Part shown: positions 1 through 64,000 of the stretch, piece by piece
Position numbering within the stretch: position 1 is the first letter of the stretch
Layout: each line of letters opens with the position of its first letter
Assembly: GCA_016932575.1 (NCBI GenBank)
Contig: JAFGCO010000067.1
Coordinates: 186,001 to 250,000, forward strand
Direction of reading: 5' to 3'
Length of the DNA stretch: 64,000 nucleotides
DNA from: a bacterium
GTDB lineage: Bacteria > Zhuqueibacterota > QNDG01 > JAFGCO01
Position numbers and translations under genes: made by a program
The notes under the pieces: generated by a model
The model's input: only the letters and a program-made list of their open reading frames with translations
Database searches by the model: none
What the model was told of the DNA's origin: nothing

Positions 1-1402
1 TCACTATATCCTTGAACCCCCCCTGTTCCCAGACGGATAGGACAATCTGCTTGCTGTCCGGAGAAAACCCGGGATTTGAATAATAATGAGATTCATCTCC
101 CTTTAACAGAACAATACAATCCCCATTCTGCTTCTGCAGGCAGAGATCGGTTTTGCCCTGGTGTGTCCGGATATAGACAATATCGCCTTCCTTGTTGATA
201 TCAGGATCAAACGTCCGCTGTTTTTTTGTGACCTGACAAACCCGCCTCAATCGCCTGTCCAGATAATAAATATCCGAATAGAGAGCATTTTTGTCATATA
301 TTTCAAACTGAGAAAAATAAATCCTGTCCCCGGTCTGGTTCAATGAAAGTTGTGGATATACACAGTTCACTTTCTTTAAATTGCGGATCGATTGATTTTC
401 TGTATTCACACTTCTTATTAATGCATGTTCATCATAAGTTCTATTAAAAAACAAAATTTCGTCATCGCCCCCCATCCATTCAATTCCCCAGGTATCACCG
501 CCCAAATTCGTCAATCGCTGTACTTGTGAAATCCCCCGGCTTTCCAGATAATTCTTCTGACGCTCATATCTTTCGGCCAGGCCGGACTTCCACTGACTGT
601 AAAATCGGGAAATTGAACCGCCCCAATAATATCCCAGAGACCCGCCGAACGAAAAGGGCCATAATTTCCGACTATTCTCACGGCGGAACGAAACAGCTTT
701 ATCAGGGCCTCGTTTTCCTGTCATATAACGGTATAAAGATTCGCCATAAACATAAGGGGATGCCGGACCCGGCCACCGGTCCAAAACAGGTGTTACCTGG
801 TCGAGTTTTGGAACCTGATTCTTTAAAAATGCCATCCGAAGATACATGTCATAATAAGGATCAATTCCCCGACCGCCTTCCGAGAGCTCAGTTTCAATAT
901 ATACGGCAAAGCCCTCAATCATCCATAAGGGACAGGCCCAGTTGGGTGAATAAAACCGGCCAAACAAATGGCGTGCTCCCTCTGGAAAACCGCCAATCAT
1001 ATCCATATCCAGAATATGGCAGTATTCATGAAGCAGGAGCAATGATAAGAAGTCCTCATAATGCCCGAGACCGGCCGGTATTTGATTCGGACTGATATAA
1101 ATGGCATTATAGAAAATAAAAGAAGCTGCGCCAAACACGCTGTCATAAAAATCATTGATCACAATATGTGTTTTTTCGGAAGGCACATGTCTTAATACGG
1201 GCAAAATCGTTTCATGGACATCTTCCGAAAGCGATGCGATCCGGCAGGCAAGTTCTATATGTAATTCCGGATAATGAATGAAAAAATGACGGGTTTCAAT
1301 GGTTTTCCATTTTTGGTTTGGCGGAAAGACTAGCTGGGGAAAAACATGACAAGCAAAAAATATAAAAATAATTAGAAAACTAATCTTCTTATTTATCATC
1401 AT
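1..1402 (-). CDS. Exported zinc metalloprotease with C-terminal beta-propeller, 3' end outside the window
   Basis: I read this frame directly; it stays open from ATG 1402 to the left edge (467 codons), so the C-terminus is missing. A hydrophobic N-terminus (about residues 7-22) is an export signal. A gluzincin-type zinc site is visible: HEYCH at residues 125-129, then a WMIEGFAVYIE segment about 30 residues later whose first Glu fits the third ligand of M1/MA-clan peptidases. From about residue 300 the protein has PD40/TolB-like blade motifs such as YPQLSLNQTGDRIYFS and NPGFSPDSKQIVLSVW. It probably cleaves or binds envelope proteins; the substrate is unknown. It follows the TPR paralogue at 1495-2382 and could share its transcript. 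ATG 1399 is an alternative start. The ribosome binding site is weak. Confidence 0.8.
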   Translation of the reverse strand, partial: MMINKKISFLIIFIFFACHVFPQLVFPPNQKWKTIETRHFFIHYPELHIELACRIASLSEDVHETILPVLRHVPSEKTHIVINDFYDSVFGAASFIFYNAIYISPNQIPAGLGHYEDFLSLLLLHEYCHILDMDMIGGFPEGARHLFGRFYSPNWACPLWMIEGFAVYIETELSEGGRGIDPYYDMYLRMAFLKNQVPKLDQVTPVLDRWPGPASPYVYGESLYRYMTGKRGPDKAVSFRRENSRKLWPFSFGGSLGYYWGGSISRFYSQWKSGLAERYERQKNYLESRGISQVQRLTNLGGDTWGIEWMGGDDEILFFNRTYDEHALIRSVNTENQSIRNLKKVNCVYPQLSLNQTGDRIYFSQFEIYDKNALYSDIYYLDRRLRRVCQVTKKQRTFDPDINKEGDIVYIRTHQGKTDLCLQKQNGDCIVLLKGDESHYYSNPGFSPDSKQIVLSVWEQGGFKDIV

Positions 1403-1494
1403 TTTCACCAATAAGTAATTTAAACACACCCGATCTGTTTTTGGCAACATACAGATTTAATTAATTGTCTGAAAGCATTGTCCAAAAGAAACCA

Positions 1495-2382
1495 TTAAAA
1501 ATTTTGTTTCTGAAATCCTTCAACTTTATCTAATAATTCATTTCGTATTTCATCCTGCTGCCTCAGGTTCACTCGTTTTACAGCTTCCTGCGCCTGATAT
1601 ATATTTCCGAAATAAAATCTTTGTGTTAAAAGAATTGTATATAGTAACGCATCATTCATTCTTCCCAAATCCATCAAGTATCCAGTCAGATAAAAATTCA
1701 GGCCGTTCAGTACGAACGCATTGAACGCATTTCCATATTCTCCGGCATAGATCTGCCCGAGTCCGGGTATAAGTACAGACAGCCATTTCGCCCGCGATTC
1801 AGATTTTGGTTTGATGGAGCCCGCTTTTTTTAACAGATCGACAAATTCTTCATCAGGGCAACTTTGACATCTCTTATATAACATAGAATAATATTTCAGG
1901 GATTTTATCCAATCGCCCTGAGAAATGGCAGAAATCAGCAATAATTGCCCGGCCTGAGCATTTAAACTGTCCTGATGATCCTCGGACCAGTGCTTCAACA
2001 GTATCCTTTGCGCCAAATGACAACGTCCCTGTACAATATAAATTGCAGCTTTTGAAATATGAATACGGCTTCGCATTGTTGAATCATTCGGCATCTGTAA
2101 TGCGAGGTTAAAATAATCCAGTGCATTTTCAAACTGATTCAGTTCCGCATAACAGGATCCGATACGAAAAAATACCCTGGAATGGCACCGACTATCCTTT
2201 TCTAAAAATTGGAAGCGCAGATATTCGGTAATTGCCTGATCATATGCCCCTTCCTTTTCAAACAGGTCTGCGGTGCGAAATACTGAGGAATAAGGAGATT
2301 CCGCGATGAGCCGGCAGACAAAAAGCCAAAAAACAGCGTTCCTAATAGCCCACAGCTTTTTGAATTTGAACCTGAATATCAT
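1495..2382 (-). CDS. TPR-like protein with C-terminal PG-x-G-x-x-Y membrane domain (paralogue A)
   Basis: I start this at ATG 2382 (295 aa), which gives a hydrophobic exported N-terminus (residues 11-27) and a 41-bp overlap with the upstream paralogue; the longer frame to 2523 would overlap far more. Residues about 35-190 are helical and TPR-like (FEKEGAYDQAITEYLRF, IGSCYAELNQFENALDYF). The C-terminal part holds the motif IPGLGQIYAG (205-214), hydrophobic segments, and FGNIYQA at 258-264. The same motifs in the same order occur in the genes at 2342-3247 and 4741-5622, so the three are paralogues. The membrane part resembles DUF5683-type domains. No biochemical role is known to me; an envelope scaffold is the cautious guess. 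Confidence 0.8.
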   Translation of the reverse strand: MIFRFKFKKLWAIRNAVFWLFVCRLIAESPYSSVFRTADLFEKEGAYDQAITEYLRFQFLEKDSRCHSRVFFRIGSCYAELNQFENALDYFNLALQMPNDSTMRSRIHISKAAIYIVQGRCHLAQRILLKHWSEDHQDSLNAQAGQLLLISAISQGDWIKSLKYYSMLYKRCQSCPDEEFVDLLKKAGSIKPKSESRAKWLSVLIPGLGQIYAGEYGNAFNAFVLNGLNFYLTGYLMDLGRMNDALLYTILLTQRFYFGNIYQAQEAVKRVNLRQQDEIRNELLDKVEGFQKQNF

Positions 2383-3247
2383 GATAGACTTGATCCTGCA
2401 GTTGACGATTATAAACACGCACAGCAACAGCTGAACCATAAATATTTCCAAAATAAAACACCGTACTGATTCCCCCGAAAATCCATCCGCGAATCGACTG
2501 CATCCCGTCCCTTTCGAATCCACGGTACGCGTTTAATGAAGCCGCGCCCAATACCATGACAGTTAATATTCCATCTATTGTTCTGTTTGCATACACCTTG
2601 CCAGATCCGGGTAAAAATGCGGACAGCAGGGCGCCTTTGAAGGGGCTTCTTTGCCGATATTTTTTTGGATTTGTCATATACTTCTGAAATAAGATATGTA
2701 TATCCTCCCATTGTGCAGAAGGATCATAGTCTCGAAAAATTATTTCCGCATTCTGCCATCGAAAGAGACATATATTCGTTGCAATTTTTAAAACCATCCA
2801 GGATTCGTCATTCGATAACTTCCCGTATTCACAATGCCTGTCTTCAAAAGGCGTTAGTGCCTTTTCCAGCTGCCGAAGACGAAAGTATGCATAACTGTGA
2901 TGAAACCAGGCTTGTTTGAAAAGGGAGTCGGGTTCCCGGGAAAGTAAAATCAGATCCCGCCAGCACCCAATCGCCTTCTGATATTGACCATCACGAAAAA
3001 AGCATAATCCGATCCTGGATTGAATTTGCGGTGATTTTTCGGTGAGGAACTCATATCTCAAATATTCATTTGCTGCACGTCTGAATTCACAAATATCGTA
3101 TAAATAATCAGCGAAACCAAGGACCTGATCGGCCGCATACACATCTCCGGCCTGTCCGAAACTTTTTCCAAAGAAGCATAAAATGAAAAGTGAAATCGCT
3201 TCGAATCGCTGCAACCGATTATTCTTTAAGCGGTTTAGTGAATTCAT
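2342..3247 (-). CDS. TPR-like protein with C-terminal PG-x-G-x-x-Y membrane domain (paralogue B)
   Basis: The protein has 301 aa with a signal peptide (hydrophobic residues 17-30, followed by GQAG). A TPR-like helical region spans about 40-190, for example FADYLYDICEFRRAANEYL and ALTPFEDRHCEYGKL. The C-terminal domain has LPGSGKVYA (212-220), two or three hydrophobic stretches and FYFGNIYGSAVAV (264-276), matching paralogues A and C. It starts inside the end of the YidD-like gene (29-bp overlap) and its own end overlaps paralogue A by 41 bp, so the three genes are probably translated from one message. The overlap order (YidD-like, then TPR/PG-x-G) repeats at 4741-6059, which suggests the two products work together. 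Function unknown. Confidence 0.82.
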   Translation of the reverse strand: MNSLNRLKNNRLQRFEAISLFILCFFGKSFGQAGDVYAADQVLGFADYLYDICEFRRAANEYLRYEFLTEKSPQIQSRIGLCFFRDGQYQKAIGCWRDLILLSREPDSLFKQAWFHHSYAYFRLRQLEKALTPFEDRHCEYGKLSNDESWMVLKIATNICLFRWQNAEIIFRDYDPSAQWEDIHILFQKYMTNPKKYRQRSPFKGALLSAFLPGSGKVYANRTIDGILTVMVLGAASLNAYRGFERDGMQSIRGWIFGGISTVFYFGNIYGSAVAVRVYNRQLQDQVYHDIQVQIQKAVGY

Positions 3248-3647
3248 AAATGATCACCGGATCAATGGCTTTATTTGATTTTGGATGAAGCTGATAATAG
3301 GACAGCGCTATGGCATTGCACCTTGTTATCCTGTCCGCTGTATATAATGCACCCTTTAATAAGCCCTTCCGCCGAATCGCCATAACCCCAAACTGCGAGC
3401 AGCTGACGTCAAACATGCAGGCAGGTTTGTCCTGTGTGGAAATAAATCTTTGATAGAAAACAATCAAACCGGCAGATACCCACGATTTATTCAACAAAGG
3501 GGAAGTCTCTTGATGATCCTTTTTAAAGGACGGATTTGAAGTTTTTAAACGTTTTAAAGCAAAACCGACCGGATCATTAGCAAATGAACAATCTGCATTT
3601 AAAAAAATTAAAAAAAGCAGGATAAAAATATTTTTGGAAATTTTCAT
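3219..3647 (-). CDS. Exported YidD-like protein (copy 1)
   Basis: This is a 142-aa protein with an export signal (hydrophobic residues 7-23). Residues 60-112 carry the YidD (DUF37) pattern: FYQRFIS (64-70), Cys77, SCSQFG with Cys83, AIRRKGLLKG (90-99) and RITRC ending at Cys110. Canonical YidD is a small cytoplasmic-face protein encoded with rnpA and yidC that aids membrane insertion. This copy differs: it has a cleavable-looking signal and about 60 extra N-terminal residues, and its neighbour is a TPR/PG-x-G gene whose start it overlaps by 29 bp. Its role is therefore probably in the periplasm or at a membrane surface and not the housekeeping one. Family assignment is firm; function is inferred. 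Confidence 0.82.
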   Translation of the reverse strand: MKISKNIFILLFLIFLNADCSFANDPVGFALKRLKTSNPSFKKDHQETSPLLNKSWVSAGLIVFYQRFISTQDKPACMFDVSCSQFGVMAIRRKGLLKGALYTADRITRCNAIALSYYQLHPKSNKAIDPVIIYEFTKPLKE

Positions 3648-3799
3648 ATGAGTCGCATGACAGTTGATATCATAATTTGATCCGATAACGAATCGACCGC
3701 AAGAATCGTTTCCGTCGGGTGATCATGCTTCGGCTGCACAGGTTCATCCGGTATCGTCACATGGTGTTCAAAGGTTGATATCGCCTCAGATCCGCACAT
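3644..3799 (-). CDS. Possible 51-aa ORF coupled to the YidD-like gene
   Basis: A frame from ATG 3799 to TGA 3644 encodes 51 residues. Its stop overlaps the YidD-like start in an ATGA arrangement, typical of translational coupling. A GGAAG six bases before the start could serve as a ribosome binding site. The product is His/Pro/Asp-rich in the middle (DEPVQPKHDHPTE), with no signal peptide and no family I recognise. An in-frame stop lies just upstream, so this is a very small gene, a leader ORF, or the decayed tail of a lost gene. The overlap is the main support. Confidence 0.35.
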   Translation of the reverse strand: MCGSEAISTFEHHVTIPDEPVQPKHDHPTETILAVDSLSDQIMISTVMRLI

Positions 3800-3933
3800 G
3801 CCGGGCTTCCGGTTTTATACCCGAAACAGACCCTCCTTTTGATAAAAAGAAGAACCACTGGATTTATAAACAGACAGGATGCTTTCAATTCTCCTGAACC
3901 GGATCAATTTTTCTTTAAACCATAAAGAAAATT

Positions 3934-3995
3934 GTCATTCTGAGCATTGTCGTATATTGCATCTTTCGCAAATTTTCTATGACGCGCAGAATGAC
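3934..3995. repeat. Imperfect hairpin repeat with GTCATTCTG ends
   Basis: The element begins GTCATTCTGAGC and ends GCGCAGAATGAC, so the 9-base tips are exact inverted copies (3934-3942 and 3987-3995). The interior is degenerate. It lies in the gene-poor stretch between the 51-aa ORF and the small membrane protein. It resembles the better preserved hairpin element at 30857-30947 in its GTCATT..GAG start and AATGAC end. Confidence 0.55.
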
Positions 3996-4043
3996 TTTCC
4001 TTGGTTTTTAGAAATAAACACTAAAAAATTTTTATGTTCCCAT

Positions 4044-4571
4044 TTAAAAATGATACGACAGGCCCACAGTCACAGCCCCATTTTGTTTGATCCCCATTCC
4101 CAACTGTAACGGCTTTGAAATAGACGATTGATAACCGGACACATAAACCGTCTCCCAAGGATCCGTCAATAAACCGATGACATATCCTATCCCACCGGAA
4201 ACAGCCGTCCAGAATATTGAACTGATGATTAAAGGGCCTGTCTCTCCCTCCTCGTCTTCCGTCCCTCCTGCAATAATAATAGCAAGGCAAATGGCCCCGC
4301 AGCCCCCGCCACATCCTGCCGCATATTTGCCTGCTTTTCCCTCTTTGGCTCTGATCATCTGAATATCATCCAGCGGGATGGTTTTCGCCTGACCGCCCGA
4401 AAGGTAGGTTAAAATATTTCCGTCTATCGTTCCTTTTCTCCCTGTAAACATCGAACCGCTTTTGGTCCATACCTTGACCTGTGCATATTGCTGTGCAATA
4501 ACATTTTGACTGAGCATCATAATTAAAATACTCACTGTGCAGAAGCCCGTAATAAACCGTTTAGATCTCAT
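4044..4571 (-). CDS. Small exported or membrane protein, unknown function
   Basis: The product is 175 aa with a signal peptide (hydrophobic 10-25, then AQQYAQ). Residues 30-75 look like a short beta-rich domain (VKVWTKSGSMFTGRKGTIDG, ending in IPLDDIQMIRAKEG). They resemble the small SH3-like segments that read out a setting in secreted proteins, but I do not assign a family. Residues 80-105 are a Gly/Cys-rich hydrophobic stretch (AAGCGGGCGAICLA) followed by an acidic loop and a second hydrophobic segment (118-137). The C-terminus ends in a short beta-strand with a terminal Phe (VTVGLSYHF), as many outer-membrane strands do. The start has a good GGGAGG site seven bases upstream. Confidence 0.65.
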   Translation of the reverse strand: MRSKRFITGFCTVSILIMMLSQNVIAQQYAQVKVWTKSGSMFTGRKGTIDGNILTYLSGGQAKTIPLDDIQMIRAKEGKAGKYAAGCGGGCGAICLAIIIAGGTEDEEGETGPLIISSIFWTAVSGGIGYVIGLLTDPWETVYVSGYQSSISKPLQLGMGIKQNGAVTVGLSYHF

Positions 4572-4591
4572 GTATAATCCTCCCGTTTTAA

Positions 4592-4735
4592 TTAAAGTAA
4601 ATGAAAAAATAGATCAAATTCAATTTTAATCGCTGTTTTTCCTTCTTCCTGTACCGGGATCTGATTTCCCTCCTGTTCACAATCATAACATCCTGGACAA
4701 GCAATGCAGCTGAATTGCGAATATGAAAGCCTCAT
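4592..4735 (-). CDS. Possible 47-aa Cys-rich protein
   Basis: The frame from ATG 4735 to TAA 4592 encodes 47 residues and begins five bases after the stop of TPR/PG-x-G paralogue C. It contains four evenly spaced cysteines, C10-x2-C13-x2-C16-x2-C19 (sequence SCIACPGCYDC), a spacing that could bind a metal or an Fe-S cluster. The rest is unremarkable and there is no signal peptide. No clear ribosome binding site is visible, so it would depend on coupling with the gene before it. I do not recognise a family. Chance is possible at this length. Confidence 0.3.
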   Translation of the reverse strand: MRLSYSQFSCIACPGCYDCEQEGNQIPVQEEGKTAIKIEFDLFFHLL

Positions 4736-4740
4736 CTGAA

Positions 4741-5622
4741 CTAATAATCGATACTGAAAACATCCTTTCTGACTGCATCCAGATACTTTTCTTTTTGTTT
4801 CAGATTATAATAACTCGCAGTTTTTGATGCACCGATAATATTACCCAAATGAAAAATAGCGGTTACAGATAAAGATGCATATGTCGTCAGATAATGATTG
4901 TTATACTTCTTGTCATATTTATATGAAATCCAGCTTGCAAAGGCAAAGGCACCCACATACATAAATGCCTGAATACCATCATAATAATGCTGACAGTAAA
5001 TTTGCCCGCTCCCGGGAATCAGCGTGGATAAAACAGTGGATATCAGAGGGCTTCTTTTTTGAATATTTCGGGCCAACAGCACCCGGTCAGATAGCCTCTT
5101 TGAAATGTCATAGAGTTCTGATTCCGGATATGCTTCGCATATGCTGATATACTTTTGCCGGGCTGTTTCATATTGGCCTTTTTCAATATCCACAAGTGAC
5201 AGATAAAATAAGGAAAATCCCGTATTATCGATTGAGCGCGTTTTATTAAAATAATCTTCGGCCATATTTAAGACTCTGAGTCCATAGTAATTTAAGCCTA
5301 TATAATTATTCGCCTTGATAACATATTCCTGTTCAATATTTTTTTTGTTTAAAAGCAGGGAAGCATATCGAATAGACAATTTATATTTATTGCTTTTCAT
5401 ATAGGCTTTCGAGATATTCAGCAGACAATTGTTTTTAATTTCATCATCGGTTGCGTAATAATGTATTTTTTTATATTCTGATATTGCCCTGAAAAAATCG
5501 TGGCTTTTCATTAAATAATCAGCATAGCTCAGTGAGTCTTGTCCAAATATATTCATATTCTGCGTCAGGATGAACAGGATGAAAACCGGAGTTAAAGTAC
5601 GGCCGCACAACTTAATATTCAT
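4741..5622 (-). CDS. TPR-like protein with C-terminal PG-x-G-x-x-Y membrane domain (paralogue C)
   Basis: The 293-aa product has an N-terminal signal (residues 10-28) and TPR-like helices from about 32 to 185 (YADYLMKSHDFFRAISEYKK, ISKAYMKSNKYKLSIRYASL, IEKGQYETARQKYISI). The C-terminal domain has RSPLISTVLSTLIPGSGQIY (190-209) and HLGNIIGASKTASYYN, both aligning with paralogue B (RSPFKGALLSAFLPGSGKVY; FGNIYGSAVAVRVYN). The start ATG overlaps the stop of the second YidD-like gene by four bases (ATGA), so the pair is translationally coupled. Base use is more AT-rich than in paralogue B, which argues for an old duplication or separate acquisition. Function unknown. Confidence 0.82.
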   Translation of the reverse strand: MNIKLCGRTLTPVFILFILTQNMNIFGQDSLSYADYLMKSHDFFRAISEYKKIHYYATDDEIKNNCLLNISKAYMKSNKYKLSIRYASLLLNKKNIEQEYVIKANNYIGLNYYGLRVLNMAEDYFNKTRSIDNTGFSLFYLSLVDIEKGQYETARQKYISICEAYPESELYDISKRLSDRVLLARNIQKRSPLISTVLSTLIPGSGQIYCQHYYDGIQAFMYVGAFAFASWISYKYDKKYNNHYLTTYASLSVTAIFHLGNIIGASKTASYYNLKQKEKYLDAVRKDVFSIDY

Positions 5623-6059
5623 TTATTTTTCACTCCCAAAAGAAAAAACGAATCATCCAGTTTTAATATGCCTTCTTTATTCTCACGCAATTCATAATGA
5701 TAAAAACATGCGATGTTCTCCCGGTAAAAATTTCTGTCAATAAAATAGCAAATCCCGATGAGTAATCCGTACTTTTCTATGGCAAGATATGCGTAATTTG
5801 AGCAGGAAATATAAAAAGGACACCGGCTGATTGATTTTGTGGATATTTTCTTTTGATAAAACTTGATTGCATTAAATGACAATATAGTCAGGGGGTCTCT
5901 TTTAATATCATGAATCACAGAATAAGAGGAGTATATTGGTTTAATATCATCCGGTTCCCAGGGTGAAAATTCAACATACTCCTCTTGTGCATATATATTA
6001 AAAGAGCAAAATAATGATATCAATAAAAAAATGTAACATATATGCATGTATTTCTTCAA
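5619..6059 (-). CDS. Exported YidD-like protein (copy 2, divergent)
   Basis: This 146-aa protein has an export signal ending near YAQ (residues 23-25). The YidD core is recognisable at 62-110: KFYQKKIS (66-73), Cys80, SCSNYA with Cys86, and AIEKYGLLIG (93-102). The Arg-Cys position that closes the family motif in copy 1 is not kept; RNFYREN stands there. It forms a four-base overlapping pair with the TPR/PG-x-G gene downstream, the same order as copy 1. The start here is TTG 6059, giving a Lys-Lys signal N-terminus; ATG 6047 is an alternative. Probable paralogue with an envelope role linked to its partner. Confidence 0.7.
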   Translation of the reverse strand: MKKYMHICYIFLLISLFCSFNIYAQEEYVEFSPWEPDDIKPIYSSYSVIHDIKRDPLTILSFNAIKFYQKKISTKSISRCPFYISCSNYAYLAIEKYGLLIGICYFIDRNFYRENIACFYHYELRENKEGILKLDDSFFLLGVKNK

Positions 6060-6065
6060 ATTATT

Positions 6066-6614
6066 TTAAAAGAAAAGCGTAACGCTCACAAAGGGTCTGA
6101 AACCAATTAACGAAGCGCTTACATCATCTTTTGTAAAATCCTCACCTTCATCTTCAACCAGCCGGTCAAACAATTCATCATAGGCATCCGCATAATAGGT
6201 AAATCCTCCGGATATTACGATTGGCTTTTTAGGTTTGCCTGAGATGTTATAATCAACACCGATACCGATCCCTGTCTTCATAATCGTATCATAATTGGCG
6301 CCTAATTTTAAACCCAACCGGCCTTTTTCTTCTTTATTCAGTGCGATATTCAATTTTGCGCCAAATGTGCCGGACAGGTAAAACTTGGTATAGGTTTCAT
6401 CACCGCCATAACCGCTGCCAATCACAGTGATCTGCCAAATCACCAGAATGGGAGTTACGCCTCCTCCAATTTCAAGTTTTACTTTCTGCGTCCCGAATTG
6501 GGCAAGCAGTCCGGTACCATATTCAGTTCCCAAATTAAAGCCGACTCCCGCCTGACCATAAGAAAATGTTGATAAAACGACAAGTATAAGTGCCGCAGCG
6601 AATAACTTTTTCAT
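6066..6614 (-). CDS. Small outer-membrane beta-barrel protein
   Basis: From ATG 6614 the product is 182 aa. This start has a strong AAAGGAG site eight bases upstream and gives a standard signal peptide (MKKLFAAALILVVLSTFSYG, then QAGVG). The mature part alternates Gly and aromatic residues in short strands (VGFNLGTEYGTGLLAQFG, KLNIALNKEEKGRLGLKLGA, GIGIGVDYNISG) and ends in a terminal Phe (FVSVTLFF), the usual beta-barrel signature. The size suits an eight-stranded barrel. It lies seven bases before the YidD-like copy 2 and could share its transcript. No specific family is recognised. Confidence 0.7.
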   Translation of the reverse strand: MKKLFAAALILVVLSTFSYGQAGVGFNLGTEYGTGLLAQFGTQKVKLEIGGGVTPILVIWQITVIGSGYGGDETYTKFYLSGTFGAKLNIALNKEEKGRLGLKLGANYDTIMKTGIGIGVDYNISGKPKKPIVISGGFTYYADAYDELFDRLVEDEGEDFTKDDVSASLIGFRPFVSVTLFF

Positions 6615-6687
6615 TGTATAGACTCCTTTATTTTCGATAGTCAATATAAATGAAGGCTCCAGCTACAATCAGACATTTTTATTTGAC

Positions 6688-7176
6688 TTAAGACTGTATC
6701 AAAGGGATTACGATTGTTCGAAGCTCCCCATCAAAATCAACGGCTTTTAACACAGCGTAAATCTCTTTTGTGTTCTCACCAATTGAAGCGGTTACCAATG
6801 ATACATTGATTTCTCCGGGTTCCAATTTGTACATGGCGCCATTCGCAGCGTCGATAATCAAACCAAGAACGCCTCCACAAATCAGGTTGCCAAGATAGGT
6901 CGGATCAAATTCTTTGTTTATCTGTACCATTGATTCCTGATATCCATCAAGATTGATCTTGACGGTGTATGCACTTTTCCGTTGCAATGTGGCAGTTGTC
7001 GGAGTTTTGCCGGTAAATACTGTTGCACCCCCATCATTCGTAATAGACACATCAGCTGCCTGAGGACTGGAAGAAATAATGACGTCCTGTTGTGTACCAT
7101 GAATAATAGAAGCGCAATTCATCAGTACCAGAGAAACTGTAAGAATTGCGATGATTAAAAAATACTTCTTATCCAT
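6688..7176 (-). CDS. PEGA-like lipoprotein
   Basis: This is a 162-aa lipoprotein candidate: a hydrophobic signal with LMNC, the cysteine at residue 21. Residues 30-85 fit a PEGA-type surface domain (VIISSSPQAADVSITNDGG, GKTPTTATLQRKSAYTVKI, DGYQESMV), a small beta domain often found in envelope proteins. A Gly-rich hydrophobic segment near 95-112 (NLICGGVLGLIIDAANGAMY) resembles the C-terminal hairpin of many PEGA lipoproteins. A purine-rich GGAAAGGGG lies just before the start. It is the first gene of the leftward envelope cluster, so its promoter must lie in 7177-7784. Confidence 0.7.
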   Translation of the reverse strand: MDKKYFLIIAILTVSLVLMNCASIIHGTQQDVIISSSPQAADVSITNDGGATVFTGKTPTTATLQRKSAYTVKINLDGYQESMVQINKEFDPTYLGNLICGGVLGLIIDAANGAMYKLEPGEINVSLVTASIGENTKEIYAVLKAVDFDGELRTIVIPLIQS

Positions 7177-7784
7177 GTTATCCCCTTTCCTTATTATTTA
7201 TATTATAGCTGGAACCTTCGATTATTTCTTTATTTTTTTTTCACTCGTAAGTCATAGCGTTTTATAAAAACATAAAATGAAATTCACATTATCAAAAACA
7301 GCAAATCCGACACAAAAAAATCCCCCGTTCTTTTTAAACACCCTCTTCCCTTCTCTTCATCTGATCCTTGCAGATAAGCAAAAATCATTTTTCAGGATGA
7401 TCGGTCAATCCTGTATAAACCGTACTGAATCTGATGCCAATGTTTTAATATATTTTTGGTTTTTAAATATAAAACGGGGTTTGGCAAATGATTTTTATTC
7501 CCTATCCTCCATCAAAGACAAAATCTGTAATATACCAGTGAAATGGATTGAAATGAAATTAAATGAATTAACTGGTATTTTAAATATGAGAAAGGATATG
7601 TCACTCCTGTTCTCTCCCCATGAATGTAGTCTAATTATATTAAGAATTAAAATAAAAGTCAAGTATAAATAAAAAAACAGACCTTTATGCATGAGCTTTC
7701 TCATTAAAGTGCGCTCTTCATGTAAACATTATCGCGGATTGTCTCGTCTTACCCATGTGATCTAAAAGACAGGAGGTACCACTC
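7177..7784. other. 608-bp divergent intergenic region
   Basis: This AT-rich stretch separates the leftward lipoprotein gene from the rightward VWA gene and must hold promoters for both. I see no convincing gene: the open frames on either strand lack ribosome sites, and their translations are Ile/Phe/Lys-rich with no domain. One feature stands out, a perfect 8-base inverted repeat ATACCAGT/ACTGGTAT at 7532-7539 and 7571-7578 with a 31-base AT-rich spacer. The VWA start is preceded by a good GGAGGT site. Confidence 0.5.
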
Positions 7785-9647
7785 ATGAAACATTTATGCA
7801 TAATCGGCTTGTTGCTGCCGATCATTGTTTTGTCGCAGAAAACCGGATTTGTTTCTGGGTTCATCACGGACGCATCCACGGGTGACCCGCTGCCGGGTGC
7901 CAATGTGATCATAGAAAAAATCAATCTGGGATCTGCTGCTGATCAACACGGAGAGTATCTGATCAATCATGTGCCTCCAGGCAAATATACTTTAACGGCG
8001 TCAATGCTGGGCTACACAACCATCACGGTCAGAGATGTCATCGTGAAATCCGGGGATACAACCCGGGTTGATATCCGGACGAATGCTTGCGCGATTATGG
8101 AAGAAACCGTATCCGTCTGTGCGGAAAAAGGGACTGCAAACAGGGATATATCCGCTTCTGTTCTCAGCTTCCAGGCAGGCCATGCAGCGCCTGCGGCTTT
8201 TCAATTTAAAAACCACGAAGCCTTCCCCGACTGGAACACCGAAGAATACGACAAAATCAATGAGAGCGGATTTTTAGAGGTGCTTCGCCATCCCATGTCT
8301 ACCTTCGCCGCGGATGTGGACGCCGCCTCATACGCCAATGTCCGCAGGTTTATCATGCGGGATCAGCTGCCCTATAAAGATGCGGTACGCTCCGAGGAAT
8401 TGATTAATTATTTTAATTACGATTATCCGGAACCCCGGGGCACACATCCCCTTTCCATCAATATGGAGGTTGGAGAATGCCCCTGGAATGCAAAAAACCG
8501 TTTGGTGCATATCGGACTGCATGGCAAGAAACTGAAACGGGAGGAAACCCGGCCCAGCAATCTGGTGTTTCTGCTCGATGTGTCGGGTTCCATGAACGAT
8601 CCGAAAAAGCTGCCGCTTTTGCAAAAAGCCTTCAGCCTGCTCGTGGATCAATTAAACGATGAAGACCGGGTGGCCATTGTCGTCTATGCCGGCGCGGCAG
8701 GACAGGTGCTAAAATCCACACCGGGTTCAGAAAAACCGAAAATAAAATCGGCCATCGATGCCCTCCATGCGGGCGGATCCACGGCCGGTGGCGAAGGCAT
8801 TCGTCTCGCCTATCGGGTGGCTAAAGAAAACATGATTAAAAACGGGAACAACCGGGTAATTCTGGCCACGGACGGAGATTTCAATGTGGGCATTTCCAGC
8901 ACATCAGAGCTGACCCGCTTTATTGAGGAAAAACGGGAAGACGGCATTTTTCTGACCGTACTCGGATTCGGCATGGGCAATTACAAGGACCACCGCCTTC
9001 AGGAACTGGCCGACCGTGGCAACGGCAATCATGCTTATATCGACAACATCATGGAAGCCAAGAAAGTGCTGATGCATGAAATCACCGCCACTTTATATAC
9101 CATTGCCAAAGACGTGAAAATCCAGGTCGAGTTCAATCCGGCCAAAGTGGAGTCTTACAGGCTTATCGGGTATGAAAACCGGGAGCTCGAGGACAAGGAT
9201 TTCGAAGACGATACCAAGGATGCCGGAGAAATCGGAGCCGGACATACGGTCACTGCGCTTTACGAAATTATCCCGGCGGATCAGGATAAAAAACCGGAAC
9301 CGGTGGATTTAAAGTATCAAACCACCCGGGTAAAGAAGGATGCCGGTCAGACAGATGAAGTGCTGACCGTACGCATCCGATATAAAAAGCCGGATGGAAA
9401 CAAAAGCATTGAATTTTCCGACGTCCTGAATGCAAAACCCGCCCCGGCAAGCCGGCTTTCAGACAATTTCCGTTTTTCTGCAGCTGTTGCGGAATTTGCC
9501 ATGATATTAAGGGATTCGGAATTCAAGGCGGATTCGAACCTGAAACAGGTAAAAGATCTGGCCCAGTCTGCTGTGGGCAGGGATCCTTATGGGTACCGGG
9601 CGGAATTTCTTACTTTGGTGGACCGGGCGGAAATGCTGATGAAGTAA
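7785..9647 (+). CDS. Exported von Willebrand factor type A protein with carboxypeptidase-regulatory-like domain
   Basis: A 620-aa protein with a signal peptide (to about residue 18). Residues 23-95 form a carboxypeptidase-regulatory-like beta sandwich (GFITDASTGDPLPGANV, then LGYTTITVRDV). A vWF N-terminal segment follows (STFAADVDAASYANVRRFI, about 170-190). The VWA domain spans about 255-430 with an intact metal site, DVSGS at 265-269, and the downstream TDGDFNVG loop. The C-terminal third fits the DUF3520 region usually attached to this VWA class (YfbK-like). Such proteins act in the periplasm or on the surface as adhesion or assembly factors; no ligand can be read from the sequence. The PD40 lipoprotein gene 32 bp downstream is probably cotranscribed. 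Confidence 0.88.
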   Translation: MKHLCIIGLLLPIIVLSQKTGFVSGFITDASTGDPLPGANVIIEKINLGSAADQHGEYLINHVPPGKYTLTASMLGYTTITVRDVIVKSGDTTRVDIRTNACAIMEETVSVCAEKGTANRDISASVLSFQAGHAAPAAFQFKNHEAFPDWNTEEYDKINESGFLEVLRHPMSTFAADVDAASYANVRRFIMRDQLPYKDAVRSEELINYFNYDYPEPRGTHPLSINMEVGECPWNAKNRLVHIGLHGKKLKREETRPSNLVFLLDVSGSMNDPKKLPLLQKAFSLLVDQLNDEDRVAIVVYAGAAGQVLKSTPGSEKPKIKSAIDALHAGGSTAGGEGIRLAYRVAKENMIKNGNNRVILATDGDFNVGISSTSELTRFIEEKREDGIFLTVLGFGMGNYKDHRLQELADRGNGNHAYIDNIMEAKKVLMHEITATLYTIAKDVKIQVEFNPAKVESYRLIGYENRELEDKDFEDDTKDAGEIGAGHTVTALYEIIPADQDKKPEPVDLKYQTTRVKKDAGQTDEVLTVRIRYKKPDGNKSIEFSDVLNAKPAPASRLSDNFRFSAAVAEFAMILRDSEFKADSNLKQVKDLAQSAVGRDPYGYRAEFLTLVDRAEMLMK

Positions 9648-9679
9648 GCGTAAAAAATTATTCTTTTAAAGGAGCATCC

Positions 9680-10639
9680 ATGCATCGTCTGATTCCCATA
9701 ATGATCATGCTGACAGTCGCCTGTCAAAATACATCCCTTCAAAACTCAGATCCATCACCTCCGGACCATCCGGAGCCCTATCTGCGCAACTGCATTGCCA
9801 CCGGCATGAACGAACGCGACATCACATTTTCACCGGACGGCAAAAAAGCTTACTTTTCAGTCTGGTCCGGAAATGCGGGAACGATCATGCAGATAAAACA
9901 GACCGGCAATCAGTGGTCAAAACCGGAAACAGCCCCCTTCTCCGGTGTTTACAGCGACCTGGAGCCGTTCATCACGCCGGACGGAAAGCAATTGTTCTTT
10001 GCCTCCAACCGTCCCCTGAATCAAAAGGGGAAGTTCAAAGATTATGATATTTGGGTTATGGAGCGATCCGAAAATGAGTGGGGCGCTCCCGTTAATTTGG
10101 GTGAACCGGTCAATTCAGTGACAGATGAATTTTATCCCTCAGTCACCCGGCAGGGCATCCTCTATTTTACCGGAAAACGCGGAGACCTGAAAGACGAGGA
10201 CATCTTCCGCTGTCAGAAACCCGGAGGAGGCTATGCGTGCCCCGAGCGGCTCGGCCCTGCAATCAATTCCGCCGGTCCTGAATTCAACGCGCTTATCGCA
10301 CCGGATGAATCCTTTCTTATTTTCAGCAGCTGGGGCCGAAAGGACGGCCCGGGCGGCGGAGATCTGTACATTGCGTTCCGGTCCGGAGACAATACATGGA
10401 CACCGGCTGTGAATATGGGCCCGGCTGTCAATTCCGCTGCCATGGATTACTGCCCGGCGCTCGGTACGGAAGGATCCGCCTTTTTCTTTACCAGCCGGCG
10501 AACCCAAACGGATACTTCGGAAATACTCCCGCGATCCTATCAGGATCTGCTGAACCGGCACAACTCCCCCCAAAACGGCAACACAGACATATACTGGATG
10601 GATGCATCCGTCATCGATTCCATGAAAAAATCAATTTGA
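9680..10639 (+). CDS. PD40-type beta-propeller lipoprotein
   Basis: The 319-aa product begins with a lipoprotein signal (LTVAC, cysteine 15) and a Pro/Ser linker. At least five WD40-like (PD40/TolB-type) blades follow: ITFSPDGKKAYFSVW, PFITPDGKQLFFASNR, YPSVTRQGILYFTGKR, ALIAPDESFLIFSSWG and CPALGTEGSAFFFTSRR. Propellers of this type bind other envelope proteins or glycans and are not themselves enzymes. A TAAAGGAG site precedes the start. Its closeness to the VWA gene suggests a shared surface role. Confidence 0.85.
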   Translation: MHRLIPIMIMLTVACQNTSLQNSDPSPPDHPEPYLRNCIATGMNERDITFSPDGKKAYFSVWSGNAGTIMQIKQTGNQWSKPETAPFSGVYSDLEPFITPDGKQLFFASNRPLNQKGKFKDYDIWVMERSENEWGAPVNLGEPVNSVTDEFYPSVTRQGILYFTGKRGDLKDEDIFRCQKPGGGYACPERLGPAINSAGPEFNALIAPDESFLIFSSWGRKDGPGGGDLYIAFRSGDNTWTPAVNMGPAVNSAAMDYCPALGTEGSAFFFTSRRTQTDTSEILPRSYQDLLNRHNSPQNGNTDIYWMDASVIDSMKKSI

Positions 10640-10698
10640 TTAATCCTGTTTCATCTTCTATATTAGACTAAAGCATCAACCGACATGGAACCGCTCCC

Positions 10699-13600
10699 AT
10701 GAAATTCATTGCCGACTTTCACATCCACTCCCATTATTCCATTGCCACCAGCAAACAGCTCACGCCGGAACACCTGGATTACTGGGCAAGAATCAAGGGA
10801 ATCAAAATTGTGGGCACCGGAGATTTTACGCACCCGGGCTGGATTCAGGAGCTCAAAGAAAAAATCGAGCCTGCTGAGCCCGGACTGTTCAGACTGAAAA
10901 ATGAATTTCGCATTTCAGGAGACATACCGGTTCCGGTGACCGAAGAAAATGAAGTCCGTTTCGTGCTCACGGCCGAAATCAGCAATATCTATAAAAAGGG
11001 AGACAAGACCAGAAAAGTGCACAATGTGATTTTTGCTCCCGATTTTGAAACCGTGAACCGTATTCAGGACAGTCTTCGCCGGCATGACTTCAATATTACC
11101 TCGGATGGCCGTCCTATCCTGGGTCTGGATTCCCGGGATTTGCTGGAAATGTGTCTGGAAGCATCGGATCAAATCTTCTTTGTGCCCGCCCATATCTGGA
11201 CACCCTGGTTCTCGGCACTCGGATCCAAGTCGGGATTTGACAGCATCGAAGCATGCTACGGCAACCTCTCTGAACACATTTATGCCGTGGAAACCGGGCT
11301 TTCCAGCGATCCGGCAATGAACTGGCTCTGCAGTTTCCTGGACCGGTACACCCTGATCTCCAACTCCGACGCCCACTCCCCTGAAAAACTGGGCCGGGAA
11401 GGCAACCGGTTCAATACAGACATTTCCTACTTTTCCATCGTGGAGGCCATAAAAAAAGCGGACGGGAACACATTTCAGGGCACGCTGGAATTTTTTCCGC
11501 AGGAAGGCAAATACCACCTTGACGGACACCGTAAATGCGGCATTTCCTGGGATCCGGGCGAAACCAAAAAGCACAAGGGTATCTGTCCGGTCTGCGGGAA
11601 AAAAATAACCGTGGGCGTCATGCACCGGGTGATGGAACTGGCCGACCGGAGCGATCCCACGGAACACGCCGGTCTCCCCTTTCATTCACTGATTCCATTG
11701 AAGGAAATATTGGCCGAGATCTTCGGTGTAGGAGCCAATTCGAAACAGGTCGTTCGATCATACAACCACCTGATCCAAAAAATGGGGTCTGAATTCCGGA
11801 TGCTTCTCGACTTGCCGATCGATGACATCAAGCATGCCGGCAATGATCTGCTGGCTGAAGGCGTCCGCCGCATGCGAAACCGCGAAGTGTTATTACAACC
11901 GGGATATGACGGAGAATACGGCGTCATTCTCGTGTTCGGTGATGATCTGAAAAACGGATTCGGATCACAGAAAGCCTTATTTCAGGATTTAACAGCCACA
12001 GGTTCAAAAAAGAAGTCCGATGCACCCCGGGGATTACTGGGGCCGGTTATCGGTCGGGCATCTGTTCCACCAAAGAAAATATCAGAGACACGAACGCCTG
12101 AACAGAAAATTCTAAAACCAAAAACCATGGATCTGAATCCTCAGCAGCAAAAGGCCGCACAACATGACGCGGGCCCTGCTCTCATTCTTGCAGGGCCGGG
12201 AACCGGCAAAACCCGGGTGCTCACCCGACGGATCGCTCACCTGATTCAAGACCGCCAGGTCCATCCTGAAAATATTCTTGCTGTGACCTTCACCAACAAA
12301 GCGGCAGAAGAAATGCGTGGCCGGCTGAAAAATCTTTTGTCTGAAAAAAAAGTCTCGGCTCTCACCATCAGTACGTTTCATGCATTTGGATATAATCTGC
12401 TGAAAACGTACAGCCGTCAATTCGGCAGGCGGGAGAACTTCGGAATAATTGATATAGAGGATAAAAACGACATTCTTAAAAATATTGTGAATGATCACTC
12501 TGACATCCCGGAATGCGCTGCTGCTATAACAGACCAAAAACAGAATCTTTATAACGGGAAGTTATCTGCACCTGATATTGGACAATGTTTCGAAATGTAT
12601 GAAACGTTTCTCAAGAGAAGCAACCTGTTCGATCTGGATGATCTGATCTCCAAACCCGTGTTGCTGTTCCGGGAGCATCCGGAAATTCTGAATCAATATC
12701 AGAAGAAATATACATGGATTCTGGTTGATGAGTATCAGGACATTAACCGGGCTCAATATGCGCTCATTCAGCAGCTGGCGCCGGGATCCGGTGCGAATCT
12801 CTTTGTCATCGGCGATCCCAATCAGGCCATCTACGGATTTCGCGGTGCCAATGCGGAATATATCCGAAAATTCAAAACGGATTATCCTGATACTATGATT
12901 TATTTACTCAATACCAGTTACCGCTGCTCCGCGCCGATTCTGAACGCCTCCTCGAATATCCTGAACAGTCAGCCGGATGTTTCACTGAAATCGCTCAATG
13001 AGGGTGTAAAGATTCAAATCGTAAAAAACCGGAGCGATAAAAGTGAGGCAGAATTCATCGCCCGGACCATCGAAACCCTGATGGGTGGCCTGCGATTTTT
13101 TTCAATGGACAGCGATATCACGGCAGGGCATGAAGAAATCGATATGAGCCTGTCTGATTTTGCCGTACTCTGCAGGACAGGACGTCAGTTGCCGGTCATT
13201 GAAAAGGCTTTCCATGATCACGGTATTCCGTTTCAAGCCATCGGGGAAGAACCTTTTTTCAAGCAAAAATCAGTTCGCATGGTCGTGGATCTGTTGAGAT
13301 GGTCGCAAAATCCCGAAAATCCGTGTCTGGAAAAGCACATTACAACATTCATTCAAGCAGATGACAAAATTTTAAACAATCTCACACAGTGCTCTTCACT
13401 CAAAGAAAAATTCCGTTTCATGCAGCAGCATTACTTCGGGGATAACAGGCTGAAAATCAAACCGGACATCTGGAAGAAGCTCATTAATCTGGGCGAGCCC
13501 TATGGTGAAAATATCAGCGGATTCTTAAAATTAATTGCTCTGGGTATGCCTGTGGATACCTATCAACCGGACATCGAACGTGTCGCGTTAATGACCCTTC

Positions 13601-13911
13601 ACGCCGCCAAGGGACTTGAATTTCCGGTGGTTTTTATTGCCGGATGCGAGGACGGCCTGCTCCCCTATCATCTCTGGGGAAAAATATCGGATATGGATGA
13701 AGAACGCCGCCTGCTTTATGTGGGCATGACCCGAGCAAAAACCCGCCTCTTCCTCACCCATGCGGAAAAGCGCCTGATCATGGGCCAAACCCTCAAACCC
13801 GAACGCAGTCCCTTTCTGGATTTCATTGAAAAAGAATGGATGGAGCTAAAGCAAGCCAAATCCGGGAAAGAACAAAAGAAAAGAGATCATCAAATGGGAT
13901 TGTTCGAATAG
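10699..13911 (+). CDS. EndoQ-like PHP nuclease fused to UvrD-type DNA helicase
   Basis: A single 1070-aa frame joins two DNA-repair modules. Residues 1-425 match endonuclease Q, a PHP-fold nuclease that cuts 5' of deaminated bases: metal motifs ADFHIHSHYS (5-14), VGTGDFTHP, VPAHIWTPW, SNSDAHSP, and a Cys-type zinc element with CPVCGK near 296-301. After a linker (about 430-480) comes a superfamily 1 helicase: LNPQQQKAA, Walker A AGPGTGKT near 500, DEYQD near 676, RGANAEYI, and the late motif LMTLHAAKGLEFPVVF near 965. All core motifs look intact. The fusion predicts coupled incision and unwinding in repair of uracil or hypoxanthine lesions. No clear ribosome site is visible at the ATG, 59 bp after the previous gene. 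Confidence 0.88.
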   Translation: MKFIADFHIHSHYSIATSKQLTPEHLDYWARIKGIKIVGTGDFTHPGWIQELKEKIEPAEPGLFRLKNEFRISGDIPVPVTEENEVRFVLTAEISNIYKKGDKTRKVHNVIFAPDFETVNRIQDSLRRHDFNITSDGRPILGLDSRDLLEMCLEASDQIFFVPAHIWTPWFSALGSKSGFDSIEACYGNLSEHIYAVETGLSSDPAMNWLCSFLDRYTLISNSDAHSPEKLGREGNRFNTDISYFSIVEAIKKADGNTFQGTLEFFPQEGKYHLDGHRKCGISWDPGETKKHKGICPVCGKKITVGVMHRVMELADRSDPTEHAGLPFHSLIPLKEILAEIFGVGANSKQVVRSYNHLIQKMGSEFRMLLDLPIDDIKHAGNDLLAEGVRRMRNREVLLQPGYDGEYGVILVFGDDLKNGFGSQKALFQDLTATGSKKKSDAPRGLLGPVIGRASVPPKKISETRTPEQKILKPKTMDLNPQQQKAAQHDAGPALILAGPGTGKTRVLTRRIAHLIQDRQVHPENILAVTFTNKAAEEMRGRLKNLLSEKKVSALTISTFHAFGYNLLKTYSRQFGRRENFGIIDIEDKNDILKNIVNDHSDIPECAAAITDQKQNLYNGKLSAPDIGQCFEMYETFLKRSNLFDLDDLISKPVLLFREHPEILNQYQKKYTWILVDEYQDINRAQYALIQQLAPGSGANLFVIGDPNQAIYGFRGANAEYIRKFKTDYPDTMIYLLNTSYRCSAPILNASSNILNSQPDVSLKSLNEGVKIQIVKNRSDKSEAEFIARTIETLMGGLRFFSMDSDITAGHEEIDMSLSDFAVLCRTGRQLPVIEKAFHDHGIPFQAIGEEPFFKQKSVRMVVDLLRWSQNPENPCLEKHITTFIQADDKILNNLTQCSSLKEKFRFMQQHYFGDNRLKIKPDIWKKLINLGEPYGENISGFLKLIALGMPVDTYQPDIERVALMTLHAAKGLEFPVVFIAGCEDGLLPYHLWGKISDMDEERRLLYVGMTRAKTRLFLTHAEKRLIMGQTLKPERSPFLDFIEKEWMELKQAKSGKEQKKRDHQMGLFE

Positions 13912-13994
13912 AAAATACCCTTTTCTGTATCCTGGGGGGAGGCTAAAAAAATTTTTTCGTAAAAAAATCCAACCAAATCAGGAGGGCATGTATC

Positions 13995-15212
13995 ATGACA
14001 GAAGAACAATCCATTCAAAGAAGGGCGTTTTTAAAAATGTCATCTTCTGCTGTCTTGGCCGGGCTGGCCTGCAAAAAATCCGAGAAAGCCCTCTCGGATA
14101 TTGAAAAATCGGCACAAAAGGTCGGCAAACTCGCTCGAAGGAAACTGGGATACAGCGGAAGGGAGGTCTCGATTCTGATTGGATCAGGGGACCTGGCAGC
14201 CCTCCCTGCCGAAGCAGGCATCCTGTGCGGGATGAATTACTGGCATAAGGCAAACAGGTGGATGCGAACCGGTGTGCCCGGCACCATCCTGAAAAATCGG
14301 GATGCGCATTACTGTCAGGTGACCGTCGACCGTGTCGGCGGAGACCATTATCGGGGGCATTTCGATGAAGAAGCGCATATTGCCTATGTGAAGGAAGCTC
14401 TAAAGCAAACCAGCCTGGGTTACTTTGACGACATGCAGCTGCATTTCGGGTATCATAATACAAAAGAGCTGAAATCCGACAGAAGTTTTATTCGAGCATT
14501 CGACCGGCTGAAAAAAGAGGGGCTTGTGAAACATCTCTGCCTTTCTCAGCACAGTTATGCGGGCAATTCAAGAGTGCCGGGGGGGCAGAGTGCAGCCGAA
14601 ATTCTGACAGCCGTGGTTGAAGACGGACTGTATGAACATGCCCAGTTTATGTACTCTTTCGGTGCTGATCCGGAAATGGATAAATTTCTGGAATTCGCCC
14701 GGAAACATCATTTCGGCACCATCGCTATGAAAACGTCGCGGGGTCTTGGTCGTCTGAGAGAGGATCCGGCATTCATGGAGAAGCTGCCCGAGGGCGTTTC
14801 TCCTCACAACACACTGACTCGCTGGCTGACAACACAGACAAAGCTTGATGCGGCTGTAATCCGGGTCAGAGACCTGAACGAATTTGTGGAAACCTATTCG
14901 GGAGCCGGAGAAAAAATGCGCTCCAGGGACTTTAAGGCAATCGAGATCATGACTGCAGAGGCAGACCAGACCGCCTGCCGCCTTTGTGCGAAATGCCAGC
15001 CTCACTGTCCGCAGCAGATACCGATCACCGAGATTCTGCGTTTCGAACGCTATGCCATGGACGATCATGATTGGGATAAAGCGAGCCAGCTCTATGCCGG
15101 ACTCCAGGTAAAAGCTGATACCTGTATTCATTGCGGAACCTGCATACAGGTCTGTCCCCTGAATTTACAGATTCCTGAAAAAATATCCCGGGTCCATCTT
15201 CTGCTGACCTGA
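13995..15212 (+). CDS. Tat-exported aldo/keto reductase with two ferredoxin-type 4Fe-4S motifs
   Basis: The 405-aa product opens with a twin-arginine signal (QRRAFLKMSSSAVLAGLAC) whose Cys26 could also be lipidated. Residues 45-310 are an aldo/keto reductase barrel, with LHFGYHN, a GLVKHLCLSQHS strand and a late IAMKTSRGLG segment. The C-terminal part holds two ferredoxin motifs, CRLCAKCQPHCP (328-339) and CIHCGTCIQVCP (377-388). Related predicted oxidoreductases of the aldo/keto reductase family carry the same tail. The export signal places it outside the cytoplasm, where NADPH is not expected, so the electron donor may be the Fe-S clusters. A strong AGGAGGG site lies eight bases before the ATG. 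Substrate unknown. Confidence 0.85.
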   Translation: MTEEQSIQRRAFLKMSSSAVLAGLACKKSEKALSDIEKSAQKVGKLARRKLGYSGREVSILIGSGDLAALPAEAGILCGMNYWHKANRWMRTGVPGTILKNRDAHYCQVTVDRVGGDHYRGHFDEEAHIAYVKEALKQTSLGYFDDMQLHFGYHNTKELKSDRSFIRAFDRLKKEGLVKHLCLSQHSYAGNSRVPGGQSAAEILTAVVEDGLYEHAQFMYSFGADPEMDKFLEFARKHHFGTIAMKTSRGLGRLREDPAFMEKLPEGVSPHNTLTRWLTTQTKLDAAVIRVRDLNEFVETYSGAGEKMRSRDFKAIEIMTAEADQTACRLCAKCQPHCPQQIPITEILRFERYAMDDHDWDKASQLYAGLQVKADTCIHCGTCIQVCPLNLQIPEKISRVHLLLT

Positions 15213-15305
15213 TTCTGTAAAAATACTGAAAAATTTATTTTATCGAAATAGTCGGGATACATTAATCATCGTAAATTAAGAATTGATGACAGCTTGAGCA
15301 ACTAT

Positions 15306-16061
15306 TTACAGCTGATGCCCGGCAGACTCCCAGACGGACAGAGCCTGGGCAACAGCTTTATTGTCTTTTTCCCGGATAAGAAGATGCTCGAATGCATTTT
15401 TATTTTGGCCCAGCCATACCTGAATATTGTCCTGATCAGTGGCTTCTGCCGTAAAATGGATCTCAAACTCACACAACCGATAGCTCTTTCGAAATGGCGA
15501 ATTCAGGCTGCGAAGCATCCAGTCCACATACCTGATATTATTGACATGATTATTGATATCCAGATCATCGAACTGGACCTGAATTGTCCGGATCTTGGAC
15601 AGATTGCCGGGGACCGGCCATTTTCGGGGCTGTTTGTTAAATAAAGCATTCATTTGAGTATAATCAAAAGGTTCCGGGATTTCAGCACTGGCAGGTCGTC
15701 GGGAATCCATGTCGATCATAATCCAGTTGGTTGTGGCTTTCCCCAGCGTTTTAGCCCCGGACGTCTGTATGTTAAAATCACGGAAATAGTAGAGCCGGTT
15801 CTTCCCTGAGGGCCAGGTTTGAATAATCACTTCATCATTCCAGTGAGCGTCATTCACCATCTCTATTTTCAGGGCAGTTAGCACCCAGATGCAGTTTTTT
15901 TGCGTCAGCACTTCATATCCCCATCCAAGATGATTTGCGTGACGGCTGGCGCTTTCCTGAAGCAGACTGCCCAGTACCGGCAGAGACATCCGACCCTCGG
16001 CATCTACTTCATAAGTATGGACACGATAGGTATCAGACCAGATTTTCTGAATATCAGTCAT
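15306..16061 (-). CDS. Acyl-ACP thioesterase, FatA/FatB-like
   Basis: This 251-aa protein has the double hot-dog form of acyl-ACP thioesterases. The N-terminal half carries SYRVHTYEVD-type strands and LGSLLQESASRHANHLGWG; the second half has LDINNHVNNIRYVDWML (near 165-180), a close match to the catalytic Asn/His segment DVNQHVNNVKY of plant FatB. It releases free fatty acids from ACP in the cytoplasm. It is the last gene of a MarR-GNAT-thioesterase operon, so fatty-acid release may be under the adjacent repressor. It converges on the aldo/keto reductase gene with a 93-bp gap. Confidence 0.85.
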   Translation of the reverse strand: MTDIQKIWSDTYRVHTYEVDAEGRMSLPVLGSLLQESASRHANHLGWGYEVLTQKNCIWVLTALKIEMVNDAHWNDEVIIQTWPSGKNRLYYFRDFNIQTSGAKTLGKATTNWIMIDMDSRRPASAEIPEPFDYTQMNALFNKQPRKWPVPGNLSKIRTIQVQFDDLDINNHVNNIRYVDWMLRSLNSPFRKSYRLCEFEIHFTAEATDQDNIQVWLGQNKNAFEHLLIREKDNKAVAQALSVWESAGHQL

Positions 16062-16103
16062 GGCATCTCCGTTTTGTTATCACCAAACCAGGCCAACGTC
16101 TGG

Positions 16104-16697
16104 TCATAAATAATCATCCAACTGTTCAAACTGATCAGTCAGATGGAGTGCTCGGATATCCTGTGTGCAAAGCGGCATACGAAAATGGTAAACCGGTCCT
16201 TCGATAAGCTGGTTTTGAGCATTTCGCCGTTTTAAAATTTTAATCATGGTGACATTATCCGGAAGTACATGACCTTCAAAACTGGACACTCCCGCTTCCA
16301 GGGCTTTTCTGGTCAGCACTTCAACAAGAAGTCCCCCTAAACCGTATCCCTGATATTTATCAATGATGGTCAGGGCAATATCAGCTGTTTTGGAGTTCGG
16401 TTCAATTCTTTTAAACCGCGCGATGCCAGCGCCCTCCCAGCCGTCCGGGTGAATCACACCCGCGCAAATCGCCAGATTATTGTACCCATCCACATCCAGC
16501 AATTCTTTTAAATGGGATTCAGGAAGCTCACGGACCGGATGAAAAAACCGCCGGTACCTGGAACGTTCGGACATTTTGCTGAAACCAATCAAGATCTGAT
16601 TGATATCTGAAGGCCTGAATGGCCGGATAAATACCGGAAGGCCGTTTTTTAACTCATAAAAATCAGGCAAATCTGGCATCATACGATCCCCATTCAT
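16104..16697 (-). CDS. GNAT-family N-acetyltransferase
   Basis: The 197-aa product fits the GNAT acetyltransferase fold: VFIRPFRPSDINQI at the start, IARFKRIEPNSKTADIALTI in the centre, and the acetyl-CoA binding segment DKYQGYGLGGLLVEVLTRKA (near 113-132). The substrate is not readable; relatives act on small amines or on protein Lys residues. It begins four bases after the MarR stop codon and is followed 42 bp later by the thioesterase gene, so the three genes form one operon. Confidence 0.83.
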   Translation of the reverse strand: MNGDRMMPDLPDFYELKNGLPVFIRPFRPSDINQILIGFSKMSERSRYRRFFHPVRELPESHLKELLDVDGYNNLAICAGVIHPDGWEGAGIARFKRIEPNSKTADIALTIIDKYQGYGLGGLLVEVLTRKALEAGVSSFEGHVLPDNVTMIKILKRRNAQNQLIEGPVYHFRMPLCTQDIRALHLTDQFEQLDDYL

Positions 16698-16700
16698 TGA

Positions 16701-17171
16701 TTATGACTGCTTGTTTCTTTTCTTTTTCAGACAGTTTCCCTCAATCTGTTTCATGGCACCCAGCAAAAGCTTGACATGGTTTACCAGGTCCGGTTTTTTC
16801 TGGTCCGGAATCGAGTGCAGGATACTCTTCCAGAAAAACTGTGTGCATTCGCGCAGGCGCCTGGCTTTGTTTAATCCTTTTTCCGTTAATTCCACGATAA
16901 CTTTCCGGCGGTCCGTTTCATGGGTTCGTCGGATAATAAAGCCATCTCTTACCAGCACATCCACAATGCGGGTTAAAGTCGAGATGGCCAGGTTTAATTC
17001 ACAGCTGAGTTGTTTCATGGTCATGGCACGCTTACGGTACAGGGCTTCCATCGTATAATGCTGGGAAAGGGTGACTCCGTGGCAGGCCTTTTCATTCCGA
17101 TCCAGCGTTACAATGCGATGAATCAGTTTTGACATAAGCCAGGCGAGTTTTTTATCGATTTGCATATTCAT
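16701..17171 (-). CDS. MarR-family transcriptional regulator
   Basis: I start this at ATG 17171 (156 aa); the open frame runs upstream to 17336, but that part crosses the promoter and operator. The winged helix-turn-helix is clear: MTMKQLSCELNLAISTLTRI, VDVLVRDGFIIRR, then the wing THETDRRKVIVELTEKG. N- and C-terminal helices for dimerisation frame it. MarR proteins bind 16-20 bp palindromes and are released by small ligands, often phenolic or acyl compounds. A 17-bp palindrome sits directly over this gene's own -10 element, so it very probably represses itself with the GNAT and thioesterase genes. The ligand is unknown; control of a thioesterase hints at a fatty-acid-type signal. Confidence 0.87.
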   Translation of the reverse strand: MNMQIDKKLAWLMSKLIHRIVTLDRNEKACHGVTLSQHYTMEALYRKRAMTMKQLSCELNLAISTLTRIVDVLVRDGFIIRRTHETDRRKVIVELTEKGLNKARRLRECTQFFWKSILHSIPDQKKPDLVNHVKLLLGAMKQIEGNCLKKKRNKQS

Positions 17172-17199
17172 TATCGGCTCAATATTTGTATGCACTATA

Positions 17200-17216
17200 A
17201 TTTGTATAATACAAAT
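17200..17216. promoter_or_regulatory. Probable MarR operator palindrome
   Basis: ATTTGTAT-A-ATACAAAT is a perfect 8-1-8 palindrome 28 bp before the MarR start and overlapping the -10 of its promoter. An extra half-site ATTTGTAT occurs at 17184-17191, exactly 16 bp from the first arm, which could seat a second dimer. Length, symmetry and position fit autorepression. Confidence 0.75.
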
Positions 17217-17242
17217 ATATAAATATCTCACTTCCATGTCAA
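17214..17242 (-). promoter_or_regulatory. Sigma70-type promoter of the MarR operon
   Basis: On the minus strand there is a perfect TTGACA (17242-17237), a 17-bp spacer and TATATT (17219-17214), five of six consensus bases. The palindrome at 17200-17216 begins within the -10 and covers the likely start of transcription. Confidence 0.7.
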
Positions 17243-17404
17243 GAATAAATTTAATTGTAATGGCTGTATGGTGAAAAAAATCATAAACGATACCATGGAC
17301 GGCTGTCATCCGCCTTTGGAAAGCCGCGCCAGTCACCCTTATCGAATCCTTTTTGGTTCATATCCTGCCGGCTGGCAGATTTTCACGATTTGTCATACAA
17401 ATTT

Positions 17405-17440
17405 TTGACACTTGACAATTTCCAATTAAATGATTAATAT
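17405..17440 (+). promoter_or_regulatory. Candidate promoter of the TonB receptor operon
   Basis: Two perfect TTGACA hexamers lie at 17405-17410 and 17412-17417. The second is followed after 17 bp by TAATAT (17435-17440). Transcription from here would leave a leader of about 175 bases before the receptor start, containing the hairpin at 17514-17530. Confidence 0.45.
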
Positions 17441-17513
17441 ATTTTCAATATTCTGCATTATGCCCTTCTTGGGCCAGGGGGACAGTCAATGTTTTTTTTA
17501 ATGTGGTGCTGTC

Positions 17514-17530
17514 ACAGATTTGAAATCTGT
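17514..17530. promoter_or_regulatory. Perfect 8-1-8 palindrome in the receptor leader
   Basis: ACAGATTT-G-AAATCTGT is an exact inverted repeat. Flanking bases can extend the pairing (GTG..TGC on the left against GCA..CAC on the right, roughly 17503-17538). It lies about 90 bp before the receptor start and could be a repressor site or an RNA hairpin. No U-run follows, so it is not a plain terminator. Confidence 0.45.
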
Positions 17531-17620
17531 CTGCACACCGTAATTCTCTTCCGTTATCACCTGTTTTATTTTTTATTATCAACCCTGCAATAAACTCTGA
17601 TTAAAGAATAGGAAGGAGCC

Positions 17621-20347
17621 ATGAAAATAAGGAACGCTGTTTCGATCGGGACGATCTTGATTTTAAGTCTGCAAGCGGGTCTTTTCGCACAGACCACAGG
17701 CAAAATCTCCGGCACTGTGCTGGATGCCGAAGACGGGGGGGCTCTGATGGGTGCCAACGTGATTATTGAGGGCACCCAACTTGGCGCTGCTGCCGGTACA
17801 GATGGTTCTTTTTATATCCTCAATATCCCTCCGGGAACCTATGACTTGCGCATACGGATGATGGGTTATAAAGATTACCTTTTAACCAATCTTCGCGTCT
17901 CGGTTAACCGAACCTCGGAAGTGAACATCCAGATGGAATCCACTGTCATGAAAGGAGACGTGGTGGTGGTGACCGCAGACCGGCTTGCTGTGAAAAAAGA
18001 CCAGACCGGATCCATTCGCAATGTGTCTGCGGAGGAAATCGCCGTGCTGCCGGTGGAAAGCGCCAGTGATGTCATCCAGCTGCAGGCCGGCGTGGTGGAC
18101 GGCCATTTTCGCGGGGGACGCCTGACTGAAGTCTCGTATCTTGTGGATGGCATGAAAGTGGACGACACATTTGGCGGGGAGGGACGGGTAGTGGACGTGG
18201 AAACCGAAGCCATTCAGGATCTGGAAGTGATTACCGGAACATTCAATGCCGAATACGGCCAGGCCATGAGCGGTGTGGTGAACGTGGTCACCAAGGATGG
18301 CGGCAACGCCTTCCACGGATCGGTTTCCGGTGCCATGGCCGGATATGTCACCAAGAGGGACCATATATTTATCGGTTTGCCGGATGATAATTTTAAATCA
18401 TTCTGGGGCAATCTCCCTGAATACGCCAGGCAAAATGATATCAAGATTCAACTGGACGGTCCCATCATCAAAGACCGCCTGACCTTTTTCGTGAATTACC
18501 GGAATGAAGACAACGACAATTATCTGAACGGCATCCGCCGGTTTAATGTCACCGATTACAGCGATTACGAATCTCCATATCAGCAGGGCTGGTTTACTAT
18601 GGATACAGGAGACAGTGCCTATGTGCCGCTGGACTACAGTAAAAATCAGTCGCTGATGGGAAAATTAACCTTAAAGGGAAAACAGGCCAAGCTGAGCCTG
18701 TCATACACGCGGGACCTGAATGAGTGGATGGCCTATAATGATAACGACATGGATGGGGCTTCAGGGAGCGGTTATCAGTTTAAATACAATCCTGATGGCA
18801 AAACTTCCAAACATCGGGAAACCGATATGATAGCCGCCCAGCTCAACCACATGTTTGCCAAAAACGCGTTTTATGAACTGAAGGCATATGTCAAACAAAG
18901 CACATACGGTCACTATCTATTTGAAAAGCCGGGAGATTCAGGGTATGAGCCTTTTATCTATCTGGCAAATCAGAATCATACCGGATTTTATACGGGCGGA
19001 CAGGGCCGGAACCATGACACCAATGATTCCGATGATTTCAATCTCAAATTCGACCTGACCTGGCAGGCAGACAGGCACCACAGTTTAAAAACAGGCATCG
19101 TCTATACAGATATCCGATTTTCCATTGCGGATGCCCAGATCATCGACCTGAATCCTGAAGCAGATTTTTCTCCGGGCCTCCCGGATGACTCCACCGCATT
19201 CGCCGATATATACACACAGGAGCCCATGGAGCTCTCTGCCTATATTCAGGATAAAATGGAATTTAATGAAATGGTGATCAATGCCGGTCTGCGGTTCGAC
19301 TATTATGATTTGAATACTACCCATCCGTCCAACTGGAGAAATCCGGCCAATACAGATCGAAGCGAGTCATCCAGACTCTCTGACGAACTGGAAACGAAAC
19401 CGGAATATCAGATCAGCCCGCGTCTCGGATTATCGTATCAACTGGGCAAGACGGCGGTTCTGCATTTCAGCTACGGTCATTTCTTTCAGATGCCGCCCTA
19501 TTACGCATTATACAGCAATCATTCCAGAACCATTCAGACTGACGGGAACACACGCCTGGGCAATCCGACTTTAAAAGCCGAAAAAACGATCAGCTATGAA
19601 ATCGGATTATGGCAGGAAATTGCAAACGACATGAGCGTTGAAGTGGCCCTGTTCTATCGGGATATCTATGATTTACTGACTGTGAATGTGGTAGAAACCT
19701 ATTACGCCGTTCGTTACGGACTGTATGGAAATATCGATTATGCCAATTCCCGGGGACTGGAACTGAAATATGACATGCGGCATCAGAATTTCACGGCCAA
19801 TCTGAATTATACTCTCCAGTATACCCGGGGAAATTCGGACAATCCAAGCACGACCTTTGACCGGGCCGGAGAAAACCAGGATCCGATTCCTTATCTGGTT
19901 CCCATGAGCTGGGACCAGAGACACACGCTCAATCTGTCGATGGGATACAACACCCGACGATATGGAGCGACACTGACTGCAAAATACGGATCCGGCCGTC
20001 CGTATACCTATGAGCCGGTTGCGCAATCCGTGATGAGCCGGGTTAATTTGTATATCAACAATGACTTGAGACCCCCCACATTTACTTTGGATTTACGTTC
20101 GTTTTATGAAATTCCTCTCAAGGGCAATTACCGGCTGCGATTTATGCTGAGCGTCTACAATTTACTGGATCGGCTGAACACCAATTGGGTGGAATCGAGC
20201 ACGGGTCAGGCATACACCCGTATCTTATTGCCCGGCGATTACAACAGCCATAAATCGGATTTCAACACGGTTTATGACCGGGTACAGAATCCCAGTGCCT
20301 ATTATGCGCCGCGCCTGGTGAAACTTGGCATGGGCATCTTTTTCTAA
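17621..20347 (+). CDS. TonB-dependent receptor with carboxypeptidase-regulatory-like N-terminus
   Basis: A 908-aa outer-membrane receptor. A signal peptide (to about residue 23) precedes a carboxypeptidase-regulatory-like domain (GKISGTVLDAEDGGALMGAN, about 26-105). A plug domain follows (about 115-225: VLPVESASDVIQLQAGVVDG, then ITGTFNAEYGQAMSGVVNVV), then a long barrel of alternating strands ending in LVKLGMGIFF with terminal Phe. Receptors of this type take up bulky ligands using TonB energy. The start has a GGAAGGAG site. It heads an operon with a giant secreted protein (36-bp gap) and a PorV-like barrel (32-bp gap). That grouping suggests the three handle one surface-exposed or secreted product. 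The ligand cannot be inferred. Confidence 0.9.
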   Translation: MKIRNAVSIGTILILSLQAGLFAQTTGKISGTVLDAEDGGALMGANVIIEGTQLGAAAGTDGSFYILNIPPGTYDLRIRMMGYKDYLLTNLRVSVNRTSEVNIQMESTVMKGDVVVVTADRLAVKKDQTGSIRNVSAEEIAVLPVESASDVIQLQAGVVDGHFRGGRLTEVSYLVDGMKVDDTFGGEGRVVDVETEAIQDLEVITGTFNAEYGQAMSGVVNVVTKDGGNAFHGSVSGAMAGYVTKRDHIFIGLPDDNFKSFWGNLPEYARQNDIKIQLDGPIIKDRLTFFVNYRNEDNDNYLNGIRRFNVTDYSDYESPYQQGWFTMDTGDSAYVPLDYSKNQSLMGKLTLKGKQAKLSLSYTRDLNEWMAYNDNDMDGASGSGYQFKYNPDGKTSKHRETDMIAAQLNHMFAKNAFYELKAYVKQSTYGHYLFEKPGDSGYEPFIYLANQNHTGFYTGGQGRNHDTNDSDDFNLKFDLTWQADRHHSLKTGIVYTDIRFSIADAQIIDLNPEADFSPGLPDDSTAFADIYTQEPMELSAYIQDKMEFNEMVINAGLRFDYYDLNTTHPSNWRNPANTDRSESSRLSDELETKPEYQISPRLGLSYQLGKTAVLHFSYGHFFQMPPYYALYSNHSRTIQTDGNTRLGNPTLKAEKTISYEIGLWQEIANDMSVEVALFYRDIYDLLTVNVVETYYAVRYGLYGNIDYANSRGLELKYDMRHQNFTANLNYTLQYTRGNSDNPSTTFDRAGENQDPIPYLVPMSWDQRHTLNLSMGYNTRRYGATLTAKYGSGRPYTYEPVAQSVMSRVNLYINNDLRPPTFTLDLRSFYEIPLKGNYRLRFMLSVYNLLDRLNTNWVESSTGQAYTRILLPGDYNSHKSDFNTVYDRVQNPSAYYAPRLVKLGMGIFF

Positions 20348-20383
20348 GAATTTTTACATTATTTAAAAGAGGATAATATTGCC

Positions 20384-23300
20384 ATGAAAACAATCGATCA
20401 TAGATCGCTGACATTCATTACTTTGCTATGTACGGCCACAATGCTTTTCAGTCAGGGACGGCCCTATGATGGTCCTGATGATCCGGCGGGAGACCGGGCG
20501 CTCGTCCGCCGCGGAATTATGGACGGAAACCGGGTCCGGCTGCAGTTCCGTAACACCACCGAACTTTCGGACTGGGGTACCGGTGCCGATCCCTTTGCCA
20601 GCAAATGGCCGAACACCCTGGACGGTGTCAAAATGAGCGATGGTATCGGTTTGCTGATCGCCGCCCGGGTTTATCTCAAGCAGGACACCATCCCGGTGGA
20701 TGACTGGACAACCATTCAGAACTGGAATACAGCGCAGCAGGGAACCCTGGACACGCTCTACTTTCTGCAGACCAGTTATCGTGAAGAGATGGATTACAAT
20801 GCGGAAGGAGATATCAGTTACGGATTGTATCCGGTTTACGGTTATTTTAATGAGGGCGCCTCCAATATGGATGAAAGCCCGGCCATCAGCGACGATCCGG
20901 ATTCATGGCCGCAAAGCGGCTGGCCCGCTAAGAACGGGCTTCTCTATCCGCCGATGCTGGATGAGGAAGGCGAGCTTCAACGGTATTTCCACGGACGGTT
21001 CGGCCGCGGCACGGAAGAGGCCCCTTCCAAAGCGGATCTGGAATGTTTCTTTGTGGCCAATGACGCCCAGGATCAGGAATATTTTGAAGATACGTTTCCG
21101 ACAGCCTATTATCCCCGGGACGGCGAGCAGATCGGAGACCGGTATCCCGGTATCAGCATCGGATACGGCAAGCCCTGGGGCGGCATTGGCATCCGTGTGG
21201 CCCAGAGAGGGTATCAGTGGCGGGCCGTCGAAGCCCAGGATGCCATTTTCTGGGAATACAATATTGCCAATACTTCCAAATATGATATCAATGAAGTGGC
21301 CTTCGGTTACTGGGTGGACAACGGGATCGGGGGTACGGACGGCGATGATGAGCTCGGAGCATTCGACGCCCGGATCGACCTGGCCTATTCCTGGGACATC
21401 GATGGACTGGGTGTGGGCAGCTTTCGCACCGGCACCATGGGATTCGCGTATCTGGAAAGCCCGGGTATTTATGACGATGGAATCGATAACGATACGGATG
21501 GCCTGACCGATGAACGCCGCGATAAACCGGCAGAATGGGCGGATCCGGCCGGAAGCTGGGTGGGACCGGAACACGGAATTACCAATATGACCTGGTTTCT
21601 TGAAACCTACAGAAAAAAACCGGATGAATTAAAAGAACACTGGGAGGGGGATGAAGATCAGGACTGGCGTCCCTTTTCAGATGACAATGGAAACGGTGTA
21701 TGGGACGAAGGTGAGTATGCGGGTGATGATGTCGGAATTGACGGATTCGGACCCAATGAACGGGGATGGAGTTCCGAATTGAAAGATGAGGGCGAGTGCG
21801 ACGGGAAACCAAGTTATAAAAATGATAACGAATGCGAACCCAATTTCAATGCAATGGATATTTCTGAATCCGATATGCTGGGACTGACGGCCTTCCAGAT
21901 GTTTCCGATCAGTGAAAGGACCAAATTGACCACTTCCGGCGGTGACGGTTCCGGATATCACTGGTTCTTCGGCGACCAATCCATGTTCCAAGTAATGACC
22001 AAAGATTCGCTGCAGGAATTGAGCGGCGAGACCACACAGAATCTGGTCGAGGTCTTTGCGTCCGGTATTTTCCCGCTCCGGCAGGGTCAAACGGAACGCA
22101 TCTCCATGGCAGAGATCCATTCATATGATCCTCTGGAGGGATTAAACAGCGATGATCATCTGGCCCCGGCACTGTTTAAGCAGAAAGAAGTCGTTCAGAT
22201 TATTTACGGACGCGATTATCAATTTACCAAGGCGCCACTGCGGCCGACACTGAACGCCGTTGCCATGGACGGACGGGTTGTGCTCACGTGGGATGACGCT
22301 TCGGATCGGTTTACCACAGAGCCCCTGCTGAACAACATCAATGATTTTGAAGGATATAAATTAATGAAGGCAACCGACAAACTGTTCAGCGAGGCAGAAA
22401 CGATCACAGACGGTTATGGAAATCCAAAATTCAAAACTGCGATTTTTCAATGTGATGTCAAAGACGGCATTACCGGTTATACGGACTACAATCTCGACAA
22501 AACGGGGGGCCAGGGATTCTATCTGGGCGATGACACCGGTCTGCAGCATTTCTATATTGACGATGAAGTGCAAAACGGCGTGACCTACTATTACGGACTG
22601 GTCGCCTATGACTACGGGATCCACCCGGATTCCCTGAGGCTGGACGAAGCAGCGGCTGAAGAAGGCCTGCAGGAAATCGTGGGATTTTTACCCTCCATCA
22701 CGGATGCAGTTCCCGAACTGGATCAGAATGATAACTTTGTATCTATTCCTTCGAATATGGTGATTGTCACGCCGGGTGCCGATGCTGCAGGGAGAACCGT
22801 GACAGATTCCACATGGGTTGATGAAAACGAGACGGCTTTTCGAGGCACGGGTACAATCGCGCCGGACATCATCATGCCGGATTCCATGCGCATCGGATCC
22901 ACCTATGAAGTGGAATTCAGCAATTATATCATCCGGAAGAAAAACAGCCAATACTGGGATTACGGCGTCAATTATGTGGCCAACGGGCTTCGTGTTTACC
23001 GGAATAAAAACGGTGAACGGCATTTGATATACGAGGATGTCGCGGCGCTTGATGAAGAGGGCGAGCCGACCAAACCCACCAAATACAGCACCGTGCTGAC
23101 CGACGGACGGTCGATCGAAGAGATCGGCACGTATTTTATCAATACTTCTGGCCGTTACACGGGACTTTTTGACGGGATGCGGCTGTATGTTCAGGATGAC
23201 GTGGGCACTCCGGAGCTGGATCGGAGAATAGATATCGGCACCGGCTGGTATCCCAGGAAGGATCCGGATATTCCCGTGGATGTCATTCTGGATGATGATT

Positions 23301-24148
23301 ATATCTATTATGCCTGGGATTACCGGATCCGTTTTCTCAATGAAGATGAAGAGATGTACCAGCCCAGGTACGGACGAGGCGCTATTTACGATGTAAACAA
23401 CGAAAAAATAGACACGGATTATATGGTTACGGACGCCATTATTCCGTTTATCGTCGAAAACATGAGTCATGTGGATTCAACACGGTTTGAAATTTCGAAC
23501 GGCGATACCACCTATCTTCCAGAGCTGATGGAAGTGGTGATATTGAAAGAAAATATTGACAGCGTCGGCATCGTTGATCTTGCCAGGGACAGAATCATTG
23601 TCGGCTGTCTGAGGCCCGAAAGCGACCGGTGGGCGGATGGGATATTCGAACTGGACTTCGTCGGCGACAGTTTACTGATTCAGCCTCAGCCCGGCGATGT
23701 GTTCTGGGTAAAATTCCGGCGTCCGTTCTGGAAAGACGATAAATTTGTATTCAGTATTGAAAGCACGCAGTCAGAGTCCAAAACCGCCGTTAAGCAGGAC
23801 ATGAACAAAATCAAGGTGGTACCCAATCCGTATGTGGCCACCAATCTGATGGAGCCGGCCTTGCAGTACTCCACATTGAACCAGAAACGCCGGATCATGT
23901 TTACCCATGTTCCGGAAAAATGCACCATCAAAATTTTCACCATCAGCGGTGTATTTGTGGATGAAATTCAGGTACCTGAGGACGGACTGGTTTCTTACGG
24001 CGGTTTGGGTGACTCGGCCACCGGTATTATTCACTGGGATCTTCGCAGCCATGAAGGACTGGAAATTGCTGCAGGGGTGTATGTATTTCATGTGAAAGAC
24101 CGGGAAACCGGGCTGGAAAAAATCGGCAAATTCGCGGTAATCAAATGA
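20384..24148 (+). CDS. Very large exported protein with FN3-like and FlgD/sorting-like C-terminus
   Basis: This 1254-aa protein starts with a signal peptide (to about residue 24). The first 600 residues are Asp/Gly/Trp-rich with no recognised catalytic domain; they include Ca-binding-like runs (DGIDNDTDGLTDE near 366 and DDNGNGVWDEGE near 433) like thrombospondin type 3 or dockerin loops. A fibronectin III-like stretch starts near 617 (PTLNAVAMDGRVVLTWDD, then GYKLMKATD). The last 110 residues have KVVPNPYVA, CTIKIFTISGVFVDEI, IHWDLRSHEGLEIAAGVYVF and KIGKFAVIK, a FlgD-like/type IX sorting-like Ig domain. It is probably exported to the surface, perhaps helped by the PorV-like protein encoded next. 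Function unknown. Confidence 0.82.
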   Translation: MKTIDHRSLTFITLLCTATMLFSQGRPYDGPDDPAGDRALVRRGIMDGNRVRLQFRNTTELSDWGTGADPFASKWPNTLDGVKMSDGIGLLIAARVYLKQDTIPVDDWTTIQNWNTAQQGTLDTLYFLQTSYREEMDYNAEGDISYGLYPVYGYFNEGASNMDESPAISDDPDSWPQSGWPAKNGLLYPPMLDEEGELQRYFHGRFGRGTEEAPSKADLECFFVANDAQDQEYFEDTFPTAYYPRDGEQIGDRYPGISIGYGKPWGGIGIRVAQRGYQWRAVEAQDAIFWEYNIANTSKYDINEVAFGYWVDNGIGGTDGDDELGAFDARIDLAYSWDIDGLGVGSFRTGTMGFAYLESPGIYDDGIDNDTDGLTDERRDKPAEWADPAGSWVGPEHGITNMTWFLETYRKKPDELKEHWEGDEDQDWRPFSDDNGNGVWDEGEYAGDDVGIDGFGPNERGWSSELKDEGECDGKPSYKNDNECEPNFNAMDISESDMLGLTAFQMFPISERTKLTTSGGDGSGYHWFFGDQSMFQVMTKDSLQELSGETTQNLVEVFASGIFPLRQGQTERISMAEIHSYDPLEGLNSDDHLAPALFKQKEVVQIIYGRDYQFTKAPLRPTLNAVAMDGRVVLTWDDASDRFTTEPLLNNINDFEGYKLMKATDKLFSEAETITDGYGNPKFKTAIFQCDVKDGITGYTDYNLDKTGGQGFYLGDDTGLQHFYIDDEVQNGVTYYYGLVAYDYGIHPDSLRLDEAAAEEGLQEIVGFLPSITDAVPELDQNDNFVSIPSNMVIVTPGADAAGRTVTDSTWVDENETAFRGTGTIAPDIIMPDSMRIGSTYEVEFSNYIIRKKNSQYWDYGVNYVANGLRVYRNKNGERHLIYEDVAALDEEGEPTKPTKYSTVLTDGRSIEEIGTYFINTSGRYTGLFDGMRLYVQDDVGTPELDRRIDIGTGWYPRKDPDIPVDVILDDDYIYYAWDYRIRFLNEDEEMYQPRYGRGAIYDVNNEKIDTDYMVTDAIIPFIVENMSHVDSTRFEISNGDTTYLPELMEVVILKENIDSVGIVDLARDRIIVGCLRPESDRWADGIFELDFVGDSLLIQPQPGDVFWVKFRRPFWKDDKFVFSIESTQSESKTAVKQDMNKIKVVPNPYVATNLMEPALQYSTLNQKRRIMFTHVPEKCTIKIFTISGVFVDEIQVPEDGLVSYGGLGDSATGIIHWDLRSHEGLEIAAGVYVFHVKDRETGLEKIGKFAVIK

Positions 24149-24180
24149 TCGCCGGAAAATAAGAAAAGTGAGGCATAACC

Positions 24181-25245
24181 ATGAGCTCAAAACGATATAT
24201 TAAACTCATTGCAATTACTGCGGTTTTAATTATTGCGATTCGGGGACAATCTCAGGTGGAAAACCGGGTGGCCACAACAGCCGCGAGTTTCCTGGAAATC
24301 GGTATCGGCAGCGCCGGCAGCGCCATGGGCGAAGCGTATGTATCCATGCCCAGGGATTTAACTTCTTTATACTGGAATCCGGCCGGGCTGGGAATGATGA
24401 GCCAAAACAGTGTGATGGTCATTCATCAACCCTGGATCGCCAATACCAATTGTACCTTTTTCGCTGCCAATCTGGTGATTCCCTCTGTAGGCACGCTGGC
24501 TGCTGGTGTGACCTATATGGGGTATGGCACCATGGATGTGACTACTGTGGAAGATCCTGAAGGTACCGGGGAGACATTCAGTCCAAGCGATTACGCATTC
24601 AGTCTGGCGTACAGCCGCAGGCTGGTGCAATGGTTCTCTTTTGGGGCAACTTTCAAGTATGTCACCTCACAGATCTGGCATTGCAGTGCCAGCGTCATGG
24701 CCGTGGATCTTGGTGTGCTTGTCAACACGGGATTCTTTTCTCCCACCCGCAACCGGGAAGACGGCATGATGATCGGCATGAGTATTTCCAATTATGGCGG
24801 CCGTATGGAGTACGACGGTATCGATCTCCTTTCTACGGTGGATCCTTACCCGCAATATGAAGGAAATTTCGCCTTTAATCGAGGCAAATATGATCTCAAT
24901 GCCTGGGAACTCCCTCTCATTTTCCGGGTGGGACTATCCCTTCATGCGTTTAAAGCATCCGGCCAGAGATTAACACTGTCCGCAGATGCACTGCATCCCA
25001 ACAATAACAGTGAATCTGTGAATATCGGCGGAGAATACGGACTTCGGCTGCCCGGCATGGGTGAGCTCTTTCTGCGGGGCGGATACAAGGCTCTGTTCAT
25101 GGATAAGTCGGAATATGGCGCCACATTTGGCGGAGGGGTTCTGATATATGTCACAAGAACGTCTTCACTGCAGATCAATTATGCCTATAAAAGTATCGGT
25201 ATCCTGGGCAATATGCACAGTTATGAACTGGGCATAAATTTTTAA
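24181..25245 (+). CDS. PorV/PorQ-family outer-membrane protein
   Basis: The 354-aa product has a signal peptide and the hallmark start of the PorV/PorQ (UPF0164) family: ASFLEIGIGSAGSAMGEAYV followed by LTSLYWNPAGLGMM (about 35-75). The rest is a FadL-like barrel of alternating strands, ending SYELGINF with terminal Phe. In Bacteroidota PorV shuttles cargo of the type IX secretion system from the translocon to the attachment complex. Standing directly after a giant protein with a sorting-like C-terminus, it may handle that protein. Core type IX genes (sov/sprA, porK-N) are not in this window, so the link is by family only. A terminator follows at 25274. Confidence 0.85.
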   Translation: MSSKRYIKLIAITAVLIIAIRGQSQVENRVATTAASFLEIGIGSAGSAMGEAYVSMPRDLTSLYWNPAGLGMMSQNSVMVIHQPWIANTNCTFFAANLVIPSVGTLAAGVTYMGYGTMDVTTVEDPEGTGETFSPSDYAFSLAYSRRLVQWFSFGATFKYVTSQIWHCSASVMAVDLGVLVNTGFFSPTRNREDGMMIGMSISNYGGRMEYDGIDLLSTVDPYPQYEGNFAFNRGKYDLNAWELPLIFRVGLSLHAFKASGQRLTLSADALHPNNNSESVNIGGEYGLRLPGMGELFLRGGYKALFMDKSEYGATFGGGVLIYVTRTSSLQINYAYKSIGILGNMHSYELGINF

Positions 25246-25273
25246 TTCATATTGAGTTTTTTTATCTTTTACA

Positions 25274-25314
25274 CCCCCTGTCTCCCTCTCCAAAGAGGAC
25301 GACACGGGGGTTTT
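25274..25314 (+). terminator. Rho-independent terminator after the receptor operon
   Basis: A C-rich arm CCCCCTGTC pairs with GACACGGGGG with one bulged base, an inner stem CCTCT/AGAGG stabilises the loop, and TTTT follows. It lies 28 bp after the PorV-like stop and before the ribosome site of the next gene. Confidence 0.75.
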
Positions 25315-25331
25315 CTCATTAAGGAAGGCCT

Positions 25332-26852
25332 ATGAGAAAAGCCGCTTTCTGGATTACCGTCAGTCTCATTCTACTGATGGTTTGTCAAAAAAGAACCCGG
25401 ATACCGGATGAAATGATCATCGCCCGGATCGGGGACAGGACCATATCAAAAAACGAGTTTATCCGGCGTTCGGAATACACTCTTCGACCCGCATACTGTA
25501 AATGGGGTGACAATACTATCCATAAAAAAATCATTCTGAATTCCCTGATCGCTGAAAAACTGATGGCCCTGGAAGCCGGCGAAAACCATGCGCTGATGCA
25601 TCATATCAACTTTCAAGCCTATATCCGGGGACGCCGTGAACAGGCGATGCGAAAAATGCTGTATAAAGAGGAAGCCTATCAGAAAGTTGAATTGAGCGAT
25701 AAAGAAGTTACTGATCTGTTTCAAGCGGCCGGCAGAACCTATCATCTGCAGTACTTCAACGTGCCAGACAGCACGACAGCCTCTGAAATTCAAAAATATC
25801 TCAAAGAAAATCCGGATCAATTTGTTTCTGTTTTTGAAAAATACTATGGCAATACCAATGTGCCGGAACGGGATGTCGCCTGGTCCGATTATGAAATCGC
25901 TCAAGTGGAAGAAGCTTTGTTTACCCAGCCGCTGAAAAACGCTTCGGTCATCGGTCCGTTGGAAATCGAAAAGAATCAATACCTGTTTATGCGCATCAAC
26001 GGCTGGACTGACAAGCGGGTATTTGCTGAAGCCGATGTAAAGAAGCGCTGGGACAGAGTGAAAGAACGGCTGACTCTGCGCAGGGCATCTGTCTTGTGGG
26101 GTGGTTACATCAGCCGGGTGATGCGGGGAAAACATCTGGAGTTTCAGGAAGATACATTTTACCGCCTGGCGGATATTCTCGCAGATGTGTACCATTTACA
26201 GGACCGCGAAAAGCAGGAAATATTCAATGACCGTTTCTGGGACCGATCACAGCAAAACAGTGATATAGAGAAAATCACGGAGGCCGTGAAAACAGAATCG
26301 GCGCTTCTGACGGCTCCTCTTTTTACTCTGGATGGAAAAATATTTACCGTACAGGATTTTCGAACCATGCTGGCCTCGCATCCCCTCGTGTTTCGCAAAC
26401 GCCGTTTTAACAGAAAAGAATTCCCAGAACAATTCAAACTGGCCGTGGTTGATCTGGTTGCAGATCAATATCTGAATGAGAAGGCCTATGAAAAAGGACT
26501 GGACCGGCACCCCTGGGTGAAGCGCACAGAGATGATGTGGCAGGACGCGATTGTGGGGATGTTTCACCGAAACGCCTATCTGGATTCCATAGGTAAAAGG
26601 AGTGCGTTTATCGAAAATTATATGCCTGTGATTCGGGACGATCTGAATCCGTATGTCCAATCCCTGCAGAAGAAATACAACAATAAAATTAAAATTAATG
26701 CGAACCTGTTAAAACAGATTCGATTAACCCGGATCGATATGTTTGCCGTACAGAAATGGGAGCCCTATCCTGTAATGGTGCCGCAGTTTCCGGTGGTAAC
26801 GGACGAACATCGGATGGATTACGGAAAAGATATGGAACAGGAGAAAAGATAA
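25332..26852 (+). CDS. SurA/parvulin-like lipoprotein (peptidyl-prolyl isomerase-like)
   Basis: A 506-aa lipoprotein (signal ending LLMVC, cysteine 18). The N-terminal part has IARIGDRTISKNEFIRRSEY (about 30-49), the segment that opens SurA-type chaperone domains, followed by long charged helices. Residues about 135-235 may be a parvulin-type isomerase domain (YHLQYFNVPDSTTASEIQKY, later PLEIEKNQYLFMRINGWTD), but key active-site residues are not clear, so catalysis is uncertain. A second similar segment near 330-350 (LDGKIFTVQDFRTMLAS) suggests an internal repeat. It probably helps fold outer-membrane or exported proteins, fitting its place after the receptor operon. Confidence 0.72.
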   Translation: MRKAAFWITVSLILLMVCQKRTRIPDEMIIARIGDRTISKNEFIRRSEYTLRPAYCKWGDNTIHKKIILNSLIAEKLMALEAGENHALMHHINFQAYIRGRREQAMRKMLYKEEAYQKVELSDKEVTDLFQAAGRTYHLQYFNVPDSTTASEIQKYLKENPDQFVSVFEKYYGNTNVPERDVAWSDYEIAQVEEALFTQPLKNASVIGPLEIEKNQYLFMRINGWTDKRVFAEADVKKRWDRVKERLTLRRASVLWGGYISRVMRGKHLEFQEDTFYRLADILADVYHLQDREKQEIFNDRFWDRSQQNSDIEKITEAVKTESALLTAPLFTLDGKIFTVQDFRTMLASHPLVFRKRRFNRKEFPEQFKLAVVDLVADQYLNEKAYEKGLDRHPWVKRTEMMWQDAIVGMFHRNAYLDSIGKRSAFIENYMPVIRDDLNPYVQSLQKKYNNKIKINANLLKQIRLTRIDMFAVQKWEPYPVMVPQFPVVTDEHRMDYGKDMEQEKR

Positions 26853-26874
26853 TCACAACAACCAAAGCGTATCA

Positions 26875-27432
26875 ATGTCCCTTATAGAAATTTTTCTGAT
26901 TGCGGTCAGTCTGGCAATGGATGCGTTCGCCGTGTCTGTGGCGAGCGGTGCAATTCTGAAACGTTGCTGTATCAGGGATGCCATGAAAATCGCGCTGTCA
27001 TTCGGTCTTTTTCAGGCGATCATGCCATTCATCGGCTGGCTGGCCGGGCTCTATTTGAAAATCTATATTCAGAAAGCGGATCACTGGATTGCCTTCGGCC
27101 TTCTGGCATTTATCGGTATTAAAATGATTGTTGAGTCCGGCAACCTTGATTCGGAAAAACAGAATACAAATCCCCTGGAGTTTGGCACATTGATGATGCT
27201 GTCCATGGCCACCAGTATCGATGCCCTGGCAGTGGGGCTCAGCCTGGGATTACTGCAGGTTACACTGTGGCTGCCCATATTAATCATCGGTCTGGTGACC
27301 TTTGGCATGAGTTTCGCAGGCGTCTTTCTGGGCGATCGGATGGGTCATTTCTTTGAAAAATATGTGGAACGAATCGCAGGAGTGGTCCTGATCGGGATCG
27401 GAATCAAGATTTTAATTACGCATCTCAGCTGA
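26875..27432 (+). CDS. mntP: Manganese efflux pump MntP
   Basis: The 185-aa membrane protein has six hydrophobic helices and the paired signatures of the MntP (YebN) family: SLAMDAFAVSVASG near 12-25 and SMATSIDALAVGLSLG near 108-123, which place acidic Asp residues in symmetry-related helices. MntP exports Mn2+ across the inner membrane. Length matches the family. It starts 22 bp after the SurA-like gene. No yybP-ykoY-type manganese riboswitch can fit in that gap, so regulation must come from upstream or from an internal promoter. No clear ribosome site is visible. Confidence 0.92.
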   Translation: MSLIEIFLIAVSLAMDAFAVSVASGAILKRCCIRDAMKIALSFGLFQAIMPFIGWLAGLYLKIYIQKADHWIAFGLLAFIGIKMIVESGNLDSEKQNTNPLEFGTLMMLSMATSIDALAVGLSLGLLQVTLWLPILIIGLVTFGMSFAGVFLGDRMGHFFEKYVERIAGVVLIGIGIKILITHLS

Positions 27433-27752
27433 ATTTTACAGAAGTATCAAATTCATATATCACAATCATTGGATGCAGCAGATATCGCAATCAAAGATTC
27501 CATCGATTCGAGAGCCCGTTTTATAAAAAAGAACCGTCTTGATAACTTCACTGATAATTAACCTGGCCGCCGGTTTCCCCGCTTATGAGGTGACATTTGA
27601 AAAGATTACATACAGGCTCCTGTTTGCCAAAGGGCCAGTGGCGCTGGATTCCTGAGTGCTGTAAAGGTCTCTTTCGACATTTAACTCAGCTTAAACATCA
27701 TGGTAAAAAACTGTCATGGCTTTTAATTAAGTACTTGAATCGGAGGTCCATA
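27433..27752. other. 320-bp intergenic stretch before the GH2 gene
   Basis: No gene or RNA is recognisable here. An in-frame ATG at 27597 would extend the following gene upstream by 52 codons, but that translation is basic and Trp/His-rich with no signal. The last bases hold a strong ribosome site (GGAGGT at 27742-27747). Confidence 0.45.
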
Positions 27753-30700
27753 TTGAGAAGATTTTCCGCCGGCTTTATAACAGCGTTTCATCTGGCAGTC
27801 TTCTTTTGCATCATCATCATTCCCATCTCATCAATGTTTGCAAAAACTCGATCTCTTCAGCCCCTGGCCCCCGAAAACGGTTCCGTGCTGACAACCAACA
27901 TACCCACTCTGGTATGGTCTTTGATAAAAGCCGATTCATTTTTCGTAGAAGTGGACGGACGGCTCATGGACCGGCTGCCCGGAGACCGGAACAGAACCGG
28001 CATTTTTCCGCTCTCTTTCGGCAGGCATGCCTGGCGCGTGATTGCCGTTCAAAATAAAAAACATATCAAAAGCCCGCCTTCTCATTTCACCATTGAAGAT
28101 CAGCCGGCCGGGGATGTGCCGCCCGGCGCTATCCATCTGAGGGACGGCTGGCAAATCCAGTCTTCGGTGTTTGCAGGAAACGACGGTAAAAAAATCTCTT
28201 CAGGCCAGACCGATGCTGAAGGCTGGTATTCGTCATCCGTACCGGTTACCGTGCTTTCGGTTCTGGTCCGGAACGGGGTGTATCCAAATCCCTATATCGG
28301 TAAAAATAATCTGCGCATACCCGATTTAAGCGACGCATTCAACAAAAAGCAGAATCTGTTGCGGTTCAGCCATATCTTCGGGCAGAATCCATGGAAAAAT
28401 AAGTACTGGTACCGGAAAGCATTTCGGATTCCGGAATCTTTTCATTATAAACAGATCATCCTGCAGCTGACCGAAATCAATTACAAAGCGGAAGTCTGGC
28501 TCAACGGCAAACTGGTTGCGGATACCAGCACGATTGTCGGTATGGAACGCCGGTTCAGGTTCAATGTCACTGATCAGATTAATCTGAAACAACAGAATAT
28601 TCTGGCCGTCGCCGTTTATCCGCCGGATCATCCCGGCGAACCGTCTCCGCCTCCGCTAAAATTTACAGATCACCCCGGGCGTAACCTGGGTGCAGACGGA
28701 GGTATTACGCTTGATTATACCAAATGGGACGCCCTGGGCTGGGACTGGCAGCCTGCCATTCGCGACCGGGACATGGGAATACCAGATGAAGTCTTTTTGA
28801 TAGCGACCGGGCCAGTCGAGATCCGGGATCCTTATATCGCGGCCCAGTTACTGTTGCCGGATACAAGCTTTGCCTATTTGCTCAGCGAGGTCACCCTGAT
28901 CAATCATTCGAATCAAACCCAGACAGGACTGCTGAAATTAAACATGAAAGCAGTCGGACATGACGATGCCCCCATTCATTTTTCTATTCCGGTCGTTCTG
29001 CAGCCCGGAGAAATGAAAGAATTTCGATTGACGCCAAATGAAATCGAGGCATTGAAACTGGACCATCCCCGCCTCTGGTGGCCTGTGGGCTGGGGCAGAC
29101 CTGATCGTTATCGGTTTATGATGACATTTCAAATCGACGACCAGGTATCGCATCAGGTATCCGATGTGTTCGGAATCCGGAACATTCAGACCTTTATGGG
29201 CAATAATGAACGGGTGTACCGGATCAACGGACATGACTGTTACATGAAAGGCGGGAACTGGGTAATCGATATGATGCTGAACTGGACAGCTTCCCGTTAT
29301 ATCCAGGAAATGCGGCTGTCTGCTTTATGTCACATGAATATACAGCGGGTATGGGGACCTACCGGCGTGCCTCCCCGTATCCTGTTCCGTGCAGCGGATT
29401 CTCTCGGCATCATGATCTGGCAGGACTTTCTGAACGATTTTTGGGGAAGCTGGAAAAACGATCCGAAATTCAAGCCTCCAAAAGATCTGTTCAGTGCCTG
29501 TTCCGCGGATATTGTGAAAAAACTTCGCAATCATCCGTGCTTGATGCTGTGGTGCGGCGGAAACGAGGGACCTAACCAGTACGAATCACTGATCATGCAC
29601 AACATCCTTCCCGAATACGATCCCTGGGGAGGACGGTCGTACCTGCGTATCAGCAACAGCGACGGCCTGCACGGCGGGGGCCCTTATCACACTATCCGGC
29701 CGGTGGAATATTTTGAACACGAACGATTAAGCGGATTCAGCAGTGAAATCGGGCCCAGCGGCGTACCTGTCTTATCCAGTTTGTATAAGTTCCTTCCTGA
29801 GCTGGGTAAAACCTGGGCAGAGGATAAATTCCCCCTGTACGGAGACTGGGGGTATCACGACGCAAATGAGCGGGGTCAGTGGGATCCCCGGAAATTCTCT
29901 CATTACGACAATATTCTCCGGCAGGATTACGGCACGCCGGCCGAAAAGGGCGCATCTGGTGTGGCTGATTATGCGAACAAGGCCCAGCTCGTGAATTACG
30001 ATGTGTACCGTGCGGTCGTGGAAGCGCTGAATCAGGATTTATGGAAAGCCTCCAGCGGATTTGCCCTGTGGAAATTCAATGCGAGCTGGCCCAGTCTGAC
30101 CTGGCAGCTCTTCGACTGGTACCTGGCCGCGAATTCCGGATTTTATGCGGTTCAAAACGCCTGCGAATCCATGCATGTGCAATGGAACCGGGACAGCGGA
30201 TCCATTTCAATTGTGAACACAAGTTTGAAAGACAGGCCCGGGATTCTTCTGCGTGCCTCAATCTGGGATCAAGAAAGCCGGAAAATGTGGCAAAATAAGG
30301 AACAATATCACTTACCGGCCAATACGGCCATAGAAACCGAATGGCATCTGCCGGAATCCAGGGAACTGGAGTTTGTCCGGCTGACTTTGTCCGACTCAAC
30401 CGGATTTGTTCTGTCAAACAATACCTATTGGCGACATCCTGAGAATGATTTTACCGGATTGATGTCGCTGCCCGTAGCAGATATCAACGTCCGGTCCCGG
30501 ATGGAGAAAAATCCATCTAAGACAGCCGTGCACGTGGATATTGAGAATCCCGGCAGCCGGATCGCATTTTTCATCCATTTAAACATCGTCGGAAACAGAA
30601 GCCGCGAAGCGGTTGTACCGCTGTATTGCTCCGAGAATTATATCACCCTGCTTCCGGGCGAATCCCGGTATGTGACCATAAAATACACGAATTCTGATTT

Positions 30701-30767
30701 AACGGAAAAACCTCTTTTGGTGTGGGAGGGAGTGAATGTGGAGAAAAGCAAAACAGCATTGGATTAG
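27753..30767 (+). CDS. Exported glycoside hydrolase family 2 enzyme (exo-beta-glucosaminidase or mannosidase type)
   Basis: I start this at TTG 27753 (1004 aa) because GGAGGT lies five bases upstream and the product then begins with a normal signal (LRRFSAGFITAFHLAVFFCI). A short Ig/FN3-like domain (PLAPENGSVLTTNIPTLVWS, about 38-110) precedes the GH2 sugar-binding sandwich domain, the Ig-like domain and the TIM barrel. The catalytic pair is visible: acid/base Glu605 in WCGGNE and nucleophile Glu665 in FSSEIG, with RVWGPTG and IMIWQDF upstream as in GH2 exo-beta-D-glucosaminidases and mannosidases. It likely trims beta-linked amino sugars or mannosides in the periplasm. The linkage preference cannot be settled by eye. 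The longer ATG 27597 form is an alternative. Confidence 0.87.
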   Translation: MRRFSAGFITAFHLAVFFCIIIIPISSMFAKTRSLQPLAPENGSVLTTNIPTLVWSLIKADSFFVEVDGRLMDRLPGDRNRTGIFPLSFGRHAWRVIAVQNKKHIKSPPSHFTIEDQPAGDVPPGAIHLRDGWQIQSSVFAGNDGKKISSGQTDAEGWYSSSVPVTVLSVLVRNGVYPNPYIGKNNLRIPDLSDAFNKKQNLLRFSHIFGQNPWKNKYWYRKAFRIPESFHYKQIILQLTEINYKAEVWLNGKLVADTSTIVGMERRFRFNVTDQINLKQQNILAVAVYPPDHPGEPSPPPLKFTDHPGRNLGADGGITLDYTKWDALGWDWQPAIRDRDMGIPDEVFLIATGPVEIRDPYIAAQLLLPDTSFAYLLSEVTLINHSNQTQTGLLKLNMKAVGHDDAPIHFSIPVVLQPGEMKEFRLTPNEIEALKLDHPRLWWPVGWGRPDRYRFMMTFQIDDQVSHQVSDVFGIRNIQTFMGNNERVYRINGHDCYMKGGNWVIDMMLNWTASRYIQEMRLSALCHMNIQRVWGPTGVPPRILFRAADSLGIMIWQDFLNDFWGSWKNDPKFKPPKDLFSACSADIVKKLRNHPCLMLWCGGNEGPNQYESLIMHNILPEYDPWGGRSYLRISNSDGLHGGGPYHTIRPVEYFEHERLSGFSSEIGPSGVPVLSSLYKFLPELGKTWAEDKFPLYGDWGYHDANERGQWDPRKFSHYDNILRQDYGTPAEKGASGVADYANKAQLVNYDVYRAVVEALNQDLWKASSGFALWKFNASWPSLTWQLFDWYLAANSGFYAVQNACESMHVQWNRDSGSISIVNTSLKDRPGILLRASIWDQESRKMWQNKEQYHLPANTAIETEWHLPESRELEFVRLTLSDSTGFVLSNNTYWRHPENDFTGLMSLPVADINVRSRMEKNPSKTAVHVDIENPGSRIAFFIHLNIVGNRSREAVVPLYCSENYITLLPGESRYVTIKYTNSDLTEKPLLVWEGVNVEKSKTALD

Positions 30768-30856
30768 GGAAGGTTACACAACGATACGATTTCCGGATCA
30801 GACACAATTCCAGAAAGGAAACAGATGGAAATAGTATTAAAATACATTGTAAAAAC

Positions 30857-30947
30857 GTCATTTCGAGGGAAGCGAGAAATCTTAAGAACGATAATCCGGA
30901 TTCGGGTATCAAGATTTCTCACATCGCTTCACTCCGTTCGAAATGAC
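30857..30947. repeat. Hairpin repeat element with GTCATTTCGA tips
   Basis: A 91-bp inverted repeat: exact 10-base tips GTCATTTCGA and TCGAAATGAC, and inner arms GAGAAATCTT and AAGATTTCTC that also pair. It has the form of the dispersed GTCATTTCGAGC..GAGAAATCT hairpins found in many copies in some bacterial genomes. It has no coding capacity and sits between two convergent genes. The degenerate element at 3934-3995 is a likely relative. Confidence 0.7.
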
Positions 30948-30964
30948 ACAATATAGAAATCCCC

Positions 30965-31003
30965 AATCCTGACAGGATTCAAAATCCTGACAGGATTTTT
31001 TTT
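30965..31003. terminator. Tandem palindromic terminator between convergent genes
   Basis: The 15-base palindrome AATCCTGACAGGATT occurs twice (30965-30979 and 30983-30997), three bases apart, and the second copy runs into eight T residues in a row. The second copy is a good terminator for the GH2 transcript, and the symmetry allows partial function for the leftward direction. Confidence 0.7.
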
Positions 31004-31086
31004 CATCTTATTAAGTATCTATTATCAAACAAAAATGGCTTAAGACTTCATCGGCGTTTCTAAATATCAGAGCCGCCATATTACAT

Positions 31087-33378
31087 TTAAAACTCATGCT
31101 CCAGTCCGAATATCGGCATGATCAGCCACTGATAAATCGCTTCCTGTTTCTGTTCCCGGTCGTTCCAGAAATATTCGGCCACATTTTTCTGGTTATATAC
31201 ATTCCACACGCTCAGGTAAAAAATCAGATTTGAACTGCGAAAGCTGAACCGGCGGTCCACCCGGATGTTCATGGAATGATAATCCGGATAACGCGCCTGA
31301 TTAATCCGGTTTTTATCCTGGACCATCCGGTGATATTGTCTGGATGCATCAAGATCCAGAGGCGTATACGGTCCGCCCCCGGCCGCGATCCACCGCAGGC
31401 TGAACTCCCATTTTTGGCAGGGTTTGTATCCGCCCTCAAGACTGAAAATCCACTGATTGTCATACTTTCGGTTGCGCCAGAGTCCGTCCGTGCCCCGGTA
31501 CCGGGCCTTGAAAACACTCACGCTGGCCAGGCCGTACAGTTTCCTGGCCAGTTTCTTCTGGACCATCAGCTCCATGCCCCAGGTCTGCGCCTTTCCTGTA
31601 TCCACGCATTTGGATTGCGCAAACTGATATCCCTCATCGATCAGGAACAAACCGGGCTGCGAAGGATCCACGGGAAAATGATCGTATGCTTTGTGATAGA
31701 ACTCCGCGGTCAGCCTGGTATTCTCTGTTAAAAGATATTCCAGTCCAAGGATATAGTGGACAGATGTCATGTCATGAAGCGTTCTGTTTGATTCATTCCG
31801 GGAAATCAGGAGTAACGGCAGGTTTTGATAAAACCGGCCGCCGGAGGCGTTGAGGGTGGTCCGGTTCGTGATTCTGTAAGACAGGGACAGCCGTGGCGAC
31901 CAGGTCAGGCGATCCGGTATCGAAAAATAATCAGCGCGAACGCCAATATTCAGATCCATTCCTGAAATCGCCTGAAGTGTATAGTTAATAAACCCGCCGG
32001 CTTTCGAAGCATTCAAATCATTCTTTATGCGCAGTTCCGGAATACTGTCGCCCAATGCATTGGTAGTCGCATGGATCCAGTTGTTATAATCCGACCAAAG
32101 ATACTTGCCGTCCAGCCCGAATTCCACACCATGATTTGGATGCAGGCGCATGTGGCTCACGTTTCGGAGCTTCAGGGCATGTTCAGCAGAGCGGTTTCTG
32201 ACCGCATGTTCCTCGGTGTATGTTTCATACCAGTCCTGACGATAATTTTGTACCGTATGCGAAATCGATGTCTGTGTATATCCCCTGCTTCCCTGGAGCT
32301 TTCTCCAGGTCAATCCCGTGGTGCGAATGCCGTCGTCCTGCCGGCCATAGTGGGTCATCTTGTTTTTAAGACCGGCTTCCCGGTCAGGGGCATTGTGATC
32401 GTCGCTCCAGATGCCCAGAAAAATCATCCGGTTCTCCGGGGACAGGTCATAATGCACTTTCCACTGAATATCCCCGTAACGCGGAGCAATAGTGGAACCC
32501 ACATCCAGGACTTTCACCACAAAGTCCAGATAACTGCGTCTGGCAGAGACAAGCCACGAACCGTTTTTCCCCAGAGGCCCTTCGGCGACACCTCCGAATC
32601 CGGCAAAATTAAGATCGAGCTGCCCATCCCATTCCTTCGGATTCCCCTCCCGGAACCGGATGTCCATAACGGACGATAATTTGTCTCCGTAAATCGAAGA
32701 AAATCCGCCGGAATAAAAATTGACATCCCGAATAAAATCCACGTTCAGCACGCCAATCGGACCCCCGGAGGATGCCTGATCCGGGAAATGATTAATGTTG
32801 GGGATTTCGATATTATCCACAAAAAATGTATTTTCTACAGGATTGCCGCCCCGGACAATCAGGCTGTTGGACTGATCATTGACCATAGCCACACTGGGCA
32901 GGGACATCAGTATGCGGCTGACATCGCCCCCCGAACCCGGTGCGCGCCGGATTTCCTCATAACTATAGTTGAATGCGCTTACAGATTGTTCTTTTTGCCT
33001 TGTGAAATACCCGTCCGTCACGCACACTGCCTCTGTTTCCAGAGTCTGCATCCGGGTTTCCGCATGCACATAGGTTTCACGCTGTGATTTTACAATAACA
33101 TCCGTTTTAGTCAGCGGTTGATATCCCATATAAGTGAATTGAAGTATATAACTGCCGACCGGAATATTGTCGATCACAAAATTCCCTTCCATATCTGTTG
33201 CCGCTCCCCGATTTGAGCCTATGATGATGACGTTGGCACCGATGAGCGGAGCCTGGGTATCGGCATCGAGCAATCGTCCCCGTATGGTTCCGACAGATTG
33301 TCTGTCTGCGGCCTGAAGAAGGGCGGCCAGAACAACCAGTGACAAAAATCCGATATTAATTTGAAATCTGATCCGCAT
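31087..33378 (-). CDS. TonB-dependent receptor with carboxypeptidase-regulatory-like N-terminus (second copy type)
   Basis: A 763-aa receptor with a signal peptide (to about residue 25). A carboxypeptidase-regulatory-like domain runs from about 28 to 110 (GTIRGRLLDADTQAPLIGAN, MGYQPLTKTDVIV). The plug is about 125-235 (IRRAPGSGGDVSRILMSLPS, LIVRGGNPVENTFFVDNIEI, FSSIYGDKLSSVMDIRFREG), followed by a barrel ending IFGLEHEF. The plug has an intact NPVENTFFVDN segment of the FCB-type receptors. It is shorter than the receptor at 17621 and has no secreted-protein or PorV partner nearby. A palindrome lies 52-68 bp before the start, and a membrane-bound AraC regulator is encoded just upstream, so specific regulation is likely. 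Start has GAGGAGATG. Confidence 0.9.
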   Translation of the reverse strand: MRIRFQINIGFLSLVVLAALLQAADRQSVGTIRGRLLDADTQAPLIGANVIIIGSNRGAATDMEGNFVIDNIPVGSYILQFTYMGYQPLTKTDVIVKSQRETYVHAETRMQTLETEAVCVTDGYFTRQKEQSVSAFNYSYEEIRRAPGSGGDVSRILMSLPSVAMVNDQSNSLIVRGGNPVENTFFVDNIEIPNINHFPDQASSGGPIGVLNVDFIRDVNFYSGGFSSIYGDKLSSVMDIRFREGNPKEWDGQLDLNFAGFGGVAEGPLGKNGSWLVSARRSYLDFVVKVLDVGSTIAPRYGDIQWKVHYDLSPENRMIFLGIWSDDHNAPDREAGLKNKMTHYGRQDDGIRTTGLTWRKLQGSRGYTQTSISHTVQNYRQDWYETYTEEHAVRNRSAEHALKLRNVSHMRLHPNHGVEFGLDGKYLWSDYNNWIHATTNALGDSIPELRIKNDLNASKAGGFINYTLQAISGMDLNIGVRADYFSIPDRLTWSPRLSLSYRITNRTTLNASGGRFYQNLPLLLISRNESNRTLHDMTSVHYILGLEYLLTENTRLTAEFYHKAYDHFPVDPSQPGLFLIDEGYQFAQSKCVDTGKAQTWGMELMVQKKLARKLYGLASVSVFKARYRGTDGLWRNRKYDNQWIFSLEGGYKPCQKWEFSLRWIAAGGGPYTPLDLDASRQYHRMVQDKNRINQARYPDYHSMNIRVDRRFSFRSSNLIFYLSVWNVYNQKNVAEYFWNDREQKQEAIYQWLIMPIFGLEHEF

Positions 33379-33429
33379 GTATTCATCTCCTCGTTCATCT
33401 GTTGTGTCATTACTTTCACCCCCTTGTTC

Positions 33430-33446
33430 TTTTAACAGTGTTAAAA
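33430..33446. promoter_or_regulatory. Perfect 8-1-8 palindrome upstream of the second TonB receptor
   Basis: TTTTAACA-G-TGTTAAAA is an exact inverted repeat 52-68 bp before the receptor start. On the minus strand a TTGAGC hexamer and a TCATAT hexamer 18 bp later lie just upstream, so the palindrome would fall at or just after the start of transcription, a usual repressor position. Confidence 0.5.
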
Positions 33447-33638
33447 TATGATTGTTTGTTCTCTGTTTCGCTCAACCCCTTGGGATAGAACGTTTATCTG
33501 TGCGATTTGTGGTTCTGGCCCCTGGGATCGGACGATATCCCTGCAAGGTCAACAATGATAACCGCAACGGCCGGAAGAATTCAAAACGGATCAAGAATTA
33601 ATTTACTCGGGGAACTCTCAGGAAAATGCAGAAGTGAA

Positions 33639-34793
33639 TCAGAGATGGGCCCGTCTGTACTGAGAGGGTGTTTTACCTGTTATTTTTTTAAAAATGGTGT
33701 TAAATGCGGTTTTCGAGTTGAATCCGGCATCAAAGGCAATGGCCAGGACTTTGAGATGTATTTTATCCGGATTTTTCAGGTCGGCTTTTACCTGTTCAAC
33801 ACGATAGGTATTGATAAAGTCAAAAAAATTCTGCTGTAAGCGTGTATTGATGACTTCAGACAGATTATGCGGTGTCACTTTCAGCAGGTCAGCCAGCTGA
33901 TTCAACGTCAAATCGCTGTTTAAAAAGGGCTTTTCATAATCCATCAGATGGACGAGTTCTTTTTCTATCCGGCGGGCTTTTTCAGAGGATAAACCTGATT
34001 TTCCATATTTCTTTGATTCAGTACTTACATGCATCTTAACCATTTCCTGTATCGGCTTTTCATACTGCGGATGATGAAATATTTCGGATTTGAACAGGCC
34101 CTGATACCCCAGCGCATAAATATAAACGGCAATCAGTGTCGATGAGAGCGTGAACTGATTGGAGAGATCGATACCGGCCAGGTAAAGGATATTTTCAATC
34201 ATGAATACACTCAAAGCGGAAGCCATCATCACCGTTATGTTTTTCAGCCAGTCCAGGCGGATTTTTTCAATGGAAGAAAACATATCACGGATGCGCTTAC
34301 GATAATCAGACAACAATTTCAATGTGAATATGATATAGAATGCACTGTAAAGAATCACGATCCAGTTAAAGGACAGGTAAAAGGCATGGATTTTATTTTC
34401 ATGATCGGACCGGGCAATATGAATCATCTTGGATTTGAATATAATAAATACCAGGGAACCAATGACATAGTAGAGGCCGAGCGGGAGTAAATGCCATCCA
34501 TCACGGCGAAAAAACCGATGACGGTTTTCCATCAAATATTGACTATAAAGGTAATGAAAGGGCGCGACGATAAAAACCAAACCCAGCGCGATAAACGGAA
34601 GAATCGGATGATTAAATGAAAATTCGATTTCATCCAGAAAAAGATGCAGGAGCACCAGAGAATATCCCAGAATTAAAGCGCCAAGAAATCGGTTGGCGTA
34701 AACCGTTCTGTGTCGGTGTAAAATCAGTATTGCAAGAAACAGGCCCTGTGCTGCCGCCAGCAAGAGCACAATGTCCACGAGCTCAACAGGCAT
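33639..34793 (-). CDS. Membrane-bound AraC-family transcriptional regulator
   Basis: The 384-aa protein has six or seven hydrophobic segments in residues 1-235 (VDIVLLLAAAQGLFLAILI, FLGALILGYSLVLLHLFL, and others), then a cytoplasmic linker and a C-terminal AraC DNA-binding domain (about 275-384). The two helix-turn-helix motifs are clear: LTLNQLADLLKVTPHNLSEV and VLAIAFDAGFNSKTAFNTIF, ending GKTPSQYRR. Regulators of this layout, common in Bacteroidota and relatives, are thought to sense a ligand or the state of the membrane. It lies between the sigma/anti-sigma operon and the second TonB receptor, reading the same way, so either may be its target. No ribosome site is evident. Confidence 0.87.
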   Translation of the reverse strand: MPVELVDIVLLLAAAQGLFLAILILHRHRTVYANRFLGALILGYSLVLLHLFLDEIEFSFNHPILPFIALGLVFIVAPFHYLYSQYLMENRHRFFRRDGWHLLPLGLYYVIGSLVFIIFKSKMIHIARSDHENKIHAFYLSFNWIVILYSAFYIIFTLKLLSDYRKRIRDMFSSIEKIRLDWLKNITVMMASALSVFMIENILYLAGIDLSNQFTLSSTLIAVYIYALGYQGLFKSEIFHHPQYEKPIQEMVKMHVSTESKKYGKSGLSSEKARRIEKELVHLMDYEKPFLNSDLTLNQLADLLKVTPHNLSEVINTRLQQNFFDFINTYRVEQVKADLKNPDKIHLKVLAIAFDAGFNSKTAFNTIFKKITGKTPSQYRRAHL

Positions 34794-34864
34794 GCAGGTA
34801 ATTTAATCAATTTCAACAGACAATGCATGGAAAAAGTCGTTGAATCGTGGATAAAAAATAACTT

Positions 34865-35410
34865 TCATTCCTGTTTCTTTTTCTGTTCAGACCCGGCAGC
34901 CCCTTCATCAGCATCCATCATCATCGGCGTGCATGGCTTTCTTGCTTGCCTGAAGTGTGGTTTGCCTTTCATGCCGTGAAAACCGCTTAACCTGTCATGG
35001 CTTTCCAATAGATGCCGATCAAATCGGATCCTTTGTTCCGGCGTCAGCAGCGCCCTGATCTTTAACTGCTGCTCGAGACGTAATTTCTGGATATCGATCT
35101 GAATTGAACCAATGGTTTCCGCTTTTTTCATGACGGCTGACTGGTTTGGGTTGTCATCAATCATCATCTTTTTCAATTCCGCATAAAGCACAATCAACTT
35201 GCTTTGCAAGCGAAGAACCCGATCTTCGATTTTCATGTCGATCTCTTTGATTTTTTCCTGCTGCTCCGCCGTACAATCCGTTAAATTCCAGGCATGTCCG
35301 CCCTTCCCGGGGTTCATTCGTGTTTGATGATGCGAATTCCGGGCAGTCGCAAAATCCGTCAGAAGAATGCTTGTGAGTATTGTTACCAAAAAAATAATTC
35401 TGTGTTTCAT
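34865..35410 (-). CDS. Periplasmic Spy/CpxP-like heavy-metal-resistance protein
   Basis: The product has 181 aa: signal peptide (to about residue 23), a helical core with CTAEQQEKIKEIDMKIEDRV and the LTxxQ-like box LLTPEQRIRFDRHLLES (about 121-137), and a Met/His-rich tail (RLSGFHGMKGKPHF, PCTPMMMDADEG). Spy, CpxP and CnrX relatives share this layout and act as periplasmic chaperones or metal sensors. The Met/His residues could bind copper, nickel or zinc. Its start overlaps the stop of the next sensor-like gene by four bases (ATGA) with a strong AAAGGAGG site, so it is coupled to the sigma/anti-sigma operon. Confidence 0.75.
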   Translation of the reverse strand: MKHRIIFLVTILTSILLTDFATARNSHHQTRMNPGKGGHAWNLTDCTAEQQEKIKEIDMKIEDRVLRLQSKLIVLYAELKKMMIDDNPNQSAVMKKAETIGSIQIDIQKLRLEQQLKIRALLTPEQRIRFDRHLLESHDRLSGFHGMKGKPHFRQARKPCTPMMMDADEGAAGSEQKKKQE

Positions 35411-35973
35411 GGCCGGTTCCTCCTTTGTTGTTGATTCTCGGGATGAAGACGTGAACGATTGCCTTGTATATTCGGGCGATTCTGAAATTTTTGCGGATGA
35501 TTTTGAATTCCCTCAAGTCGCAATAACGCTGTACGGATAAAAGCAGCTCTGTCTTCAGGATTTAAAATCCTCGATTCGCGAATCAATTCAAAAATAACCG
35601 CTTTTTCTATACTGACTTCCAAATCTCCGATTGTATTTATCTGCGACACGATCTGAATACTGTCAGCGTCTCCCTGGATAAGCATGTCTCCGAGCACCCT
35701 TTTTTCCAGCAGAAGTGTCTGACGTATCTCTCGGATTTGCGGTTGAAACTGCTGTCGGATTTGAAACAACGCGCGTTTTTGCTCTGCCTGTAAAACGGGT
35801 TTATGAGTCGGCTGCCTTGGCTGCTCGCGGACGGGCTGAACCGGTCTCTCCAAATCTGGTATGGCCATTTCCGCCCGCGGCGATTTCTCAAGCATACGAT
35901 AAACAAAAGCGCCCAAAAAACCGAAGTTAAATGCCAGCGACATCACCAACGCAATCTGCATCCAGCGTTTCAT
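35407..35973 (-). CDS. Membrane-anchored periplasmic sensor-like protein (Spy/CnrX type)
   Basis: A 188-aa protein with one N-terminal membrane segment (WMQIALVMSLAFNFGFLGAFV) and a helical periplasmic part. The core (EQKRALFQIRQQFQPQIREI, then LLEKRVLGDMLIQGD, and ILNPEDRAAFIRTALLRLEG) follows the four-helix hook of the heavy-metal sensor/Spy superfamily, with LNPEDR at the LTPEQR position. CnrX-type proteins are anchored this way and control an anti-sigma factor. The gene overlaps the anti-sigma stop and the Spy-like start, four bases each (ATGA), so four genes are tightly coupled. The tail is Asn/Arg/Gln-rich. Metal-binding residues are not obvious, so the signal is uncertain. Confidence 0.72.
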   Translation of the reverse strand: MKRWMQIALVMSLAFNFGFLGAFVYRMLEKSPRAEMAIPDLERPVQPVREQPRQPTHKPVLQAEQKRALFQIRQQFQPQIREIRQTLLLEKRVLGDMLIQGDADSIQIVSQINTIGDLEVSIEKAVIFELIRESRILNPEDRAAFIRTALLRLEGIQNHPQKFQNRPNIQGNRSRLHPENQQQRRNRP

Positions 35974-36431
35974 TCGGCACCCCCTTCTTGACTGAAAAAC
36001 TCGAAATAATCCGATGCATAAGCACTCTCCGACAGCACATTGATTTCCTCCAGGGGCAATCCGTAAAATAAATCATTTTCAGATTTTGCAGCCCTGGAAA
36101 ACCGGCCGGCCATACTGCCCAGGATGATCCCCAGGGTCAGCACAGCTGTCACCATGGCAGATAAAACCGCCCGCTGAATCCAGGAAAGCGGTTTCGCCTG
36201 ATGATCAGCTTCCATTCTTGCTTTTAATCGTGTATAAAAAAACGGGGGCAGTTTCGGTTTCGGAAGAATGGTAAGCAGTTCCCAGACGGCCTCAGAGGCT
36301 TCAGTAAATTTCCGACAATCGGCACAAGATTGAAGATGCAGTGCCATATCATTCATTTGATCTGATGAAAGCCTGTTGTCCTGAAAAACCGAAAATTGTT
36401 TTCTAAATGTTGCACAATTCAATTTTATCAC
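35970..36431 (-). CDS. Anti-sigma factor with zf-HC2 zinc finger
   Basis: The 153-aa product has the zinc-finger anti-sigma motif at its start: Cys6, then H32-x3-C36-x2-C39 in LHLQSCADC. A single membrane helix lies near 84-106 (AVLSAMVTAVLTLGIILGSM), leaving a short periplasmic tail. It should hold the ECF sigma encoded upstream inactive at the membrane until the tail is cleaved or a partner changes it. The two sensor-like proteins encoded directly after it are obvious candidates for that partner. A GGAG site lies before the start. A gap of 106 bp separates it from the sigma gene. Confidence 0.85.
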   Translation of the reverse strand: MIKLNCATFRKQFSVFQDNRLSSDQMNDMALHLQSCADCRKFTEASEAVWELLTILPKPKLPPFFYTRLKARMEADHQAKPLSWIQRAVLSAMVTAVLTLGIILGSMAGRFSRAAKSENDLFYGLPLEEINVLSESAYASDYFEFFSQEGGAE

Positions 36432-36537
36432 TCCAGTTCATTATTTTTAACACCGGTTTTAAAAAAAACTTGCGTTTTATTTGATTGAAAACATCAGCAT
36501 AAAATCTCACGGTTAAAATTCAATAACCGGGTCTTTT

Positions 36538-37104
36538 TTATTTCAAATCATCCACCAAATGATTCAATTTTTTCTTTAAACTCAATTTGGCTCGATGAAG
36601 TCGGGCCTCTACCGCAGACACAGAACAATCCATCACTTCAGCAATCTCTTCATACGATAACTCTTGAAACCGGTACAAAATAACCGCGGTCTTCTGATTC
36701 TCCGGCAGAGACTCGATGGCACGGCATATCTGAATCTGTTTTTCCTTCAACTCAAGAGCAAAATCCGGATGGTCCCTCGACGATGCCTCGAATTCCATCC
36801 CTTTATTCTGTCGAAGCATTTCCAGAGAAATCCAGCGTTTCCGTTTTCGGTCACGAATACGATTCAGAGAAAGATTGACAGCAATCCGATAAAGAAATGT
36901 TGTGAGTTTTGCAAAAGGCTGGTATGTATCGACTGATCGGTAAAGCCGGATAAAAACATCCTGGGCTACTTCTTCAGCATCTTCCCGCTTCTCCAAGTAT
37001 CTGTAACAAAGATGATATATCGCCCGATGGTGCCGATCAACAATCATTTTAAAGGCCGATTCATCACCGGCCTTCACCCGTTCCATCAATTCAGCGTCTT
37101 GCAT
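36538..37104 (-). CDS. ECF-type RNA polymerase sigma factor
   Basis: The 188-aa form from ATG 37104 begins like most ECF sigmas (MQDAELMERVKAGDESAF). GTG 37110 is the other option. Region 2 has IVDRHHRAIYHLCYRYL, EDAEEVAQDVFIRLYRSV and a conserved FLYRIAVNLSLNRIRDRKRK. Region 4 has NQKTAVILYRFQELSYEEIAEVMDCSVSAVEARLHRAK with the helix-turn-helix. It directs transcription of a small regulon, probably including its own operon. No region 1.1 or 3 is present, as expected. It follows the orphan histidine kinase by a few bases and precedes its anti-sigma factor. Confidence 0.9.
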   Translation of the reverse strand: MQDAELMERVKAGDESAFKMIVDRHHRAIYHLCYRYLEKREDAEEVAQDVFIRLYRSVDTYQPFAKLTTFLYRIAVNLSLNRIRDRKRKRWISLEMLRQNKGMEFEASSRDHPDFALELKEKQIQICRAIESLPENQKTAVILYRFQELSYEEIAEVMDCSVSAVEARLHRAKLSLKKKLNHLVDDLK

Positions 37105-37119
37105 CAACACATGCCGCTG

Positions 37120-38310
37120 CTATTTCAACTCGATTCTCATAATCGTACCCTCGCCAAATCTGGATTCTTTCACAAAAAGATTGCCTTTATGATAATCTTC
37201 CACGATTCGTTTGGCGAGAGATAGTCCCAATCCCCATCCGCGTTTCTTGGTGGAATAACCGGGCTTGAAAATACGCTTCACATTCTTTTCCAGAATACCC
37301 CGGCCGTTATCCCGAATCTCAATATAGGCTGTACATCCATTCTGGCACGCCCCCAACTGCATATCAATAATTCCTTCTTCTTTATCCATGGCATCCAGCG
37401 CGTTCTTCATGATGTTTTCCAGGGCCCATTGAAAAATATCGCGATTCAATAAAACTTTAATGTCGTCCTGAACCGTCTCATGAATCGTTACCGGCTTTCC
37501 CAGTTGGGGCGCCCGCCGCCGGATATAATCCGCCGCATCATGAATCACATCTTTTAATGCAACGGATTGAAGATGGGGTTTGGAACCGATTTGTGAAAAC
37601 CGGTTGGAAACCTGCCGCAGGCGCTGAACATCATGCTGCATTTCTTTGAGAATTTCCTTTTTATGAACAGTTTTTGCCGATTGCATCACCTCAATCCAGC
37701 CCATGAGGGAAGAGATCGGTGTCCCCAGCTGGTGTGCCGTTTCTTTTGCCATGCCCACCCAAATATGGCGCTGCTCGCTTTTTTTTGTGTTGGCATACCC
37801 CAAAAAGCCCATGAGCAAAAACAGGCCAATCACAACAATTTCAACCGTGGGCAGCCACTTCAGTTGTTGAATCAGCAAACTGTCGCCGTAATAAAGATAT
37901 CCCAAAATTTGATCCTGATACTTGATTTCAACTCTGTCGATTTCCTTGTCCATCCGGGCAACCAGTCTTTCCACTTTTTCCAGGGTTTTTTCTGATCGAT
38001 CTTCAGAATCAATGCCAATGCCTTTCCAGCTGACCGGATAATCGTCGCGATCTGTGTTGATCATCGGGAAATTGATCTGTCGAATAATTTCCTCAAAAAT
38101 AAAGTTAAGATTCATATTCTCGGAATTTTCGGCTTCGACGACCCGCGACAGAATTTTCGCATAAAGCTGAAGCTGCGCGCGGGATTCCTCACGAAGTTGA
38201 TGAATGATTTTCTGTATATAAAAATAATGCAGTGAGAGACCAAAAATCATGGCATACAGAAAAAACAGCCCCTTAAATCCCCCAAAATGTCTCATTAAAA
38301 AATGACGCAT
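37120..38310 (-). CDS. Orphan membrane sensor histidine kinase
   Basis: A 396-aa kinase with two membrane helices (about 14-31 and 154-173) enclosing a periplasmic sensor of about 120 residues. The phosphoacceptor is His193 in MAKETAHQLGTPISSLMGW. ATPase motifs follow: ENIMKNALDA (N box), DNGRGI (G1) and KRGWGLGLSLAKRIV (G2). It belongs to the HisKA/HATPase type with the AHQLGTP box. No response regulator gene is near; the flanking genes are YfhO and an ECF sigma factor. It reads the same way as both and could share a transcript with the sigma operon (16-bp gap). Signal unknown. AGAGG precedes the ATG. Confidence 0.88.
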   Translation of the reverse strand: MRHFLMRHFGGFKGLFFLYAMIFGLSLHYFYIQKIIHQLREESRAQLQLYAKILSRVVEAENSENMNLNFIFEEIIRQINFPMINTDRDDYPVSWKGIGIDSEDRSEKTLEKVERLVARMDKEIDRVEIKYQDQILGYLYYGDSLLIQQLKWLPTVEIVVIGLFLLMGFLGYANTKKSEQRHIWVGMAKETAHQLGTPISSLMGWIEVMQSAKTVHKKEILKEMQHDVQRLRQVSNRFSQIGSKPHLQSVALKDVIHDAADYIRRRAPQLGKPVTIHETVQDDIKVLLNRDIFQWALENIMKNALDAMDKEEGIIDMQLGACQNGCTAYIEIRDNGRGILEKNVKRIFKPGYSTKKRGWGLGLSLAKRIVEDYHKGNLFVKESRFGEGTIMRIELK

Positions 38311-38343
38311 TTAAAAACCTCTTTTTTAAATTAACAATCCGGA

Positions 38344-40887
38344 TTATACCGGTTTTTGGGATCTCTGCTTTTTTCTCATGATTATTCCTGCCACGGCACC
38401 GGTCAGCAGCAAAGCAAAAACAAACGCACTAATACTCAATCCTGTTTTAAACATCTTCGGAACGAATTGAAATTCAATCCGATGCCTTCCGGATTTCAGA
38501 AAGAGAGACCGAAGCACATAATCGGTTTTATAAATTTGACTTTCCTCACCGTCCACATACGCTTTCCATCCGGCAGGATAATAAATTTCGCTGAGCACCA
38601 TCATACAGGGTGTATGAATATCGGCTTCGATTTGAATATTGTGTATATCATAATGAACAATTTCAGCACGATTGCTGTCAGACGGCTGGATTTCGAATGG
38701 GATTTCCTTCTCAATGATACCGGTCACTGCAGGATCAAACTGACTGCTTGTCATATATTTTAATATGCCTTCCTCCCTGGCTTGAATGGCTTTTTCAGGA
38801 AAGAATATTCGGGGAAGTGCACTTTTAAATTCAAGGACAGCATTTCCTCTTTGTACCTGAGGCGGAAGCACCATTCGAATCGACGAATCCGGCAGGGGAA
38901 CCGGACAAACAAGATATTTTACATTTAACAATTTGAGAAAAGTATCATGAATGTTTTTCTGTGTTGCATTTACTTCTGATGGCAGTTTCAGCACTGGCTG
39001 TCCTTCAACTGTTTTAACATATTTATATCCATATTCAGTCGGCATGCCAAAGGATTCCATCAGCTCTTGATAGATACGTAATTTCGCCGCCGAATATCCA
39101 TATATATTCTGAATTTGATGGTACATGTACCAGTTCGGAGCACGCTCATAAGCATCAAATACCGTCATGATCCGACAGGGTTCATCCTGATTCTTTAAAT
39201 AGGCAACTTCGGGTGTTTCGTTAAAATGTCTCGATTCTGCTGTCTCTGGTTTAGGATCCATAAATTTTTTATTTACGGACCAGAGATCAATAACCAGTAA
39301 CAGGCAAAAAAATACCGGCAGGGCTTTCATGCTGATTTTCTCGCGCACTGCCAGCCATATTGCGCCTGCAGAAAAAATAAACAAAAAAAGCATTTTGACA
39401 CCGTCTCCCCTGGCCATTTTCAGTGCCTGGTCTGCCACACGCTGAAAAGCCAGGGGACTGGCCGTAGGATATTTGGACCCAAGAAAATTGCTGACCCATC
39501 CCGAATAAAGCCCTTTGCCGGCCAGAAGAACAAGAAGCAACAGACCAGCAATACTCCCAACAATGATCAAATACCGTTGAATTGGCACCATGCTGTTCTT
39601 CAGCTTATCCCTGGATGCTTTGATGAGTCCTTCCAAACCGAACCCTGCCAGCACGACCAGACTAAAATCAAAAATAATCAGAATCATTTTCGGCGCACGA
39701 AATTTATTAAAAAAGGGCAAAAGCTTGAACAGTGGCCCGTAAAGAACAGGGAAATGCTTTCCGAAGGACATAAGCAGTGTGATACCCGCCAGAATACTGA
39801 AAAACCAGACCACCCGATTTCGGTTGATGATCAGAGCCAAACCTGCCAATATCAATACAATGAGGCTGAAATATAGAGGAAATTCGGATGAATAAATCTG
39901 TCCCCAATACGTCTGGCTCCCGAATCCCATAAACGAAGGTATAAAAAAAGTAACCATTTCTGAAGGCGGAAATGACCAGTTGGTCGCATATTGATAATCC
40001 AGTCCTCCAGTGACACCGCCACCGCGAATGGAATAATGCGAATACTCCCAGACCGATAAATATAAAAATGAGCCGATTAATACACCCATTATCACGGCCC
40101 CGGCAAGCAGCCCCGTACCGGAAAATAACGACTTGGCCGGTTGTTTTTCCCGGATGTGAATAACCGTCCAGAAAATAAAATAGATGCCAACTGCCAGATA
40201 GGTATAAAAACAAATTTGCACATGGGCGCGTAACAGCTGAAGGCCGATGGCCAAACCGGCTAAAGAAAAAAACAGTAAATTTCGTTTATTCAAGAGTCGC
40301 TCGATGCACAAAAATACAACCGGAAAAAAGACAATCGTCATCAGCTTTGTATTGTGTCCAAATACCGTATACGCCACCATCTGCGGCATGAACACAATTG
40401 CCACACTTGAAAAAAATGCAACCTGAGTCGATAGACGCCAGCTTTTCATAAGCAAAAAAACAAATCCGCCCAAAAGCAGATAATTTAAAAAAATACGCGT
40501 GAAATTTGTTAACGGAACGACCCGACGCACAAGCCAGATTGCCGCATTGATCACGTTACCGGCCACATCCGCATATGGCGCGCTCGATAAACTGGCGAAA
40601 CTGGGCATGCCGCTGAAAATATACGGATTCCATAAAGGATACGTGCCCTCACTTATAGATTCACGGATGAACGGTTGATAACTTTTCGCTGTCATTTTAT
40701 CCGATGATTGATACGTCTGATCTGAGAGCATCACCGGTTGAAAAAACAGCAGCAATAAAACAAACAACATTCCCATGGCTACCCAGTCCGGATGTTTTTG
40801 CCAAAAATTCTTATTCATCGATACCGGTTGCTGTTCAGCGGTCTGAGAAGCTTTGATTTTATTTTTCTTTTTCTTTTTCTTTGACAT
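38344..40887 (-). CDS. YfhO-family multi-pass membrane protein
   Basis: I start this at ATG 40887 (847 aa): a GGAG site lies seven bases upstream and a Lys-rich cytoplasmic tail begins the protein (MSKKKKKKNKIK). It has about 13 membrane helices and the family's marker segments: FIRESISEGTYPLWNPYIFSG near the start and the C-terminal pattern SEIYYPAGWKAYVDGEE with LRSLFLKSGRHRIEFQFVP, then a last helix. YfhO proteins are GT-C-like membrane proteins linked to glycosylation of lipoteichoic acid or other surface polymers in the groups where they were studied. Its position after the surface-glycan island supports a glycan role here. The acceptor cannot be inferred. Confidence 0.85.
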   Translation of the reverse strand: MSKKKKKKNKIKASQTAEQQPVSMNKNFWQKHPDWVAMGMLFVLLLLFFQPVMLSDQTYQSSDKMTAKSYQPFIRESISEGTYPLWNPYIFSGMPSFASLSSAPYADVAGNVINAAIWLVRRVVPLTNFTRIFLNYLLLGGFVFLLMKSWRLSTQVAFFSSVAIVFMPQMVAYTVFGHNTKLMTIVFFPVVFLCIERLLNKRNLLFFSLAGLAIGLQLLRAHVQICFYTYLAVGIYFIFWTVIHIREKQPAKSLFSGTGLLAGAVIMGVLIGSFLYLSVWEYSHYSIRGGGVTGGLDYQYATNWSFPPSEMVTFFIPSFMGFGSQTYWGQIYSSEFPLYFSLIVLILAGLALIINRNRVVWFFSILAGITLLMSFGKHFPVLYGPLFKLLPFFNKFRAPKMILIIFDFSLVVLAGFGLEGLIKASRDKLKNSMVPIQRYLIIVGSIAGLLLLVLLAGKGLYSGWVSNFLGSKYPTASPLAFQRVADQALKMARGDGVKMLFLFIFSAGAIWLAVREKISMKALPVFFCLLLVIDLWSVNKKFMDPKPETAESRHFNETPEVAYLKNQDEPCRIMTVFDAYERAPNWYMYHQIQNIYGYSAAKLRIYQELMESFGMPTEYGYKYVKTVEGQPVLKLPSEVNATQKNIHDTFLKLLNVKYLVCPVPLPDSSIRMVLPPQVQRGNAVLEFKSALPRIFFPEKAIQAREEGILKYMTSSQFDPAVTGIIEKEIPFEIQPSDSNRAEIVHYDIHNIQIEADIHTPCMMVLSEIYYPAGWKAYVDGEESQIYKTDYVLRSLFLKSGRHRIEFQFVPKMFKTGLSISAFVFALLLTGAVAGIIMRKKQRSQKPV

Positions 40888-40991
40888 ATGACGTTTCTCC
40901 AGTTTATTTCTAATTAAGATCAAAATGGTCACAGACAGACATGACAGCAGCTCTCTTTGATAAATCGTATAAGTCACTCAGGGAAAGAATT

Positions 40992-41708
40992 TCAGCTGTA
41001 CTTTAATATTTCATTAAATATTCGTTGACTGACAATTTTATGGCCTTCCAACGAATAATGGACACCATCCGGACAATGAATTTCAGGTTTCAGGTCAGCT
41101 AATTGTACAAAACACTGATTGTATTCTTTTGCGACATTGTGCATAATCTGATTGTACTCAAAATATTTTTTTTCGCTTCCAGGCAGCTGCTTTTTTATTC
41201 TTGAAGTCGTAACATTGATCGGCAACACAATGATTTTGGAATTCGTTTCCTTATATAGGCATTCAAGCAATTGATCAAATAATTTCATAAAACGTTTTTT
41301 ACTCGTCCAGCTTCTTCTTCCTCTGATATTGACCAGGAATGGCCTCATGGGCTTTATTACATGATAATATATTTTACGAAAACTCACATCAAAAAACCGG
41401 TCACCTTTTCGGTTTTTAATTTTAAAAAACCACAGAGGTATTTCTCGGGTTGAAGCATCAACCACACCGATATTTATGATAAAAAAATCAGGGAAGGTAG
41501 AAATATACTGATCCATATTATTCACGATATCCAAAATCGTTGATCCGCCTGATGCAAGAATTTTGAGTTGTATCGATTTGTCCGGAAATTGATCGCACAA
41601 CATTTTCTCTAATAATTGACAATAATTGAACTGACCAGGATATTCAATTCTTGGACGGGTTCGAAGCGCAACCGAATTCCCGATAATTGTAATTTTTATG
41701 TTTTCCAT
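40992..41708 (-). CDS. SGNH-type hydrolase in the surface-glycan island
   Basis: This 238-aa protein has an SGNH layout: IIGNSVALR (8-16) with Ser in the block I position, an oxyanion-type Gly in ILASGGSTI, an Asn in IINIGVVD, and the closing Asp/His in CPDGVHYSLEGH (near 220). Members add or remove O-acetyl or other ester groups on sugars. No signal peptide or membrane helix is present, so it acts in the cytoplasm or on a precursor. It starts directly before the FkbM stop codon (adjacent genes, no gap), so the two are cotranscribed. Confidence 0.75.
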   Translation of the reverse strand: MENIKITIIGNSVALRTRPRIEYPGQFNYCQLLEKMLCDQFPDKSIQLKILASGGSTILDIVNNMDQYISTFPDFFIINIGVVDASTREIPLWFFKIKNRKGDRFFDVSFRKIYYHVIKPMRPFLVNIRGRRSWTSKKRFMKLFDQLLECLYKETNSKIIVLPINVTTSRIKKQLPGSEKKYFEYNQIMHNVAKEYNQCFVQLADLKPEIHCPDGVHYSLEGHKIVSQRIFNEILKYS

Positions 41709-42563
41709 TTAATCCTGAATAATCTCACAAAAAATAAAATTTTTTTCCAAGACCTGACATTGATAACCTCTTGAGGTCATCAGTTGAACAATTTCATGGA
41801 CACTCGATCGATTATTCTCTTTATATCTTGCAGCAATTGCAACATTTTTTGGATTAAATCTTGTCAATCCCTTTAATGCCCTTAATTCAGCTCCGTTTAA
41901 CTGAATCACAATAAAATCTAAAAAATTCACATGGATATCTTGGTAAATATTATCCAAAGAATCAACATCAATATGATATTGGTTTTTCTTCTCATCCGCC
42001 AAAATGAGGCTGCCGGACTGATAATCCCCGTTTTTTCTGAAAAATGTTAATTTCTTTTTTTCATTCCAAACACCCTTTTCAACAATATATACATTTGTTA
42101 AATGATTTGCAGATACATTTTTTTTTAAAATTTTCAAATTTTCCGGTATGGGCTCAATTGCAATCACTTTACCATTTTGTCCCACTTTTTCTGCCAATTT
42201 AATAATATAAAATCCCAAATATGCTCCCATTTCAGATACAACATCATTTTTTTTAACCTGATAGAAAGTTTCTTTTTCTGGTCCTCCGGCTTTTAATCCG
42301 GCTTCCTTGTACCGGATAATAATATCTTTTGCGACCTGAAAACAATCGGCCAACAATACACTTCTGGTGCTTTTCGATAGAAGCCAATAATATTTTCTCT
42401 GTGACTGTGGTGTTTTTAATCCATAAAAACCAGGACCTTCTTTTAACTTTACATATGGCAGATCTTCATGGTTTATTTCTGATGTTTCAATATTCAACTG
42501 ATTAATTTTTTTAATCAATTGAAGCATAAGAATTTTTCGATGAATATACCCTATCATCTTCAT
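41709..42563 (-). CDS. FkbM-family methyltransferase
   Basis: The 284-aa product contains a Rossmann-type SAM-binding core of the FkbM type: VVSEMGAYLGFYIIKLAEKV (motif I, near 107-126), GKVIAIEPIPENLKILKKNV and VYIVEKGVWNEKKKLTFF. VNFLDFIVIQLNGAELRALKG, where FkbM usually has the IKxDVEGxE acidic motif, has Gln-Leu-Asn in place of Lys-Asp-Val, a change from consensus. It likely O-methylates a sugar of the surface glycan. The gene is AT-rich, like its neighbours. A GGGACGGT purine run lies before the ATG. Confidence 0.8.
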   Translation of the reverse strand: MKMIGYIHRKILMLQLIKKINQLNIETSEINHEDLPYVKLKEGPGFYGLKTPQSQRKYYWLLSKSTRSVLLADCFQVAKDIIIRYKEAGLKAGGPEKETFYQVKKNDVVSEMGAYLGFYIIKLAEKVGQNGKVIAIEPIPENLKILKKNVSANHLTNVYIVEKGVWNEKKKLTFFRKNGDYQSGSLILADEKKNQYHIDVDSLDNIYQDIHVNFLDFIVIQLNGAELRALKGLTRFNPKNVAIAARYKENNRSSVHEIVQLMTSRGYQCQVLEKNFIFCEIIQD

Positions 42564-42573
42564 ACCGTCCCTT

Positions 42574-43764
42574 TTAATAACGACTCATCACCAGTGAAAG
42601 CGCATGGAACATCCAGGATTCTCCCCATCTAATGTATGAATTTTTATCAATTTTACCTGATTTATAAATACGATAATAAAAACTGCCATCGGATTTCTGC
42701 ATATTATCCAAGGTCCAAGATAGAACCTGATCTCTGGTTTTTTCTATTTGTCTATTCAGAGGATCATTTATTAAAAGCAATGTTAATGTGATAATACTTT
42801 GCGCACAACTTTGAATATCAATCGGATATATTTTTTCTGGTGTCATCTTCGATGCGCCATTACTCTCAAAAAAATTGTGAATATAAAATTTCACGCCTTT
42901 GTTATATGATTCAGAATATTTTCTCTCTTTTATTATATTATTCACAGCGTATAACGACTCCAAAATAAATCCAGTATGATAATTATCGATCCGTTTAATA
43001 ATTTTAAAGGGTGGTGCCCAGTAATACCAGGAACCATCACCATTCTGATATTTGATGATGAAATTAATATTTCTCTTTCCATAGTCTATTAACTTTTTAT
43101 CTCCGATGATTTTCCCTGTCCTTATTATTGCAGAGGCAACCATAGCCCCGGCATTGTGAATATGATAATCATCCAGCGGTGTATAACTAAAACAAAAATC
43201 TCCGTCTTCATCAAAAGTATAATTCAAATGGTCAAGAAAAAACCTGCAACTGCTTACAGCAAAATTCAAATATTTCTCTACACCCAATATTTCATAAGCA
43301 TCTAAAAATGTATGTGTGACTTGAGATGTGACAGTGGCTCTCGGAGTTCCTGCGGGAATATATTTTCTGGAATACCAATCATAGGGCTGCCCCCAACAAT
43401 AGTCCTTATATTGATATGAACGATTCGCTATTAATTTTCCGGTCAAGTGATCGATATATTTGATATAAGACCTTTCGTTGAATTTATGATACAATAATAA
43501 AAACGATCTTAATATTTTTGCATATGCTTGAGGATACTCCTGCTTTTTCAAGCGTAATATTTTTCTGAGTAAATCACTCTGATTTTGTTTGAAATAAAAA
43601 AACGGGTAGGTTAAATAATTTCCCAAACGGTTTTTTTTTTGTACATCACTTAGAATGATATAAAATTTGGTTGCTCCGATATCACAAACATCATAAGTTT
43701 TATCACCATTATAATCATACCATGCTTTAAGACTGAGAAATGACGCCTGTACCTTTGATTTCAC
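42574..43764 (-). CDS. Alpha/alpha-toroid protein of unknown activity
   Basis: The 396-aa product is rich in Tyr, Ile and Lys and has the repeated helical layout of the alpha/alpha toroid fold shared by six-hairpin glycosidases, polysaccharide lyases and terpene cyclases. Visible repeats include QVTHTFLDAYEILGVEKYLN, NAGAMVASAIIRTGKIIGDK, YQNGDGSWYYWA, DNYHTGFILESLYAVNNIIK and MQKSDGSFYYRIYKSG. The two GDGSW/SDGSF motifs resemble the QW-type repeats of cyclases and related toroids. No signal peptide is seen. It may act on the surface glycan or its lipid carrier. Start is GTG with AGGA just upstream. I cannot assign a reaction. Confidence 0.62.
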   Translation of the reverse strand: MKSKVQASFLSLKAWYDYNGDKTYDVCDIGATKFYIILSDVQKKNRLGNYLTYPFFYFKQNQSDLLRKILRLKKQEYPQAYAKILRSFLLLYHKFNERSYIKYIDHLTGKLIANRSYQYKDYCWGQPYDWYSRKYIPAGTPRATVTSQVTHTFLDAYEILGVEKYLNFAVSSCRFFLDHLNYTFDEDGDFCFSYTPLDDYHIHNAGAMVASAIIRTGKIIGDKKLIDYGKRNINFIIKYQNGDGSWYYWAPPFKIIKRIDNYHTGFILESLYAVNNIIKERKYSESYNKGVKFYIHNFFESNGASKMTPEKIYPIDIQSCAQSIITLTLLLINDPLNRQIEKTRDQVLSWTLDNMQKSDGSFYYRIYKSGKIDKNSYIRWGESWMFHALSLVMSRY

Positions 43765-43771
43765 ATAATCC

Positions 43772-44674
43772 TCACAATTTAAGGCGATACTGGTACTTTT
43801 CTGATAATTTGGAGCATATATTATCTATTTTCTGAACTTCTTCGCGACTCCATTCTGAGAATTTGCCAATACATTCTGAAGGCTGGGCATTTATTTTTAA
43901 ATTTTTGTATTTACGAATGCTTTTGTCATGAATACGAATTTCTAACCATTGAAAAAGATTTTTGATATTTTGTACTTCCAAATGGTTGAAGTTGAAATCA
44001 TAAACTCTAGTTTTAGGAATACTGCGCTTGAATATTTCGATGAATTGGTTTGTCTCGTTCCAGAGCCAGGCAATCTTTTCGTATTGAGAATATAATTCCC
44101 AAATGCCAGGATCTCCTGTCACCGGTTTAATTCTCTTTTCAATCATCTTGTCATTTGGAGAATAATACCCTCTCCTCAATCCGGAACGAATGAATTCTCC
44201 TGGATGACGATATAAATGGACAAATCTTGCCTGAGGAAATAATGTTGCCAAAACAGGTGCGAAAAATGTAATGTGATTATTTGTTTCAACAAAGATTTTA
44301 TCAGATTTATAAACATACCTTAATACTTCTTCTCTTCCTGCAAGATAAATTTCACGTATTAAACTTTCACTATCCTGATCAATTTTAAACTCATTTTTAT
44401 TTAATATTTCATAGACAATTTTCCCCTGTACGTGTAAACTGGGTTTCGGATTATGCAGAACCCGAACATTTTTGTTTTCCTGCAGTAATTTTGTAAACCA
44501 TGCTGTACCACATCGGCCAGTAGAAAGGAAAAATGTCATGTTTTGAATCGGAAATCCTTCCCGTCTTAAATGAAAAATATCCGCTTTTCTTTTTGGAGCA
44601 CCATATTTACAGAGATAGTAAATTTCATCGATATCTCTGTTTTTCATTAATTGTATTATTTTATTTATAATCAT
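43772..44674 (-). CDS. Sulfotransferase-family protein
   Basis: A 300-aa protein with the PAPS-binding signature of sulfotransferases: MTFFLSTGRCGTAWFTKLL near 47-65 (5'-phosphosulfate loop) and ARFVHLYRHPGEFIRSGLRR near 149-168 (3'-phosphate site). It should transfer sulfate from PAPS to a sugar or lipid hydroxyl. Within a glycan island with a deacetylase and a methyltransferase, a sulfated surface polysaccharide is likely. There is no membrane segment. The gene is AT-rich. It is followed after seven bases by the toroid gene. No ribosome site is clear at the ATG. Confidence 0.82.
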   Translation of the reverse strand: MIINKIIQLMKNRDIDEIYYLCKYGAPKRKADIFHLRREGFPIQNMTFFLSTGRCGTAWFTKLLQENKNVRVLHNPKPSLHVQGKIVYEILNKNEFKIDQDSESLIREIYLAGREEVLRYVYKSDKIFVETNNHITFFAPVLATLFPQARFVHLYRHPGEFIRSGLRRGYYSPNDKMIEKRIKPVTGDPGIWELYSQYEKIAWLWNETNQFIEIFKRSIPKTRVYDFNFNHLEVQNIKNLFQWLEIRIHDKSIRKYKNLKINAQPSECIGKFSEWSREEVQKIDNICSKLSEKYQYRLKL

Positions 44675-44994
44675 CGCAGTTTAAAAATGAGAAGGTCTCC
44701 GTTATTCGGACAGTATTCGCGGTTATTTGTAGTGAATCGTGACTCCACTTCCTGGATATTAAAAGGAGGAATAGCTAAAATGTATAATAAAATATGTTTT
44801 TTGCCTTGTAATGTCAATTATTTTTTTAAGCATATAATTGCCTTGATTCGATGATGATACGACTTAGACTGATTAATCCCCGCGGCCGGAAAATTATGAC
44901 TGTCCCGTTCTTGCCTGGATGAGGGCAAAACCATTGCTATAAAAAATGAATCCGTGTCCATGGTTTTCATTGATGAATCCGATCGCTTATATTT
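44675..44994. other. 320-bp gap inside the glycan island
   Basis: This stretch breaks an otherwise tight run of minus-strand genes and may hold the promoter of the sulfotransferase group. On the plus strand AAAAGGAGG at 44761-44769 precedes an ATG at 44780, but it opens only a 24-codon frame (44780-44854). I see no RNA gene or repeat. Confidence 0.4.
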
Positions 44995-46374
44995 TTATTC
45001 AGTCGACGCAGAAATTTCTTCAAACCGGCTGATTAACTCCTGCGGTAAAACACAATCTGCTCTTAACTCCATGATTTTTCTTAACATTCCTTTATAAAAA
45101 TCTGTGATCCCCGGGAAGCGAACTTCATCAAAATAGGAATTATGCCATAACAACACAAAAAGACCGTGAACCGAGCGAACTTGCTCCAATAAATTTTCGA
45201 ACACATTCGCCGCCTCAAAAAGGCTGAACTCCTGATAATCAAAAAGTGATGCATCCATCATACAGAGAGGAATTTCCCAAATTTTCATCATCTCTTTTTG
45301 TTGAAAATCATAGGGATGAAAAGGAAAACAATACGAATTGCGCCAGCCCACATGTTCAGCAAAATACCAGCTGCTGTCATGCTGAAATCCCAATCTCTCC
45401 TGATTTTGTAATGTCGCGGGATATTCAAAACTTAACCAGTGCTGCCGTATGCCCACGACAGGTTTCTGACTCAGGGATTGAATTTCAGCCCTGTTATTTT
45501 GCATAATATCCAAATCGACCTTCGACTTAAATACACCATGCAGACATATTTCATCTCCTGATTGTTCCAGATATCTGACTAAATCGATGATGCGTTTTTC
45601 CTTAAAGGAATACAGGGCATCGATATATTTATCTCCTTTTGGCAAAAAATACCAAACCGAATGGATGTCATGTTTTTTTTCTGTCTTCTTCAACCATTCA
45701 AAATTCCAATAAGGGTTGACTTTGGTAAACAAATTCACAATGGATTGGAACAGCAGATAACATGTCATTGATTTTGAATAGGGAGTTGAACTCATGCCAA
45801 GTACTTGTTTCAACTTGTATTTTGTCTCATGCCATGTCCATTTATCCACACGGTCCACATCATGCGTGACAATAAATCCAAAATCACCATTCTGCCAGAT
45901 GCGGCGGTTTTTAAATGCAATATTGTGCATATCACAAAATGCCCGAATGCCCTCTGCAATGATTCTGAAATATATATTCACCAATGGGATATTTGTAAAG
46001 TTAAATTGATATTGAACACTTTCTGTGTGGGGGTATCGGCCAAATCTATCTTTTCCACTGACCTTATACTCCTGATACCCGGACAATAAATAAAAGGCCG
46101 ATTTTAAAAGATCATCCATGAATATAAGATTGCCTTGTTCATCTATCTTCCAAAAATTTTTTTCATCTGAAAGGGGAAATAAAATAGTCGCATCCCTATT
46201 CTGCTTTATGTCCTGAAGATGGCGTTCTGACAATAAAAAAATAATCTTGCTTTTAAATTTTTCTTCCACCCTGCTCACAAATTTCATTCTTGACCTGATT
46301 TCATGTGTCAACATCCAATGATGATTGAAATGAAACAACATATATTCAATCTGATTTTTATTTAAGGAATTCAT
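44995..46374 (-). CDS. Polysaccharide deacetylase-family protein (NodB-like)
   Basis: From ATG 46374 the product has 459 aa; TTG 46398 is an alternative, and neither has a clear ribosome site. The N-terminal 155 residues form an extra domain often seen in this family (DUF7033-like). The NodB-type catalytic part includes THDVD (motif 1, near 169-173), LHGVFKSK (motif 2 region with His and Ser), GIRQHWL (Arg) and a late LFVLLWHNSYF near 430. Metal-dependent N- or O-deacetylation of a sugar is the expected reaction. It lies in the glycan island between a glycosyltransferase and the sulfotransferase, so it probably tailors the same polymer. Confidence 0.78.
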   Translation of the reverse strand: MNSLNKNQIEYMLFHFNHHWMLTHEIRSRMKFVSRVEEKFKSKIIFLLSERHLQDIKQNRDATILFPLSDEKNFWKIDEQGNLIFMDDLLKSAFYLLSGYQEYKVSGKDRFGRYPHTESVQYQFNFTNIPLVNIYFRIIAEGIRAFCDMHNIAFKNRRIWQNGDFGFIVTHDVDRVDKWTWHETKYKLKQVLGMSSTPYSKSMTCYLLFQSIVNLFTKVNPYWNFEWLKKTEKKHDIHSVWYFLPKGDKYIDALYSFKEKRIIDLVRYLEQSGDEICLHGVFKSKVDLDIMQNNRAEIQSLSQKPVVGIRQHWLSFEYPATLQNQERLGFQHDSSWYFAEHVGWRNSYCFPFHPYDFQQKEMMKIWEIPLCMMDASLFDYQEFSLFEAANVFENLLEQVRSVHGLFVLLWHNSYFDEVRFPGITDFYKGMLRKIMELRADCVLPQELISRFEEISASTE

Positions 46375-46414
46375 GGAATAATCAAACGGTGCTTTCAATA
46401 ATATTCATTGTTAT

Positions 46415-47608
46415 TTATACCGAATCATACATGGAAATTAAAGGTTTCACCGTCTCCTTCCAATTATAGCGAGTCACGATGGCTTTTTCAGCATTCCTTC
46501 CCATGATCTGGCGACGCTTGTTATCTTGATATAACTTGATAACCTTGCCAGCCAAATCTTCCGCATTCCCTGACTCAAACACCATACCGGCTTGTGTCGC
46601 TTCAACAAGCTGTTGTTGCGGGATTGAGTTACTGACGATTACCGGCTTTCCCAACGCCATATATTGATAAACTTTATTGGCAATACCTGATTCATGCTGG
46701 GCATTTTTCACAATCGGACACAATCCCACATGACTGGCAGAAATATATGAAGGGACACGTTCAAAAGGCTGCCATCCCTTATATATCAGTCTTTCCCGAA
46801 CCGAAGAATCATTGATCATTTTCTGAAACATATGATATTCATATTTATCGATCCGACCCAGAAGCACCAATTTTATTTCAGGGTGGTGTTTTCCGATTAT
46901 TTTCATCGCTTCAATTGATATATCAATACCGCGACGCTTTGCAATATCTCCAAAATAGATGAGATAAAAAGACCCGTCAGCGGGAAGTACCTTCTTATCC
47001 AGGGGGATACTTAAAAATGACTCAAGAATCACCCCATTTGGTACCACCACAAATTGGTCATTTTCTAAATCCTGATATTTATCAAGAAAGCATGATTTAA
47101 AATATTCCGAAAGAACAATGATCTTATCAACGCGATGCAGCACTTCAGATTCAAATTTCCACCAGCGTTTTTCATTGAATATCAGCCGTCCTGCCAGGGA
47201 CTTTGTAAAACTATAACTTTTCAGGGCTTCGACATAGTTTTCATGTAAGTCAAGTATCAATTTTAATTTTAATTTTTTATTGGCCATCAATCCTGGCCTG
47301 GCCAGATGCAAATCATGGATATGAAGTATGTTTATCCCGTACTTATTTGATAATTTCTTAATATGCTTTGCAATAAATAAGTTATACAAAGGAACGACAT
47401 GAATTAAAGTCCGTAATTTATTACTCATATTTTTTGATATAGAAATCCGGATCACATGGATCCCGTTGATTATTTCATATTCAGGGAGATTCTGGAAATT
47501 AAATGACAGTAAAAAAACATCATGTCCCGCTTCGGTCAGACTAATCGCTTCATTTTCTACACGCGGATCCGGAGGAAACTGTTTATCCAATATCATACCA
47601 ATGTTCAT
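46415..47608 (-). CDS. Glycosyltransferase family 4
   Basis: ATG 47608 (397 aa) is chosen because GGAG lies six bases upstream; the frame also opens at TTG 47620. The GT4 (GT-B fold) hallmarks are NIGMILDKQFPPDPRVENEA at the start, YLIYFGDIAKRRGIDISIEA (second domain, near 190), VGLCPIVKNAQHESGIANKV and YQYMALGKPVIVSNS with the EX7E-type acidic residues. It transfers a sugar from a nucleotide donor to the growing glycan at the cytoplasmic face. It is next to the flippase and the deacetylase. Confidence 0.87.
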   Translation of the reverse strand: MNIGMILDKQFPPDPRVENEAISLTEAGHDVFLLSFNFQNLPEYEIINGIHVIRISISKNMSNKLRTLIHVVPLYNLFIAKHIKKLSNKYGINILHIHDLHLARPGLMANKKLKLKLILDLHENYVEALKSYSFTKSLAGRLIFNEKRWWKFESEVLHRVDKIIVLSEYFKSCFLDKYQDLENDQFVVVPNGVILESFLSIPLDKKVLPADGSFYLIYFGDIAKRRGIDISIEAMKIIGKHHPEIKLVLLGRIDKYEYHMFQKMINDSSVRERLIYKGWQPFERVPSYISASHVGLCPIVKNAQHESGIANKVYQYMALGKPVIVSNSIPQQQLVEATQAGMVFESGNAEDLAGKVIKLYQDNKRRQIMGRNAEKAIVTRYNWKETVKPLISMYDSV

Positions 47609-47711
47609 CAATGACTCCAAATATCCAACAGTAATAATTAAAAAAAAGCCGGAATGAACTCTGAAGATGCAGAGATTTTCTTATAAAAAATGCCGGTTCG
47701 CTGCATCATGG

Positions 47712-49187
47712 TCATTCCCGGGATTGAAAAAAATGCAAACATCGCTGATAAAACTGTTTTAAACGCAGCAATTCGATCTGTTCATAAAATTTCCAAAAGT
47801 ACAGCAGGATCGGAAATAAAAATACCAGGGTCACTTTTATTAGTATTCTTAACGTTGAACCCAATGGATGAATACAATACGAGGCACTGAATAATAAAAC
47901 CATCACGACAAACATTTTAAATATTTTTACGCTTTCATATCGGATAAAATAAAATTTTTGGGAATAATAATAAACCAGACCCGTCATTATAAACGCAGAA
48001 ATTAACGTTGCGATAATCGCTCCGTAAACATGCAATTTGGGAATCAGCAGAAGATTTAGAATCAGGTTAAGCACGGCGCCGGATAAGGTGATCATTGCAT
48101 TGTATTTGGTTTTTTTCACATAATGAAATCCCAATGCGAAAATATATTGCATCCCCTTAAATACAAAAACAAAAGCAATAAATGGTATTAAAGGGGCTGC
48201 CTTCCAGTAAGACTGCTTCAGGGCAAAGGTTTCAATCAACTCTCGTGAAAATAATGAGAGCAATAAAACAGAAACCAGCAGGATAAAAACAAAATATGTG
48301 AGCATCTTGGAAAAAAACCGTTCGGACTCCGGCTTGTTATACATTTTAAATGCAATGGGTAAAAATCCCAAAGTAAATGAATTCAAAATAAAAACATTAA
48401 TCACACTTGCGACCTTATAGGCCAGTGAATAAACACCAAGATCCGAATAGCCATGAAAGTAGGGGAGAATATATCGGTCCCCCAGGGATAAAATCATTCC
48501 CGAAATAGTAGAAAAAACGAGTGGAAAACCATAATAGAACATCTCTTTGAAAATATAAAAATTGATCTTCATGGTCATATTGGAAATAAGATATGGAAAT
48601 GACACCAAAAGGAATAAGATGGCGCCAATACATTGCCCCAAAATGATTCCCTCAACGCCCATATTCATATATGCGACAAAATAAATATTGAACGCCAGAA
48701 TTGTCAACATCTTCACGACCGTAAGCACAATATAAACGAATGACTTTTCCTTGAAACGTAAAAAACCGAGAAACACTTGATTTAATATCTCAAAGGAAAT
48801 AAAAATAAAAAGATATAAAAAGTATCGATCATAATGAGGCTGGCCAAAAAACAGTTGTGAGCATGCATTTTTTAACGGCATCAATATACAATTGATAACG
48901 ATCAAAGAGAGCACACAAAAAAACAACGTGTTGAACACAATGACTTTTTGAGTATGCAAATCGCTTTCATCCGAACACCATCGAATCATGGCTGTAGGCA
49001 AGCGAAAGCTTAACACAGATATTAAAACCAGACTTGTGGCTTCCAAAATACCCAGCATACCATACTCTTCGAGCGTTAAATGACTTGTATACAGCGGCAA
49101 TAATACAATGCCAATCAATTTTGTCGAAAGGTTGCCAAGGCTGTAAATAACCGAATGTTTGAATGTTTTTTTTAGATGGATAAGCAT
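47712..49187 (-). CDS. Polysaccharide flippase, Wzx/MATE-like
   Basis: The 491-aa protein has about 13-14 membrane helices and the N-terminal pattern of the polysaccharide transport family: HSVIYSLGNLSTKLIGIVLL followed by EYGMLGILEA. It should move lipid-linked glycan from the inner to the outer leaflet of the inner membrane. It sits among glycosyltransferases, which fits. No polymerase (Wzy) with its long periplasmic loop is recognisable in the neighbouring genes; YfhO is the only other large membrane protein nearby. Confidence 0.87.
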   Translation of the reverse strand: MLIHLKKTFKHSVIYSLGNLSTKLIGIVLLPLYTSHLTLEEYGMLGILEATSLVLISVLSFRLPTAMIRWCSDESDLHTQKVIVFNTLFFCVLSLIVINCILMPLKNACSQLFFGQPHYDRYFLYLFIFISFEILNQVFLGFLRFKEKSFVYIVLTVVKMLTILAFNIYFVAYMNMGVEGIILGQCIGAILFLLVSFPYLISNMTMKINFYIFKEMFYYGFPLVFSTISGMILSLGDRYILPYFHGYSDLGVYSLAYKVASVINVFILNSFTLGFLPIAFKMYNKPESERFFSKMLTYFVFILLVSVLLLSLFSRELIETFALKQSYWKAAPLIPFIAFVFVFKGMQYIFALGFHYVKKTKYNAMITLSGAVLNLILNLLLIPKLHVYGAIIATLISAFIMTGLVYYYSQKFYFIRYESVKIFKMFVVMVLLFSASYCIHPLGSTLRILIKVTLVFLFPILLYFWKFYEQIELLRLKQFYQRCLHFFQSRE

Positions 49188-49278
49188 TTGTCTTTATTTA
49201 TGTTAATTTATTATCATAGCAATATCAACGTTCTATTGACAGCAACGATAAAACTGATGAACACCGGCGTCCATCCAA

Positions 49279-50625
49279 TCACAAATGCATGCCTTTATCA
49301 TTCACAGAGGATTTGGACTGATCAATCGAATTAAAAATCGTTGCCAATGTATGAGTCAGATTTTTCCGGTTAAATTCAGAACTCACATCGTATTTCCTTT
49401 TCAAATATGTAAAATGCCGAGATCCTGCAGTTATCCATGCCTTTAAAATTCGGCATACACTTCCGGCATCCATGGGTGCCACGACTTCTCCAATACCCGC
49501 AGTACGGATTAATTCGGCCGCCTCCCCTTCGGGTGCAATTGCCAGAACGGGGCGCCTCGCGCCGATATATTCATACAGCTTTCCGGTAATAATCGATTTC
49601 ATTGCGGGTGAGTCATCAATAATTAAAAGCAGCGCATGCGAACCAAGCAGATAGCGGATACTCTCATGATGGGAAACATATGGAATATGTTGAATCATAT
49701 CTCCAAACTGCTGAAAAGCCGTAAGGAATTCAGGATCCACTCTTCCGACAAACATAACTTTAATTCTCTTATTATATTCCGCATGTTCATCAACCAGCAT
49801 ACGTAGGCCAGCCAAAAAAGTATGGGGATTACGGTGCCCATACAATGACCCCGTATAAGTGATGACAAATGGGTTCTCAGGAGGCTTTTTATGAATGCCA
49901 TCAAAATCTGCCTGATCAAATCCGTTGGTAAGAAGGGTCCATTTATCCGCCGGTATGTTCAAATGCCGCGAAAGAAGATCTGTCTTCACACCTTTTGAAA
50001 CATGGGTGATCCGGCTGGCATCCCGGAGGACTGCATTCTCCATTGTCAATTCAATTTTTCTTGGCATCCACCAGCGTTGGGCAGCGGACAGCCATCCGAC
50101 CCAGGAATCCCGAAAATCGGCCACCCATGGTTTGCCAGAGTATTTTGCCAGTCTTTTTCCAATCAGATGTGTCGTATAGGGAGGCGCCGAAGAAAATATC
50201 ACATCGAAATGTTTTTCTTTCAGAAGTCGTTTTCCGAATGGTACTGCAGTCCGTTTCCAAAGACACCGCGCGTCCGGAATAAAAAAGGTGGAGCGAATCC
50301 ATTCAGCCATGGCTTCTTTAAAGGATTTTCGTCCCTGATGAAGGGTGGCAATATCCATTCCCTGAGAGGCCGTTTTTCCAGTGAATTTCAAATACACTTT
50401 ATACGGTTCAAACAGGGGAGTCCTCATAATCTGTATATGCTCCGGGATTTCATTGTACAACGATACATCCCGTGTGGGAAATTCCGCATTTTCGTTCACC
50501 GTGAGTACAGTCGGCTCCCATCCGAATTCCGGCAAATATTTAACAAACTTCAAGACGCGCTGTACACCTGCTCCTCCGGAAGGCGGAAAATAATAGGTGA
50601 TAATCAATACTCGTTTCATAAGCAT
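49279..50625 (-). CDS. Glycosyltransferase family 4 (second)
   Basis: A 448-aa GT-B-type enzyme. The N-terminal Rossmann half opens RVLIITYYFPPSGGAGVQRV (about 5-24), the linker has KPWVADFRDSWVG, and the second half has FVITYTGSLYGHRNPHTFLA and the donor site GKLYEYIGARRPVLAIAPEG with TAGIGEVV. It lengthens the surface glycan. GC content is higher here than in 41-47 kb. A second ATG two codons in is an equally good start. It is followed by the flippase after 91 bp. Confidence 0.86.
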   Translation of the reverse strand: MLMKRVLIITYYFPPSGGAGVQRVLKFVKYLPEFGWEPTVLTVNENAEFPTRDVSLYNEIPEHIQIMRTPLFEPYKVYLKFTGKTASQGMDIATLHQGRKSFKEAMAEWIRSTFFIPDARCLWKRTAVPFGKRLLKEKHFDVIFSSAPPYTTHLIGKRLAKYSGKPWVADFRDSWVGWLSAAQRWWMPRKIELTMENAVLRDASRITHVSKGVKTDLLSRHLNIPADKWTLLTNGFDQADFDGIHKKPPENPFVITYTGSLYGHRNPHTFLAGLRMLVDEHAEYNKRIKVMFVGRVDPEFLTAFQQFGDMIQHIPYVSHHESIRYLLGSHALLLIIDDSPAMKSIITGKLYEYIGARRPVLAIAPEGEAAELIRTAGIGEVVAPMDAGSVCRILKAWITAGSRHFTYLKRKYDVSSEFNRKNLTHTLATIFNSIDQSKSSVNDKGMHL

Positions 50626-50639
50626 GATCGCTTTTCAAT

Positions 50640-51785
50640 TCAACTATTTAAACTGACATTATCCGGTTTTGCCAGCATTTCGACCGCTTCCCCCATCCTT
50701 TTCCAAGAATATTTTTTCTTTTCAGACCTGATATTTTTTTCAAATGGAACTGTCCGGCAATCCAGATAAAACTGAAGAACGGCCTTTGCAATAGCTCCGG
50801 GATCCTTCGGCGGGACAATGTAACCGGTCTTTCCATCAAGGACCACTTCGGGCAGGCCTCCTACCCGTGTCACTACAACCGGACGATTGTAATTAAACGC
50901 CACCTGAACCACGCCGCTTTGGGTGGCAGTCAAATAGGGTAGAACAACAATGTCGGCCGCACAAAAATACAGATGAACGGATTCATTCGGAATAAATTCA
51001 TCCCTCACAAGAATACGGGAACCGAGATTTAAATCCTGGATCAATTTGAATGTATCTTCACGATCATCATAGAATTCTCCGCAAATCAGACAATGCACGG
51101 ATTCCTTCTGCAGAATGATTGGCATGGCTTTTACAAGATACTGTATGCCTTTATAGCTCCGGATGATTCCAAAATAAAGAATCAGACGTTTCCTTTTTAT
51201 ACCCAATTTTTTTCTTGCTTCCATTTTGGATACCGGATGCGGCAACAGATTGTATATCGGATGCGGTGTGTTAATCGTTCGCTGATTCGGATATATTTTC
51301 ATTAATTCATTTCGAACACTGGCGGACTGGGTAATCAAGCCATCTGTGAATCGAAAACCCAGCTTCAGCAGCAATAAATCCCCGGGGATCCTTTCATGGG
51401 GAACAATGTTATGACAAATATAAATACTCCGGATACCCCAGAATAATTTTGATATAAAGGCGATAAATATATAGCAAGGAATGAAAAACGGCATCCAGTA
51501 CTGAAAAATCAAGGCGTCCGGTTGCAGGGATTTTAACCATCGTATCGATTGAATCCAGGTCCATGGATTGACTGAATCGAGCAAGGCATTCGACGGAATT
51601 TTATAAAGTGCTTTACCGGATTCAAATGGAGTCTTGCCAGGGAAAAAAACGGAAGGATAAAGCCGCTTAAATGAAAGCACGTGCGTGCTGTGACCCGAAT
51701 CGCAAAGTGTTTTGTATAATTGGGTAACGGATTGAGCGATTCCTCCCCGTATCGGATATACCGGACCCACAATCACAAACCGCAT
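50640..51785 (-). CDS. Glycosyltransferase family 4 (third)
   Basis: The 381-aa product is a GT4 enzyme: FVIVGPVYPIRGGIAQSVTQ at the start, RLILYFGIIRSYKGIQYLVK in the second domain, VHLYFCAADIVVLPYLTATQ and SGVVQVAFNYNRPVVVTRVG with the final acidic pair LPEVVLDGKTGYIVPP. Its ATG lies one base after the stop of the GT2 gene, whose last codons supply a GGAG ribosome site, so the two are coupled. It precedes the second GT4 by 14 bp. Confidence 0.88.
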   Translation of the reverse strand: MRFVIVGPVYPIRGGIAQSVTQLYKTLCDSGHSTHVLSFKRLYPSVFFPGKTPFESGKALYKIPSNALLDSVNPWTWIQSIRWLKSLQPDALIFQYWMPFFIPCYIFIAFISKLFWGIRSIYICHNIVPHERIPGDLLLLKLGFRFTDGLITQSASVRNELMKIYPNQRTINTPHPIYNLLPHPVSKMEARKKLGIKRKRLILYFGIIRSYKGIQYLVKAMPIILQKESVHCLICGEFYDDREDTFKLIQDLNLGSRILVRDEFIPNESVHLYFCAADIVVLPYLTATQSGVVQVAFNYNRPVVVTRVGGLPEVVLDGKTGYIVPPKDPGAIAKAVLQFYLDCRTVPFEKNIRSEKKKYSWKRMGEAVEMLAKPDNVSLNS

Positions 51786-51786
51786 G

Positions 51787-52749
51787 TCATTCTCCTAAAA
51801 AACGACGAATGGCATATCTCCTGCCCTGGGACTGAGAGCGGGTGATCATTTCGCCCAGCAAACCGATACTGAATAATTGCATGCCGATAATAAGAAACAA
51901 AATACCGATAAATAAAATCGGACGATTGGTTAAGTAAATGGCTTTGGTGATGCGTAAAATAATCAGTATCGCGGTAATTCCGGTGCCAGTAATCCCGAAT
52001 AATAGCCCCCACATGCCAAAAAGATGCAGCGGCCGACGGGTATACCGGCTGAGAAACATCACGGTAATTAAATCAAGAAATCCCTTGAAAAAACGTGAGA
52101 CGCCATATTTGCTCTGACCGAATCTTCTGGGACGATGATTCACAACCATCTCGCCTACCCGAAATCCACCCCACTTGGCCAATGCAGGAATATATCGATG
52201 CAGTTCACCATACACATGAATGGACTTTGCCACTTCACGGCGATATATTTTAATGCCGCAATTAAAATCATGCAACTTGAGACCGGTCATGAAAGATGTC
52301 ATCCTGTTCCAGATCCTGGATGGAAACCGTTTGGAAATAGGATCTTTTCGGTTCTTTTTCCAGCCTGATACCAAATCATACCCTTCATTTAATTTTGCAG
52401 CAAGTGATGGAATTTCCGCCGGATCATCCTGCAGATCTCCGTCCATGGTGACAACTATGTCACCGCTTGATGCCCAAAATCCTGCGGATAATGCCTCTGC
52501 CTTTCCAAAATTTCGGCGAAACTGAATGGCACGAATGTGCTTGTCTTTTTGATGCAGCGTCTCTAACAGTTGAAAAGTATTGTCCGTGGAGCCATCATCA
52601 ATCAACAATATTTCATAGTCCCACTTTTGAGACGATAAAACTTGTGTTATCTCTCTGACCAATTCCTGAATGGACTCCGCCTCATCAAATACGGGAACGA
52701 TGACCGATAAATCAATATTGTGATCTGATATTTTCTTTTCAAAGTGCAA
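51787..52749 (-). CDS. Glycosyltransferase family 2, dolichol-phosphate-mannose-synthase type
   Basis: I start this at TTG 52749 (320 aa): GAGGGAG lies nine bases upstream, and the product then begins just before the family's usual first strand. The frame stays open further up, but that part overlaps the lipoprotein gene. Catalytic motifs: DLSVIVPVFDEAESIQELV, ILLIDDGSTDNTF and VTMDGDLQDDPAEIP with the DxD. Two C-terminal membrane helices (about 230-300) anchor it. Such enzymes put a hexose on a polyprenyl phosphate or transfer it in glycan or lipid A modification. It heads the glycan-island gene run and overlaps the lipoprotein gene by 11 bp. Confidence 0.85.
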   Translation of the reverse strand: MHFEKKISDHNIDLSVIVPVFDEAESIQELVREITQVLSSQKWDYEILLIDDGSTDNTFQLLETLHQKDKHIRAIQFRRNFGKAEALSAGFWASSGDIVVTMDGDLQDDPAEIPSLAAKLNEGYDLVSGWKKNRKDPISKRFPSRIWNRMTSFMTGLKLHDFNCGIKIYRREVAKSIHVYGELHRYIPALAKWGGFRVGEMVVNHRPRRFGQSKYGVSRFFKGFLDLITVMFLSRYTRRPLHLFGMWGLLFGITGTGITAILIILRITKAIYLTNRPILFIGILFLIIGMQLFSIGLLGEMITRSQSQGRRYAIRRFLGE

Positions 52750-53527
52750 TGGGTCTAACTCCCTCTGGAACACGAAATCGGCTCCATCCGGATTTGAGAT
52801 TTCGATTGGCATGTCGTCTTGTATAGTAAACTGTGACCTTCTGTTTGGGATCTTCAATAGTCATATGAATAGTCTGGGGTAACTGCACACCCCCTGTTGC
52901 CCTGAACCGTCTGCCTTCCCAGGTCCATTTGACATGCCCCAGGCTGTCAATTTTTTCCCACCGGGTAATGACTGGGCCCTTGGGATGCACCCAAACCCGT
53001 TCCCCGTTCCTAAAATGCATGACGTATTGATCATCCTGGGAATACAAAAGGGTAATCTCTTGCATTTGATAGGAAGGAATCTCCAACAGCCCCAGTGTAT
53101 ATAATAAAAAATCACCTGTATTCATCTCAAATGGAAGTATCCCCGCCATACCGTCATTGATATTACCGGTATAAGCGATATGAAGAAAGGGGCTGTAAAA
53201 CAGCATGTCTTCCGCATAAAAACGTATCAAAGCCATATCCACGCCAAAAGGCCCCTCCACCTTGGCATACAGGGAATCTGGCAAATGGGCCTTCAACTCG
53301 AGTGTTCCATAAAAATTGCCGATTTCTGAATTCACATTGATTTTTGCATTGCCCTGAATTGTGTTTAACCGTGAAACATGTGCCTGAATTTTTCGAATCA
53401 GATCCTGGGGAGTCGTTTCTGGTAATGGACGTCTTGCAGAAAAAGGCCCTGCACAATCATTTAAAAAAACAATCGATCCGATAAAAAATATCAGGATACA
53501 TATTTTTATAATAACAATTCGAATCAA
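52739..53527 (-). CDS. DUF4292-type lipoprotein (LolA/LolB-like fold)
   Basis: The 262-aa product has a lipoprotein signal ending LNDC (cysteine 25). The body fits DUF4292 of Bacteroidota-type genomes: LNTIQGNAKINVNSEIGNFY, ELKAHLPDSLYAKVEGPFG, ALIRFYAEDMLFYSPF and VTVYYTRRHANRN. The LolA/LolB-like fold binds lipid acyl groups, so a role in lipoprotein or lipid handling at the outer membrane is plausible. Start is TTG 53527 with AGGGTG upstream. It follows the TPR lipoprotein and runs into the GT2 gene. Confidence 0.78.
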   Translation of the reverse strand: MIRIVIIKICILIFFIGSIVFLNDCAGPFSARRPLPETTPQDLIRKIQAHVSRLNTIQGNAKINVNSEIGNFYGTLELKAHLPDSLYAKVEGPFGVDMALIRFYAEDMLFYSPFLHIAYTGNINDGMAGILPFEMNTGDFLLYTLGLLEIPSYQMQEITLLYSQDDQYVMHFRNGERVWVHPKGPVITRWEKIDSLGHVKWTWEGRRFRATGGVQLPQTIHMTIEDPKQKVTVYYTRRHANRNLKSGWSRFRVPEGVRPIAL

Positions 53528-53621
53528 ATAATCACCCTGGTATATCGAGCATGACGATTGTTCATTTCATCCATACCCGAATAATTAATTAACCTTGCAG
53601 TGCAATGTAACTTTTGCATTC

Positions 53622-55352
53622 TCATTGATCATTGGATTTCCAATCTTCCAATTGCCCTAATTTTTTTTGAATCTCCAGGTTGGATGCATCCAGCCGCAAT
53701 GCCTGTCCCCAGGCTTCCCGGGCCTCATCAATCATATTTAGGGCAGCATAGACATCCCCGAGATGATCGAATACCTCATAACTGTTTTGACGAACCGCCA
53801 CGGCTTTCTTCATATATTCCAATGCTTGCTGTGGTTCATTCATCATAAAATAAATCCACCCGACCGTATCCAGATAGGCTCCGTTTTCGGGTTCCTGCCC
53901 CAAAGCGCGCTGCGCCATGAATAAGGCCTCATCCAGCCTCTCTTTTCTTAATGCCAGACTATAAGCATAATTATTCAATAGCAGGGCATGATCAGGTTCG
54001 ATATTCAGTGCATATTGAAAGACACTGTCCGCCTGGATATAAGATTCCAGACTCTCATAGGCATTGGCCAAGTCACTCAAAGCTGAAATCCATTCAGGAC
54101 GCAAAGCAAGGGCGTGCTTCAGGTAGATGATGGCCTTATCGTACATCTTTAATCTGATATAGACCGTACCGAGATAATAATTGCCCAGAGGATCTTTGGA
54201 TTCGATAGCAAGGGCTTTTAATAAATCCCGTTCTGCCCCTTCAAGGCTGTCCAGATTCGTATAAACAATCCCTGAGAAAAGCCATCCCAACGCATTATCC
54301 GGTGACAACCTGTGTACTTTTTTAAAAGCAGTCAGTGCTGAATCATATGCCTGTTTCCGCATTAAAAAGCGGCCATAATTGAAATGGGCCTGCCACTCTT
54401 CAGTAAAACGCTGCTGGATTTCCTGATAAACATGCGTGGCCTGAAGTGAATCGCCGGTCTGTTGATATAAATCGCCCAATTCCAGCCAGCTCTCCAGATC
54501 GGTTGTATCAATTTGTATGGCATTTGTATAAAGCCGAATGGCCTTTGGCCAGTCTTTTTTTGCAATATATATTTGTCCCAGCCGATCCCTTGCTTCATTC
54601 AGCTCGGGTGTTTTATCAACAGCTTCCTTATAAAATCCAATGGCACCCGCCGTATCCTGAATCACTTCACGGGTCATTCCCAATCCAAAATATCCGAATC
54701 CCGATTCCGGATTAATTGTTATCAAACCATGAAAAATTTGGCCTGCATCATCAAAGCGTTTCAAATCAAAATAAATTTCTCCCAGGGCAATATATATTTT
54801 TGGGTCGGGAACTGACTGAATCCTGAGTAAGCGTTGATAGACACCGGCTGCTTTTTCTTTCTGATTGGACTGCAAATACAATAACGCCAATTTATGCAAT
54901 GTTTTCTCATCGGTGCTGTCTCTTTTCATCATAGACAGATACGTTTTTTCCACCAAATCCCACCAGCCCTGTCTGGCATAAACCGAAGCCAGTATATCCC
55001 ACGCTTCCATGTTATTCGGATCCAGTTCCACACAACGCTTTAAAGCCAATATAGCGCTTTCTTCTTTGCCCAACCGAAAATAATTTTTTCCAATATTCAA
55101 ATAAATGACCGCTGAAGTGGAATCATAAAGAAGTGCTTCCTGATACATTAAAAGCGCCGCTGGATAATTCTGATTCAGCTCATGATTCAGACCATCTACA
55201 AAAAGTTCAATCGCCCGTGAATCATGAGACGGAGAGGTATGTCCGGATGTAAGCTGAACGGATTGATGGCTGCAACTGGTAAGAATCCCAAGGAAAAAAA
55301 TCCAGCCTAAATATTTTATTCGTATAAAATACACAAAACCACAACCTTCCAT
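53622..55352 (-). CDS. TPR-repeat lipoprotein
   Basis: A 576-aa lipoprotein with signal ending GILTSC (cysteine 27). From about residue 45 to the end it is a run of some 14 tetratricopeptide repeats with consensus spacing, such as AVIYLNIGKNYFRLGKEESA, FGYFGLGMTREVIQDTAGAI, PLGNYYLGTVYIRLKMYDKA and GAYLDTVGWIYFMMNEPQQA. It offers a protein-binding surface in the periplasm. It is the first gene of the leftward run and lies opposite priA with a 239-bp divergent gap. Fellow gene DUF4292 follows after 94 bp. Confidence 0.88.
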   Translation of the reverse strand: MEGCGFVYFIRIKYLGWIFFLGILTSCSHQSVQLTSGHTSPSHDSRAIELFVDGLNHELNQNYPAALLMYQEALLYDSTSAVIYLNIGKNYFRLGKEESAILALKRCVELDPNNMEAWDILASVYARQGWWDLVEKTYLSMMKRDSTDEKTLHKLALLYLQSNQKEKAAGVYQRLLRIQSVPDPKIYIALGEIYFDLKRFDDAGQIFHGLITINPESGFGYFGLGMTREVIQDTAGAIGFYKEAVDKTPELNEARDRLGQIYIAKKDWPKAIRLYTNAIQIDTTDLESWLELGDLYQQTGDSLQATHVYQEIQQRFTEEWQAHFNYGRFLMRKQAYDSALTAFKKVHRLSPDNALGWLFSGIVYTNLDSLEGAERDLLKALAIESKDPLGNYYLGTVYIRLKMYDKAIIYLKHALALRPEWISALSDLANAYESLESYIQADSVFQYALNIEPDHALLLNNYAYSLALRKERLDEALFMAQRALGQEPENGAYLDTVGWIYFMMNEPQQALEYMKKAVAVRQNSYEVFDHLGDVYAALNMIDEAREAWGQALRLDASNLEIQKKLGQLEDWKSNDQ

Positions 55353-55591
55353 TTTTTAATAATGATATAATTTAATAAAAAAACCATCGAAATACCAGAT
55401 GAAAAAGGGATGATACTTTCTGATCCACAAAAACCAGATACTGCGACACTATGACGATAAAACAAGTTGAAAAGTTTTTTGTGTCTGTTTGATTCATTGA
55501 ACATCCATTTATGATGCTTTCTGTGGACACTGAGACGCTTTTCAAATTTTTCTTTCTTGCCTCTCATCCTCTGCCTTTGTATATTCCATCC

Positions 55592-58036
55592 ATGTCGGAC
55601 AACAAGGACAGAAAACTGGCTGATGTGGTTTTCCCGCAATTGCCGCTAAAGGCATTGACATATAAAATCCCTCAGGCTTTTCAGTCTGTCATTGAAATCG
55701 GTCATCATGTGCTGGTTTCAGTGGGTCGCAGAAAAGAAAGCGGTTTTGTCATTGCTTTCCCGGAATCGACCAATATTGACAAATTAAAATCCATCGAAGA
55801 TCTGCTTGAATCCAAGCCTCTTCTTCCACCCGATCTGATCGCACTCGGTCAATGGACAGCGGAATACTATCTTGCTACAATTGGAGAAGTCATTCGTGCC
55901 ATGCTCCCGTCGGTTATACAGAGGGAAACCCGGCTGTTATTAAAAAAAATCAAAAACGTGGATTCAGTAACTCTTAAGTTATCAAACAAACATCAAAGAA
56001 TTATTGAAGCTTTTCATAACCGGGACACCCTGTCTTTCGATGTGCTGAGCAGACGTCTCAGAATGGATGGATTGCGTTGCGAAATCAGCCGCCTGGAAAA
56101 ACTCGGGATCCTTCATTCGCATTATATACTGGACACTCCATTCAAACCAAAAATTGAAAAGTGGATATCCATTCAAAAAATGCCTGCAGAAACAGAATGG
56201 AGAATTTTAATGAAACGCACGCCGAAACAGGCCGAAATTCTGAAGAGAATCATCCATGCCGGCGGTGAAACAACCCAGGCTTCACTGAATGTCCGTACCC
56301 CGATTCTGAACAGGCTGGCATCTGCCGGATGGATTGAAATCGATGAACGTGAAAGATTTCGTGATGCTTATGACCATATTTCTTTAAAACACCCAAAAAC
56401 CATCCGGCTGACTGAACACCAATCATCGGCAGTTCAACAAATAATTCCCGCACTGAGGAGCTGTAAATTTTCGCCTTTCCTTCTGCATGGAGTGACTGCC
56501 AGTGGTAAAACCCAGGTTTATATTGAAATTGTACAGGAAGCTTTGAATCTGCAAAAAACAGCTTTAATTCTGATTCCGGAAATATCATTGACACCACAGG
56601 CTGTTCAGCGATATCGGTCGATTTTTGGGAAAGATGTTGCTGTGCTCCACAGCCGTATGTCTCACGGCGAAAGATATGATTCCTGGCGAAAACTCCGGGA
56701 AGGTGTCTGCCGAATTGCATTGGGACCACGCTCTGCAATTTTTGCCCCTCTCTTAAATCTCGGGCTGATCATTGTAGATGAAGAGCATGACCATTCTTAC
56801 AAACAAAATGATCCTTCACCACGGTACCATGCCCGGGATCTGGCCGTCATGCGGGCTCAAATAAATCAATGTACAGTGGTCCTTGGATCCGCGACCCCCA
56901 GTCTGGAAACATATTATAATGCAAAACAGGGAAAATATCAATTATGCCAATTACCTGAACGTATTGACCGGGTGCCCATGCCAAGAATTAGCCTGGTGGA
57001 TAGAAATCTGGTGCCCGATGAATATAAAAAAAGTGTTCTCTCTCCTTTGCTTTCACAAAACATGCAGATCTGTTTCGAGCAGCAAGAGCAGGTCATCCTG
57101 CTGCAGAACCGGCGAGGCTACGCCACCTATTTAAGATGCAAAGCATGCGGACACATCGAATCCTGTAACAATTGTGATATCACTTTGACCTATCACCGGA
57201 CAGATCATAAATTACGCTGCCATCTCTGCGGTTTTCAAAAATCGGCACCCAGTGTATGTACAAAATGCCAGGGGCCCAATTTGAAATACCGGGGGGCCGG
57301 AACCCAAAAGGTGGAAGAAGAAATTCACGACCGATTTCCAGAGATACGACTGCTTCGCATGGATCTTGATACAACCCGTACAAAGCATGCACATAGTCAT
57401 ATTATTACGTCTTTTGAAAAACGAGAAGCAGATGTTTTGCTTGGGACACAGATGGTCTCAAAGGGACATGATTTTCCCGGTGTGAGCCTGGTTGGCATTG
57501 TATCTGCGGACACGGGGCTTCTTTTCCCGGATTTCAGGGCAGAAGAACGAACGTTCCAAATGTTGATCCAGGCCGCAGGACGATCAGGACGAAGAAATGT
57601 GCAGGGAGAAGTGGTTATTCAGACATTTTATCCTGATCATCCAATCTTTATTTTTGTACTTGGGCAGGATTTCAATGCTTTTTTTCAATACGCTATGAAT
57701 CACCGGAAAACTCTTGATTATCCGCCTTTCGGCCGGTTGATTGCTATTCGATTTCGGTCAGGAAATGAAAATCAGGCTGAGCAGGCATCACGGGCAATCT
57801 TTAAATCGCTACCTAAAGACAATACTTTTGACATCCTCGGCCCTGTAGCCTCCCCGATTTCGAAAAAAAAAGGACAATTCCGTTATCAGCTGGTACTGAG
57901 AATTTCCCGCAAACATGATCTCACCGGACGGAAACTACGCAATCTGATACAAACAGCGCTTGAAGAATTTCACTCTGCTTACCATTTTCCCGATGTACGT
58001 ATTGCCATAGATGTGGACCCGCTGGACATGCTGTAA
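55592..58036 (+). CDS. priA: Primosomal protein N' (PriA) helicase
   Basis: The 814-aa form from ATG 55592 begins KLADVVFPQLPLKALTYKIP, the normal PriA N-terminal strand; the longer frame from 55511 adds a hydrophobic stretch that PriA lacks. A DNA-binding domain precedes the helicase: LLHGVTASGKTQVYIE (Walker A, near 297-312), VDEEHDHSYKQ (DExH, near 395) and LGSATPSLET. The Cys-rich zinc region (about 516-560) has CKACGHIESCNNC and CHLCGF with CTKC. Late motifs GTQMVSKGHDFPGVSLVG and QAAGRSGRRNVQGEVVIQT are intact. PriA restarts stalled replication forks. No clear ribosome site is present. Confidence 0.95.
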   Translation: MSDNKDRKLADVVFPQLPLKALTYKIPQAFQSVIEIGHHVLVSVGRRKESGFVIAFPESTNIDKLKSIEDLLESKPLLPPDLIALGQWTAEYYLATIGEVIRAMLPSVIQRETRLLLKKIKNVDSVTLKLSNKHQRIIEAFHNRDTLSFDVLSRRLRMDGLRCEISRLEKLGILHSHYILDTPFKPKIEKWISIQKMPAETEWRILMKRTPKQAEILKRIIHAGGETTQASLNVRTPILNRLASAGWIEIDERERFRDAYDHISLKHPKTIRLTEHQSSAVQQIIPALRSCKFSPFLLHGVTASGKTQVYIEIVQEALNLQKTALILIPEISLTPQAVQRYRSIFGKDVAVLHSRMSHGERYDSWRKLREGVCRIALGPRSAIFAPLLNLGLIIVDEEHDHSYKQNDPSPRYHARDLAVMRAQINQCTVVLGSATPSLETYYNAKQGKYQLCQLPERIDRVPMPRISLVDRNLVPDEYKKSVLSPLLSQNMQICFEQQEQVILLQNRRGYATYLRCKACGHIESCNNCDITLTYHRTDHKLRCHLCGFQKSAPSVCTKCQGPNLKYRGAGTQKVEEEIHDRFPEIRLLRMDLDTTRTKHAHSHIITSFEKREADVLLGTQMVSKGHDFPGVSLVGIVSADTGLLFPDFRAEERTFQMLIQAAGRSGRRNVQGEVVIQTFYPDHPIFIFVLGQDFNAFFQYAMNHRKTLDYPPFGRLIAIRFRSGNENQAEQASRAIFKSLPKDNTFDILGPVASPISKKKGQFRYQLVLRISRKHDLTGRKLRNLIQTALEEFHSAYHFPDVRIAIDVDPLDML

Positions 58037-58104
58037 ATCGATATTTCCATGTTGGAAAACATCCCTCTGCAAAATGAAATTAATACATGGAACTTAAATA
58101 AATA

Positions 58105-58133
58105 TTGACACTTGGCTCATTTTTTGCAATATT
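58105..58133 (+). promoter_or_regulatory. Candidate promoter with sigma70 -35 and overlapping sigma54-like element
   Basis: A perfect TTGACA (58105-58110) lies 84 bp before the phosphoesterase start, but the -10 is poor. Overlapping it, TTGGCTCATTTTTTGCA (58112-58128) fits the sigma54 pattern: GG and GC are exactly ten bases apart, as in TGGCACG-N4-TTGC. Either element could drive the phosphoesterase-roadblock-MglA genes. Confidence 0.4.
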
Positions 58134-58193
58134 GTTGATGCGCATTGTACAGAAAGGAACTTACACATGCTGATATTGAAGTGGAGGGGCTGA

Positions 58194-58922
58194 TTGCGCA
58201 TAGGGATCATCGCAGATGTTCATGCTAATATCGAAGCCCTCGATGGTGTATTGGATGCACTTCATAAGGCACAAGTTGATCAGATCATTTGCCTTGGAGA
58301 TCTGGTGGGATACGGACCAAATCCAAATGAATGTGTAGCCAAGGTGATGGAACATAGTGATGTTATAGTCGCCGGCAATCATGATTTTGGTGCTATTGGT
58401 AAATTGCCTGCAGACCGTTTTAATGCATTCGCACGACAGGCCATCCTGTGGACTCAAGATGTGCTGACTGAGGAATCCAGAAAAGTCATTCAGAGCCTGC
58501 CCTTGATCTGGGATGATGGCCGTACCACAGCAGTACATGCTTCACCTGAAGCACCTGAAAAATGGCACTATGTATCCAGCGAGGATGCGGTTTTTCGCAG
58601 CCTTATGGCCATGACATCACCTTATTGCTTCATTGGCCATACACATATACCGGCAATTTTCAGCCGTACGGTTGATGGTGATATGATTCTGCAAAAAGGC
58701 AAGAGCCTGACATTAAAGGCAAACCAGCTTCATCTGATCAATGTGGGGAGTGTGGGCCAGCCGAGAGACAGTGATCCCAGAGCCGCATACGGCATTCTGG
58801 ATGTCGACGAATCCAGATTCGAGTTACACCGGAAGACCTATGATATCTCGGCCGTCCAAAAAAAAATGAAAAATGCTGGCCTTTCCGATTTTCTGATTCA
58901 AAGACTCAATGTCGGCCAGTAA
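58194..58922 (+). CDS. Metallophosphoesterase (YfcE-like calcineurin superfamily)
   Basis: The 242-aa product has all the dimetal motifs: DVHANIEAL (8-16), GDLVGYGPNPNECV (35-48), GNHD (62-65) and GHTHIP (near 149-154), plus NVGSVGQPRD, the conserved late segment. Proteins of this type hydrolyse phosphodiesters in the cytoplasm; the natural substrate here cannot be read. The start is TTG 58194 with GGAGGGG five bases upstream. It begins a run with the roadblock and MglA genes (36-bp gap), all plus strand, which suggests a joint transcript. Confidence 0.87.
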   Translation: MRIGIIADVHANIEALDGVLDALHKAQVDQIICLGDLVGYGPNPNECVAKVMEHSDVIVAGNHDFGAIGKLPADRFNAFARQAILWTQDVLTEESRKVIQSLPLIWDDGRTTAVHASPEAPEKWHYVSSEDAVFRSLMAMTSPYCFIGHTHIPAIFSRTVDGDMILQKGKSLTLKANQLHLINVGSVGQPRDSDPRAAYGILDVDESRFELHRKTYDISAVQKKMKNAGLSDFLIQRLNVGQ

Positions 58923-58957
58923 ACAGCACTGCAAACACAAAAAGACGGGTATAAACG

Positions 58958-59446
58958 ATGCAGTACAGCAAAGGGATGAGTGAAAATCAATACAATCAGA
59001 TATTATCCTGTCTGACAAAATTGATCCAAAAACTAAGACTCAACGCTGTTTTTCTTGTGGATGGCGCAGGACGTATTTTGGCTGAAAAACTGTCCGAATC
59101 TGAAAAATTTGATACAACCATATTGGCCCCACTGGCCTCCGGAAGCTATTCAGCGGCCAATGAAATGGCCCGGCAATTGGGAGAAAAATCCAATGTTAAA
59201 ATGATGCTATATGAAAACGATAATAAAAATGTTTTTATTTCATCGGTGACCAGTGATGTTTTTCTGGTGATCGTATTTGAAACCGGTGTTGCACTGGGCA
59301 TGGTCCGGTTGTTTGCCAAACGGACGCTCTTACAATTGCAGCCGATTCTTCTTGATGATTCAGCGAATCAGTTCGATGAGCTTTTCGACCAGCACTTTCA
59401 GGGATTACTGAACGAAAAACTCAATCAATCATTTCTTGATGAATAA
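58958..59446 (+). CDS. Roadblock/LC7-domain protein, MglB-like
   Basis: This 162-aa protein has a roadblock/LC7 domain across about 12-125: ILSCLTKLIQKLRLNAVFLV, DGAGRILAEKLSE, SYSAANEMARQLGEKSNVKM, NVFISSVTSDVFLVIVFETG and ALGMVRLFAKRTLLQL. Roadblock proteins dimerise and act as activators (GAP) or platforms for MglA-like GTPases in polarity and motility control. The gene stands 23 bp before an MglA-like GTPase, the usual mglBA order. A C-terminal tail of about 30 residues (FDELFDQHFQGLLNEKLN) is extra and probably helical. Confidence 0.83.
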   Translation: MQYSKGMSENQYNQILSCLTKLIQKLRLNAVFLVDGAGRILAEKLSESEKFDTTILAPLASGSYSAANEMARQLGEKSNVKMMLYENDNKNVFISSVTSDVFLVIVFETGVALGMVRLFAKRTLLQLQPILLDDSANQFDELFDQHFQGLLNEKLNQSFLDE

Positions 59447-59469
59447 AACGTTTCAAAGAGGGTATTGCC

Positions 59470-60078
59470 ATGTTTATTCACTGGGCTCTTAAGGAAATAC
59501 ATTTGAAAATTGTATACTACGGACCGGCATTATGCGGCAAGACAGCCAATCTTGAGTATATTCATTCCCGGATCGATCCTTCACTTAAAAGCGATCTGGT
59601 AACACTGAAAACCCGCGAAGATCGGACAATATTTTTCGATTTTCTGCAGCTTGAAGTCGGATATATCGAGAATAAAAAACCGAAATTTAATATTTATACG
59701 GTACCCGGTCAGGTGAATTATAATCATACAAGGAAAGTGGTATTAAACGGAGTGGATGGCATTGTCTTCGTTGCCGATTCACAGCGGGAAATGATGGACG
59801 CCAATCTTGATACGCTTCTGGATTTGGAAAAACATTTGATCGCTGAAGGAAAAACCCTGGAGGATTTTCCCTGGGTACTCCAATACAATAAGCGGGATCT
59901 ACCCAATATAGAATCAATTCGGGAGATAGAAACCAAGTTGAACTTTTTCAATGTGCCCCATTTTGAAGCCATCGCCACACAGGGCAAAGGCGTTTTCCCT
60001 ACGGTTAAAGAGGTGGTTAAACTTGTCGTTTCCAATGTGCAGCGTCATCTTGAAGACGGAAAGAGGATGCGTGCATGA
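59470..60078 (+). CDS. mglA: MglA-like small Ras-type GTPase
   Basis: A 202-aa GTPase with the MglA pattern: P-loop GPALCGKT (18-25), TVPGQ at switch II (76-80), NKRD (139-142) for guanine recognition, and a final TQGKGVFPT in the SAK position (near 170-178). The Thr-Val-Pro-Gly-Gln at switch II and the Ala in the P-loop are as in bacterial MglA and differ from eukaryotic Ras. MglA sets cell polarity and controls gliding or pili by switching between GDP and GTP states with roadblock partners. It lies between two roadblock-like genes (23-bp gap upstream, four-base overlap downstream). Confidence 0.9.
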   Translation: MFIHWALKEIHLKIVYYGPALCGKTANLEYIHSRIDPSLKSDLVTLKTREDRTIFFDFLQLEVGYIENKKPKFNIYTVPGQVNYNHTRKVVLNGVDGIVFVADSQREMMDANLDTLLDLEKHLIAEGKTLEDFPWVLQYNKRDLPNIESIREIETKLNFFNVPHFEAIATQGKGVFPTVKEVVKLVVSNVQRHLEDGKRMRA

Positions 60079-60443
60079 GTATGGATTCGGTTCAGGCGGC
60101 CATTGAAAAAACAATGCGGATATTTGAGTCCGAAGATCGCTGGGAATGTGTCCGGCTCTTTTCTTCGGAGGGTTTGCTTATGGCCGGTCATGGATTATCG
60201 CCGGTATATGGTCATGATCAATTACTGGAATTCAGTTTTTCTTTAATCGAAACCGTAAAACTCCTCGGAAGCGAACAACCGGTTAAGGAAATCGTCATCC
60301 AAGGTAAAAATCGTCGACGGCTGGTTTTTCATTTTTTTGAGTCCTGGGGCGAACCCGCCGTACTGGCCGCAGTGCTTCACGGTCGAAAAGGCTACAAACG
60401 CGCTATGACCAAGTTAATGAAACTGATTCAAAATATTAATTGA
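60075..60443 (+). CDS. Possible degenerate roadblock-like partner of MglA
   Basis: The 122-aa product starts in an ATGA overlap with mglA, so it is translationally coupled. Its order of elements resembles a roadblock fold: a first helix (SVQAAIEKTMRIFESEDRW), strand ECVRLFSSEGLLMAGHG, a helix FSFSLIETVKLLGSE, strands KEIVIQGKNRRRLVFHFF and AVLAAVLHGRKGY, and a last helix. I see no exact family motif, so the assignment rests on layout and position. It may be a second partner for the GTPase. A perfect terminator follows 37 bp later. Confidence 0.6.
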   Translation: MSMDSVQAAIEKTMRIFESEDRWECVRLFSSEGLLMAGHGLSPVYGHDQLLEFSFSLIETVKLLGSEQPVKEIVIQGKNRRRLVFHFFESWGEPAVLAAVLHGRKGYKRAMTKLMKLIQNIN

Positions 60444-60479
60444 AAAACCATTGCCTAAATAATAATTTTTATCTATTTT

Positions 60480-60503
60480 GGACACAGATTGTGTCCTTTT
60501 TTT
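60480..60503 (+). terminator. Rho-independent terminator after the MglA module
   Basis: GGACACA-GAT-TGTGTCC forms a perfect 7-bp stem with a 3-base loop, directly followed by seven T residues. It ends the phosphoesterase-roadblock-mglA run 37 bp after the last stop. Confidence 0.85.
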
Positions 60504-60529
60504 ATTTTGAAATATAACCTTGAGAGTCA

Positions 60530-61846
60530 ATGACACCCACCCTTCTCAAAAAGGGCTCTGATTCTGCCAAATCTGTATGCGCATGGTCCATGTATGACTG
60601 GGCGATATCGGGTTTTCAAACCACGGTGATCGGTGCAATACTTCCCATCTTTTTCCGTCAAATCGCCTGCATTTCACTTCCCGACAAACATATCGGAACT
60701 GTCATGTGGGGGGGTATTTCCGCAATTGCCATGGCTGCCGTAGCCATTATTTCACTGATCTTGGGCCCTATTTCGGATTACAGCGCAGTAAAAAAACGCT
60801 TTTTGGGTTTATTTACAGGCTTGGGCATTCTTTTTACTTGTGGTATCGCAATGACAGGTCCCGGAGATTGGTTATGGTTGGCTTCTATTTTTATTTTAGC
60901 CAGTATTGCTGCTTCAGGATCAGAAATTTTTTATGATTCACTTTTGCCCCACATCACAACTCCTAATCATCTGGATCGTGTTTCAAGCCGGGGATATGCT
61001 ATGGGTTATCTGGGAGGCGGTCTGCTTCTGGCGATCAATATCATTATGATCAATATATTGCCCCGAACAGAAATTTCTCCTGGAAATACCGTGCCTTTAT
61101 CAGCGATGCAGATCTCATTTTTCAGTGTGGCCTTATGGTGGGGAGTCTTTTCGCTCCCCCTTTTCCGGCATGTTTCTGAACCGCAGGGTAAAGCCCGGAA
61201 ATGGCCAGGTCATCAGATTTTCACCATATCAACACAGCGGTTACGAAACACATTGCGTGACATCCGTAATTATCAAAGCGCTTTTCTGTTTCTGCTTGCA
61301 TTCTGGTTTTATAATGACGGAATCGGCACGGTAATTAAAATGGCCACTGCTTACGGCGATGAAATCGGCATTGATATGAATGACCTGATTGGGGCCTTTT
61401 TACTTGTTCAGTTTATCGGTGTCCCCTGTACTTTTTTATTTGGCCGCCTGTCAAAAAAAATCGGGACCAAACATTCGATTCTTATAGGATTATCCGTATA
61501 TGCAGGCATATCCATCGGAGGATTTTTCATGCAAAAAGCCATCCACTTTTGGATTCTGGCCGGTTGTGTTGGACTCGTACAGGGGGGCACCCAGGCCCTG
61601 AGCCGATCGCTTTATGCTCGACTGATCCCCAAGGATAAAAGTGCAGAATTTTTCGGTTTCTTTGCAATCAGTGGTAAATTTGCCGGCATTGCAGGACCCG
61701 TCATTTTCGCTCTGACAAGTCAGATTTTTAAAAACAGCCGATACGGCGTTCTATCTTTACTATTTTTCTTTCTTGCCGGAGGCGCATTGCTGATTGGCGT
61801 TCCTGAAAACAATAAAAAACCTCTTCCGAAAAACCATGTCGCTTAA
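60530..61846 (+). CDS. Major facilitator transporter, UMF1/Atg22-like
   Basis: The 438-aa protein has about 12 membrane helices and the family start WSMYDWAISGFQTTVIGAIL (19-38), followed by GPISDYSAVKKRFLGLF in the first cytoplasmic loop. Later segments FWFYNDGIGTVIKMATAYG and QALSRSLYARLIPKDKSAEFFGF are typical of UMF1 (Atg22-like) transporters, which are thought to export amino acids or similar small solutes. The N-terminal basic tail is short. It is separated from the preceding module by a terminator, so it is its own unit. Substrate not readable. Confidence 0.87.
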   Translation: MTPTLLKKGSDSAKSVCAWSMYDWAISGFQTTVIGAILPIFFRQIACISLPDKHIGTVMWGGISAIAMAAVAIISLILGPISDYSAVKKRFLGLFTGLGILFTCGIAMTGPGDWLWLASIFILASIAASGSEIFYDSLLPHITTPNHLDRVSSRGYAMGYLGGGLLLAINIIMINILPRTEISPGNTVPLSAMQISFFSVALWWGVFSLPLFRHVSEPQGKARKWPGHQIFTISTQRLRNTLRDIRNYQSAFLFLLAFWFYNDGIGTVIKMATAYGDEIGIDMNDLIGAFLLVQFIGVPCTFLFGRLSKKIGTKHSILIGLSVYAGISIGGFFMQKAIHFWILAGCVGLVQGGTQALSRSLYARLIPKDKSAEFFGFFAISGKFAGIAGPVIFALTSQIFKNSRYGVLSLLFFFLAGGALLIGVPENNKKPLPKNHVA

Positions 61847-62023
61847 ATGGCCTTTTCCCTGCTGATCCTGTTAACAATTAAATTGATTTACCCTGTATTT
61901 TTTTGTATTATAAATACGTATGTTGATTGATTTATTTTTAAAAAACAGGGCAGTCCCATTGTTTAATAATAACTGGATGTACCAATAAATGCCGGAAAAA
62001 TACGCAGAAAGGATCATTTAAAA

Positions 62024-63862
62024 ATGACATTGTATAAAAAAATAAAGTCATACCTCGCATTATTATCTGTTGTGTTTTTTATTGCCTGTATCATCGGATC
62101 CATACTCGCGATTCGCTACAGTATTATCAATCAGCTCGTCCAGGAAAAAATGATCCGGCTACTGTTTATCACACTTCAGCAGGCAATTAATTTTTGGGTT
62201 CTTTTATTTATTGCCTGCAGTATCGGGATTCTGATTTTTATTTCACTTTTTTACGCGGTATTACAGAAAATCATCTCCGATACCATTCTGCAAACATCTT
62301 GGAAGAATCAGTATTATAAAAACAAAATGGCCATCGCAGCTTTTCTCTTTGTTTCGATCAGCACTCTGGCCGGCTGGGTAGCCAATCATTACTGGCTGCC
62401 TTCAAGGGAACATCCCGTCAGTTTATTGGCAGATATAGTCATTGTGATCCTGGGATTGCTGATCGGATGGGCGTTCCTGAAAATCAGATGGGAAAACCGA
62501 TTCAATATAGAAAAGACCACAGGCGTAATCAGAAGTACAGGATTTTTTCTGCTGATATTAGCTCTCATTCTGAATCTGAGCGTATTTATCGATAGAAAAA
62601 TAAATGCCCCAAAGGGACCAAATGTTCTTTTTATTATCATCGACACACTGAGGGCAGACCATCTCGGATGCTACGGATACAATCGAAACACATCGCCCAA
62701 TATTGACAGTCTTGCTGAAAATGCCATACGATTTGAAAATGCCATCTCAGCAGCCCCATGGACGAGTCCCTCCATTGCCAGTATGATGACCTCTCAATAT
62801 CCCGCATTCATGGGATTCCATCATGATCCGATTGAAATTAATGATAAATTTGTAACCCTGGCCGAAATTTTCAAGCAAAACAATTACAAGACAAAAGGAA
62901 TCATATCTCATGTTTATCTGTCATCAAAATTAAAATTCGATCAGGGATTTGATTCCTTCGATGAAGAGAACGCCAGGGATCACTCCCATATCTCTTCCGC
63001 TTCGATCACAGACAAGGCAATCGCTTATCTTGAAGAAAATAAAAACAAGAAAAATTTTTTATTTCTGCACTATTTTGATCCTCATTATGATTATATGCTG
63101 CACGAAACATATAATTTTCTTCCTGAGTATAACGGCTGTTATTACAGCGGTCAGCCAATTGAGAATTTAAGAGCATTTGCTCCCTGTATGGATAAAGAAG
63201 ATATCGAATATATCATCGGATTGCATGATTCAGAAATTGCCTATACAGATGAGCATATCGGAAGATTGTTCAATAAACTCAAGGAATTAGACCTTTTTAA
63301 TAATACGTTAATTATTGTAACCGGCGATCACGGAGAAGAATTTCTGGAACGGGGAGATTACTGGATTGGACATGCAACAAAACTCTATCAGGAAATGATT
63401 CATGTGCCTCTCATCGTCAAACCTCCGGGTGCAACAAAAAGCGTTGCTAAAAATTATTTTGGCATGATTGATTTAATGCCGATGATTGTAAATATCGATA
63501 ACTGGACCATCCCATCCGAAAATGAATGTAAAAAGAAAATATCCGATTTTATTCATGAATACGACTTCCAGAATAAACCGGTCATCAGCGAGACTAAAAG
63601 AAAAGCAAAACTGCAATCTGTGATTCTAAACGGATGGAAAACCATCTGCGATTTGGAAAATCATACAATGAAATTATTTAATTTAAAAGATGATCCAATG
63701 GAACTAAACAATGTAACCTCAGAAAATGATTCAATTGTTCATGTCATGAATATCATATTATCGGAATGGAATGAACATATCAATCCGGAATTTGAGGGCG
63801 AACGCCCAAAATTCTCTAAAGAACAGATAGAAAATTTACGATCTCTGGGGTACATTAAATAA
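62024..63862 (+). CDS. Membrane-anchored sulfatase-fold enzyme with Thr in the nucleophile position
   Basis: A 612-aa protein with five N-terminal membrane helices (about 10-190) and an extracytoplasmic alkaline-phosphatase/sulfatase-type domain. Asp207 in FIIIDTLRADHLGCYGY begins the metal site; GDHGEEF and GHATKLYQEM near the end supply further ligands. The nucleophile segment reads APWTSPSIASM: Thr247 replaces the Cys of the CxPSR formylglycine motif, so this is not a classical sulfatase. The five-helix plus Thr layout resembles LtaS, OpgB and phosphoethanolamine transferases, so a phospho-transferase on surface glycans or lipid is possible. It stands alone on the plus strand. Confidence 0.8.
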   Translation: MTLYKKIKSYLALLSVVFFIACIIGSILAIRYSIINQLVQEKMIRLLFITLQQAINFWVLLFIACSIGILIFISLFYAVLQKIISDTILQTSWKNQYYKNKMAIAAFLFVSISTLAGWVANHYWLPSREHPVSLLADIVIVILGLLIGWAFLKIRWENRFNIEKTTGVIRSTGFFLLILALILNLSVFIDRKINAPKGPNVLFIIIDTLRADHLGCYGYNRNTSPNIDSLAENAIRFENAISAAPWTSPSIASMMTSQYPAFMGFHHDPIEINDKFVTLAEIFKQNNYKTKGIISHVYLSSKLKFDQGFDSFDEENARDHSHISSASITDKAIAYLEENKNKKNFLFLHYFDPHYDYMLHETYNFLPEYNGCYYSGQPIENLRAFAPCMDKEDIEYIIGLHDSEIAYTDEHIGRLFNKLKELDLFNNTLIIVTGDHGEEFLERGDYWIGHATKLYQEMIHVPLIVKPPGATKSVAKNYFGMIDLMPMIVNIDNWTIPSENECKKKISDFIHEYDFQNKPVISETKRKAKLQSVILNGWKTICDLENHTMKLFNLKDDPMELNNVTSENDSIVHVMNIILSEWNEHINPEFEGERPKFSKEQIENLRSLGYIK

Positions 63863-63880
63863 CAAAAGAATTGAAAAAAT

Positions 63881-64000
63881 TTATTTATTTTTCTGCAGGA
63901 TATTTGTAATTGACACGTGAAAGGGAGGCCTGAGGATCCCCTTTTCTGTAATAATGGCTTTCACCAATGAATTCGGTGTGACATCAAAAGCGGGATTATA
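63881..64000 (-). CDS. mtnA: C-terminal end of methylthioribose-1-phosphate isomerase, cut by the window edge
   Basis: I read the last 120 bases on the minus strand; they give 39 residues and a TAA stop at 63881. The segment [20 protein letters not shown] followed by [11 protein letters not shown] matches the C-terminus of MtnA, which converts methylthioribose-1-phosphate to the ribulose form in methionine salvage. Related eIF2B-like proteins share this end less well. The gene converges on the sulfatase-fold gene with an 18-bp gap. The start lies outside the window. Confidence 0.8.

Follow-up and report, generated by a model that had tools for sequence, protein, structure and literature searches.

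A predicted exported YidD-like protein and its TPR membrane partners belong to a conserved gene set found across bacterial phyla

Few small bacterial proteins are as widespread as YidD, and little is known of what it does biochemically. The family (PF01809/TIGR00278) is annotated as a membrane protein insertion efficiency factor, and E. coli YidD is described as assisting YidC-dependent insertion (Yu et al. 2011, as cited in PMC8082313). No solved structure was found for any YidD relative. Two further described groups are close to proteins discussed here. LolA folds bind lipids. Besides LolA itself (PF03548), Bacteroidota have LolA3 (PGN0947, structure 9tp6; Fjoh_0605, PMC11885536), a paralogue reported not to pair with LolB (PMC13103446). 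The other group comprises DUF5683 (PF18935) and TPR proteins; in the open-access literature DUF5683 turned up in just one paper, on an unrelated subject.

The locus lies in a window of 64,000 nucleotides (contig JAFGCO010000067.1, positions 186,001 to 250,000) from the Zhuqueibacterota assembly GCA_016932575.1. All of its genes discussed here are on the minus strand and are transcribed in the order Y2, its partner, a small ORF, Y1, partner A and partner B. The preliminary description had recognised two pairs, each an exported YidD-like protein overlapping a TPR/PG-x-G membrane protein, and both are present. In the first, Y1 (3219..3647) is a 142-residue protein with a C-x5-C-S core that matches PF01809 (E 3.1e-16) and TIGR00278 (60.2 bits). 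It overlaps partner A (2342..3247) by 29 bp; the latter has a signal peptide, a TPR-like part and a C-terminal PG-x-G-x-x-Y / FYFGNIYGS membrane domain (318.9 bits with our partner profile). Partner B (1495..2382; 306.7 bits) shares this architecture. Its longest ORF spans 1495-2523, and ATG 2382 is the most plausible start because it gives a signal peptide. The ORF at 4044..4571 encodes an S-type small exported protein consisting of a signal peptide, a short soluble part and two Gly-rich transmembrane segments, AAGCGGGCGAICLAIIIAG and LIISSIFWTAVSGGIGYVI. In the second pair, the 146-residue Y2 (5619..6059; PF01809 E 5.7e-11; TIGR00278 49.8 bits) is a divergent exported YidD whose gene shares an ATGA overlap with that of a divergent A-like partner (4741..5622; 276.9 bits). 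Both Y1 and Y2 exceed the curated PF01809 and TIGR00278 scores (the cut-off of the latter being 40 bits), which bears out the YidD pattern reported for them, and each begins with a hydrophobic signal-like segment, in line with the predicted export signals. TPR matches of the window partners are above or near the Pfam cut-offs, and their best DUF5683 score is 23.2 bits, under the gathering score of 26.7 bits. No LolA-like gene was found in the window.

In a tree of partners from loci of about a dozen phylum-level groups, A and B form separate clades. The window protein at 2342-3247 groups with A sequences from other phyla, and the region 1495-2331 with their B sequences. The third paralogue, correctly reported to follow the first pair, thus represents the first unit's B subunit rather than an extra duplicate. 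The partner at 4741-5622 belongs to neither clade; it lies near the partner of a YidD fusion elsewhere in the genome and that of G033, these three branching outside A or at its base. The second window pair is thus an old divergent form, and although two pairs exist, as claimed, a recent duplication of one of them is ruled out. Partners A and B resemble DUF5683 and TPR proteins in having a PG-x-G-x-x-Y helical membrane domain and a TPR part. They differ in scoring under the DUF5683 gathering threshold, in occurring as two fixed paralogues beside YidD, and in forming a dedicated subfamily. The TPR part of A and B is probably periplasmic, anchored by the C-terminal PG-x-G helical hairpin. A structural model of a YidD-A fusion (pTM 0.64) has confident TPR and helical C-terminal domains joined to a linker with pLDDT <50; it is confident by domain and not between domains, and contains no reliable YidD-A interface. 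Its PDB matches are generic TPR proteins, BamD among them.

A whole-genome search finds four YidD domains in this organism. One is the canonical yidD (L001), which overlaps rnpA and lies outside the window; two are in the window; and the fourth is in L003, a 463-residue protein with YidD followed by TPR and PG-x-G domains in one reading frame, hence a natural fusion of YidD and partner. The pairs are therefore apart from the canonical locus, as stated in the preliminary description, which had also advised looking for a copy beside rnpA. Every non-canonical YidD of this genome adjoins or is fused to a partner, and by the partner profile all four full-length partner domains occur with a non-canonical YidD. 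No LolA-like gene of the family described below was found in the genome.

The YidD proteins of 82 genomes from the phylum separate by score into short canonical ones (>90 bits) and longer ones that score low. Full-length partners (>200 bits) occur in exactly eight of the 82, all of which have an exported YidD, and the partner subfamily is found solely with exported YidD within the phylum. In seven further genomes besides the one studied here, the exported YidD is followed by one or two partners. The next-best partner-profile match scores 73 bits and covers TPR only. In G047 the exported YidD is fused with a short PG-like tail that has no TPR part, so that exported YidDs occur in eight or nine of the 82 genomes, depending on how it is counted. 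The other low-scoring YidDs, in G041, G043, G076, G077, G078 and G081, lack both a signal and a partner. A full-length LolA-like protein is encoded by five of the eight partner-bearing genomes and nowhere else among the 82.

To follow the pairing beyond the phylum, named genomes were scanned with the A-type partner as sole bait, which left 80 loci; our YidD, LolA-like and partner profiles, trained on few loci, were iterated on these 80. Of the 76 loci with enough sequence, 72 have an exported YidD gene beside the partner gene or fused with it. Among assessable partner-anchored loci, 55 of 68 encode partner B and 54 of 69 a LolA-like protein. In most cases the YidD and A genes are spaced by -4 or -1 bp, and the LolA-like and YidD genes by -7 bp. 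By record, the loci belong to KSB1, Poribacteria, Cloacimonadota, Zixiibacteriota, WOR-3, Latescibacterota, Ignavibacteria, Kapabacteria, Krumholzibacteriota, Bacteroidota, Eisenbacteria and Geobacteraceae; this spread of about a dozen phyla is taken from record names, and bins named Bacillota and Actinomycetota are probably misnamed MAGs. YidD is fused to A at least four times, in L003, L083, L088 (Krumholzibacteriota) and L164 (WOR-3). In the Spirochaetales locus L079 no YidD adjoins the partner, but an exported YidD is encoded elsewhere in the genome. A full set of S, LolA-like, YidD, A and B genes, S being the small exported protein, is present in cultured strains of Emticicia aquatica and E. 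aquatilis.

The conserved unit, S - (LolA-like) - exported YidD - A - B, is well supported as a set of overlapping, co-inherited genes. The preliminary description was thus correct in what it observed, and the pairing is real, but the pair understates the conserved set. Genes outside the unit differ between loci, and clustering of flanking genes revealed no recurring enzyme or transporter gene. The module has no matches in PHROGs or PADLOC, and one partner query found no plasmid; a phage or defence origin was rejected on these grounds. The open-access literature yielded no description of the gene set and no function for the pair, as the preliminary description had anticipated; subscription papers were outside the search, and an earlier description is possible. 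The only open-access paper to mention both YidD and LolA is a Leptospira transcriptome study, the title and abstract of which do not refer to such an operon.

The exported YidDs retain the canonical domain above curated cut-offs, together with its motif core. Residues C77, C83, S84 and R106 (Y1 numbering) are invariant in 55 of 55 exported sequences, and C110 is found in 47 of 55. Y2 keeps just the first two cysteines of the C-x5-C-S / R-x-x-R-C core. Unlike the cytoplasmic-side YidD, the exported form is predicted to bear an export signal: a simple heuristic rule finds a signal-like N-terminus in 53 of 72 exported YidDs versus two of 31 canonical ones, both of the latter owing to a hydrophobic segment continuous with the YidD core. 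The exported form also has an N-terminus 20-90 residues longer, carries SSQD and DRLxRC signatures, and is tied to A and B away from rnpA/yidC, with a canonical copy retained separately. This last point holds in 18 of 19 other system-bearing genomes, which encode a canonical-scoring YidD (>93 bits) apart from the exported protein (57-80 bits); in the exception, G095, both copies are of the exported type, perhaps because the genome is incomplete. The separate canonical copy, the pairing kept across phyla and the repeated fusion together make a dedicated envelope system, as suggested in the preliminary description, the right reading. That the pairing is an incidental gene order is scarcely credible: it occurs in only 9 of 82 genomes of the phylum and its outer neighbours vary, but cross-phylum conservation, the fusions and the eight of eight partner genomes with an exported YidD reject it.

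The LolA-like protein of the related loci is supported as having a LolA fold by modelling. Its AlphaFold2 model (pLDDT 92.8) has LolA as best Foldseek matches (E 5e-12, TM 0.47-0.58), and its profile matches LolA structures in the PDB (E 2.6e-5). By sequence, Pfam LolA is matched at E 0.01 by no more than 4 of 27 members, the best at 4.8e-7. With LolA and LolA3 it would share the fold and a periplasmic signal; it differs from them as a distinct subfamily tied to S and YidD, with no LolB or LolCDE gene recurring in the clustered flanks. A link to the Bacteroidota LolA3 was rejected, as the sequence profile gave no match at E up to 1.

Clustering of flanking genes identifies two families of small proteins that recur directly upstream, one in 27 loci and the other in 18. 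Members of both carry a signal peptide along with two hydrophobic, Gly-rich segments. No Pfam family covers either, and profile comparison relates the two to each other (hhalign probability 92.9, E 3.8e-7). A lipobox is seen in some S proteins, such as the lipobox-like start of Emticicia S (...VLASCQKKEY), although most do not have one, and some Poribacteria copies have no signal peptide. S lies upstream in 48 of 52 loci with a LolA-like gene versus 0 of 12 without one (Fisher p 5.5e-10). In the phylum scan, the first S family occurs in the five LolA-like genomes and in one more, where the S match runs off the contig end. Mean identity is 0.27 for S and 0.27 for the LolA-like protein; S is hardly less conserved, so rapid client evolution is not supported.

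The window ORF at 4044-4571 likewise has no Pfam family, and its membership of the two main S families was rejected for want of sequence support. Among the fetched loci it has a single strong relative, L088:4841-5395 (37% identity over 175 aa, E 5e-36), which sits 24 bp upstream of the Krumholzibacteriota YidD-A fusion, and the two make up a family of their own; the sole full match in the 82 phylum genomes is the window copy itself. Its layout and the L088 relative indicate that the LolA-less version has its own S-type protein, of which the window ORF is a predicted example.

What these genes do together is proposed here from sequence features. All module products would enter the Sec pathway, and S is predicted to carry two Gly-rich transmembrane segments. 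YidD may serve its partner, as the preliminary description suggested, in the manner set out next. S, or S-like proteins, would be the client. The LolA-like carrier may shield the hydrophobic hairpin of S, or a lipid attached to S, in the periplasm, and the exported YidD, held by A and B via the TPR part, would help the hairpin into a membrane from the periplasmic side, mirroring cytoplasmic YidD with YidC. LolA-less versions such as that in the window would have a different S-type client and no carrier. We give somewhat less than an even chance to this mechanism, in which the dedicated envelope module would place S-type clients from the periplasmic side. It is weakened in that S could be a subunit instead of a client, that this genome has no LolA-like gene of the family, and that several LolA-less loci of Poribacteria and Ignavibacteria/Ignavibacterium have no S nearby. 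The fuller version is doubtful: an unrecognised machine, in about a dozen diderm phyla, that would take alpha-helical hairpin proteins with a signal peptide from the periplasm and deliver them into a membrane, perhaps the outer membrane, with exported YidD as insertion factor and the LolA-like protein as chaperone.

The main rival to the client model is a lipid- or lipoprotein-moving complex with S as a subunit. S, YidD, A and B would then be permanent parts of one complex that moves or modifies a lipid or glycolipid carried by the LolA-like protein. The lipid binding of LolA folds, the close co-occurrence of S with LolA and the single S copy in 33 of 52 loci all fit such a complex. Better suited to a client are the 15 loci in which S occurs in 2-4 diverged copies, while the rest of the unit is mostly single copy, and the fact that the LolA-less loci of the window and of Krumholzibacteriota have, in place of S, a family with no detectable homology to it. 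Since no enzyme or transporter gene recurs nearby either, we regard a permanent complex as fairly unlikely.

Alternatively, exported YidD could have lost any insertion role and serve only as a small domain, stabilised by a disulfide, for holding or maturing A, the pairing reflecting assembly of A. The invariant C-x5-C would stand where disulfides can form, and YidD is repeatedly fused to A alone. This is nonetheless improbable, given that the canonical core (FYQ..IS, C-x-F-x-P-S-C-S, R-x-x-R-C) is almost intact despite the change of compartment and that the association of S with LolA is left unexplained. A variant Lol route, in which YidD, A and B, at the outer membrane or surface, would accept lipoproteins brought by the LolA-like protein, would account for the LolA fold and the Emticicia-type lipobox. 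The lack of a lipobox in most S proteins, of a recurring LolCDE or LolB gene and of a Pfam LolA match in most LolA-like members, together with the 15 of 69 YidD-A loci with enough upstream sequence that have no LolA, makes it improbable.

In the conserved exported branch of the family, coupled or fused to a defined partner and accompanied by a candidate client, the YidD domain stands apart from YidC and the ribosome, which would offer a tractable system for learning what this domain does. Cultured hosts such as Emticicia make the module testable by gene removal. Should insertion of the clients from the periplasm prove correct, the module would represent a route for helical membrane proteins that have had no known machinery.

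Several loci carry variants of the small exported two-TM protein S. In the WOR-3 S proteins (loci L063, L067, L073 and L062), the second TM segment is followed by a long Cys/Ser/Gly-rich tail, GSSCGSSDGSSCGSS. In two Poribacteria loci, L066 and L068, the genes upstream of the operon include S-like ones, as many as four or five, and several of these encode proteins without a signal peptide. Two Latescibacterota genes (L081:4027-4860 and L090:3881-4801) encode a CsgG-like protein (PF03783, E 1.5e-15) that carries the S domain as a C-terminal fusion. Four Ignavibacteria loci (L096, L102, L104 and L115) retain YidD and the paralogous partners A and B, without LolA or S. An acyl-CoA-dehydrogenase-like gene immediately precedes YidD-A-B in these loci, and in two to three of them the genes overlap by 28 bp.

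YidD itself also varies. Another non-canonical class, RRRRCLFRESCS...RCRPGYGF, lacks a signal peptide and is found at L045-L048 (genomes G078, G081, G076 and G077). Each of these loci also encodes a small protein in which the motif DGEAHFD-x-x-PG-x-G-x-(I/V)Y occurs. At L039:5899-6429 (genome G047), a short hydrophobic PG-x-x-Q tail is fused to an exported YidD, and the TPR part is absent.

Upstream of the window's second pair, the divergent YidD and its A-like partner, positions 6066-7176 on the reverse strand encode an exported protein, small and barrel-like, together with a PEGA-domain lipoprotein. The latter contains a Gly-rich hydrophobic segment and is LEPBI_I2678-like at 24.8 bits, below the cut-off. 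These genes are possibly part of the divergent unit of the second pair.
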